Shown piece after piece: positions 1 to 37,805 of a stretch of DNA of 37,805 nucleotides. Numbering within the stretch: position 1 is the first letter of the stretch; the number at the start of each line of letters is the position of its first letter. The stretch is from Terriglobales bacterium. Lineage in GTDB: Bacteria > Acidobacteriota > Terriglobia > Terriglobales > Acidobacteriaceae. The DNA lies in contig DASSIZ010000070.1 in the NCBI GenBank assembly GCA_035691485.1, positions 1 through 37,805 on the forward strand, given 5' to 3'. The notes below the pieces were generated by a model. That model worked only from the letters and a program-made list of their open reading frames with translations, ran no database searches and had not been told where the DNA came from. The translations under genes were made by a program, and so were the position numbers.

Positions 1-424
<424 letters not shown>

Positions 425-531
425 AACCTGATAAAGGTGACCCCGTCCGAAAACGGAGCCTACCAATTTTGTGAGTATGTCGCTCGACATTAAACCCGAG
501 CACCATCACTCGCGACTGGCACGTTCAACCT

Positions 532-544
532 GTTGTCAAAGACC
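532..544 (-). promoter_or_regulatory. boxA antitermination element of the rRNA leader
   Basis: The minus strand reads GGTCTTTGACAAC, close to the bacterial rrn boxA consensus (TGYTCTTTRACAA). It lies about 108 bases upstream of the mature 16S end, inside the transcribed leader. BoxA binds NusB-NusE and keeps polymerase processive through rRNA. The position downstream of the promoter at 631-660 fits this role. Confidence 0.7.
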
Positions 545-630
545 GTTCCGGAGCCGCTCTGAGCGGTTCGGTTCGGATTGACCGACTTCGGCGGCACTAG
601 TCCGCTTCCGTCTGTCCTCGAAACCTTGCA

Positions 631-660
631 AACATATCGCGACTTGCGGAGCACTGTCAA
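631..660 (-). promoter_or_regulatory. rrn promoter (proximal)
   Basis: On the minus strand a perfect -35 TTGACA (655-660) is separated by 18 bases from a -10 TATGTT (631-636, four of six consensus). The predicted start of transcription is near 624, about 200 bases before mature 16S, and boxA falls within the resulting leader. This is the best housekeeping-sigma promoter in the rRNA upstream region. Confidence 0.7.
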
Positions 661-987
661 CCCGAGCCGCCGCCCCAATCGGGCAGCTTCTCACCTCGCT
701 TGAGGAGCGCTGCTGACGCGTTCGCGCGTATGCTCTCCCGCGGCGGCGCAGCCCAATTTTGGCGCGCACAACGCCCGAGAGATTTTTTAAAACCTGAAAA
801 GATCAATTGGAGGTCTTACGACCCTTCGAGAACCTTGTTCCCGAATGGAAGCCTCTGAACGAGGCCAATTTGAGGTGGCAAACCGTGCAGCGCCTTCTTG
901 CTGGCTCTACTGATTTGATGCCGGGGACGCGGTCAGGATTCAAATCCCTGACGACCGGCGAACGTGACGCCATCTCGTACGAGTTCT

Positions 988-1016
988 TTTATACCACTCT
1001 GCGGCGCCGTGCGCAA
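988..1016 (-). promoter_or_regulatory. possible distal rrn promoter
   Basis: The minus strand has TTGCGC (1011-1016), a 17-base spacer and TATAAA (988-993, five of six). The -35 is weak. A perfect palindrome CTCGTACGAG (974-983) covers the expected start point, where a repressor or activator dimer could sit. rRNA operons often carry tandem promoters, but this one is only a motif match. Confidence 0.35.
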
Positions 1017-1040
1017 GCGCACCGCGCCAGAATCACCACG

Positions 1041-1067
1041 AAAATTTACCGGAATCCTTGCGGTAAA
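1041..1067 (-). terminator. intrinsic terminator after the folC array
   Basis: On the minus strand a 7-base-pair stem TTTACCG/CGGTAAA (1061-1067 with 1045-1051) encloses a 9-base loop and is followed by TTTT (1041-1044). It lies 16 bases past the stop of the small membrane gene and upstream of the rrn promoters, so it separates the housekeeping array from the rRNA operon. The stem is short and only moderately GC-rich. Confidence 0.55.
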
Positions 1068-1082
1068 CAAAACTCTTCCGCA

Positions 1083-1220
1083 TTACTCCCGCGCCGGCAG
1101 CAGCGCCAGTCCGGCCGTTAACAGCATGCCGGCGAACAATCCCAAAATCGCCAGCACGGGAAAATACAGGTGAATGCTCAGGACCCACAGCAGCACGAAA
1201 AACGAAAACAAAATCCACAT
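1083..1220 (-). CDS. small two-helix membrane protein (45 aa)
   Basis: A 45-residue protein beginning MWILFSFFVLLWVL, almost entirely hydrophobic, with two probable membrane segments (about 2-17 and 20-41) and a short polar end (PARE). The frame is open further upstream to a TTG at 1280. The ATG at 1220 is preferred because AGAGGTG lies nine bases before it. It is the last gene of the minus-strand array, downstream of folC and just before the terminator at 1041-1067. I do not recognise the family; function unknown. Confidence 0.55.
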   Translation of the reverse strand: MWILFSFFVLLWVLSIHLYFPVLAILGLFAGMLLTAGLALLPARE

Positions 1221-1307
1221 TTTCCAAGGCACCTCTTGCCCTGTAATTAGAGAGTAGCTGGATGGCGTGGGTTGACTCAAAAGTAAGCAAATCCGCGGAA
1301 TCGCGGC

Positions 1308-2624
1308 TTATGCACCCGTGATTGCCAGGGCCTGCATGGCTTCTCCGACCACGTAGATGGAGCCGGTGATCACGACGACTCCGTTCGGCGGAATCTCCCG
1401 GCGCGCCAGCACGATCGCGTCCCGCACCGAGGGCGCAAGTTCGATGACGGCGCCGGTGCGCGCGCCAGCCTCCCGTATTTCTTCCGGAAAAGCAGATCGC
1501 GGATTCTCGGCGCGTGCGGCGATGACGCGCTCGGCGAGAGGAAACAGAATCTCGGCCATTTCGGCGATCGCTTTGTCCCGCATGGCGCCAAAAACGAACA
1601 CCAGCGGCCGCCCTTCGAAGCGCTGCGAGAGAGCCGAGCGCAGGGCCCAGGCGCCGGCGGGGTTGTGAGCGACATCGAGCACCACCTCGAACCCACCCGC
1701 ATGCGCGATCTGGAATCGCCCCGGCCACGCCGTATCGCGAATACCGCGCTCGATGTCACTCGCTGCAAGACGCAGGCCTGCATCGTCCAACTCGACCGCG
1801 GCAGCGATCGCGAGTGCGACGTTGCGCAATTGATGGCGCCCGAGGAGTGGCGACGCAACCTTGATTTCTTTTCCGAGCACGGTCACCGCATACGTATCCC
1901 CCGCTTCGGCGCCCGGCGAGACCGGCGGCACATAAGGCACGGCACTGACCGCTCGCGCCCCGCGCTCCAGGATCGTGTTGCCGATCACGTCGTTGGCCTC
2001 CGGGTGTTGCGGCAGCGTCACCACGGTTCCGCCGGCGCGAATGATGCCCGCCTTTTCGCCCGCGATCTCGCGGAGGGTGTTGCCGAGGAATTTCTGATGG
2101 TCGAGCGAAATGTCGGTAATCACGGAAACCAACGGCTCGACAACATTGGTCGCGTCCAGTCGCCCGCCCATCCCGACCTCGAGTACGGCGATCTCGATGT
2201 TTTTGCGGGCAAAATGCAAAAACGCCATCGCGGTGAGCACTTCGAAGAAGCTGGGATGCCACGGCAGCTTGCCTTGCTCAACCAAACGCAGCGCAGTAAT
2301 CTCCACCTCATCGTGGGCAAGCGTGAAGTCGGCGTCGGAAATCGGCTCGCCGTTGATGCGGATGCGCTCGTTGATGCGCACCAGGTGCGGAGACGTGTAC
2401 AGCCCGGTGCGATGTCCGGCTGCGCGCAGGATGGAAGCCAGCGTCGCCGCGGTGGAGCCTTTGCCGTTGGTGCCGGCGATCAGCACGGCGCGCAACCCGC
2501 GCTCCGGAGAGCCCAGCGCCTGCAGCAGCACGCGCATGTGCGCCAGGTCGAACTTGTGCGACGGAGTGCGCGCCAGCTCATGCCCGAGTTCGTACAGTTG
2601 CGCGACGGCGGAATCGTAAGACAA
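1308..2624 (-). CDS. folC: bifunctional folylpolyglutamate synthase / dihydrofolate synthase
   Basis: A 438-residue cytoplasmic ligase of the Mur-ligase superfamily. It adds glutamate to dihydropteroate and then polyglutamylates folates, using ATP. Visible motifs are the P-loop GTNGKGST (residues 51-58), the EVGMGGRLDATNVV block typical of FolC, and the HNPAG motif of the C-terminal domain. Length is normal. The start is a TTG at 2624 giving MSYDSAVAQLYELGHEL; the upstream ribosome site is weak (AAGAG). It follows accD by about 150 bases on the same strand; FolC often sits next to AccD in bacteria. The bases around the start (AAGCTTTTAGCTCTTAGC on the plus strand) have the short-word look of the repeats elsewhere in the window. 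Confidence 0.95.
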   Translation of the reverse strand: MSYDSAVAQLYELGHELARTPSHKFDLAHMRVLLQALGSPERGLRAVLIAGTNGKGSTAATLASILRAAGHRTGLYTSPHLVRINERIRINGEPISDADFTLAHDEVEITALRLVEQGKLPWHPSFFEVLTAMAFLHFARKNIEIAVLEVGMGGRLDATNVVEPLVSVITDISLDHQKFLGNTLREIAGEKAGIIRAGGTVVTLPQHPEANDVIGNTILERGARAVSAVPYVPPVSPGAEAGDTYAVTVLGKEIKVASPLLGRHQLRNVALAIAAAVELDDAGLRLAASDIERGIRDTAWPGRFQIAHAGGFEVVLDVAHNPAGAWALRSALSQRFEGRPLVFVFGAMRDKAIAEMAEILFPLAERVIAARAENPRSAFPEEIREAGARTGAVIELAPSVRDAIVLARREIPPNGVVVITGSIYVVGEAMQALAITGA

Positions 2625-2688
2625 GCTTTTAGCTCTTAGCGGTGAGCTGCGACAAACGAGTTCAATGGCACCGGGAATTCAATGCATG

Positions 2689-2712
2689 TCCTCCGGAGGA
2701 GGGCTTCAGCCC
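2689..2712. repeat. tandem palindromes in the accD-folC gap
   Basis: Two abutting palindromic words, TCCTCCGGAGGA and GGGCTTCAGCCC, lie between accD and folC; a related GGGGTTCAGCCC follows at about 2728. The block could form paired hairpins in the transcript. It looks like a small dispersed intergenic element, but only one copy is present in this window. Confidence 0.4.
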
Positions 2713-2775
2713 GACAATGGATCTCGGGGTTCAGCCCACGCCACTGAGCTGCCAAACAGAGTTAAGACAAAAAAG

Positions 2776-3633
2776 CTAAGCGCTTTTGCCGTTCGGCGTC
2801 ATGAAGTCCAGCGCGCGCGAGATGTAGCCCTTCAGGTCCTTGCGATGCACGACCGCGTCCAGCATGCCGTGCTCGAGCAGGAACTCGCTGCGCTGGAACC
2901 CTTCGGGCAGTTTCTGGCGAATGGTCTGCTCGATGACACGTGGGCCGGCGAATCCGATGAGCGCGCCTGGCTCGCCGATGTTCAGATCGCCGAGCATGGC
3001 AAACGACGCCGTGGTGCCGCCGGTGGTGGGGTCGGTAAGGACCGAGATGTAGGGCACGCCCGCGTCATCCATGCGGGCGAGTGCGGCGGAAATTTTCGCC
3101 AACTGCATCAGGCTGATGACGCCTTCCATCATGCGCGCGCCGCCCGAGGCGGAAACGATGATCAGCGGAACGCGCTCATCGGTGGCGCGTTCGATGGCGC
3201 GCGTGATGGCTTCCCCGACCACCGACCCCATGCTGCCGCCAATGAACGCATATTCCATGGAGCAGACAAGCACCGGCCGTCCGTTCAGCTTGCCGCGCCC
3301 ATTGATGATCGCGTCCTTCAGCCCGGTGTCCTTCTGCGTCTTCCGCAGCCGGTCGGAGTATTTCTTAAGGTCGGTGAAGTGGAGCGGATCGGTCGAGGCG
3401 AGCGTCATGTCCTCGGTGCTGTACTCCCCATCGTCGAGCAGTTGCGCCAGGCGAGTGCGGGCGTCGAGGCGGAAATGCCGCTGGCACTTGGGGCAGACGT
3501 TGAGGTTGGCGTCGAGATCCTTTTTCCAGATGATCTGGCGGCATTCTTCACACTTCACCCACAGGCCTTCGGTGCGGACCTTCTTCTCGCCGGAAGCGTC
3601 CAAGTCGCCGGATTGTCGTCTAAACCAAGTCAT
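2776..3633 (-). CDS. accD: acetyl-CoA carboxylase carboxyltransferase subunit beta
   Basis: A 285-residue cytoplasmic subunit. With AccA it transfers the carboxyl group from biotin on AccB to acetyl-CoA, giving malonyl-CoA for fatty-acid synthesis. The N-terminal zinc ribbon is complete (C28, C31, C47, C50). The crotonase-fold carboxyltransferase body follows, with the conserved stretch SASGGARMMEG and the PTTGGTTASFA glycine loop. Length is normal for bacterial AccD. It starts with ATG at 3633 without a clear ribosome site and lies 27 bases after cobO in the same direction. Confidence 0.97.
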   Translation of the reverse strand: MTWFRRQSGDLDASGEKKVRTEGLWVKCEECRQIIWKKDLDANLNVCPKCQRHFRLDARTRLAQLLDDGEYSTEDMTLASTDPLHFTDLKKYSDRLRKTQKDTGLKDAIINGRGKLNGRPVLVCSMEYAFIGGSMGSVVGEAITRAIERATDERVPLIIVSASGGARMMEGVISLMQLAKISAALARMDDAGVPYISVLTDPTTGGTTASFAMLGDLNIGEPGALIGFAGPRVIEQTIRQKLPEGFQRSEFLLEHGMLDAVVHRKDLKGYISRALDFMTPNGKSA

Positions 3634-3660
3634 GGCGATGGCCGTACTGCGGAACGCAAT

Positions 3661-4197
3661 TCAGTATTCTATTCCCCGTTGCGCCTGTACACCCTTTTCA
3701 TACGCGTGCTTGACCTGACGCATTTCGGTAACGGTGTCGGCCAAATCAGTTATTGTGGGGTGCGCGTTGCGGCCCGTCAAGATCACATGCACCATCTCCG
3801 GCCTTTTTTTCAGCGCCTCGGCAACCTTATTGGGATCGAGCATGCCGTAGCTGATGGCGTAATTGATCTCGTCCAGCACCACCAGGTCCCAATCCCCGGA
3901 GAGGATCGCCTTCTCCGCCTCGGCCCAGGCTTCCTCCACCATGCGAATGTCCTCGGGATCGGTTTCTGCGCCCCCGACTTTGACGAAGCCGCGCCCCATC
4001 TGCTTCATGACGAAGCGGTCGCCGAATGCCTTGACCGCGTCCAGTTCGCCGTAATGCCACGATCCCTTCAGGAACTGCAGCATCAGAACCTTCATGCCCT
4101 GGCCGACCGCACGCAAAGCCGTGCCCATCGCGGCCGTGGTCTTGCCCTTGCCGGGACCGGTGTTCACGATGATGATGCCTTTGCGAATGTCGTTCAT
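3661..4197 (-). CDS. cobO: cob(I)yrinic acid a,c-diamide adenosyltransferase (CobO/BtuR type)
   Basis: A 178-residue ATP:corrinoid adenosyltransferase that attaches the 5'-deoxyadenosyl group to reduced corrinoid. The P-loop GPGKGKTT is at residues 14-21, the LDEINYAISYG segment forms the Walker B/corrinoid region, and LTGRNAH is the family's usual late motif. Full length for the family. No other cobalamin gene is nearby, so it more likely serves salvage than a local biosynthetic cluster. It is 25 bases downstream of rlmH and 27 upstream of accD, consistent with co-transcription. Confidence 0.92.
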   Translation of the reverse strand: MNDIRKGIIIVNTGPGKGKTTAAMGTALRAVGQGMKVLMLQFLKGSWHYGELDAVKAFGDRFVMKQMGRGFVKVGGAETDPEDIRMVEEAWAEAEKAILSGDWDLVVLDEINYAISYGMLDPNKVAEALKKRPEMVHVILTGRNAHPTITDLADTVTEMRQVKHAYEKGVQAQRGIEY

Positions 4198-4222
4198 AGG
4201 CCGCGCGTTTACAGAAGGTGTG

Positions 4223-4654
4223 TCAGTGCCCCAGGTGATACGGATGTCCCTTCAGGATTGTAAATCCTCGGTAGAGTTGCTCCAGCAAAACCACGCGCGC
4301 GAGTTCGTGCGCTAGGGTCATCTTACCGAGAGAAAGCTGGAATGATGCGGCTGCACGCGCCTGGTCGGAGAAGCCATCCGCTCCGCCTACCGCGAACAGC
4401 AGCGACGGAGTGCCCCGCTCCTGGTGTTGCCGCAGAAACTCCGCGAAGTGTTCAGAAGAGAGTTGCCGGCCACGCGGGTCCAGCAGTATCAAAGACCCTC
4501 GCGATTTGTCGAGCTGCTTGAGGAGCGCGGTCTCGGTCGCCATTTCCAGTGACTCGGTCGCGACGTAGCGCGAGAGACGCTTGAGGTATTCGGCGGTGAG
4601 CGACTGCACGGCCGCGTCCTTGGTTTTGCCGATCCAGGCGATGCGCAGCTTCAC
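4223..4654 (-). CDS. rlmH: 23S rRNA (pseudouridine1915-N3)-methyltransferase
   Basis: A 143-residue SPOUT methyltransferase that uses S-adenosylmethionine to methylate pseudouridine 1915 in helix 69 of 23S rRNA on the assembled 70S ribosome. The frame is open to 4696, but the GTG at 4654 gives the family N-terminus (MKLRIAWIGKTKD) and has GGGAGG eight bases before it. Visible features are the SAM-site FAVGGADGFS loop and the terminal LKGHPYHLGH. It is slightly shorter than the E. coli enzyme (155). It follows the methyltransferase gene by 16 bases. The rsfS-rlmH association is common, although here two genes are inserted between them. Confidence 0.93.
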   Translation of the reverse strand: MKLRIAWIGKTKDAAVQSLTAEYLKRLSRYVATESLEMATETALLKQLDKSRGSLILLDPRGRQLSSEHFAEFLRQHQERGTPSLLFAVGGADGFSDQARAAASFQLSLGKMTLAHELARVVLLEQLYRGFTILKGHPYHLGH

Positions 4655-4670
4655 GGCGAGAACCTCCCGG

Positions 4671-5507
4671 CTAGCGCGTTCCTGAGGCGAGCACAAAATC
4701 CGCCGTCATATTCACTTTTTCCCCGTCCCAGAAGCGCGTGAAGGCGGCGCGCACCTCGCGCCCGATTGCTTCGAGTTGTTCGGGGCGAATCTGATCCAGC
4801 AGCGGGCGGAAGGGAACCGTGGCCGTCTGAAAGTACTCCCAAAGATCTTCAATACTGGAGGTCCAAGGCCATGGCACGGTGCGTAGTTCTTCCGCGACTT
4901 CGCGAAATCCAGCGGCGTTGAGGGCGGCGGAGAGCGTGCCGCGCCGGCCGAACCTGAAAATTTGTTGCGCAGAAGGAGGCAGCGCCGCGCCGGTATGACG
5001 CATGATGACCGCGCCTGTGGAATCGAAATACGGCTGTTCGATCGGACCCCAGGCGAGCAGCGCCACGCGGCCCCCGGGCTTCAGCACGCGCCGCATCTCG
5101 CCCAGCGCCCGCGGCAGGTCGGAGAAGAACATCACCGCCAGTCGCGAGGTGACCAGGTCGAAGCTGGCATCGTCGAAGGGTAGTTTGTGCGCGTCAGCAA
5201 CTTTGAAGAGGAGGTTCGTAAGTCCGCGCTCGCGGGCACGCTCGGCGGCTATGTTCAGCGGTTCGGGCGAGAGATCGGTGGCGGTGACGAGCCCGCCCGG
5301 CAGGACTCGCCGCGCCAACTGCAGCGCGGGAGCGCCGGTGCCACTGGCCACGTCGAGGACGCGCATGCCCGGTTGCGGCTCGGCGAACTCGACGATGGCG
5401 TCGGTCGCGCCGCGTCCCATCTCCGCCGATGGCCGTTCCCAACGCTTGGCCGCGTTCATCCGGGCGTGCGTGGCCCAGTCCGGAGAAGCGGGAGGCTTCG
5501 TTGTCAT
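4671..5507 (-). CDS. class I SAM-dependent methyltransferase (UbiE/Methyltransf_11 type)
   Basis: A protein of about 278 residues with a Rossmann SAM-binding fold: motif I VLDVASGTGAPALQLA, motif II TATDLSP, then FDLVTSRLAVMFFSDLPRALGEM and the post-III stretch RVLKPGGRVAL. This is the fold of UbiE/COQ5 and many small-molecule methylases; the substrate cannot be read from the sequence. The frame is open to 5795, but residues before the ATG at 5507 are Arg-rich and unlike protein. The start has no evident ribosome site. It sits between the sigma-54-like regulator (67-base gap) and rlmH. Confidence 0.85.
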   Translation of the reverse strand: MTTKPPASPDWATHARMNAAKRWERPSAEMGRGATDAIVEFAEPQPGMRVLDVASGTGAPALQLARRVLPGGLVTATDLSPEPLNIAAERARERGLTNLLFKVADAHKLPFDDASFDLVTSRLAVMFFSDLPRALGEMRRVLKPGGRVALLAWGPIEQPYFDSTGAVIMRHTGAALPPSAQQIFRFGRRGTLSAALNAAGFREVAEELRTVPWPWTSSIEDLWEYFQTATVPFRPLLDQIRPEQLEAIGREVRAAFTRFWDGEKVNMTADFVLASGTR

Positions 5508-5574
5508 CGCAGCAACATAACAGATGTCGCGCGCGCTTCGCCCTACTGAATGTGTTTGGTGAAATGCTGAGCCG

Positions 5575-6561
5575 CTATCCCAGCCCGTAGCGCTTGCGTT
5601 TTTCCAGCAACGTCTTGCGGCTGATGCCGAGGATTTGCGCGGCCCTGGTCTTCTTCCCCTGCGTGAATTGAAGCACATCGGCGATATGAGCGCGTTCCAT
5701 CGCTTCCAGGTTAAGCTTGCGCTCCGCGGAAGCAGGCGCGGCGTCGCGGACACACGGCGGCAAGTCTTGCGGCAGAATTTCAGGCGGCGCCCCATGGATC
5801 ACGGCGCTCTCCACCATGCCGCGCAACTCGCGAACATTGCCATGATAAGAGTAATTCTCGAGCGCGGCCATGGCTGCGGGAGCAAAATTCAGCCGCGGTT
5901 TGCGGTGGATCTCGGAGAGCCGGGCGAGGAAGTGCTCCGCCAGCGGGCGGATGTCGCCCCGCCGGTCGCGCAACGCCGGCAGAAGGACTGGAACCACATT
6001 GAGGCGGTAATACAGATCTTCGCGGATGGTGCGGCGCGCCACGGCGTGCTCCAGGTCGATGGCGGTCAGGGCGACGACGCGAGCGGAGACCGGAATGCTT
6101 CGCATGCCGCCCACGCGTTCAAAGCGTTTTTCGTCAATCACTCGCAGCAGCTTTGCCTGCATCGGCATGGTGAGGGCCGCGATTTCATCGAGAACGATGG
6201 TGCCCTGCCCGGCAAGTTCCAGCTTCCCCGCCTTGGTCTGCCCACCGGGGAAGGCGCCGCTTTCATAACCGAACAGTTCGACTTCCAGCACCTCGCGCGG
6301 CAAGCCGGCGCAATCAATCTTGAGCAGGGGCGCTTCCGGATGCGGGCCGAGGTAGTGGATGATCGATGCCAGCAGGTCTTTTCCGGTGCCGCCTTCGCCG
6401 CGCACCAGCACGGTAGAAGCGCTGGCGGCGATTCCGCCAATGTCCTGCAGCAGGTGGATCGAGACCGGATCGGCCGCCACCCACGATTGCAAAATCGCGC
6501 CGGCGGGATTGGCAGGCCGCGCAGGCGTGGCAGCCTCAATGACGCCGGCTGCTCCCGCCAT
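5575..6561 (-). CDS. sigma-54-activator-like AAA+ regulator with Fis-type HTH, altered GAFTGA loop
   Basis: A 328-residue protein with an AAA+ domain and a C-terminal Fis-like helix-turn-helix (TRAAQILGISRKTLLEKRKR, about 305-325). Walker A is GEGGTGKD (55-62) and Walker B is IVLDEIAAL (122-130). The sigma-54 contact loop, normally GAFTGA, reads GAFPGG (102-107). There is no receiver, GAF or PAS domain; the first 25 residues are Ala/Pro-rich. The ATG at 6561 is chosen because the longer frame (to 6774) overlaps rsfS and because AGAGGT precedes it. It lies 8 bases after rsfS, so it is co-transcribed with ribosome and NAD genes. It may bind DNA as an enhancer-type regulator but may not activate sigma-54 polymerase in the standard way. 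Confidence 0.85.
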   Translation of the reverse strand: MAGAAGVIEAATPARPANPAGAILQSWVAADPVSIHLLQDIGGIAASASTVLVRGEGGTGKDLLASIIHYLGPHPEAPLLKIDCAGLPREVLEVELFGYESGAFPGGQTKAGKLELAGQGTIVLDEIAALTMPMQAKLLRVIDEKRFERVGGMRSIPVSARVVALTAIDLEHAVARRTIREDLYYRLNVVPVLLPALRDRRGDIRPLAEHFLARLSEIHRKPRLNFAPAAMAALENYSYHGNVRELRGMVESAVIHGAPPEILPQDLPPCVRDAAPASAERKLNLEAMERAHIADVLQFTQGKKTRAAQILGISRKTLLEKRKRYGLG

Positions 6562-6569
6562 GGTTCCGG

Positions 6570-7016
6570 CTACCTCTTGCGGGCGCGGCGGCGCGAACGG
6601 TGCGCGCGCGTTGGCGTAGCCCGCTTCGTGAGCGCGCGCTTCCGAGGCACGAACCGCAGTTCCCCCGGCGTCAACTGTTTTGCCGATTTCCACAGCCGCT
6701 CCAGGTTGTAGAAGTTTCGCGCTTTTTGCGAGAACACGTGGACCACGAAATCCACGTAGTCCAGCAGGACCCACTCGGCCTGCTTATAGCCCTCCACGTG
6801 CGTCGGCCTCAGCCCGGCCCGGGAGAGTCTCTGCTGTACTTCATCCGAGATGGCTTGAATCTGTCTGGGGTTGCTACCCGAGCAGATAACGAAATAATCG
6901 GTGAAGCCGCCGGCGGTCTTGTCAAGCTCCAGGATGGTGAGATCTTCCGCCTTTTTTTCCTCGGCGGCGGCAATGGCGTCCATCACCTGCCGCTGCAATT
7001 CTTGTTTCTTAGCCAT
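6570..7016 (-). CDS. rsfS: ribosomal silencing factor RsfS
   Basis: A 148-residue RsfS/Iojap protein. The family binds uL14 on the 50S subunit and blocks subunit joining when nutrients are scarce. Diagnostic motifs are FTDYFVICSGSNPRQIQAI, HVEGYKQAEWVLLDY and VVHVFSQKARNFYNLERLW. The last 25 residues form a very basic tail (RSRRRARKR at the end) beyond the usual 110-120 residue core. The ATG at 7016 follows AGGGGAA. It is 87 bases downstream of nadD, the standard neighbour. Confidence 0.95.
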   Translation of the reverse strand: MAKKQELQRQVMDAIAAAEEKKAEDLTILELDKTAGGFTDYFVICSGSNPRQIQAISDEVQQRLSRAGLRPTHVEGYKQAEWVLLDYVDFVVHVFSQKARNFYNLERLWKSAKQLTPGELRFVPRKRALTKRATPTRAHRSRRRARKR

Positions 7017-7103
7017 GGTTCCCCTGCAAAAGGAAGGCGATGCGCGCTTTGGGCCGGCACCAAAATTGGGAGTAACTAAGGGAGGTTCGGGCTGGAGAAG
7101 GTC

Positions 7104-7844
7104 TTACTTTCTTTCGCGTATGTTTACCACCTTCCTCCGCGCCGGGGCCGCACGCCGGGCACGCGGCGCAGACGATTTGTATAGATGCATCTTGACGATA
7201 TAAGCGGCCACCGCGTCATCCAGGAATCGAGAGACGCTGTGGCCGCCGGCAAGGGAGGAGCGAATCTGGGTGGCGGAAACGTTTTCCTCGACACCGGCGA
7301 GGATGTGCAGCGTCACTCCGCCGATGGCAAGATCGCCGGTCGCCGGCTTATGCGCGAACGGTTGGGTCACAGCCTCCTTGGGGCGCATGGATTCGGGCAG
7401 TGCCCGGGCGATGTCGGCCAGCGAAAATCCGGGACGGCTGGCGACAACGAATTCCACCTCGCGCAGCAGCGCCTCGGGCTCGCGCCAGTTTGCAATCGTC
7501 ATAAAAGAATCGACGCCAAGCAGAAAAAACAGGCGGTCGCTTTTCGCCAGCGTGGCCCGGAAGCGGCGCACCGTATCGATGGTGAAGTTGGGTGTGCGGC
7601 GCGCTTCCTCCCCCGGAGCTTCCATCAGCGATGGCAGGAACGACTTCTCCTCGCGCGTAGCCAGGACCAGCATGGCATAGCGATGATGAAACGGCGTGAC
7701 CGCCTGTTTCTGTTTCAGAGGCTGGATATCGGCAGGGACAAAATAGATGCGGCCGAAGTCGAAGACTTTTTGCGCTGCGCGCGCGACGTTGAGGTGGCCG
7801 CGATGTACCGGATCGAAGGTCCCGCCGAAAAGGGCAACGTTCAT
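7104..7844 (-). CDS. nadD: nicotinate-nucleotide adenylyltransferase
   Basis: A 246-residue nucleotidyltransferase that makes nicotinate adenine dinucleotide from NaMN and ATP in NAD synthesis. The N-terminus MNVALFGGTFDPVHRGHL carries the GGTFDPxHxGH signature, and the late VSATQIRSSL is the ISSTxIR motif. The frame is open to 7994, but the ATG at 7844 starts exactly at the family N-terminus. The C-terminus has an added basic tail (about 22 residues, Arg/Ala/Lys) after AAYIVKMHLY. It lies between obgE and rsfS, the conserved order. Confidence 0.95.
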   Translation of the reverse strand: MNVALFGGTFDPVHRGHLNVARAAQKVFDFGRIYFVPADIQPLKQKQAVTPFHHRYAMLVLATREEKSFLPSLMEAPGEEARRTPNFTIDTVRRFRATLAKSDRLFFLLGVDSFMTIANWREPEALLREVEFVVASRPGFSLADIARALPESMRPKEAVTQPFAHKPATGDLAIGGVTLHILAGVEENVSATQIRSSLAGGHSVSRFLDDAVAAYIVKMHLYKSSAPRARRAAPARRKVVNIRERK

Positions 7845-7990
7845 GAAAAGCAGTAGCTGGCAGCCAGGTCGCTTCGTTCGCAGTGTCGTCTGTGGCGTTG
7901 AAACTTGCAAGCGTGAACCAGGTGAGAGGCATTGCTCAGGGATGTTCAGGGTGATCCGCGCCGGTCCACGCCAATCCGCCCGTGTCTTTT

Positions 7991-9058
7991 TCACCCCGCA
8001 ACAGGTTCCGCATCGGCGGGTGGCGCCGAAGCAGCAGCTACTTCGGCCTTGCGGATCTCGTCAACCCTGGCAGCCATGGCGTGCTTCAGCTTTTCAATGC
8101 CTTCGCCGGTCACGGCTGAGATCGGGTACAGGGGCAGGTTGTGCTTCTTGCAGTAGCGGCGCAGCTTGGCGAGCTTGTCTTTATTCACGACGTCAATCTT
8201 CGACGCCGCGACCAGCACCGGCTTTTTCTCCAGCCCCGCGCCAAAGCTCTCGAGTTCGTTGGTTATCACCTCGTAATCCTTCACCGGGTTGGGCCTTCCG
8301 CTGGAATCGGAGACGTCCACCAGGTGGACCAGCAGGCGCGTGCGCTCGATGTGCCGCAGAAACTGCGTCCCCAGGCCGGCGCCCGTGTGCGCGCCTTCGA
8401 TGAGCCCGGGAATGTCGGCGACAACGAAGCTGATGGCGTTTGGTTCTTCCCCATCGACTACCACTCCCAGGTTCGGCTGCAGCGTGGTGAAGGGATAATC
8501 GGCAATCTTCGGACGCGCCGCCGAGATGCGCGAGATCAGCGTGGACTTGCCCGCATTCGGGTAACCCACCAGTCCGACATCGGCCAGCAGCTTCAGCTCG
8601 AGCCGCAGCGTGCGTTCTTCGCCGGACCGGCCAGGCTCGCACTCCCGCGGCGCCTGGTGTGTGGAGGTGGCAAAGCGCGCATTGCCGCGTCCGCCGCGCC
8701 CGCCGCGCGCCACCACGATGCGGTCATCGGCATGGGAGAAATCGTGGATGCGTTCGCCGGTGGATTCGTCGTACACGATCGTTCCCACCGGCACTTTGAG
8801 CACGACATCGTCGCCTTCGCGTCCGGTCTTGTTGGAACCTTCGCCGTGGCGTCCGCGCTCCGCCTTGTATTCGGGATTGAAGCGGAAATGAACCAGCGTG
8901 TTGTGGCGCTCGCTGGATTCCATGATGACGTCGCCGCCCTTGCCGCCGTCGCCGCCGGAGGGCCCGCCGCGCGGAACGAATTTCTCGCGGCGGAACGCCA
9001 TGCAGCCGTTGCCGCCGTTGCCCGCCTTGACCTGGATTTTGGCTTCATCAATGAACAT
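7991..9058 (-). CDS. obgE: Obg-family GTPase
   Basis: A 355-residue GTPase involved in 50S ribosome maturation and stress control. The glycine-rich Obg fold begins [17 protein letters not shown] and spans residues 1-158. The G domain has G1 [10 protein letters not shown]3 DIPGL with the switch II segment [11 protein letters not shown], and the G4 region VAASKIDV. There is no C-terminal OCT domain; it ends in a short Ala-rich tail. The gene belongs to the rplU-rpmA-obgE-nadD-rsfS array seen in many bacteria. Confidence 0.96.
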
Positions 9059-9130
9059 GGTGAGTGGCTATCGGCTGTCGGCCCGTCGGCTACCCGGGAT
9101 TGCGAGGCCTCCAACTGCTACAGAGGGGCG

Positions 9131-9164
9131 AAAATCAAAGAGGCACGGCTTTGTGCCATGCCTC
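9131..9164 (-). terminator. intrinsic terminator-like hairpin after rpmA
   Basis: On the minus strand a 10-pair stem (9155-9164 with 9140-9149; one G-T wobble) encloses a 5-base loop and is followed by TTTGATTTT. It sits between rpmA and obgE. It could reduce readthrough, so that L21/L27 are made in excess over ObgE. It could also be a copy of a dispersed GGCACGG-type palindrome. Confidence 0.55.
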
Positions 9165-9217
9165 AAAAAGCGCAAGCGACTCGGCCGGGAGCCGATGGCC
9201 GACTGCCGAGCGCCGTT

Positions 9218-9478
9218 TTACGCCTCGACCGGCTCGACGAGCACGAACTTACCTGTCCGGCCCTTGTCCACGAACTTCACTTTGCCGGTAATTTTGGCGA
9301 ACAGGGTGTCGTCCTTACCGCGGCCGACGTTCAGGCCGGGCTTGATGCGCGTGCCGCGCTGCCGCACGATGATGGAACCGCCGGGCACCGTCTGCCCGCC
9401 AAATACTTTTACTCCCAGCCGCTGCGAATTCGAGTCACGGCCGTTACGAGAGCTGCCTAAACCTTTTTTATGCGCCAT
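9218..9478 (-). CDS. rpmA: 50S ribosomal protein bL27
   Basis: An 86-residue protein of the 50S subunit whose N-terminus reaches the peptidyl-transferase centre. It starts [20 protein letters not shown], without the cleaved N-terminal extension found in Firmicutes. The conserved [15 protein letters not shown] and [11 protein letters not shown] stretches are present. It lies 135 bases downstream of rplU, the universal order, with a word-type inverted repeat in the gap. Confidence 0.98.
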
Positions 9479-9553
9479 AAGATCCTTCGCTTCGCTCAGG
9501 ACCGCTCGCGAGGCGAGCCGGTTTTTGGTTCTGTCTAGTGTGTCTTATCGATT

Positions 9554-9616
9554 TTTCCGTTTTCTGTTCCAGCCCCAAGCGGCCGCTGGAAACTAGAAAC
9601 CCGAAACTCGAAACTA
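9554..9616. repeat. short-word inverted repeat docked on the rplU stop codon
   Basis: The rplU-rpmA gap holds repeated words of the type GAAACTNGAAAC. On the plus strand TTTTCTGTTCCAG (9560-9572) faces CTGGAAACTAGAAA (9586-9599), giving an imperfect inverted repeat, and further copies CGAAACTCGAAACTA run to 9615. The rplU stop (9614-9616) is immediately adjacent, so the repeat begins at the stop codon. Other examples lie at 14902, 17398, 35316 and 36967. Confidence 0.5.
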
Positions 9617-10141
9617 CTTTTTCTTGGGCGAGGATCCGCCCTTGGACTTCGTCGATTTCGAAGTGCCGCGGCCTTTGGCCGTCTTGCTGCCTGCGCCCGA
9701 GGCGTGGGCCGATGCCTGCTTCTTCGCCGAAGCTTTCTTCTTGGGGGCGACCGCTTCTTCCGCCGCCGCTCCGCCTTCCACGACCTTGGGAGTTTTCGCC
9801 GCCCGCGTGGCTTGTTCGGCGGCCTTGAAGCTCTGGCCGTCAAAAGCGATTTCGGTGATGCGCACCGCGGTGTACTGCTGGCGATGTCCCTGCAGCTTCT
9901 TGTATTGCTTCTTGCGCTTGTAGTGGAAGACCAGCACTTTGTCGCCGAGAACCTGGTCCAGGATCTGCCCGACTACGCGTGCCTCGCCTTGCGGCTTGCC
10001 GATCTCGCCCTGGTTGCCGGATACGGCGAGCACGTCGCCGAACTCCACCTGCTTCTGATCCCCGCCGAGCTTTTCCACCCGGATAACGTCGCCGGGCGCG
10101 ACGCGATACTGCTTTCCCCCGGCGCGGATGACCGCGTACAT
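9614..10141 (-). CDS. rplU: 50S ribosomal protein bL21 with long basic C-terminal tail
   Basis: A 175-residue protein. Residues 1-103 are a normal bL21 (starts MYAVIRAGGKQYRV; YKRKKQYKKLQGHRQQYT is the RNA-binding block). Residues 104-175 are an added low-complexity Ala/Lys/Ser tail ending SPKKK; most bL21 proteins stop near 103. The ATG at 10141 is preferred over the GTG at 10153 because GGGAGG lies four bases before it and the family starts here. It is the first gene of the array, behind the promoter at 10292-10321. Confidence 0.95.
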   Translation of the reverse strand: MYAVIRAGGKQYRVAPGDVIRVEKLGGDQKQVEFGDVLAVSGNQGEIGKPQGEARVVGQILDQVLGDKVLVFHYKRKKQYKKLQGHRQQYTAVRITEIAFDGQSFKAAEQATRAAKTPKVVEGGAAAEEAVAPKKKASAKKQASAHASGAGSKTAKGRGTSKSTKSKGGSSPKKK

Positions 10142-10159
10142 AGTGCCTCCCACTCTGCG

Positions 10160-10203
10160 ATTTACGAATTGAAGAATTTACGGATTAACGACAATTCGTA
10201 AAT
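10160..10203. repeat. perfect 12-bp inverted repeat in the rplU leader
   Basis: ATTTACGAATTG (10160-10171) and its exact complement (10192-10203) flank a 20-base spacer that contains related words (AATTTACGG). In the rplU mRNA this hairpin would end 18 bases before the start codon, next to the ribosome site. It could affect L21 translation, or it may only be another of the AT-rich word repeats. Confidence 0.6.
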
Positions 10204-10291
10204 GCCTATAAACCTTGCGTGCTCTGCTCCCGCTCGCCAGGACGGCGGCGGCAACCCCTGACGGGGCCCGGCAGTACAGGCAAACCAATTG

Positions 10292-10321
10292 ATTTTAGCG
10301 GTTTCGCTGGGAACGCGTCAA
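10292..10321 (-). promoter_or_regulatory. promoter of the rplU-rpmA-obgE array
   Basis: On the minus strand TTGACG (10316-10321) is followed by an 18-base spacer and TAAAAT (10292-10297). Both hexamers match five of six consensus bases. The predicted transcript starts near 10285 and has a leader of about 145 bases before rplU. The rest of the gap up to the kinase (10322-10491) shows no other feature; I could not find a convincing promoter for the kinase. Confidence 0.75.
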
Positions 10322-10491
10322 ACAGCTCGGCTGTGCTTCCGTAACTTCCCTGGCACCATTCGTTGTACTTCCGCGTCGCTGGGCGTGGAGGTAAGTTGCT
10401 AGATGTCGCGCGTCCGGCGCGGGTTCGCACCTTTCCGCAAGCCATACGCCTGCTCGCTCGAGTTGCGCGCCGTTCACGGTAAGTGCCGCGT

Positions 10492-12420
10492 ATGCAGAAA
10501 ATTGGCCGCTACCAGATCGTCAGTGAACTGGGCAAGGGCGCCATGGGCGTTGTCTACAAGGCCCAGGACCCGACCGTCGGTCGATGCGTCGCCATCAAGA
10601 CCCTGCGCCTCGATCTCCACGGCACCGAAGCTGAGGAGATGCTGGGGCGCTTCAAGAACGAGGCGCGCACTGCCGGAGTGATGAACCATCCCAACATCAT
10701 CACCATCTACGACGCCGGCGAGCAGGACGGCATGTTCTACATCGCCATGGAGTACATGGAGGGCCAGACGCTTCAGCAGCTGCTGAAGGGAGGAAAACGG
10801 CTGCCGGTCGAGCACGCTATCGACATCGTGCGCCAGGTTTGCGCCGGCCTGGACTATGCGCACTCCCGCGGTATCATCCATCGCGACATCAAGCCCGCCA
10901 ACATCATGATCACCGCCGATGGCACGGTGAAAATCATGGACTTCGGCATCGCCAAGGGCGGTGGGACCGACATGACCTCCGCCGGCCACGTTGTCGGCAC
11001 TCCCAACTACATGGCGCCGGAGCAGGTAAAAGGCAAGCCGCTCGATGGCCGTTCCGACCTGTTCAGCGTGGGCGTGGTGCTCTACGAAATGCTGACCGGC
11101 GAACGCCCCTTTGCCGGCGAAAACATCACTACCATCATTTACAAGATCGTGAACGACGTTCCGGTAGATCCTCGCGAACGGGATCACACCATGCATCCAG
11201 GAATCAGCGCCGTGGTCATGAAGGCGCTGTCCAAGGATCCGGATGGGCGCTTCGCCACCGGCGCCGACTTCGCGCGTGCGGTGCTGGGATATTTGTGTTT
11301 CAAGCCGGAGGTGCAGCTGGCGCCGGTCCCCTTGGAGCGTTTCGCATCATCCTCAAGTGGGGAGACAACGCCGTTGCCATCAGGGCCGATGGCCGCGGCG
11401 GTGGCGGCAGCCGCCACACAGGCCAAAACGCCTCCACCGGTTGACCAACTGGAGACTGCCCCACCCGCGGCGGTCCAGCCGGCAGCTACCACACCAGCTC
11501 CGAGCACGACACTTCCGGCGGCGGTGGTCGCACCGGTCGCCAAAGCAGCGCCGGCCCCACCCATTGCTAAACCTGCGCTTATAAAACTGGCGGTCAAGCC
11601 GGCTGCGCTGAACGCAACGGTTGCGCTGCCACCTCGCCCGGCTAAACCTCAGAAACCAGTGCCGGTGATGGCGATTGGCGCCGTAGTGCTTATGGCTACG
11701 CTGGCCCTCGGAGCTTACTGGCATTTCCACCAGGACGCTGCTCCTGTGCCGGCGCCGGTGGCTGCCACCCCCGTGCCGGCTGAACCGAAGCCAAGAAACT
11801 CGGCGAAGGCCGCGAAGGCCGCCGCTGCGAGGCGGGCCGCCGCCGCCGCTGCTGAGTCGGCCCAATCATCCACGCCTGCGTCCGCCGCCGGGTTGAAAGG
11901 ATCCCTGGACCTCGACAGCGAACCCAATGGCGCGCACATTTATCTCGATGGGCGCGATTCCGGCGAGATTACGCCCGCCCACCTGTCGGTCAATCCCGGA
12001 CAGCATCGCATCGCGCTGCGCAAGGAAGGCTACCGTCCAGAGATTAAGTACGCAGACGTCCAGGCCGGCGGGTCTTTTTACTTTGCTCCCACACTGACTC
12101 CGGCCGCCGAACGGGCAGTAGCTCTCGCGGCCAACACGCCGGCACAACCAGCCGGCTCCGGTCCGTTCCGCAGGCTGAGGCGCATATTCGGCAGGGCTGC
12201 GGCCGATGACGGCGTTCTCGAGGTGCGTACCCGACCGCGTGGCGCGGAAATCTGGCTCGGTGAAGCGCAGGCCCCGCTACGCACTCCGGCAAAGCTCGGC
12301 GTTGTTCCCGGAAATTACACCATGACCTTGCGCCTGCCCGGCTACAAGCCGATCACGCGCCCGGTGCAGATCGAGCAGGGAAAAATGCTGGGTGTGGAAG
12401 AGATCTTCGAGCCGCAATAG
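10492..12420 (+). CDS. transmembrane Ser/Thr protein kinase with two PEGA domains
   Basis: A protein of about 642 residues. Its Hanks-type kinase domain (about 1-270) is complete: glycine loop GKGAMG (14-19), K36, HRDIKPAN (130-137), DFG (150-152) and APEQ. A Pro/Ala-rich linker follows (about 285-385), then one membrane helix (about 392-412), and outside it two PEGA repeats (about 470-540 and 580-640), each with the NGAHIYLDG or RGAEIWLGE pattern. PEGA domains are often envelope-binding sensors. The topology suggests an extracytoplasmic signal is passed to the cytoplasmic kinase. Start at the ATG 10492; a GTG at 10483 is an alternative. It stands alone, convergent with the next gene; substrates unknown. 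Confidence 0.93.
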   Translation: MQKIGRYQIVSELGKGAMGVVYKAQDPTVGRCVAIKTLRLDLHGTEAEEMLGRFKNEARTAGVMNHPNIITIYDAGEQDGMFYIAMEYMEGQTLQQLLKGGKRLPVEHAIDIVRQVCAGLDYAHSRGIIHRDIKPANIMITADGTVKIMDFGIAKGGGTDMTSAGHVVGTPNYMAPEQVKGKPLDGRSDLFSVGVVLYEMLTGERPFAGENITTIIYKIVNDVPVDPRERDHTMHPGISAVVMKALSKDPDGRFATGADFARAVLGYLCFKPEVQLAPVPLERFASSSSGETTPLPSGPMAAAVAAAATQAKTPPPVDQLETAPPAAVQPAATTPAPSTTLPAAVVAPVAKAAPAPPIAKPALIKLAVKPAALNATVALPPRPAKPQKPVPVMAIGAVVLMATLALGAYWHFHQDAAPVPAPVAATPVPAEPKPRNSAKAAKAAAARRAAAAAAESAQSSTPASAAGLKGSLDLDSEPNGAHIYLDGRDSGEITPAHLSVNPGQHRIALRKEGYRPEIKYADVQAGGSFYFAPTLTPAAERAVALAANTPAQPAGSGPFRRLRRIFGRAAADDGVLEVRTRPRGAEIWLGEAQAPLRTPAKLGVVPGNYTMTLRLPGYKPITRPVQIEQGKMLGVEEIFEPQ

Positions 12421-12438
12421 GGCGGGCAGTGGACGCCG

Positions 12439-12912
12439 CTAGCTGCGGTGCGTGTTCTTTTTTGCCGTCCGCTTCTTTTCCCACGGTTTCTTCGGCCGCT
12501 CCGAGGGCGCTTCGTCGCGGTTCTGCACACGGTCGTAGCTGTAGTCTGCGCTGACCGTGCCGAGCGACTCGTTGTACAGGCTGGGCGCCCCGATCGCTTC
12601 CTTCAGTTCTTCGCTGAACTGGTGCAGTGCCTTGAGCTGCTCTGCCGTGGCGGGAACTTCCGCTTTCGTGGTCTTGAAGAATTGCTGGTAACCGCGGTTG
12701 ACGAGCTTGGCAATCTCGCCCCCGATCAGGTAACCCGGGTAGGCGAAGAGCTTTACTCCGCCGTCGTCCGTCTTCTCAATCGCCGCCGAGCAACCGTCCT
12801 TCTTTAGAAAAACCCGGCTCTGCACTCCGGGGGCTTCCAGCAGCTCGAAACCGTGATCGCGCAACCAGGCGATTGCTTCGTCATAGGTCTTGCGGGCAGG
12901 TTTCGTCGCCAT
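12439..12912 (-). CDS. hypothetical protein, cytoplasmic, basic tail
   Basis: A 157-residue protein starting MATKPARKTYDEAIAWLRDHGFELLEAPG. No signal peptide or membrane segment. The first 90 residues look like a compact mixed alpha/beta domain (FLKKDGCSAAIEKTDDGGVKLFAYPGYLIGGEIAKL). The last 30 are charged and Lys-rich (RPKKPWEKKRTAKKN), suggesting nucleic-acid or ribosome contact. The longer frame to 12990 is less protein-like. Family not recognised. It converges on the kinase with an 18-base gap. Confidence 0.75.
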   Translation of the reverse strand: MATKPARKTYDEAIAWLRDHGFELLEAPGVQSRVFLKKDGCSAAIEKTDDGGVKLFAYPGYLIGGEIAKLVNRGYQQFFKTTKAEVPATAEQLKALHQFSEELKEAIGAPSLYNESLGTVSADYSYDRVQNRDEAPSERPKKPWEKKRTAKKNTHRS

Positions 12913-13106
12913 TCGCCGGTCACCACTGGCCCGGGGCCAAGGAAATGTAACGCCGCAACACCCTACCACATCCAAGTCGGTAACCGTCAAAGCCTGGGCT
13001 AATCAGCAACTAGGGACGAATACGATACCTCCCAATCCTTCATTGTTGCCCGCCCCGCGTTTGATCGGCTAACTTGGCCGTGGGATCGCGCCCCAAACAC
13101 GTATCT

Positions 13107-14072
13107 ATGCCTTCTTCCAGTCCAGGAAGGAAACCGGTACTGCCCGCGCGGGAAGAGCCGCAACAGAAGCTGGGCCGCAGTGTGCTTGAGCGCATCGGCA
13201 ACACCCCGCTGATCCGGTTGCCCCGCTTCACCCACGATCTGCACGGTGTGGAGATCCTGGCCAAGGCGGAGTGGTTCAATCCGGGAGGCTCGGTCAAAGA
13301 TCGCGCCGCCGCGAATATCGTTCTGGAAGCGCTGCAGTCGGGCAAGCTTGCGCCCGGCAAGGAACTGCTGGATTCCACCAGCGGCAATACCGGCATCGCC
13401 TATGCCATGATCGGCGCGGCCATGGGATTCGGCGTCACGCTCTGCATGCCGACCAATGTCTCCGTCGAACGCAAGCGCATTCTGAACGCTTACGGGGCCA
13501 AAATTGTCTTCACCGACCCGGGCGACGGCTCCGACGGCGCGATCCGCAAGGCCCGCGAGATGTTTGCCGCCGAGCCGGAGCGCTTCTTCTACGCTGACCA
13601 GTATTCCAATGATGCCAACTGGCGCGCCCACTACGAGACCACCGCCAACGAGATCTGGCGGCAGACAGAAGGGCGTGTCACCCACTTCGTTGCCATGCTG
13701 GGCACCAGTGGAACTTTCGTCGGCACCTCGCGCCGCCTGAAGGAATTGAATCCCAACATCCAGTCCATCTCCCTGCAGCCGGATTCCTCCTTCCACGGCA
13801 TTGAGGGCGCCAAGCACATGGCCACCGCGATTGTGCCCAAAATCTATGATCCCGCAATCGCCGACGCGGACCTTGGCGTTTCCACCGAGAGTGCCTATGA
13901 AATGGTGAAGCGGCTGGCGCGCGAAGAAGGCGTGCTGGTGGGCATCTCATCCGGGGCCGCGCTCAGTGGCTGTCTTCAAGTTGCGAAGAGCGCGCCGGGC
14001 GGTTCGGTGATCGTCACCGTGTTCCCCGACAGCGGCGACAAATATCTGAGCGAGAAGTTCTGGAACGAGTGA
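13107..14072 (+). CDS. cysM: PLP-dependent cysteine synthase (CysM/CysK family)
   Basis: A 321-residue fold-type II PLP enzyme. The PLP lysine is K64 in NPGGSVKDRAA; the substrate loop STSGNTG and the phosphate loop GTSGTFVG are intact, and SGAALSG and FPDSGDKYLS close the protein. Such enzymes replace the leaving group of O-acetylserine or O-phosphoserine with sulfide or with a protein thiocarboxylate. The neighbours (JAMM protease, CysO-like carrier, MoeZ) argue for a protein-thiocarboxylate donor as in mycobacterial CysM, but specificity cannot be read directly. The frame is open to a TTG at 13074; the ATG at 13107 is used. The start has no clear ribosome site. The next gene begins 13 bases later. 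Confidence 0.92.
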   Translation: MPSSSPGRKPVLPAREEPQQKLGRSVLERIGNTPLIRLPRFTHDLHGVEILAKAEWFNPGGSVKDRAAANIVLEALQSGKLAPGKELLDSTSGNTGIAYAMIGAAMGFGVTLCMPTNVSVERKRILNAYGAKIVFTDPGDGSDGAIRKAREMFAAEPERFFYADQYSNDANWRAHYETTANEIWRQTEGRVTHFVAMLGTSGTFVGTSRRLKELNPNIQSISLQPDSSFHGIEGAKHMATAIVPKIYDPAIADADLGVSTESAYEMVKRLAREEGVLVGISSGAALSGCLQVAKSAPGGSVIVTVFPDSGDKYLSEKFWNE

Positions 14073-14085
14073 AATTTCATAGCGG

Positions 14086-14556
14086 ATGCTAAGAATTCCC
14101 CAACTCGCGTTCAACGCTCTCCGCGCCCACGGCGAGGAAACCTATCCGCACGAGTGCTGCGGCGTAATGCTGGGTCACATGGAAGAAGACGACAAGCGGC
14201 AGGTAGTCGAGGTCGTGCGCTGCGGCAACACGCGCGACGACCGCCCCCAGGACCGCTACCACATCGACCCTCGGGAGCTGGTGCGCATTCAGCGCCAGGG
14301 ACGCGAGCGCGGGCTGGATGTTGTCGGCTTCTATCATTCGCATCCCGACCATCCAGCGCGATGGTCACAAACCGATCTCGCCGAAGCGCACTGGATCGGC
14401 TGCTCCTACGTGATCACCAGCGTGGAAAACGGCCGCGCCGTGACCACCAACTCCTTCGCGCTGCTGGGCGCCACCGAAGAGGACAAACGCTTCGAGGATG
14501 AGGCGGTGGAAGTCAGCGCGGAGAAGGTGCTGGTAAGAGAGTTTGAAGCCGAGTAG
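14086..14556 (+). CDS. JAMM/Mov34 metalloprotease (Mec+-like)
   Basis: A 156-residue single-domain JAB1/MPN+ enzyme. All zinc-site residues are present: E23 (in HECCGVMLG), H84 and H86 (in GFYHSHPDHP), S94 and D97, giving the HxHx7Sx2D pattern. In mycobacteria the homologue Mec+ cuts the CysO-cysteine adduct after Gly-Gly to free cysteine; in other clusters JAMM proteins trim C-terminal tails from sulfur carriers. Here both tasks are plausible because the next gene's carrier has residues beyond Gly-Gly. It lies 13 bases after the cysteine synthase and 60 before the carrier. Confidence 0.93.
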   Translation: MLRIPQLAFNALRAHGEETYPHECCGVMLGHMEEDDKRQVVEVVRCGNTRDDRPQDRYHIDPRELVRIQRQGRERGLDVVGFYHSHPDHPARWSQTDLAEAHWIGCSYVITSVENGRAVTTNSFALLGATEEDKRFEDEAVEVSAEKVLVREFEAE

Positions 14557-14616
14557 ACGCTCGGCCCACGGCTTTGAATCCGCCTGCCGTTTTTTCGCAT
14601 CATTAAGGTCTTGCTT

Positions 14617-14913
14617 ATGAAAATCATGATCCCGACGCCCTTGCGTCAATATGCCGATAAGAAAGATGTGGTTGAGTTGAACGCTGCAACCGTCGCGGAG
14701 GCCCTCAGCGGGCTCACCTCCCGCCATCCGGAGCTGCGCAAACATCTCTATACCGACGATGGCCGCCTGCGTGCGTTCGTCAACGTGTACCTCAACGACG
14801 AAGACATTCGCTACCTGAGCAAGGAACAGACGCCAGTAAAAGACGGCGACACATTGTCGATTGTTCCGTCAATTGCCGGAGGGAGGAAGACGTCGAATAG
14901 AGTAATCGGGTAA
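14617..14913 (+). CDS. CysO/MoaD/ThiS-like sulfur carrier with a 9-residue tail after Gly-Gly
   Basis: A 98-residue ubiquitin-fold carrier. The body resembles mycobacterial CysO: IPTPLRQYADKK at the start, FVNVYLNDEDIRYL in the middle and DGDTLSIVPSIAGG at the end. Gly-Gly is at residues 88-89, but the frame continues for nine residues (RKTSNRVIG) to the TAA at 14911. Mature carriers of this family end in Gly-Gly, which is adenylated and thiocarboxylated by MoeB/MoeZ/ThiF enzymes. The tail would therefore block activity until removed, presumably by the adjacent JAMM enzyme. AAGG lies eight bases before the ATG at 14617; TTG 14611 is less likely. The tail codons run into an inverted repeat. 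Confidence 0.93.
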   Translation: MKIMIPTPLRQYADKKDVVELNAATVAEALSGLTSRHPELRKHLYTDDGRLRAFVNVYLNDEDIRYLSKEQTPVKDGDTLSIVPSIAGGRKTSNRVIG

Positions 14914-14964
14914 TGGAGTGAAGTAGATCGGACCTTTCTTTACTTTTCCCGATTACACAATTAC
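14902..14964. repeat. inverted repeat overlapping the end of the sulfur-carrier gene
   Basis: GTAATCGGG (14902-14910) and its exact complement CCCGATTAC (14948-14956) flank the carrier's stop codon region; GGTAAT/ATTACC words occur at both ends as well. The left arm encodes residues of the tail after Gly-Gly, and the TAA stop lies within the word pattern. It is one of the stop-docked repeats of this window. Confidence 0.6.
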
Positions 14965-14985
14965 CAGGTTCCACTTAGGTTTCTT

Positions 14986-16155
14986 ATGGCCACCATCACA
15001 CAAGTCGATCAGCCCACTCTTTCCAAGGACGAAATCCTGCGCTACTCGCGCCATCTCATCATGCCCGAGGTCGGCATGGACGGCCAGACCAAGCTCAAGG
15101 CCGCTAAAGTTCTCTGTATTGGCGCAGGCGGGTTGGGATCGCCGCTGGCACTCTACCTGGCGGCGGCGGGCGTGGGCACGCTCGGCGTGGTTGACTTCGA
15201 CGTCGTGGACTTCACCAACCTGCAACGCCAGATCATTCACACCACCAGCGATGTCGGCCGGCCCAAGCTTGATTCCGCCGCCGAGAAGATTAAAGCAATC
15301 AACCCGTTCGTCGAAGTGCGGCCGTTCGAGACGCGTCTTACCAGCGCCAACGCGCTGGACCTCTTCCGCCAGTTCGACATCGTGGTGGACGGCACCGATA
15401 ACTTTCCCACGCGCTACCTGGTCAACGACTCCTGCGTGCTTACCGGAAAGCCCAACGTCTACGGTTCCATCTTCCGCTTTGAAGGACAGGTCAGCGTCTT
15501 CGCCACCGAACAGGGGCCGTGCTACCGCTGCCTGTATCCCGAACCGCCTCCGCCCGGCCTGGTACCCTCCTGCGCTGAAGGCGGCGTTCTAGGCATTCTG
15601 CCCGGCCTGGTCGGGGTGATGCAGGCAACCGAGGCCATCAAGCTGATCCTTGGCGCCGGCGATCCGCTGATCGGGCGGCTGCTGCTGGTGGATGCTTTGG
15701 GCATGAAATTCCGCGAACTGAAGCTGCGGAAGAATCCTGATTGCCCCGCTTGCGGCAAGAATCGCACCATCACCAAGTTGATTGACTACAACCAATTCTG
15801 CGGCATTCGCGGCGAGGAAAAGCCGGTGACGGAATCCAACCTGCCCGAAATCAGCGTCGAAGAATTGAAGCGCCGCCAGGACGCCGGCGACGACGTCTTC
15901 ATCCTCGACGTGCGTGAGCCCCACGAATACCAGATCTGCAACCTCGGTGGGCATCTGATCCCGCTCAACGATCTGCCCAAGCGCGTCAACGAGCTGGATT
16001 CCAGCCGCGAGATCGTATGCCATTGCAAGATGGGCGGCCGCAGCGCCAAGGCCGTGGACTTCCTTCGCCAGGCCGGGTTTACCAAGGTGAAGAACCTCAC
16101 GGGCGGCATCAACGCCTGGGCCGATAAGGTCGATCCCAAGATGCCGAAGTATTGA
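14986..16155 (+). CDS. moeZ: adenylyltransferase/sulfurtransferase, E1-like plus rhodanese (MoeZ type)
   Basis: A 389-residue two-domain enzyme. The ThiF/MoeB domain (about 15-265) has the ATP loop GAGGLGS (46-52), the DxxQRQ-type arginine region near 80, a zinc site (C179, C182, C253, C256) and the crossover-loop cysteine C196 in PSCAEGGVLG. The rhodanese domain (about 285-385) carries C347 in the loop CKMGGRS. The family adenylates the C-terminal glycine of a sulfur carrier and then transfers persulfide sulfur to make a thiocarboxylate. The partner is most likely the CysO-like protein encoded 72 bases upstream; it may also serve MoaD or ThiS elsewhere. Start at the ATG 14986 after TTAGG. 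Confidence 0.96.
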   Translation: MATITQVDQPTLSKDEILRYSRHLIMPEVGMDGQTKLKAAKVLCIGAGGLGSPLALYLAAAGVGTLGVVDFDVVDFTNLQRQIIHTTSDVGRPKLDSAAEKIKAINPFVEVRPFETRLTSANALDLFRQFDIVVDGTDNFPTRYLVNDSCVLTGKPNVYGSIFRFEGQVSVFATEQGPCYRCLYPEPPPPGLVPSCAEGGVLGILPGLVGVMQATEAIKLILGAGDPLIGRLLLVDALGMKFRELKLRKNPDCPACGKNRTITKLIDYNQFCGIRGEEKPVTESNLPEISVEELKRRQDAGDDVFILDVREPHEYQICNLGGHLIPLNDLPKRVNELDSSREIVCHCKMGGRSAKAVDFLRQAGFTKVKNLTGGINAWADKVDPKMPKY

Positions 16156-16423
16156 AAATCAGGGGCGGGTAGCTGGAAAGTATCGGTAAGCGACTCAAAT
16201 TGAATCCGCAGGCCGCCCTCCCAATTCGGCCTTAGTCCTTGCGCGCCAGCCAAAAAGAGTATTTCCGCGCACTCCCCGCTTGAAAAAATTCCTGGTTCGT
16301 GCAGAATTGCGTGCTGGCTGAAATTACTTGGGGCGGTTCCGGACTGATGTGCGAATTCGTCCGGCGCTAACTTCTACTGCTTCGCAACTGCACAACTTGC
16401 AACCTACTGCTTGGAGGCTCCGC

Positions 16424-17401
16424 ATGAAAGCCAAGGTCCTGTCGCTCTGCGCCGTGCTTGTTCTTCTCTCCGTTTCCGGTTTCGCGGCCGAGCGCAAGAA
16501 ACGCGTTGCCGTTTTCGATTTTGACTATGCCACCGTACGCAGCGGCGTCGCCGCCATCTTCGGAACCGACATTGACGTGGGCAAGGGCGTTTCCGACCTT
16601 CTCGTTAAGCGCCTGGTGCAGGACGGCACCTACTCGGTGATCGAGCGCAAGGCCATGGACAAGATCCTGGCGGAGCAGAATTTCTCCAACAGCGATCGCG
16701 CCAATCCCAACAGCGCCGCCAAGATCGGCAAGCTGCTGGGAGTCGACGCCATCATCGTCGGCAGCATCACCCAGTTCGGCAACGAGACGAAAAATGTCGG
16801 CGCCGGTGGCGCCGGCGGCGGATTCGGCGGATTCGGCCTGGGCGGATTCAAGCATAAGAATTCCAAGGCCATCGTCACTCTCGATGCCCGCATTGTGGAC
16901 ATCGACACGGGAGAAATCATGGCCGTCGCCGATGGCAAGGGCGAATCCTCGCGCAGCAGCACCTCGATGCTCGGTGGCGGCGGCAACTGGCACGGCTTCG
17001 GCGCCGGCGGCGTCGACTTCGGCAGCAGCGACTTCCAGAACACCATCATTGGCGAGGCGGTGAAGCTTGCGGTGGACCAGATGAGCACCGGCGTGGTCGC
17101 CGGCGCGCCCAAGCTGCAGGCACGCACCATCAAAGTCGAAGGCGTAGTCGCATTCGTGGAGATGGGCAAGGTGGTGCTGAATGTCGGCTCCAAGTCCGGC
17201 ATTAAGGTCGGCGATCATATGAGCGTCGAGCGGGTCTCGCAGGAAATCAAGGACCCGACTACCGGCAAGGTGCTGCGCCGGATGTCCACCGAGGTTGGCA
17301 AAATCGAGATCAGCGATGTGGACGACATATCCTCCGTCGGCAAGGTCGTCTCCGGCACGGGATTCAAGGTCGGCGACGTGGTGAAGACCACAACCCAGTA
17401 G
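16424..17401 (+). CDS. CsgG-family secreted envelope protein with Gly/Phe-rich insertion
   Basis: A 325-residue protein with a signal peptide (MKAKVLSLCAVLVLLSVSGFAA, without a lipobox Cys). A CsgG-like domain follows: VAVFDFDYATV, VSDLLVKRLVQDGTYSVIERK, GKLLGVDAIIVGSITQFG and LDARIVDIDTGEI. A Gly-rich run (126-142, GAGGGFGGFGLGGF) interrupts the domain, and a second glycine/aromatic run is at 182-200. A C-terminal beta domain (about 235-325, VGSKSGIKVGDHMSV) follows. CsgG forms outer-membrane export pores for curli, but no curli subunit gene is nearby, and many family members have other envelope roles. GGAGG precedes the ATG at 16424; the frame's open upstream part (to 16328) is not needed. 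Its TAG stop lies inside a GTAGCTGG word repeat. Confidence 0.85.
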   Translation: MKAKVLSLCAVLVLLSVSGFAAERKKRVAVFDFDYATVRSGVAAIFGTDIDVGKGVSDLLVKRLVQDGTYSVIERKAMDKILAEQNFSNSDRANPNSAAKIGKLLGVDAIIVGSITQFGNETKNVGAGGAGGGFGGFGLGGFKHKNSKAIVTLDARIVDIDTGEIMAVADGKGESSRSSTSMLGGGGNWHGFGAGGVDFGSSDFQNTIIGEAVKLAVDQMSTGVVAGAPKLQARTIKVEGVVAFVEMGKVVLNVGSKSGIKVGDHMSVERVSQEIKDPTTGKVLRRMSTEVGKIEISDVDDISSVGKVVSGTGFKVGDVVKTTTQ

Positions 17402-17474
17402 CTGGTAGCTTGTAGCTGGTGGCTCGTCATTGGGTGGTTGGTCGGGTCTGACACTCAGGCTGGCGGCCAGCTAC
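17398..17474. repeat. GTAGCTGG word repeat spanning the CsgG-like stop codon
   Basis: GTAGCTGG occurs at 17398-17405, where it includes the TAG stop, and again at 17412-17419. Its complement CCAGCTAC is at 17467-17474. The gap between these convergent genes could fold as a hairpin in either transcript and may serve as a bidirectional end signal, though there is no T-run. Confidence 0.5.
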
Positions 17475-17507
17475 CACTCACGATCCGCCCAACTCCCAAC
17501 GCTGGCC

Positions 17508-18404
17508 CTAATCGGCCGCAGTAGCCGACCCTGCCCGCGCTTGTGCGTGCGCGCCGTAGTAGTTGACCGCGGCAGACCAGGACGCCAGCCGCAGCGTCCA
17601 GCGCAACCACAACAGAGCCTGCGCCACGACAAACCAAATCAGGATGGTCGCCACCGAGTGCTGCGGCATGATTCGAGCGAATACCACGTAAGCCACAATC
17701 GACACCGTGGCCAGCAGTCCCAGCGTGAGATAGATCACCATGACGCGCCCGAAGTGCGAGAGGAAAAATCCGGCTGCGTGCAGGAATGCCGCGATCGCCG
17801 AGCGGTGCTCGTCAATGACTACATCGGCCTTCGCATATTCCACCAGCGCGTTGACGATCAGCACCGAGATCACCAGCAGCGCCACTCGCAGTACGCCCAG
17901 CCACATCCAAGGTCCGGCCGCGGTTGCTTTCTGCAAGCGCCCGTTGATCCATAATTGCAACGCGCCATTGAAGATGCCAAAGGCGGCGAAGTACAGCGCC
18001 GATCCGATCACGGCCACGCGGGCGAACCTGCCGAAAAATTTGCCCATGCCCCGCCCGAAGGTGTGCAACCCGGCGCCTTCTCCGGTCGCGAACACCTCGA
18101 ACGCCCCGCCTGACAGCAGGGTGTTGAGCGCCAGGAACAGGATGCCCGCATACAGCACCGCCACCGAGAAGTCTTTCAGGAACTCCGGCTGTGCGATCTT
18201 GAATTCACTCAGCCAGGCGGCGCTGAAGCTTTCGGCGAGTTGGCGTCCGGCGGCGCTATTGCCCACGTGATCGGCGATGGCGTTGTGCATGGGAGCGGCG
18301 ATTGCCGCGGCCATCAGCAGGTTGCAGCCGAAGAAAACCGCGGACATCCACTTGTTCCGCCATGCCGTCGTCAGCCCCTGCGCAATAGCTCTCCCGACCT
18401 TCAT
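17508..18404 (-). CDS. polytopic membrane protein, unknown function
   Basis: A 298-residue integral membrane protein with about six hydrophobic segments (for example FFGCNLLMAAAIAA near 25, VLYAGILFLALNTLL near 85-98, VAVIGSALYFAAFGIF near 130, VLRVALLVISVLIVNALV near 175, VMVIYLTLGLLATVSIVAYVVF near 225 and ILIWFVVAQALLWL near 260). No catalytic motif was recognised. GGAG lies seven bases before the ATG at 18404. It follows the M1 peptidase by 30 bases in the same direction, so the two may work at the same membrane. Confidence 0.8.
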   Translation of the reverse strand: MKVGRAIAQGLTTAWRNKWMSAVFFGCNLLMAAAIAAPMHNAIADHVGNSAAGRQLAESFSAAWLSEFKIAQPEFLKDFSVAVLYAGILFLALNTLLSGGAFEVFATGEGAGLHTFGRGMGKFFGRFARVAVIGSALYFAAFGIFNGALQLWINGRLQKATAAGPWMWLGVLRVALLVISVLIVNALVEYAKADVVIDEHRSAIAAFLHAAGFFLSHFGRVMVIYLTLGLLATVSIVAYVVFARIMPQHSVATILIWFVVAQALLWLRWTLRLASWSAAVNYYGAHAQARAGSATAAD

Positions 18405-18434
18405 CCGCTAACTCCTGCCTGCGAGCTCTTAACC

Positions 18435-20633
18435 CTAGGAGAAAAACGAAAATGCCATCAACGCGTTCTGCAACCAGACCACCCACCGCAAGTACCACTT
18501 TTGCGCTGCCAGTTTCACCGGTTCGGCGAGATAGCTGTCGTGCGTGCGCTGTACCTGCAGTTTCCAGTCGTAGTCTTCGTCGACGATGGCCCAGGCGATC
18601 TTCGGCTTTCCCTCGTACTTGAACTTCGTCCAGCGGTACTGGCCGTCCCAGCGCTCCGTTTTGATGGTGCCGTCCTCGAAGCGCACGCGCACCGTGACCG
18701 GGAACTGCATCTCGCCCAGGCGTCGCACCAGAATTTCGGGTTGGTGCTCAGCATCCTTGTCCAGGACTTTCTTGCCCTCGACGTAGGCCGGTCGCCCGTC
18801 CTGGTCGAAGTAACCCTCGCGGGCGGCCTTCTTTTCGTTCGTCACCGAGATGGAGTAATCCAGCAGGCCTGTGCCGTAGATCGTCTGGTCAAAAAACCAC
18901 TTCATGTCGCGTCCCGATACTTCGTTGACGGTCGTCATGAAGTCAATCGCATCGGGATGCTTGAAGCGGTAGCGCTGGTGATAGGTCCGGATCACCTTCG
19001 GCCACTGGTTTCCCAGCAGCGCCTCCAGGGTGTGCAGCGTGACCTCCGGCTTTGCGTACGCCTGCACGCCGTAGCTCTCGGGATCCATATCGAGCCAGGC
19101 GTATCGCTCCATGGCATCGGCCTGCGCCCGTGTCCAGTAGCCTCGTCCGGAACGCGCGTACATCTGCACCATAGGCACCCGCTCGAAGAACTGCCCCAGC
19201 CCGATCTCCTTCACGCCAAACCACGGATAAGCCGGCACCGGCATCTCGGTCCATACCGCCGCCGGATACGGCACGCCGGCCCATCGTTCATACATTTCTC
19301 CCGGCGGGTACGCCCTCTCCAGCACCTTGGTCGTGGAATAGGAATTGAATCCTTCATCCAGCCACGCTTCCTCGAACTCGTTGTTGCCGACCAAGCCGTA
19401 CCAGAACTGGTGGCCGAACTCGTGCACGATCACGCCCTCCGGGCTCAACGCGTGCGCCGCCGGCCAGTATTGCGTTCCCGCGGTGATGAAGGTGGGATAT
19501 TCCATTCCGCCGGAGGCGCCGATCGGATCCACCACCGTCAGCGTGTCGTACGGATATTTTCCGTAGAACAGCCCGAACCACTTGAGGGCGGCAAAAATCG
19601 CGCGAAAGTGGCGGTCCACCTGGTCCTCGTGCTCGCGCTGGATAAATAGGCTGACCTTCACATCCTGCAGCTTCACTTGTTCCGGCGGCGTGCCCGTCTT
19701 CTGCGACCACTCCGCGATTTCTTGCGAGCTCACCTGCTTATCGGCCTCGAATGTGCGGGTGATTTTTTCCGCTTCGCTCTTCGGCTCCGTGACCCAGGCA
19801 AAATCGTGCACGTCTTCCTGGTAGTAGTTGTAAGTTGTGGTGCCGTCGGGATTCGCGGTTCGGCTGCGCTCCGCGCCGGTGGCGCCGATTTCAAAGTCGC
19901 TGGGCACGGTGAGGCGCGCGTCGAAAACGCCGTAGTCGCCGAAAAACTCGGTGGTCGAGTGAAACTGGTGGCAGTTCCATCCCGCAACTTGCCGATGCCG
20001 CTCGCCCACGCCTTCATATACGCCTGGCTTGGGGAACCACTGCGCCAGCAAAAAGTAATTGTTGCGGTACCCCGTCCGCGCAAAAATCCGCGGCATCTTC
20101 GAGGTCCACTCGATCTCGATGGTGACGCTCTTGCCCCGCCCTATCGCCTGCCCCAGCGGAACCCGCGCCACCGTTTGATCGGCGGCGTTGTCGTCGTCAG
20201 GATGGATGTACTCCAGCTTCGAGGTCAGATCCTTGCCATCCACCTTGATGACGTGAATCTGCTCGTATCCCCATTCTTCCAGTTTCCCGGTCGTGCCCGT
20301 CCGGCGCCGGCTTCCGCCTTCCCGCATGAATGTGGATTGATTATTTTTGAAGGCGTTCAGGTAGAGGTGAAATTGCAGGTCCGGCACCGATCCGGCGGTG
20401 TGGTTTTTCCACACGATGGTCTCGCGCCCGGCAATCGTTTTCCTCGCCGCGTCCAGCCGCGCATCAATCTTGTAGCGCACGATGGGATCGGGAACAAATC
20501 TTGCTTGTGCCGTTCCCAACGCGGCGACCACGATGACCATCGCTAATGGCAACGCAGTTCGCCAAATCGCACGACTTACAGACTGAACGACTGAAAGACT
20601 GAAAGCCTGGTCCGCCGGTCGACTTCTCATCAT
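18435..20633 (-). CDS. M1-family zinc metallopeptidase, exported
   Basis: A protein of about 732 residues with an N-terminal hydrophobic segment (about 24-42, AIWRTALPLAMVIVVAALGTAQA) that exports it. The gluzincin signature HEFGHQFWYGL followed by E in AWLDEGF (HExxH-x18-E, near residues 400-424) gives the zinc site. The exopeptidase motif appears as GASGMEYPTFI, a variant of GAMEN in which the terminal Asn is replaced, so strict aminopeptidase action is uncertain. The ATG at 20633 overlaps the preceding gene's stop by four bases (ATGA), implying translational coupling. The signal region is encoded by a tandem word repeat at 20573-20605. Likely role: periplasmic or secreted peptide breakdown. 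Confidence 0.92.
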   Translation of the reverse strand: MMRSRPADQAFSLSVVQSVSRAIWRTALPLAMVIVVAALGTAQARFVPDPIVRYKIDARLDAARKTIAGRETIVWKNHTAGSVPDLQFHLYLNAFKNNQSTFMREGGSRRRTGTTGKLEEWGYEQIHVIKVDGKDLTSKLEYIHPDDDNAADQTVARVPLGQAIGRGKSVTIEIEWTSKMPRIFARTGYRNNYFLLAQWFPKPGVYEGVGERHRQVAGWNCHQFHSTTEFFGDYGVFDARLTVPSDFEIGATGAERSRTANPDGTTTYNYYQEDVHDFAWVTEPKSEAEKITRTFEADKQVSSQEIAEWSQKTGTPPEQVKLQDVKVSLFIQREHEDQVDRHFRAIFAALKWFGLFYGKYPYDTLTVVDPIGASGGMEYPTFITAGTQYWPAAHALSPEGVIVHEFGHQFWYGLVGNNEFEEAWLDEGFNSYSTTKVLERAYPPGEMYERWAGVPYPAAVWTEMPVPAYPWFGVKEIGLGQFFERVPMVQMYARSGRGYWTRAQADAMERYAWLDMDPESYGVQAYAKPEVTLHTLEALLGNQWPKVIRTYHQRYRFKHPDAIDFMTTVNEVSGRDMKWFFDQTIYGTGLLDYSISVTNEKKAAREGYFDQDGRPAYVEGKKVLDKDAEHQPEILVRRLGEMQFPVTVRVRFEDGTIKTERWDGQYRWTKFKYEGKPKIAWAIVDEDYDWKLQVQRTHDSYLAEPVKLAAQKWYLRWVVWLQNALMAFSFFS
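20573..20605. repeat. short tandem word repeat inside the M1 peptidase signal region
   Basis: GACTTACA-GACTGAAC-GACTGAAA-GACTGAAA is a run of 8-base near-identical units lying inside the coding sequence, at protein residues about 10-20 (SLSVVQSVSR on the other strand). The words resemble those in the intergenic repeats of this window, so the element may have been taken into the N-terminus. Confidence 0.5.
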
Positions 20634-21001
20634 TTGCTCCCCAACTTCACTTTCATTACCTCGTGGCAATTCGTCGCCGGATCGTACGTCACCAGCTTCG
20701 TCTGATCCTTGTGCGTCACCGTGAACTCCAGCGGCTTCTTCACCTCGTGCGGCAGGCCGGTGATTTTGCCCTTGCCGTTGCTGTCGGTCAAAAGATCCAG
20801 TTCCGTCTTGCGCTTACTCATGAACCCGTAGCGCACCACGGTGTGGATCTTGGCCAGGTACAGGCCTTTGCTCGCCGCATCGGTCACGGTGAACTCCACC
20901 CAGCACGGGCCGGCATCGGCGCTGAGCTGCGGCACCTCCGCCCCGTGCACACCAAGGGCGCTGGCGAGCAACATCGCCGCAATCAATATCCGCCCGCGCA
21001 T
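20630..21001 (-). CDS. small secreted protein, unknown function
   Basis: A 123-residue protein with a clear signal peptide (MRGRILIAAMLLASALGVHGAE, cut near 21-22). The mature part, about 100 residues, is beta-rich and basic (VEFTVTDAASKGLYLAKIHTVVRYGF, LEFTVTHKDQTKLVTYDP) with two Cys residues (near residues 33 and 112) that could form a disulfide. GGAG precedes the ATG at 21001. It lies between the oxidoreductase (28-base gap) and the M1 peptidase (4-base overlap). Family not recognised. Confidence 0.75.
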   Translation of the reverse strand: MRGRILIAAMLLASALGVHGAEVPQLSADAGPCWVEFTVTDAASKGLYLAKIHTVVRYGFMSKRKTELDLLTDSNGKGKITGLPHEVKKPLEFTVTHKDQTKLVTYDPATNCHEVMKVKLGSK

Positions 21002-21029
21002 TTTCTCCACCAAGCCACCACAACCGTTC

Positions 21030-21995
21030 CTAACGCTGGCTACTGATTTCCAAGACCACTTTCCCAAAATTCTTCCTTTCCATCAGCAGGCGATAGGCGT
21101 CGGCAACCTTCTCTAGCGGCAGAACGTGTCCGACCACCGGATGCAATCGGCCGGCATCGATCCACTGCTTCAACTGCGCCCATGCAGGCCGCATCAGATC
21201 GGCGCGTTGCGACATCTTCGCCAGCCATAGCCCGTGCACGCTGGTCTGCTTGTCATACAAAATCCGCGGATCCAGGGAAGCGCGCTCGCCGCTGGCGGAC
21301 CCGTAGGTGATCACGCTTCCGAAAAAACTCAGGCAGCGCGCGCTCTTTGCGACGTGCTCGCCGCCAAGCATCTCCAGCACCGCATCCACCCCCCCGCCGC
21401 CGGTCAGCTCGCGGATCTTGGCCTCGTAATCATCGCGCTTGTAGTTGATCGGGTGCTGCAGGCCGAGCTTTTGCACCTGCGCAAGCTTTTCATCCGAGGA
21501 GGCAGTGCCGTACATCTCCAGCCCGAGCACGCTCCCGATTTCTACCGCCGCGGTTCCTACTCCGCCCGCCACGGCATGGATCAACACGCGCTTTCCGCGC
21601 GCCTGCTCGTCCGCCAGTCCGGCCTTCCAGTACGCGAAGTACGCGGTGAAGTAATTGACGGGGAATGCCGCCGCTTCGTTAGCGGACCATTTTTCCGGCA
21701 CCGGCCACAGCAGGTCGGGCGAGGTGGCAATTTTTTCCGCGAACGCCCGGCTCTGTGTGTAGCCCATTACGCGCTCACCGGTATCTTCCCGGCGACCGGC
21801 GAATTCGCGTCCCGCAACCAGCGGCGGCTCCGGCGTTCCCGGGTATCCGCCTTGCGCTGCCATGATGTCGGCAAAGTTCAAGCCCGCCGCTTCCACTCGC
21901 ACCACCACTTGCGCCGGCTTGGGCTGCGGATCGGGTGCCGTGCGGACCTCCAGCACCTCCGGTCCGCCGTAGCGCGTAATGACTGCGGCTTTCAT
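21030..21995 (-). CDS. zinc-independent quinone oxidoreductase (MDR superfamily)
   Basis: A 321-residue NADPH:quinone reductase-like enzyme of the medium-chain dehydrogenase superfamily. It starts MKAAVITRYGGPEVLEV. The GroES-like half (1-130) lacks the catalytic-zinc Cys/His pattern of alcohol dehydrogenases. The Rossmann half has VAGGVGTAAVEIGSVLG, followed by TASSDEKLAQVQKLG. Substrate is not predictable; quinones or enones are usual. Start at the ATG 21995 (TTG 22004 is the frame limit). It is the first gene downstream of the structured RNA and terminator at 22076-22244, which may control it. Confidence 0.92.
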   Translation of the reverse strand: MKAAVITRYGGPEVLEVRTAPDPQPKPAQVVVRVEAAGLNFADIMAAQGGYPGTPEPPLVAGREFAGRREDTGERVMGYTQSRAFAEKIATSPDLLWPVPEKWSANEAAAFPVNYFTAYFAYWKAGLADEQARGKRVLIHAVAGGVGTAAVEIGSVLGLEMYGTASSDEKLAQVQKLGLQHPINYKRDDYEAKIRELTGGGGVDAVLEMLGGEHVAKSARCLSFFGSVITYGSASGERASLDPRILYDKQTSVHGLWLAKMSQRADLMRPAWAQLKQWIDAGRLHPVVGHVLPLEKVADAYRLLMERKNFGKVVLEISSQR

Positions 21996-22075
21996 GGCAA
22001 TCAAGAGAACGGGCGATTCTATCGCAGATTGCGTTGCAGGCGGGTCTGGGCACCGGCGGTGGAACGCCGGCCGCA

Positions 22076-22120
22076 GAAAAGAAAAACCGGCGCGGTTCTC
22101 CCCCGAGACTTGCGCCGGTT
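22076..22120 (-). terminator. strong intrinsic terminator upstream of the quinone oxidoreductase
   Basis: A perfect 9-pair GC-rich stem AACCGGCGC/GCGCCGGTT (22112-22120 with 22085-22093) with an 18-base loop is followed on the minus strand by TTTCTTTTC. It is the strongest terminator in the window. It could end the lipoprotein transcript or act as the expression platform of a leader regulator. Confidence 0.8.
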
Positions 22121-22244
22121 CCCTAAGGCTTCCGACTTCAGCGCCGGGGAAAATTTACGGCTGGTCCCGTTCCTGCCCGGCGCACGAAAGCCTTAAATGT
22201 TGCCGCCGCCTCCGACATGGTTGTGTTCGGCCCAATAGCGGCGG
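22076..22244 (-). ncRNA. structured RNA element ending in an intrinsic terminator (possible riboswitch or small RNA)
   Basis: The minus strand can form three consecutive hairpins. H1 pairs 22238-22244 with 22203-22209 (7 GC-rich pairs). H2 has an outer stem of 7 pairs (22188-22194 with 22125-22131) and an inner perfect 8-pair stem GCGCCGGG/CCCGGCGC (22176-22183 with 22141-22148). H3 is the terminator. The GCGCCGG arms of H2 could also pair with the H3 arm, allowing a switch between forms. It lies 81 bases upstream of the oxidoreductase. I recognised no named riboswitch class, so the function is unknown. Confidence 0.5.
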
Positions 22245-22300
22245 ACTTGGGGCTTATGCCCGGCTTCAACTTGCGACACTCTGGGAGGGGGGTCAATCAC
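22193..22300 (-). CDS. candidate 35-residue peptide (GTG start), uncertain
   Basis: A frame with a GTG at 22300 encodes a 35-residue hydrophilic peptide ending HNHVGGGGNI, with VRRYWAEHNH before it. Its stop (22193-22195) touches the base of hairpin H2 of the structured RNA, as would be expected of a leader peptide or a small secreted or modified peptide. There is no convincing ribosome site (AGGCGG only three bases away) and the coding potential is confounded by the RNA structure. Low confidence. Confidence 0.2.
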   Translation of the reverse strand: MIDPPPRVSQVEAGHKPQVRRYWAEHNHVGGGGNI

Positions 22301-22456
22301 AAACCGCCTGTGGCGTGTTGACTGATTGAGTAACCGTGCGCCAGGTTCGAGAATGGAACCAGGAGAGTTGCATAACTGCAGCGATGCCGAATTGCGGAAT
22401 TGAGCGAACCCCGCCGACAAACTCCCTCATCCGCGGTGCTGCAAAGCCGCAATTTC

Positions 22457-23086
22457 TTACATTCCTTCTTTGCCGCGTTTCTGGACGTAGACCAGGGCGA
22501 ATTCACTGCCCGACCCGCTCGGCTTGACCGCCACAATGTGCTCGCGATCGGGGGTGCCCGCCTTCAGTTCAACGTCCTCGCCATGGGATCCCTTGTCGCA
22601 GTTGATCTCCTTTTCGTCGCTCGATTGTTTATACGAAACGAAGCCCTGCTGCTTGCACTCCAGGAACGTTCCGCCAAACTCCTTCATCTTGGGACGATAG
22701 AACGCCAGCACCTTGTCGGGCGAATCGTTGCTGCGGAACTTGATCGCCACCACCTTCAGCCCCATACCGCCCACCGAGATGTTCACATTCGCAGCGTCTC
22801 GATCGTTCTCCAACTGTTCAACCCGCTGCGCTCCCGGGTAAACCGGAAGACCTGTGTCTTTGACATCCACATCGCTGTTGACCTTGATACTGCCAAACGG
22901 CGTGCTGATGTCGACCTTCTTTTCGCCGCTGTTGGTTCTTCCTTCGTGCACGGAGCAACCGGCCAGCAGCGCCAGCGACGCCACCGTGATCACGGCGGAC
23001 TTAAGGAGTCGAGTGACTGGAAATCCCGTGTGGATTCGTCCTTTGCGCTGGAACCTGTAACCGGGAAACTGATTTTTTGTGAACAT
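22457..23086 (-). CDS. putative lipoprotein, unknown function
   Basis: A 209-residue protein with a type II signal sequence ending LALLAGC (lipobox Cys near residue 44), preceded by an unusually long n-region (about 27 residues). The mature part contains VDISTPFGSIKVNSDVDVKDTGLPVYPGA and IKFRSNDSPDKVLAFYRPKMKEFGG, a pattern seen in acidobacterial lipoproteins that I cannot assign. It has two further Cys residues. The only usable start is the ATG at 23086, so it overlaps the end of the GH3 gene by 86 bases. Probably attached to the periplasmic membrane face. Confidence 0.75.
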   Translation of the reverse strand: MFTKNQFPGYRFQRKGRIHTGFPVTRLLKSAVITVASLALLAGCSVHEGRTNSGEKKVDISTPFGSIKVNSDVDVKDTGLPVYPGAQRVEQLENDRDAANVNISVGGMGLKVVAIKFRSNDSPDKVLAFYRPKMKEFGGTFLECKQQGFVSYKQSSDEKEINCDKGSHGEDVELKAGTPDREHIVAVKPSGSGSEFALVYVQKRGKEGM

Positions 23087-25001
23087 TGGATTTCATCCCT
23101 CCTTGGCGCGCCTGCTGCGCCCGATCGATGCCTGCTCCACGCTGTGCGATCCCCGGGATGGTTACCGGCAACCGGCCTCGGATCGGAATCTCGCCGAACA
23201 GCGCGCGGATGGCGCTCAGTTCGGACACGCTGACGAACGAATACGTGCACAGGTAATTCTGGACTGCCGGAAAGTCCGCCGCCATGTACGGATTTCCCAT
23301 CGCAATTACCGCCGTGCGCTCGGCGGCATGCTCCAGGATCGCCTGCATCAGTGCCGCGGTGTCGCCCGCCAGCGAGACCGTGTTCTTTACCTCGCCACCT
23401 GAGATTTGCGTCTTCTTGCCGGCCACCGGCGCCAGGTACACCGGAACCAGCACCGCTTCCGCCTGGTCGACCGCGGCCGCGATCTGCGGCGTCAGTGCTC
23501 CCGCGATTCGCGGATCTACGAAGAACACTTTGGCGTCCGGCACGCGCGCCCGCAGCTCGCGTTCAAAAACGCGGCCATGCTCCATGCGCACGTCGTCAGT
23601 AAACACGATCGCGACCACGCGGTTACGGGTCTCGCTCATCTTTGTATACGGATTGACGTACCCCGCGGTTCCCGTAGAAACACGCTTGAGCGGCAGCACG
23701 TGGCCGTTGTCGCGCACCAGGGTAACGGCCGAATCTGCAATCCTCTGTCCGTAGACCACATTGCCGGGCTGGCCTACCAGCTCGGCCACTTTGTCCAAGT
23801 CCACCAGCCGCGCCTTGTTCAACCCCAGCGACGCCTTCGCGCGCAACACTTTCAGCACCGAGGTATTGAGCTGCGATTCTGCAATCTCACCGCTCTTCAC
23901 CGCTTGCAGCAATGCCTTGTACGCCCCGTCCAAATCGCCGGGAATCAGTACGATGTCGTTGCCTGCCTTCATGGTCGCCACCGCCGCGGCCCCCGATGGG
24001 TTCGGGGTGTGGGCATAAATGCGCATCAGCGCATTCATATCGAGCGCATCCGTAACCACCAGCCCGCGGAATCCCATCTTTTTCTTCAACAGGTCGGTGA
24101 CGACCGCCGACGATGTGGTCGCCACCTTGTTCGGGTCCGGCTCCAGCGCCGGTACGGTGACGTGCGCGACCATGATGGCATCCACGCCCGCTTTTATGGC
24201 TTCCTCGAACGGCGGCAGCTCAACCTTGTCCAGGCGCGCGATGTCTCCATTCACGGTTGCCAGGCCCAGGTGGGAGTCCGTCGCCGTGTCTCCGTGGCCG
24301 GGAAAATGCTTGGCCGTGACCAGCATGCCGGCTTCGTGCGCGCCCCGAATATAGGCTGCGGCCATCGCGCCTACCTGTTGCGGGTCTTCGCCGAAGGAGC
24401 GGGTGTTGATGATCGGATTCACCGGGTTGGAGTTGACGTCAGTGTCGGGAAACCAGTTCCAGTGCACGCCCACGGCGCGCGCTTCTATGCCCGTGATCCG
24501 GCCTGCAGACTCGGAATCGGCCACGTTGCCGTCGGCGCCAAACGCCATGGCATGCGGAAATACGGTTACGCCTTGCAGCCGCATGGAGAGGCCGCGCTCG
24601 AAGTCGGCTCCGATCAAAAGCGGCAGCTCCGATTCCCGCTGCAACTGGTTGGTCATGACCGCGGCTTCGTAGGGCTGGCTGCGCAGCAGGAACGGTCCAT
24701 CGGTCGGCACGGTTAGACCGAAACCGCCAAGATGATATTTGCGCGTGATGTCACGCAGGCGAAGGAACTCGGCGCTGTTGACGTTGAGAAACTCGGCGCG
24801 TGACCATACCATCAGCACTTGCCCGACCTTCTCTTCCAGCGTCAGCTTCTTCAGCGTCTTTTGCGCCCACTTTTCGCCTTCGCGGTCAAGCCGTACCGGT
24901 CCGTAAACCTGGAACTTCGCCTTCCGATCCTTATCTTTTGCCACCGCACTGCTCGCCAAACACGCAAAAAGCGCTAGGATCCCTGCCGCCCGGTTGAACA
25001 T
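23001..25001 (-). CDS. glycoside hydrolase family 3 beta-N-acetylhexosaminidase (NagZ-like, with C-terminal domain)
   Basis: A 666-residue exported enzyme (signal peptide MFNRAAGILALFACLASSAVA). The TIM-barrel domain shows the NagZ-specific loop KHFPGHGDTATDSH, whose final Asp-His pair is the acid/base, and the nucleophile Asp in VVTDALDM. This subfamily releases N-acetylglucosamine from peptidoglycan fragments or chitooligomers. Residues after about 370 form the GH3 C-terminal domain absent from short cytoplasmic NagZ. The last 30-40 residues (after the usual RGRLPVTIPG ending) overlap the lipoprotein gene and are not typical of the family. Likely a periplasmic cell-wall recycling enzyme. 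Confidence 0.93.
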   Translation of the reverse strand: MFNRAAGILALFACLASSAVAKDKDRKAKFQVYGPVRLDREGEKWAQKTLKKLTLEEKVGQVLMVWSRAEFLNVNSAEFLRLRDITRKYHLGGFGLTVPTDGPFLLRSQPYEAAVMTNQLQRESELPLLIGADFERGLSMRLQGVTVFPHAMAFGADGNVADSESAGRITGIEARAVGVHWNWFPDTDVNSNPVNPIINTRSFGEDPQQVGAMAAAYIRGAHEAGMLVTAKHFPGHGDTATDSHLGLATVNGDIARLDKVELPPFEEAIKAGVDAIMVAHVTVPALEPDPNKVATTSSAVVTDLLKKKMGFRGLVVTDALDMNALMRIYAHTPNPSGAAAVATMKAGNDIVLIPGDLDGAYKALLQAVKSGEIAESQLNTSVLKVLRAKASLGLNKARLVDLDKVAELVGQPGNVVYGQRIADSAVTLVRDNGHVLPLKRVSTGTAGYVNPYTKMSETRNRVVAIVFTDDVRMEHGRVFERELRARVPDAKVFFVDPRIAGALTPQIAAAVDQAEAVLVPVYLAPVAGKKTQISGGEVKNTVSLAGDTAALMQAILEHAAERTAVIAMGNPYMAADFPAVQNYLCTYSFVSVSELSAIRALFGEIPIRGRLPVTIPGIAQRGAGIDRAQQARQGGMKSNVHKKSVSRLQVPAQRTNPHGISSHSTP

Positions 25002-25174
25002 AAGCGCAGCCTACCACACAGTTTGCGGGCCTCAGCCGTCCCTAGTCGGCTGCCAGCGTTGCTCTTCCCTGTTCCTGCATCCCGATTCCTTACCCGGCAA
25101 CTCCTTCCTGATTCCGGGTTTAAGTAAGGGCTCTTAGTGCGCTTCGGCCCTCAAGGTGAGACAATAGTCCGAAC

Positions 25175-25233
25175 CGTTTTCAGCTTCTACAGGTGGCCTG
25201 AAAACGCCCGCAGCAATTGGGGGTTGCCGGGCG
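25175..25233 (+). promoter_or_regulatory. two hairpins in the leader of the TonB-C-like gene
   Basis: A perfect 9-base dyad CGTTTTCAG/CTGAAAACG (25175-25183 with 25198-25206) is followed by, and shares two bases with, a second hairpin CGCCCG/CGGGCG (25205-25210 with 25228-25233) whose inner GCAA/TTGC also pairs. They lie 53-111 bases before the start codon, with no T-run. They could be an operator or a leader RNA. The rest of the gap (25002-25174) shows nothing clear. Confidence 0.4.
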
Positions 25234-25285
25234 TCTAAACGTTAGTAGCGGGTGCCCACGGCTCGCGGGGAATTGTTCGCTTTCA

Positions 25286-26374
25286 ATGGCACTGACTTTA
25301 ATTCCACTCAACGAACGTCCGGCGCCGCCGGCTGACGCACCTCTGGATTTAATTCAGCCCAGTTTGCCGTTCGAACCTAACCGCAAGCCCGCCGGCCCCC
25401 TGGAAGCGCCGCATCTTCTGATCCAACTCCAGGACGACTTGGCGCGCTCGCGCCTGCGCGAAGCCTTCTGGATTTCCGTGGTGGCTCACCTGCTGGTGAT
25501 CATTACCATTGCCGCCGCGCCCAAGTACTTCCCTTTTCATCGCATGATCGCGGTGCGCTCGGCCGACGATTTATTGCGCGACCGCCAAGCCACCTTTATC
25601 GAGCTTCCGGCGGACGAACAGAAAGTCACGGCCCGGCCGAATTCGAAGTTTCTTTCTGACAAGGACCGCATTGCCACCTCGCGCGCCCCCCAGATTGACC
25701 GCAAGACGCTGGAGGAGTTGCGCGCCGCCCGCCGCCCCGGACCGCCGCAGCCGCCCGGCGCGCCGGCACAGCAGCCCGCGATGGCGCAAGCCGCTCCACC
25801 GGCGCAGCAGAACACTACTCCCGGGCCTGCTCCCGCCCAGCCTGCGCCCAACGATACTGCGCAGCTCCGTACGCCTCCGTTGAGCGCGAAACAGGCTTTC
25901 GGCGCCGCCATGTCACCGGGCTCCGCGATTGAAAGCGCTGCCCGCAGCGCGGCCGCTTCTCGCGGCGGATACGGGGGCGCTGGCGGTGATTACGGCAGCT
26001 CTCTTCCCACTGGCGGCGGGATCAAGAGCAACATGGACATCCTCAGCGACACCATGGGCGTGGATTTTGGTCCTTACCTGTCGCGTGTCCTCCACGATGT
26101 ACGCCTGAACTGGTACCAACTGATCCCGGAGATCGCCCGCGCGCCACTGATGAAAAAAGGAAGGGTCGCGATCGAGTTCGCGATCATGAAAGATGGCTCG
26201 GTGGCCGGCATGCGCCTGGTCGATCCGTCGGGCGATGTCTCGCTGGACCGCGCGGCCTGGGGCGGAATCACCGCTTCCAATCCTTTCCCGCCGCTGCCTG
26301 GCGAGTTTCGAGGTCAGTACCTCGCGCTCCGTTTTCGATTCTTTTACAACCCCGGCAAGCACGACTTGGAATAA
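25286..26374 (+). CDS. TonB-C-domain-like protein, inner-membrane anchored
   Basis: A 362-residue protein. An N-terminal cytoplasmic stretch of about 70 residues is followed by a single membrane helix (about 72-90, FWISVVAHLLVIITIAAA). Then comes a Pro/Gln/Ala-rich spacer (about 140-190), a Gly/Ser-rich region, and a C-terminal domain (about 255-362) with YLSRVLHDVRLNWYQLIPEIA, KGRVAIEFAIMKDGSVAGMRLVDPSG and LDRAAWGGITASNPFPPLP, the pattern of TonB/TolA C-terminal domains. TonB proteins carry proton-motive energy to outer-membrane receptors. No ExbB/ExbD is nearby, so the exact role is open. Start at the ATG 25286; the upstream open part (to 25217) is in the leader. Confidence 0.85.
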   Translation: MALTLIPLNERPAPPADAPLDLIQPSLPFEPNRKPAGPLEAPHLLIQLQDDLARSRLREAFWISVVAHLLVIITIAAAPKYFPFHRMIAVRSADDLLRDRQATFIELPADEQKVTARPNSKFLSDKDRIATSRAPQIDRKTLEELRAARRPGPPQPPGAPAQQPAMAQAAPPAQQNTTPGPAPAQPAPNDTAQLRTPPLSAKQAFGAAMSPGSAIESAARSAAASRGGYGGAGGDYGSSLPTGGGIKSNMDILSDTMGVDFGPYLSRVLHDVRLNWYQLIPEIARAPLMKKGRVAIEFAIMKDGSVAGMRLVDPSGDVSLDRAAWGGITASNPFPPLPGEFRGQYLALRFRFFYNPGKHDLE

Positions 26375-26460
26375 GCTTGTGGCACGTGTCGCCGACGCGT
26401 TGCACGCCGCCAAGCCGCTGATTTCGTGGTACGCTCTGATTTTTTTCCAACGCGCTCCGT

Positions 26461-26495
26461 GTTTTCCACAGAGCAGTGGAAAACTCTGTGAAAAT
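26461..26495. promoter_or_regulatory. nested dyads with DnaA-box-like sequences
   Basis: GTTTTCCAC (26461-26469) pairs perfectly with GTGGAAAAC (26476-26484) over a 6-base loop, and an overlapping dyad CACAGAG/CTCTGTG (26468-26474 with 26484-26490) shares its bases. TTTTCCACA (26462-26470) is one base from the DnaA-box consensus TTATCCACA; the facing copy reads TTTTCCACT, and ATTTTCACA is at 26487-26495. This may be a DnaA or other repressor site. No dnaA gene is in the window. Confidence 0.45.
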
Positions 26496-26669
26496 CGGGG
26501 CCCGTTTTATCGCCAAACTCGGCAATCACCGCATGTTCAGCAACTTGCACATCTCAGATTGAAGAGCCGCTTCTGCCATGACGGCGCAACTTCGCACGAT
26601 TGCACCACAACCTATGCAAATTTGGACGCTGGATTTGTCGCATCCAACATTCGCGCCGCAACTCTGCGC

Positions 26670-26697
26670 TTGACTTGTGGAAAATAGAATCCATAAT
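26670..26697 (+). promoter_or_regulatory. promoter of the response regulator gene
   Basis: TTGACT (26670-26675, five of six), a 16-base spacer and CATAAT (26692-26697, five of six). The spacer contains TGTGGAAAA (26676-26684), the complement of TTTTCCACA, so a protein bound there would block polymerase. The start point would be near 26704, about 65 bases before the GTG start. Confidence 0.6.
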
Positions 26698-26768
26698 CCC
26701 CACACATTCCCTCAGTCTATATTTTGGAGCTCGGGGTATCGCTCCATCTAGAGCGCTATGGAGCCAAT

Positions 26769-27245
26769 GTGACCAGCAAGGCGCGGTTCGCCAAACGTCA
26801 GCACCACATTTTATGCATCGACGACTACGCTCCGGGGCTTGAGGTTCGCACCGCGCTTCTGGAAAAGTGGGGCTATTCCGTCTCGACCGCCGGAAGCGCG
26901 GAAGACGGTCTTGCCGCCTTACGCCAACGCGATGTCGATCTCATCATCTTGGATTACTGCCTGCCTGGCATGAATGGCGGCGAGTTGCTGAAGATCGTCA
27001 AGGCTGATTGGCCCAGCGTCCGTGTTGTTCTGCTCTCCGGCTATCCCCGGATTTCCCACAAGGTGAGGACCTCAGCGGACGCGTTTCTGCGCAAAGGCGA
27101 TCCCAACGAATACCTCCGCTCGGTGCTCGCAAGCTTGCTCGAAACCGGAACCCGCCGGATGGTCACTCGCAGTATGGAGCAAACCCGCAAGCTGGTTGCC
27201 CGGGCGAGCACGGCCTTGCGCAGAAACCAAAAGTCTGCGGGCTAG
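26769..27245 (+). CDS. response regulator, receiver domain only
   Basis: A protein of about 158 residues with one CheY-like receiver domain: acidic pair in ILCIDDYAPG, phospho-acceptor Asp in LIILDYCLPGMNG, the Ser of LLSGYP in the switch position, and Lys in AFLRKGDP. The last 35 residues are a basic helix (MEQTRKLVARASTALRRNQKSAG) without a known DNA-binding domain. No histidine kinase is nearby, so it is an orphan. The GTG at 26769 has GGAG five bases before it; the TTG at 26724 is the frame limit. It follows the promoter at 26670-26697. Confidence 0.88.
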   Translation: MTSKARFAKRQHHILCIDDYAPGLEVRTALLEKWGYSVSTAGSAEDGLAALRQRDVDLIILDYCLPGMNGGELLKIVKADWPSVRVVLLSGYPRISHKVRTSADAFLRKGDPNEYLRSVLASLLETGTRRMVTRSMEQTRKLVARASTALRRNQKSAG

Positions 27246-27277
27246 AACGGCCCATCACGCTGATGACCTCCGCTCGT

Positions 27278-27318
27278 CATTCTTCATTCTGAATTCGTCA
27301 TTCTGAATTCTTAATTCC
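27278..27318. repeat. ATTCTGAATTC word repeat after the response regulator
   Basis: CATTCTTCATTCTGAATTC (27278-27296) is followed by partial copies (GTCATTCTGAATTCTTAATTC). The first 19 bases are identical to 35373-35391 in the emrA-emrB gap, so this is a dispersed repeat with at least two copies in the window. The remaining gap to the cupin gene (27319-27354) is another word-like text without a gene. Confidence 0.65.
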
Positions 27319-27354
27319 GCCTTTGTTTCTCCGCGTCCTCTGGGTCTTCTGTGG

Positions 27355-27747
27355 TTAGGGCCGGTGCTCGTGCCGGTTAGGCAGGCCGAGGCGTGCCGCC
27401 GTCTCGCCTTCAAAGTCGAACTCGATCAGGATGGCCGGTTCATTGCCGAGGACACGACCGTCATGGCCGGGTTCGATGTTAATCACCTGCGGCGCAACGT
27501 AGTCGCGCACGCAGCCATCGGGAAACTCAATGCGGATTTGTCCGCGCGCCAGGAACCCGACATGAGCGTGAGCGCAGGTCTCGGTTCCGACCAGCGGCTT
27601 GATATCGCGCGCCCAGTGGAACCCTGGCGGATAAACCGATCGTTTGACCCGGGCATTTCCGGTGCGCACGATGTCGAGGTGCACTCCTCCCAGTTCGCGG
27701 TGCTCGGCGCCTGGAATCCTGGCCATCAGGGAATCGGTTGCTGTCAT
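27355..27747 (-). CDS. cupin-like protein, unknown substrate
   Basis: A 130-residue protein with the size and pattern of a single cupin beta-barrel: PPGFHWARDIKPLVGTETCAHAHVGFLARGQIRI (two His and downstream Gly of cupin motif 1) and INIEPGHDGRVLGNEPAILIEFDF (motif 2). The His pair suggests a bound metal. No enzyme class can be named. GGAGGTG lies just before the ATG at 27747. It is divergent from the small membrane gene and miaA. Confidence 0.75.
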   Translation of the reverse strand: MTATDSLMARIPGAEHRELGGVHLDIVRTGNARVKRSVYPPGFHWARDIKPLVGTETCAHAHVGFLARGQIRIEFPDGCVRDYVAPQVINIEPGHDGRVLGNEPAILIEFDFEGETAARLGLPNRHEHRP

Positions 27748-27819
27748 GAGCGCACCTCCGAGTGAATCGGAAAAGAATACACGCGAATCTTTCCATTATT
27801 TTCGCAATTCGTAAGTCGC

Positions 27820-27825
27820 TACAAT
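27820..27825 (+). promoter_or_regulatory. -10 element directly before the small membrane gene
   Basis: TACAAT (27820-27825) is a five-of-six -10 hexamer, and the GTG start at 27832 lies exactly where transcription would begin. No good -35 was found (TTTTCG at 27799 is poorly spaced). If used, the mRNA would be leaderless. Confidence 0.35.
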
Positions 27826-27831
27826 GAGCCC

Positions 27832-27957
27832 GTGGCTGACGATCCCAAGTCCCGCATCCTGCGCGCCGAAACCATCGGCTTGATCGTCATTGCCGTGGTG
27901 CTTGCCTTGATGATCCTGGCGCGGTGGGGCGGCAAGATTCCCTGGAGCGCGCGCTGA
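27832..27957 (+). CDS. 41-residue membrane peptide upstream of miaA
   Basis: A small frame, GTG 27832 to TGA 27957, encodes MADDPKSRILRAETIGLIVI, then VVLALMILARWGG and KIPWSAR. It has a charged head, one membrane helix (about 15-31) and a basic tail. The stop abuts the miaA ATG with no gap (TGAATG), so translation is probably coupled. There is no Shine-Dalgarno site. It is too short for most gene finders. Function unknown; single-helix proteins of this type occur next to housekeeping genes in related bacteria, but I cannot name a family. Confidence 0.6.
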   Translation: MADDPKSRILRAETIGLIVIAVVLALMILARWGGKIPWSAR

Positions 27958-28878
27958 ATGGAGCCGCTGCTGGTCGCCATCCTCGGCCCCACGGGCAGCG
28001 GCAAGACTGCGCTCTCGCTGATCATCGCCGCACGCTTCGGCGGGGAGATCGTCAACTGCGATTCGGTCGCCATTTATCGCGGCTTCAACATCGGCAGCGC
28101 CAAGCCATCGGCGGAGGAACGCGCCCGCGCGCCACATCATCTGCTGGACATCGTCGACGCCAACCACTACATGACGGCCGGCGATTACGCCCGCCGTGCC
28201 CGCGGCGTGCTCAACGAAATCAAGACTCGCGGAAAACTTCCGATCGTCGTCGGGGGAACCGGCTTGTATCTGCGAGCGCTGCTCGAAGGCCTCTTTCCCG
28301 GCCCCGAGCGCTCCGAGGAGTTGCGCGAACGCCTGCGCGCGCGGCAGCAACAGCGCGGCGCCCAGTGGCTGCACCGGATCCTGCAGCGGCTGGATGCGCA
28401 GGCGGCGGGCAATATCCACGCCCATGACACGCCCAAGGTCATCCGCGCCATCGAGGTCTGCCTGGCCTCACGTCAGCGCATGACGGAACTGTGGCAGAAG
28501 GGTCGCGACCCGCTGCGGGGATTCCGCATCCTCCGTCTCGGCCTCAATCCCGATCGCAATACCCTCTACACGCGCATCAATGACCGCGCCCGCCGTATGT
28601 TCGACAACGGCCTGGCCGAGGAAACCGGGCTTTTGCTGGAGAAGTGTCCGGACGCCTGGGCGCTTTCATCGCTCGGCTACAAGCAGGCAGCGCAATACCT
28701 GCGCGGCGAAATTGACTTGAAGCTGGCGATCTGGGCGGCGCAGCAGGCACACCGCAACTACGCCAAACGGCAGATGACATGGTTCCGCCGCGAGCCGGAG
28801 GTTCGCTGGCTGGCGGGCTTTGGCGACGATCCGGAGGTCCAGCAGCAGGCGATCAGCGAGGTAGAGAAGAATCTGTGA
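27958..28878 (+). CDS. miaA: tRNA dimethylallyltransferase
   Basis: A 306-residue enzyme that adds the dimethylallyl group to A37 of tRNAs reading UNN codons. Visible features are the P-loop GPTGSGKT (10-17), the DSVAIYRGFNIGSAKPS block, HHLLDIVD, the VGGTGLYLRALLEG motif, and the KQMTWFR sequence near the end. Full length. It starts with the ATG at 27958, right at the stop of the 41-residue gene. Its last 26 bases overlap the convergent Gfo/Idh gene. Confidence 0.97.
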   Translation: MEPLLVAILGPTGSGKTALSLIIAARFGGEIVNCDSVAIYRGFNIGSAKPSAEERARAPHHLLDIVDANHYMTAGDYARRARGVLNEIKTRGKLPIVVGGTGLYLRALLEGLFPGPERSEELRERLRARQQQRGAQWLHRILQRLDAQAAGNIHAHDTPKVIRAIEVCLASRQRMTELWQKGRDPLRGFRILRLGLNPDRNTLYTRINDRARRMFDNGLAEETGLLLEKCPDAWALSSLGYKQAAQYLRGEIDLKLAIWAAQQAHRNYAKRQMTWFRREPEVRWLAGFGDDPEVQQQAISEVEKNL

Positions 28879-29965
28879 TCGGTCCGAGCTGGGCGCGCTC
28901 GGCGTGGGAGCGAATCGCGGCCAGGATCTCCAGCGCCGCCGCCAATGCCCGGCGTCCATCTTCCAGCGATACCAAGGGAGGCGTACGCCGCCGCACCGCA
29001 TCGAGGAAGGAGTGCAACTCCGCCTGGAGCGGCTCCCCCGGAAGGACCTTGGGCTTGTCGATCTTGAACTGCGGCGGAATTCCGATGGCTTCCTTGGCGC
29101 GCGCAGTTAGGGCGCGCTGCACCGCCTGGAAGTTGAAGACCCCGCTGCGCGACTCTCTCGCCGCGCCCGCAGCTTCGCTTCCTTGCGGATCCACGCTGAT
29201 TACCAGCACATCCTGGCGCGAGTAATCCACCGAGACATACTGTTGCGGCTGGAAAAAACGCAGCTTGCGTACTCGCTCCGTGCTGACGCGGCTGGCGGTA
29301 AAGTTGGCGACGCAGCCGTTCTCGAATTCCAGGCGCACATTGGCGATGTCAACTTTCTCCGACAGAATCGGCAATCCCACCGCGCGCACCTCCTTCAGCG
29401 GCGAATTGACGAAGGAAAGCACGATGTCGAGATCGTGGATCATCAGGTCGAGGACAACGTCCACGTCGAGCGCGCGCGGGCCAAACGGGCTGAGCCGGTG
29501 GACCTCGAAAAACATCGGCCGCGTGACCAGGGGCGCAGTCGCGCGCACCGCCGGGTTGAACCGCTCCAGGTGACCAACCTGCACGATGCGCTGGGAGCCG
29601 CGCGCGGTGTGGAGCAGGTCGTCAGCTTCCGTGAGCGAGGTGCAGAGCGGCTTCTCGATGAGCACGTCCACGCCGCCTTCGAGCAGCGCCTTCGCCACCT
29701 CGCAATGATGAATCGTGGGGACCGCGAGGGAAGCCGCGTCTATCTGCGCCGTGTCGAGGAGTTCGCCGACGGAACGAAAGGCGTGCGCGCCAAACTGTGC
29801 GGCCAGCGATTGCGCGCGCGCAGCATCGCTATCCACGATTGCGACCAGCTCAACCGCGTCGCCACGCTTCTGCAATTCGTGATACACGCGCGCGTGATTG
29901 CGGCCGAAGGATCCGGCGCCGACCACTGCTACCGTGAGCCGTTGCTGTGAACCTTGTGCGGGCAT
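28853..29965 (-). CDS. Gfo/Idh/MocA oxidoreductase, possibly UDP-GlcNAc 3-dehydrogenase (GnnA-like)
   Basis: A 370-residue NAD(P)-dependent sugar oxidoreductase. The Rossmann loop GAGSFGRNHARVY is near 16-28, IEKPLC near 100 is the family's EKP motif with the catalytic Lys, and GHLERFNPAV and DLMIHDLDIVLSF are in the C-terminal domain. The position after lpxI suggests a nucleotide-sugar substrate. The GHxERFNPAV stretch recalls UDP-GlcNAc 3-dehydrogenases that help make lipid A with 2,3-diamino sugars, but no aminotransferase partner is visible, so this is only a hypothesis. It is 27 bases after dinB. Confidence 0.88.
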   Translation of the reverse strand: MPAQGSQQRLTVAVVGAGSFGRNHARVYHELQKRGDAVELVAIVDSDAARAQSLAAQFGAHAFRSVGELLDTAQIDAASLAVPTIHHCEVAKALLEGGVDVLIEKPLCTSLTEADDLLHTARGSQRIVQVGHLERFNPAVRATAPLVTRPMFFEVHRLSPFGPRALDVDVVLDLMIHDLDIVLSFVNSPLKEVRAVGLPILSEKVDIANVRLEFENGCVANFTASRVSTERVRKLRFFQPQQYVSVDYSRQDVLVISVDPQGSEAAGAARESRSGVFNFQAVQRALTARAKEAIGIPPQFKIDKPKVLPGEPLQAELHSFLDAVRRRTPPLVSLEDGRRALAAALEILAAIRSHAERAQLGPITDSSLPR

Positions 29966-29992
29966 TGTGCTGACAAAGGGCCGGTTCTCGTC

Positions 29993-30460
29993 CTACTGTA
30001 TCGCCTTCTTCAGCAAGGCCATCTGCCCGGCGTGATAGAGGTGGTGCTGCACCACGCCATACAGCATGAGCGAGTTGCTGTAGTTCTTTCCCGGCACCGG
30101 CACCCCGAGCTCGTCATTGCTCATGGACTTGAGCTTGGCCATCAGCTCTTGCTGGGCTTGGCGGAAGGACGCCACTGCAGCCTGCCAGGAGGCCTCGCTT
30201 GCATCGCTCGGCGGAGGCGGCCAGTCGTCGGCTCCCTGGAGTTCCACGGTCTCGCCTCCGAGCCGCCGCATGACGGCGCGCGTCCAGGCGGTAACGTGGT
30301 TCAAAATCTCCCACAAGCTGTGCGCTGCCGGAATCGGATGCGCCGACGCCGTTTGCGCGTCCACTCCGTTGAGGATCTCCATCACCGCGGGCCCGTGCCA
30401 CGCCTCACCATCGACGGCGCGGCGCAGTTGTTCAGCGATTCGCACGATTTCTGCAGCCAC
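29993..30460 (-). CDS. DinB-family four-helix protein
   Basis: A 155-residue protein of the DinB/YfiT superfamily, a four-helix bundle with a three-His metal site. Candidate ligands are H55 (ILNHVTAW) and H139/H143 (QHHLYHAGQ). Members include thiol-dependent transferases and proteins of unknown role. It lies 9 bases after lpxI and 27 before the Gfo/Idh gene, so it is part of the same operon. Starts with ATG at 30460. Confidence 0.87.
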   Translation of the reverse strand: MAAEIVRIAEQLRRAVDGEAWHGPAVMEILNGVDAQTASAHPIPAAHSLWEILNHVTAWTRAVMRRLGGETVELQGADDWPPPPSDASEASWQAAVASFRQAQQELMAKLKSMSNDELGVPVPGKNYSNSLMLYGVVQHHLYHAGQMALLKKAIQ

Positions 30461-30469
30461 GGTTCCCTC

Positions 30470-31309
30470 TCAATCCGCGAGCACGCAAATCCCGGCCGCA
30501 TCGGCGGCCTCAATGACGCGCTCGCCATCCATCAGCAGGCACTTTCCGGCGTCGACAGCCAGGCAGGTAGCGCCCGCCTCGCGCATGGTCGCAATGGTTT
30601 TTACGCCCACGACCGGCACGTCGAAACGCATGTCCTGTCCGGGTTTCGCCACTTTCACGACGGTCAAGTTCCGGCTCAGGGTGGAAGCGTCGCCCTCGAT
30701 GGCGCGCATGATCTCAGCCGCGCGCAGGATGGTGGCGTCCGTGCCTTCCATGGCCTCGACTGCGACGCAGGCGGCGCCGGCGATCACCACCGTCTGACCG
30801 ATGTCGTACTCGGACAGGTGACGACCGACGCGCCGGCCGTATTCGATGTCCGTGCGCTGCGTTTCGCTGGGAGCGCGGCGCGTCAACACGCCGGCGCGGG
30901 CCAGCAGCGGCTCCAGCAGTTCGGTGGAATTCATCAATGTGATGCCTTCATCGTTGAGCACTTTTGCGACCGCGCCAATCAGCGAATCGGTATTGCGCGT
31001 GGTAAGGGAAAGCAGCAGCTTGGCCAGCCGCCAGTCGGGGCGGATGCTGGAAAAAATCTGCTTGTGCTTCACCTGCCCGGCCATGATCGCGCGCCGCACA
31101 CCTTCACGCTTCAGGATTTCGATCAGTTTGGAGAGTTCTCCGAGCGAGAGCCAGTGCACGGAAGCCGCCCCGTGCTCCTCGATTTCCGGCGCCGTCTCCT
31201 CGCGAATGGCCGCCACCACTACGTCGAGGCCGCGTGTGCGCGCGGCCTCGAGCACCAGCAGGGGAAAGCTGCCGTTGCCGGCGATCAACCCAATTTTTTC
31301 CGCTGCCAT
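30470..31309 (-). CDS. lpxI: UDP-2,3-diacylglucosamine diphosphatase (LpxI type)
   Basis: A 279-residue cytoplasmic enzyme that hydrolyses UDP-2,3-diacylglucosamine to lipid X and UMP in lipid A synthesis, in place of LpxH. It begins MAAEKIGLIAGNGSFPLLV; family motifs include AIMAGQVKHKQIF, GRRVGRHLSEYDIGQ and the late DVPVVGVKTI. The ATG at 31309 fits the family start; the longer frame (31342) is not supported. It heads the lpxI-dinB-Gfo/Idh operon and diverges from the metallophosphoesterase over a gap of 100 bases, which probably holds both promoters. Confidence 0.93.
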   Translation of the reverse strand: MAAEKIGLIAGNGSFPLLVLEAARTRGLDVVVAAIREETAPEIEEHGAASVHWLSLGELSKLIEILKREGVRRAIMAGQVKHKQIFSSIRPDWRLAKLLLSLTTRNTDSLIGAVAKVLNDEGITLMNSTELLEPLLARAGVLTRRAPSETQRTDIEYGRRVGRHLSEYDIGQTVVIAGAACVAVEAMEGTDATILRAAEIMRAIEGDASTLSRNLTVVKVAKPGQDMRFDVPVVGVKTIATMREAGATCLAVDAGKCLLMDGERVIEAADAAGICVLAD

Positions 31310-31409
31310 GGGACGCCCAGTGTACTCGCGGGCCACTCGCATCGGGAAGTCTGCTTCTAAACCAGTGAACCGGCTGCTGACAACAAATAGGCCGGCTTGG
31401 GGCCCTTAG

Positions 31410-32276
31410 GTGTTGGAAATCGATCCCGGGTACTTGCTGCAAACCACCCTCTCGCTCGGAACCGGCTTTGTCCTGGGATTCCGGGCTTACTCCAGCGTCA
31501 TACAGGAAACGCAGGCAATCGCGACCGAGGCGCTGCAATTCACGCTGCCGAAGCTCGGCGTCGGGCTGGACGGCTTCCGTGTGGCGCAGATCAGCGACCT
31601 GCACTTCGGTCCCTATACCGGCGAGTTCGAGATTCGAGCCGCCATCGCGGCCACCCGCGCGGCTCGTCCCGACCTGATCGTGCTCACCGGGGACTTCGTT
31701 ACCGCGACCTGGATTTTCAACTATGGACATCGTCCCGTCGACAAGATCGTGCCCTGCGCCGAGTTGCTGCGCGAACTGCGGGCGCCTTATGGGGTCTATG
31801 CCATCCTGGGCAATCACGATTGGGGCACCAACCCCGATGTGATTGCCGGCACGTTGACCGAGGCGGGAATCCGCGTGCTGCGCAATCAGGCGGTTCCCAT
31901 CGAGCGGGGCGGGGCTCGCTTCTGGCTTGCGGGCACTGATTCGGCGCTGGCGGGCGCCGCCGATCTGAATCGATCTTTGGCCGGCATTCCCACTGCTGAG
32001 CCAATTCTTCTGCTCGCGCATGAGCCCGACTTCGCCGACCAGGCCGCGCGCTTCCCCATCGATATCCAGCTTTCCGGGCACTCGCACGGGGGGCAGATCG
32101 TCATTCCCGGGGTTCGCGGATACCTGCCGCCGATGGGACGCAAGTATCCGCGCGGCATGTACACCGTCGGCAATATGAAGCTCTATTGCAATCGGGGTAT
32201 CGGGGTCTCCGGTGCGCCCGTCAGGTTCGGCGCGACACCGGAGGTGACCGTAGTGGAGTTGAACAGCGCCGCATAA
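31410..32276 (+). CDS. calcineurin-like metallophosphoesterase (YkuE/YaeI type)
   Basis: A 288-residue protein with a dimetal phosphoesterase site: D63 and H65 (ISDLHFG), D95 (LTGDF), N135-H136-D137 (LGNHDWG), H in LLAHEPDF and GHSHGGQ. The first 32 residues (YLLQTTLSLGTGFVLGFRAYSS) may form a membrane anchor, as in YkuE/YaeI proteins that act on UDP-diacylglucosamine-like lipids. The placement opposite lpxI fits an envelope-lipid role, but substrate is unproven. It starts at a GTG (31410) without a clear ribosome site. Confidence 0.9.
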   Translation: MLEIDPGYLLQTTLSLGTGFVLGFRAYSSVIQETQAIATEALQFTLPKLGVGLDGFRVAQISDLHFGPYTGEFEIRAAIAATRAARPDLIVLTGDFVTATWIFNYGHRPVDKIVPCAELLRELRAPYGVYAILGNHDWGTNPDVIAGTLTEAGIRVLRNQAVPIERGGARFWLAGTDSALAGAADLNRSLAGIPTAEPILLLAHEPDFADQAARFPIDIQLSGHSHGGQIVIPGVRGYLPPMGRKYPRGMYTVGNMKLYCNRGIGVSGAPVRFGATPEVTVVELNSAA

Positions 32277-32427
32277 AAAGTCGGCAGGCCCGTACCCGCG
32301 CCAGCCCTTGTTATCGGTTCCGTGTACCTCGCATTTCATCACTGCATCGAAAAACGTGCGCGCCCGCGGTGAACCATTTACCCTAGGCGGTTCGGCTGTT
32401 CGGGCAAATGATTTCTGGGTAGCGGGG

Positions 32428-32467
32428 CCGCCGGAAGGGCGTAAGGGCCGGCGGTTGAGCGTTTTTT
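32428..32467 (+). terminator. possible terminator before the efflux operon
   Basis: A 7-pair stem CCGCCGG/CCGGCGG (32428-32434 with 32448-32454) is followed after 7 bases by TTTTTT (32462-32467). The distance from stem to T-run is longer than usual. It would end metallophosphoesterase transcription. The GGTGCG/CGCACC hairpin just after it (32469-32495) may belong to the efflux leader. Nothing else was seen in 32277-32552. Confidence 0.35.
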
Positions 32468-32552
32468 CGGTGCGCCTCGGTACCGGGCTCCGCACCAAAG
32501 CATCTGTAAAAGGGCTGTTGCAGCAGCACATCGGAAAGAAAGAGGAAGACCG

Positions 32553-34082
32553 TTGAGCGGTGATCTCTGTCCTGTCACTCATCATCGCCCGCAAGGGTTG
32601 GTAATCTTCAGAACGCGAACCTGGAAACCTTTCTTGGCATGCGGAATGCTCGCTTTCGCCCTGTGCAGCATTACCGCCATGGCGCAGGGCCTGCCGGGCA
32701 TATCATTTCCAACCGCTCCCGCCTCGCAAACTCCGGCGGCGACCACACAGCCGTCAAGCACAACGCAGACGCAGAACCCGTTGTTCGGCAGCGTTCCGAC
32801 CGGCCAGGCCACGGCGGAGGTGCTACCGCTCGGCGCGCTCGACGCAATTGATCGCGGTCTCAAGTACAACCTGGCGCTCATTCTTTCTGAGCAGGCGACC
32901 ACGGCGGCGCGCGGCGCTCGTTACAAAGCGCTTGCTGACGTGCTGCCCACGCTGACCGGACGCGTCGGCGAATCGATCCAGCAAATTAACCTGGCGGCAT
33001 TCGGCATTCCCGCGCCGGCCAGCACCGGCCCCATCATCGGGCCATTCGCGGTTTTTGACGCCCGCGTTCTTGCCAGCGGCGCCTTCTTCGACGCGCATGC
33101 GCTCAACCTGGTCCGGGCGCGCGGCGAGGACATCAACGCAGCCCAGCTCGACATGCAGAACGTGCGCGACCTGATCGTGCTGGTCGTTGGCGGCACCTAC
33201 ATGCAGGCGCTAGCGGGGGAGGCCCGCATCGTGGCCGTTGAAGCCCAGCTGAATACAGCGCAGGCGCTCTACCAGCTGGCGCTCGACATGAAGAAGGCAG
33301 GCATGGCGCCGGGCATCGACGTGCTCCGCTCGCAAGTGGAAATGCAGGTACAGCAGCAGCGGCTGCTGGCGGCGCGAAATGATTTCGCAAAGCAGAAGCT
33401 GGGCCTGGCGCGGATCATCGGGCTGCCCACGGGCCAGGAGTTCACGCTGACCGAAAAAATTCCGGTGACGCCGACGGCCCCGCTCACCCTCGACCAGGCG
33501 ATCGAGCGGGCTTACCGTGATCGGCCCGACTATCGCCGCGCGCAATCGCAAGTGCGCGCCGCTGAATTCAACCGCAAGGCGGCCATCGGTGAGATGCTGC
33601 CCAACGGACGCTTCAATGCCGACTGGGGCACGATCGGCCCGCGTCCCAGCCAGAGCCACCCGACCTATACCACGGCCGCCGCCATCAATATTCCGATCTT
33701 CCAGGGCGGCAAGGTGCGGGGCGACGTGATGCAGGCTGACGCGCTGCTGCACCAGCGCCAGGCTTCCCTGTCCGACCTGCGCGGGCAGATCGAGTTTGAG
33801 GTCCGCACCTCTTTCCTCGACCTGCAATCGACAGCTGAGCAGGTGAAGGTGGCACAAAGCTCGGTGCAGTTGGCGCAAGAGGCATTGGCACAATCGCGCG
33901 ATCGTTTCCGCGCCGGGGTGGCCAACACCGTCGAAGTGGTGCAGTCGCAGGAAGCCGTCGCCGCGACCGACGAGAACTACATCAACAGCAGCTTCGCGTA
34001 TAACGTGGCCAAGCTGAGCCTGGCACGGTCGCTCGGAATCGCGGAGCGCGCGGTCAAGGATTTCCTGGGAGGAAAGCAATAG
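32553..34082 (+). CDS. TolC-family outer-membrane efflux channel
   Basis: A 509-residue protein with a signal sequence (about 20-45, WKPFLACGMLAFALCSITAMAQG). A Thr/Pro/Gln-rich segment (about 50-75) precedes two repeats of the long-helix and beta-strand TolC fold, for example LDAIDRGLKYNLALILSEQ and LDQAIERAYRDRPDYRRAQSQ. Such trimers form the outer-membrane duct for drug or metabolite export. The TTG start at 32553 is supported by AGAGGAAG just upstream. The TAG stop shares its G with the next start codon, so the three efflux genes are coupled. Confidence 0.92.
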   Translation: MSGDLCPVTHHRPQGLVIFRTRTWKPFLACGMLAFALCSITAMAQGLPGISFPTAPASQTPAATTQPSSTTQTQNPLFGSVPTGQATAEVLPLGALDAIDRGLKYNLALILSEQATTAARGARYKALADVLPTLTGRVGESIQQINLAAFGIPAPASTGPIIGPFAVFDARVLASGAFFDAHALNLVRARGEDINAAQLDMQNVRDLIVLVVGGTYMQALAGEARIVAVEAQLNTAQALYQLALDMKKAGMAPGIDVLRSQVEMQVQQQRLLAARNDFAKQKLGLARIIGLPTGQEFTLTEKIPVTPTAPLTLDQAIERAYRDRPDYRRAQSQVRAAEFNRKAAIGEMLPNGRFNADWGTIGPRPSQSHPTYTTAAAINIPIFQGGKVRGDVMQADALLHQRQASLSDLRGQIEFEVRTSFLDLQSTAEQVKVAQSSVQLAQEALAQSRDRFRAGVANTVEVVQSQEAVAATDENYINSSFAYNVAKLSLARSLGIAERAVKDFLGGKQ

Positions 34083-35317
34083 TGGCGGACTCGAACGAGG
34101 AGTCAAGAAACCATCAGCTCGCGGTGGAAGAAGCGCGCGAGCCGTTTCCGGAGGAGGCGGAAGAACCGTCCGCGCGCCGGCGCGCCCGCTCTTATTTCCA
34201 GCAGCATCCGGCGGCCAAGTGGGTGCTGCTGCTTTTTTTCGCCGCCCTCGTCATCGGCGGCATCCTCATCTGGCGTTATTACGCGGCCCGTGAATCCACC
34301 GACGACGCGCAGGTGGACGCGCACATTGCGCCGATCAGCGCGCGCGTCGGCGGTACGGTCATCAAAGTCAGCGTCGATGACAACATGCGAGTGAAAACGG
34401 GAGACGTGCTGGTCCAGTTGGATCCCAAGGACTACCAGGTAGCGGTGGCGCAGGCCAAAGCCAATCTCGCCGACGCGATAGCGGGTCATCGCGCCGCGCA
34501 AACGGCGATTCCGATCACCCACACCAGTACGAGCAGTTCGCTCGACATGGCGCACGCGAACCTGGGCGCGTCGGAGAAGGAAGTGAATGCGGCGCAGGCA
34601 CGATTGCGCGAAGCCGAAGCCAACTACACCAAAGCGGCCCAGGACCTCGAGCGCATGCGGCAACTGGTGGCCAAGGACGAGGTCTCGCGCCAGCAATACG
34701 ACACCGCCGTCGCCGCCGAGCAATCAGCGCGCGCGACCGTGGATGCCGCGCGGGCCGCTGTCGCCTCCGCCGTCAGCCATGTGACCCAGGCCCAGGCACA
34801 GGTGCGCGGAGCGCAGACCGCGCCACAACAAGTGGCGGTGACGGAGGCGCGTGCCGGCGCCGCCGGCGCCAACGTCGAGCAACGACAGGCGCAAGTCGAC
34901 CAGGCGCTGCTCAACCTGGAGTACACCACGATCAAGGCCCCCGTGGATGGCATTGTCAGCAAGCGCAATGTCGAGCCGGGCCAGGTGGTGCAGCCGGGAC
35001 AGCCGCTCACGTCCATAGTCAATATCGGCGATGTCTGGGTCACAGCGAATTACAAGGAAACGCAGCTGGAGAAAATGAGGGTCGGCCAGAAGGCCACGAT
35101 CCACGTTGACGCTTTTAATCGCGACTACCAGGGCCACGTCGATTCGATTGGCGGCGGCACGGGAGCGCGCTTCAGCCTGCTGCCCCCGGAGAACGCCACC
35201 GGCAACTACGTCAAGGTGGTGCAGCGCATTCCGGTGAAGATCGTCTTCGAGTCCGGCCAGGATTTGAGCGGACTCCGGCCGGGAATGTCGGTGACAACGA
35301 CGGTGCTGGTGAAATGA
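34082..35317 (+). CDS. EmrA/HlyD-type periplasmic adaptor
   Basis: A 411-residue membrane-fusion protein: a charged cytoplasmic tail (1-44), one membrane helix (about 46-64, WVLLLFFAALVIGGILIW), a split biotinyl-lipoyl domain (ESTDDAQVDAHIAPISARVGG and the later VDGIVSKRNVEPGQVVQPGQ), a long alpha-helical hairpin (about 140-270, Ala/Gln/Glu-rich) and a beta-barrel. It links the inner-membrane pump to the TolC-like channel. The GTG start overlaps the previous stop by one base. A strong inverted repeat starts inside its TGA stop. Confidence 0.94.
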   Translation: MADSNEESRNHQLAVEEAREPFPEEAEEPSARRRARSYFQQHPAAKWVLLLFFAALVIGGILIWRYYAARESTDDAQVDAHIAPISARVGGTVIKVSVDDNMRVKTGDVLVQLDPKDYQVAVAQAKANLADAIAGHRAAQTAIPITHTSTSSSLDMAHANLGASEKEVNAAQARLREAEANYTKAAQDLERMRQLVAKDEVSRQQYDTAVAAEQSARATVDAARAAVASAVSHVTQAQAQVRGAQTAPQQVAVTEARAGAAGANVEQRQAQVDQALLNLEYTTIKAPVDGIVSKRNVEPGQVVQPGQPLTSIVNIGDVWVTANYKETQLEKMRVGQKATIHVDAFNRDYQGHVDSIGGGTGARFSLLPPENATGNYVKVVQRIPVKIVFESGQDLSGLRPGMSVTTTVLVK

Positions 35318-35394
35318 AGAATTAAGAATGAAGAATGCGGAATGAAAAAGACAGCGTGTTCTCTGTCGCGGCCATTCTTCATTCTGAATTCTTC
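35316..35394. repeat. 22-base inverted repeat between emrA-like and emrB-like genes
   Basis: Arms of 22 bases (35316-35337 and 35373-35394) match as reverse complements except at one base, around a 35-base spacer. The left arm begins on the last two bases of the emrA-like TGA stop. Partial copies continue to 35404, just before the emrB-like start. Bases 35373-35391 recur exactly at 27278-27296. In RNA it would be a very stable AU-rich hairpin. It could tune the amount of pump relative to adaptor. Confidence 0.8.
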
Positions 35395-35411
35395 ATTCTT
35401 CATTTCTCACG

Positions 35412-36962
35412 ATGCCTAAGCGCGAAGCAGCGGTCAACCCGTGGATCATTGCCGTCTCGGTGATGCTGGGCACCTTCATGGAGGTGCTGGATACCACGGT
35501 AGTGAACGTCTCGCTGCCGCACATCGCGGGCAACGTCGGCGCCACCGTGGACGAAGCCACCTGGGTGCTGACGTCTTACCTGGTGGCGAACGCCATCATC
35601 CTGCCGATGACCGGCTGGCTCTCCAACCAGTTCGGACGCAAACGAATCCTGCTGACCTCGATCGTCGGTTTCACCGCCGCTTCCGTTCTGTGCGGCATGG
35701 CGCCCACACTTCCGTTCCTCATCTTCTTCCGCATCATCCAGGGTGCGACCGGGGGCGGATTGCAACCGCTGTCGCAAGCCATCATGCTGGAGGCGTTCCC
35801 GCCGGAAGATCGCGGCAAGGCAATGGCCTTCTGGGGCCTGGGCATCGTGGTAGCGCCGATGCTCGGCCCGGTGCTCGGCGGCTGGATCACTGACAACTAC
35901 AGCTGGCGCTGGATTTTTTATCTGAACCTTCCCGTTGGACTGGCGGCGGCAATCATGTCGAAGACGTTCATCTTCGACCCCAAGTACATCGGCAGAAAAA
36001 CGCGCGTGGACTGGTGGGGCATCGGATTTTTGGCGCTCGGCATTGGCGCGCTCCAGGTCCTGCTCGACAAGGGACAGGAAGAAGACTGGTTCTCATCCCA
36101 TTTCATCCGCTATCTTTTCATCCTGTGCGCCATCGGGCTGGTGTTCTTCATGATTCGTGAACTGCGCGCCCGCCAGCCGATCGTGGACCTGCGCGTATTC
36201 AAACTCCGCACCTACGCCACCGGTGTCTTCCTGATGACGGTGCTTGGCTTCGTGCTCTATGGCAGCATCGTGCTGATACCGATCTTCTTGCAGACGCTGC
36301 TCGGTTATCCGTCCCTGCAGGCGGGATGGGCGATGCTGCCGCGAGGCCTCGGAGCATTCATTGCCATGCCATTCATCGGCGTGCTGATGTCGAAAATCGA
36401 GCCGCGCAAGTTGCTGTTTGTCGGCTTCCTGGTCGCGGCCTATTCGATGTGGGACCTGGGCAGCATCAACCTGAACGCTGGCTATTGGGACGTGTTCTGG
36501 CCGCAATTCATCCAGGGGGTCTCGATGGGATTCCTGTTCGTGCCCTTGACCACCATCACCCACGATCCTGTGCCGAAGGAACGCATGGGCAACGCCACCA
36601 GCCTGTTCAACCTGATGCGGAACATCGGCGGCAGCGTCGGTATTGCAATGGTAACGACGATCGTGGCGCGACACACCCAGACCAACACCAATGTCCTGGG
36701 GGCGAACGTCACGGCGTTCAGCCCGGCGGCACAGCAGATGATCGCGGCCGCGCGCGCGGGATTCATCGCCAAGGGGATGGACGCCTACACCGCGGGCAGG
36801 CAGGCATACGCGGCGGTGTTCGGCATGGTGCAGCAGCAGGCCGCTATGGTGTCGTTCGTGAGCGCATTTCGTTTGTTAGGAATTATGTTCTTGTGCGTGA
36901 TCCCGCTCATCCTGCTGATGAAGCGGCCCCGGCACACCGCGGGCCCGGCGGCAATGCACTAG
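35412..36962 (+). CDS. DHA2-family MFS multidrug transporter (EmrB-like)
   Basis: A 516-residue inner-membrane proton antiporter with about 14 membrane helices. Family features are LDTTVVNVSLPHIAGN in helix 1, GWLSNQFGRKRIL (motif A), RIIQGATGGGLQPLSQA (motif B) and the helix-5 motif C stretch PMLGPVLGGW. With the preceding adaptor and channel it forms a tripartite exporter across both membranes. Substrates are not predictable. No regulator gene adjoins the operon. It ends at a TAG next to a further inverted repeat and converges on the LLM gene. Confidence 0.95.
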   Translation: MPKREAAVNPWIIAVSVMLGTFMEVLDTTVVNVSLPHIAGNVGATVDEATWVLTSYLVANAIILPMTGWLSNQFGRKRILLTSIVGFTAASVLCGMAPTLPFLIFFRIIQGATGGGLQPLSQAIMLEAFPPEDRGKAMAFWGLGIVVAPMLGPVLGGWITDNYSWRWIFYLNLPVGLAAAIMSKTFIFDPKYIGRKTRVDWWGIGFLALGIGALQVLLDKGQEEDWFSSHFIRYLFILCAIGLVFFMIRELRARQPIVDLRVFKLRTYATGVFLMTVLGFVLYGSIVLIPIFLQTLLGYPSLQAGWAMLPRGLGAFIAMPFIGVLMSKIEPRKLLFVGFLVAAYSMWDLGSINLNAGYWDVFWPQFIQGVSMGFLFVPLTTITHDPVPKERMGNATSLFNLMRNIGGSVGIAMVTTIVARHTQTNTNVLGANVTAFSPAAQQMIAAARAGFIAKGMDAYTAGRQAYAAVFGMVQQQAAMVSFVSAFRLLGIMFLCVIPLILLMKRPRHTAGPAAMH

Positions 36963-36966
36963 AGCA

Positions 36967-37034
36967 GGAGCTGGTGGGTTAGCAAGTCCGTGGGCTAGCA
37001 AGTCCTGCTAGCCTGACTACCAACCACCAACTCC
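36967..37034. repeat. double inverted repeat between convergent emrB-like and LLM genes
   Basis: The outer arms GGAGCTGGTGG (36967-36977) and CCACCAACTCC (37024-37034) pair with one mismatch. The inner arms GGCTAGCA/TGCTAGCC (36993-37000 with 37006-37013) pair perfectly over a 5-base loop. The element starts four bases after the emrB-like stop and ends six bases before the LLM stop, filling the gap. It would fold in either transcript, so it may be a bidirectional end signal without a T-run. Confidence 0.7.
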
Positions 37035-37039
37035 TCATT

Positions 37040-37805
37040 TCATGACGCTGCGCTCTTCGCGCCGGAAAAATGCGGCAGCACTTCGCGCTCGTAGACTTCC
37101 AGTGTCTTCTCTTCCTCGCCGCACATGAGATAGATGTTGAACTGGGTGACACCTACCGAGGCCAGCTTGCGCAGCTTCTCGCGGTGCGCCTCGACCGGCC
37201 CGACAATGCAGAAGCGGTCGACCACGTCGTCGCTGACGAAATCGGCGTTGTCGCTGCCCACCTCGCAATGGTGCTGGTAATCGTACTTGCCGCGGTCCCG
37301 CACGTAGGAAGTCAGCGCCGGCGGTAGCAGCTTCTGGTCATACTTTGCCAGCAGGTCCATCACGTGGTTGGAGACCAGCGCCGGAAACCAGCGCACGTGC
37401 TCGCGCGCCGTCTTCAGATCGTTCGACACCCACACCGGGGCGGCCGACATGATTTCGATCGATTTCGCGTCGCGCCCCGCTTCCTTTGCGCCTTCGCGCA
37501 CAAAACCCACGCACCACTCGATCAGGTCGGGCTCGGCGAATTGCAGGATGACGCCGTCGGCGATGCGGCCGGCCATATTCAGCACCTTCGGGCCGTATCC
37601 GGCCACCCACACCGGCGGTGCGCCCGGGGACCATGTCATCTTCGTTGGCTGGCCGTCGTAGTCGATTTCCTTGCCGGAGGTCAACGCGCGAAACTGCTCA
37701 ATCGCCTGCGCCAGTTCTTTTGGTGTGACCGGCTTTTTCCCCAGCACGCGTCGCGAACTGTCGCCGCGCCCGATGCCAAGCTGCATGCGGCGTCCGGAGA
37801 TCAGA
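37040..37805 (-). CDS. LLM-class F420-dependent oxidoreductase (N-terminus beyond the window)
   Basis: The C-terminal 254 residues of a luciferase-like flavin/F420 enzyme; the frame stays open through the right edge (codons LISGRR before MQLGIGRGDSSRR), so the ATG at 37786 is internal. The visible part has the barrel motifs MQLGIGRGD, PPVWVAGYGPKVLNMAGRIADGVIL and IVGPVEAHREKLRKLASVGVTQFNIYL. The family transfers hydride using F420 or FMN; F420 use is suggested by similarity to the TIGR03842-like group as I recall it and is not proven. The stop lies next to the inverted repeat shared with the emrB-like gene. Confidence 0.88.
   Translation of the reverse strand, partial: LISGRRMQLGIGRGDSSRRVLGKKPVTPKELAQAIEQFRALTSGKEIDYDGQPTKMTWSPGAPPVWVAGYGPKVLNMAGRIADGVILQFAEPDLIEWCVGFVREGAKEAGRDAKSIEIMSAAPVWVSNDLKTAREHVRWFPALVSNHVMDLLAKYDQKLLPPALTSYVRDRGKYDYQHHCEVGSDNADFVSDDVVDRFCIVGPVEAHREKLRKLASVGVTQFNIYLMCGEEEKTLEVYEREVLPHFSGAKSAAS

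Follow-up and report, generated by a model that had tools for sequence, protein, structure and literature searches.

What lies in the 461-base gap (21996-22456) upstream of a quinone oxidoreductase gene in the 37,805-nucleotide stretch of Terriglobales DNA analysed here (the window)? The gap is flanked by a gene without a Pfam match, ending at 22457, and by the oxidoreductase gene, starting at 21995 (21033-21995, minus strand; zinc-binding dehydrogenase family, Pfam PF13602, PF00107 and PF08240). A first-pass annotation had placed three hairpins in the gap, the last described as a textbook terminator, and had proposed either a new leader regulator or a small RNA (sRNA). The hairpins are present as placed, with good coordinates, and the element is read on the minus strand, as are all features given with window coordinates below.

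Fold of the element in the window

The 5' domain is a hairpin (CCGCCGC...GGCGGCGG; 22202-22246) that is retained in two congeners. It is followed by a middle rod (22123-22196) with an outer helix AAGGCUU/AAGCCUU, an inner helix GCGCCGGG/CCCGGCGC (pair probability 0.987 to 1) and the tip ACGG-GACCAG-CCGU. In G003, GGG/CCC of the rod is changed to GAG/CUC, an exchange of G-C for A-U. The last hairpin (hp3; AACCGGCGC...GCGCCGGUU with a U5CU4 tail; 22077-22122) has pair probabilities of 0.92 to 1 and its stem covaries among 37 distinct alignment rows. As a hairpin with a U-tail it is the terminator that had been described, though the word textbook slightly overstates it: its stem is interrupted by an internal loop, and a simple consensus scan of the window reported neither this terminator nor a promoter at the element. 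The fold of 22060-22260 had a z-score of -2.53, 3 of 200 dinucleotide shuffles being as good and 197 worse.

Covariation and conservation of structure

Many members of the family combine three hairpins: hp1 (GGCCG...AGAUGAGCGGCC), which often encloses a smaller hairpin; hp2, whose sequence varies; and the terminator hp3. The covariance model matches the window at 22075-22186. In the alignment of 37 distinct rows, 94.9% of cells are paired. Compensatory changes, which the first-pass annotation had suggested seeking in relatives with a covariance model, were found on both sides in 12 of 22 base pairs (47 cells vs 11.3 in shuffles). On each of five covariation measures, not one of 500 shuffles came up to the observed value; the shuffles ignore relatedness, and the rows were aligned to the model and are thus biased towards the structure. 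When partners were slid by one to three columns, pairing fell to 45 to 56%. Double changes in hp1 and in the outer stem of hp3 can be read plainly from the alignment.

Hairpin 2 lies outside the model. Folded alone it gave z ≤ -2 in 18 of 23 properly cut segments, a test restricted to instances with ATGAGCGG (28 of 38), from which two mis-cut segments (195 and 194 nt) and three of only 11 to 13 nt were excluded, and in which L049/L057 and L010/L039 are identical. Two short forms (L009 and L043) do not contain hairpin 2; both hp1 and hp3 are retained in them, and the -35 element of their promoter match is weaker (TTGCCA). The window's genus has a different 5' half: the rod (22196-22123) occupies the place of both hp1 and hp2, and two congeners share it.

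There is no conserved reading frame in the element. Translation of a small protein from the conserved AUGAGCGG was considered and rejected because the frames differ: among 22 relatives, the conserved AUG stands in frame 0, 1 or 2 relative to the loop.

Comparison with known RNA families

A structured RNA of unassigned type had been proposed, and this description stands, given the strong covariation and the result of the Rfam search: in Rfam 15 no family reaches its gathering score over the element, the window's sole match being 16S rRNA. It covers the 5' portion of a minus-strand 16S rRNA gene (1-424), truncated by the contig end; a scan of the window for tRNA and tmRNA found none. Below threshold, STnc450 scored 12.5 bits over the element (gathering score 37, E = 9.6) and proV scored 18.9 bits on the opposite strand of L003 (gathering score 88.5, E = 3). 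Rfam scans of 16 further loci gave no match up to E = 1.

6S RNA (RF00013) is also a single-copy structured RNA of similar length, but the locus has no RF00013 match and the genome's 6S match lies elsewhere (G000:C24), as a separate gene. Sponges of the CsrB/RsmY type have GGA-containing hairpins. The element shares these; their partner CsrA, however, was found in none of 37 family genomes, and a CsrA sponge was rejected. Two candidate noncoding RNAs of Acidobacteria, Acido-1 (RF01686) and Acido-Lenti-1 (RF01687), have been published (PMC2864571). They come from the same phylum, but the element matches neither in the Rfam 15 scans. A 2022 survey gives only four distinct annotated sRNAs for all Acidobacteria (PMC9029176). 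Among the best open-access literature matches, there was no paper on sRNAs of this acidobacterial family.

A conserved promoter precedes the element

The small RNA option is supported by a conserved promoter preceding the element as well as by covariation. The family pattern consists of GTTATC-N6-GTAAAC, about 20 bases, TTGACC, 17 to 18 bases and a CATCTT-like -10 element, and could be placed in 34 of 38 instances. In the window, the upstream box, a putative activator site, is GTTACT-N6-GTCAAC (22317-22334), the -35 element is TTGACC (22291-22296) and, after a 17-base spacer, the -10 element is CAAGTT (22268-22273). In the 34 placed instances, the -35 element has TTG in all, A in 29, C in 31 and the final C in 24, and the spacing between it and the upstream box is near-fixed (the window is one base off the consensus position). 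The -10 element is one base further on in seven of the 34 and the last T of the hexamer is present in all 34, but it is weak compared with TATAAT. A weak -10 element suits a promoter that would require an activator.

As the placement was iterative, the leave-one-out profile is the test of this pattern. Trained each time on other instances less than 60% identical, its top placement agreed with the pattern in 31 of 34 instances and was one base off in the other three; four of the 38 (L035, L055, L057 and L066) were omitted, and at L055 and L066 there is no good promoter match.

From the promoter we infer a start site near 22261. The inferred transcript, from promoter to terminator, covers 22074-22261 (about 188 nt) and is likely to be slightly longer than the stretch first annotated (22076-22244). 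In the 34 instances, the distance from promoter to tip implies RNAs of 111 to 219 nt, with a median of 168. The sRNA is predicted to have its own conserved promoter and an intrinsic terminator.

Distribution and inheritance

Searching 61 genomes at the DNA level recovered most of the element from two congeners and, from further genera of the family, its terminator part. An exact match to the pattern GGCGC-N0-8-TCTCGGGGGAGAA-N0-8-GCGCC is present in 25 of 150 family genomes, as a single copy in all but G145, which has two; a reversed control gave no occurrence throughout. The two copies of G145 (contigs C150 and C243; L049 and L057) are near-identical and may reflect either duplication or assembly overlap. 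With a covariance model built on 20 members (R1) and a threshold of E ≤ 0.01, matches were obtained in 40 of the 250 family genomes searched. In a sample of the phylum, it matched 7 of 297 genomes: five belong to the family, and two with weak matches lie outside it (G432 and G483). The rebuilt model (R2), run on 398 family genomes, matched 42 at E ≤ 0.01 and 38 at E ≤ 1e-7, counts in which many of the matched genomes had themselves supplied sequences to the model. The covariance searches used strict filters and scored few candidates per genome, so that misses are possible. In the genome scan, 12 of 26 stretches were excluded by eye as unrelated, either coding or hairpins without the upstream parts (L058, L060, L061, L064, L065, L068, L069, L074, L075, L077, L079 and L082). 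The hp3 tip alone can yield moderate R1 scores, as it does in L064 (32.9 bits), L061 (30.5 bits) and L060 (24.3 bits).

Relatives with a name include Candidatus Korobacter versatilis, assemblies of Candidatus Angelobacter and others titled Acidobacteriales. Most carriers have one copy of the sRNA per genome. At no fewer than 20 of 31 loci, judged by eye, a divergent PIN-TRAM gene is present (Pfam was applied to one locus, and further cases were assigned by position). Outside the window's genus, 9 of 11 non-carriers have the PIN-TRAM gene adjoining the oxidoreductase, with the RNA absent. In the window's genus, the PIN-TRAM gene is elsewhere and the RNA still lies beside the oxidoreductase. Coupling in cis to the PIN-TRAM gene is not required, because the RNA and the gene are apart in the window's genus.

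In a tree based on PIN-TRAM from 29 genomes, the presence of the RNA needs two changes, compared with 10.0 in shuffles; the tree covers 29 of 30 loci (G001 omitted), among 54 listed matches, and has a poorly resolved backbone with 6 of 26 inner branches well supported. This distribution fits vertical inheritance, with one old gain and subsequent losses at a PIN-TRAM/sRNA/quinone oxidoreductase locus. In G001, of the same genus, PIN-TRAM was matched twice, on separate contigs, and the sRNA was not detected.

The leaders of the PIN-TRAM genes have recurrent hairpins of their own, seen by eye about 100 to 170 bases before the start codon (for example, in L125, L126, L127, L137, L144 and L145). 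Their stems are GC-rich but vary in sequence, their loops carry UUCAU repeats, and a TATATACT motif lies further up. Automatic folding of 30 PIN-TRAM leader loci gave no uniform structure.

Because of its structure, its own promoter and terminator, the lack of a frame, the mostly single copy and the vertical distribution, the element is very probably a standalone sRNA gene. The predicted gene is new, seen in part of one acidobacterial family and not listed in Rfam.

The terminator tip is the most widely kept part

The tip of the terminator hairpin (UCUC-GGGG-GAGAA; 22096-22108) is near-invariant among covariance-model matches and is proposed as a functional loop. The 13-mer TCTCGGGGGAGAA occurs in 37 of the 42 genomes matched by the covariance model and its inner 11-mer CTCGGGGGAGA in 40. 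The remaining two are L119, with an extra G in the loop, and L166, a chance match to an ordinary perfect hairpin. In L163 and L165, from another genus (E = 6e-4 and 4e-4), the outer stem is wholly different and the tip identical. Among the four weak R2 matches (L163 to L166), these two share the tip and, by eye, hp2 with L066; L164 is unsure. The count in 42 genomes and the two replaced stems are fairer evidence of conservation than the rows of the alignment (A3), most of which were first gathered by the tip motif. As the G-rich tip is the most widely kept part of the RNA, we propose that it is probably the working part of the sRNA.

How would such a tip act? There is a precedent in RepG of Helicobacter pylori, an sRNA encoded between genes that uses its terminator loop for targeting (PMC8295292). 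RepG comes from a different phylum; the loop here is G-rich, which predicts C-rich targets. In the proposed mechanism, an activator would bind the GTTATC-N6-GTAAAC box, some 64 bases upstream of the start, and drive the weak promoter, and RNA polymerase would yield an RNA of roughly 110 to 220 nt that stops at the terminator. The tip UCUC-GGGG-GAGAA, rich in G, would then pair with C-rich UUCUCCCCC stretches in mRNA leaders, which would alter translation or stability of the mRNA, possibly with Hfq. The genus-specific 5' domains may fold, protect the RNA or add specificity. Loop pairing on its own is put forward tentatively as the mechanism; against it counts that a 4-bp stem closes the tip and leaves only about four G free. 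Taken as a whole, combining the firmer part with the more tentative one, an sRNA gene under an activator and acting by terminator-loop pairing with C-rich leaders is a likely reading of the locus. It is possible, though less likely than not, that the terminator itself is the functional module, a kissing-loop regulator of C-rich mRNA leaders with a dedicated activator site, whose G-rich tip has outlasted replacement both of its stem and of the 5' half.

The two alternatives that come closest agree with terminator-loop pairing on the gene and differ from it solely in the role of the RNA. In the main rival, the tip is recognized by an RNA-binding protein, which the RNA titrates or scaffolds in a manner resembling 6S or CsrB with another protein. 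A tip closed by a stem, whose sequence is kept while the outer stem is changed or replaced, is what would be expected of a protein site, and the 5' domains are indeed replaceable between genera. However, the obvious partner, CsrA, was found in none of the 37 family genomes searched, 6S RNA is a separate gene and a single site per RNA would make a poor sponge; we consider protein binding rather unlikely.

A base-pairing sRNA with its seed in the 5' half, in most members the AGAUGAG loop of hp1, and with hp3 as a mere terminator is improbable. ATGAGCGG is found in 30 of 40 aligned rows and lies inside the covarying hp1. It is, however, missing from the window's genus and from several others that retain the hp3 tip, and a mere terminator would not be expected to retain its loop sequence through replacement of its stem.

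The family would be a well-supported new group of sRNAs with a defined promoter, a putative regulator site and a specific loop. Nearly everything except the promoter and the terminator tip has been swapped, so that the family offers a natural experiment on what selection maintains in an sRNA.

Relation to the quinone oxidoreductase gene

The first-pass annotation had suggested a leader regulator, with terminated and antiterminated forms both possible; on this reading the element would be a cis-acting leader of the oxidoreductase, an attenuator or riboswitch. The element does lie directly upstream of the gene and in the same direction, and the complementarity over seven bases between hairpin 2 and the terminator arm, on which the proposal drew, is truly present in the window. 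The alternative fold in which the terminator arm is directed upstream is, however, 8.5 kcal/mol worse (-78.0 vs -86.5), and antiterminator pairs have a probability of 0 to five decimals. In L034 and L006 the same rearrangement costs only 1.5 and 3.1 kcal/mol, respectively. Of 38 instances, six have upstream complementarity of at least seven bases to the 5' arm of the terminator and five to the 3' arm. The switch between terminated and antiterminated forms was rejected on energy and on this absence of conservation.

The -10-like box of the oxidoreductase, TAGAAT (22016-22021), is downstream of the terminator and shortly precedes the start codon, and TACAAT, TACACT or TAAACT boxes precede the oxidoreductase in several relatives, both carriers and non-carriers of the RNA. 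Furthermore, by eye, the downstream gene is different in other carriers (for example, L006, L033 and L046). Regulation of the oxidoreductase by a leader is very improbable. Still less probable is a conserved terminator or insulator between two transcription units, with the RNA itself functionless: the element does separate two genes and has a strong hairpin at its end, but this would not account for a dedicated conserved promoter, covarying internal hairpins and a near-invariant tip.

Hfq and candidate targets

Terminator-loop pairing may involve Hfq. Of 37 family genomes, 36 have an Hfq match, and in 35, including G000, it is strong (E ≤ 1.6e-25). G004, a carrier about 90% complete, has only weak matches (best 2.7e-7). 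Many family genomes have three Hfq-like matches; in G000, one is strong (1.0e-26) and two are weak (9.9e-8 and 4.5e-6). A terminator with at least seven T is reported as a feature of Hfq-binding sRNAs of Escherichia coli (PMC5558911). Runs of at least seven T occur in 4 of 38 instances of the element, and the longest run in the window is five (U5CU4), short of the E. coli figure.

The complement of the tip, TTCTCCCCC, occurs 20, 32 and 24 times in G000, G002 and G003, compared with 4, 8 and 13 for the reversed word, each TTCTCCCCC count including the sRNA gene itself. One or more of the conserved TTCTCCCCC sites is the Shine-Dalgarno sequence of a gene on the opposite strand (L169, L191 and L234). 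As a conserved site can be a Shine-Dalgarno sequence, the excess of TTCTCCCCC is no evidence of targeting.

Two of the sites point to candidate targets. In the leader of Ku, UUCUCCCCCGA begins 31 bases upstream of the start codon in G000 and 30 in G002, with 11 bases complementary to the tip; the identity of Ku in G002 rests on near-identity to the G000 protein. Ku was not located in G003, where none of the sites could be assigned to it by eye. In the leader of an OmpA-family protein in G003, UUCUCCCCC lies between a Shine-Dalgarno-like AAGGAG and the AUG. The leaders of Ku and of the OmpA-family protein, selected by the complement search itself, are candidate targets and count as leads, not as evidence. 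Energies as low as those of the tip-site duplexes were reached by 0, 1 and 0 of 200 shuffled sites, the sites having been pre-chosen for their match.
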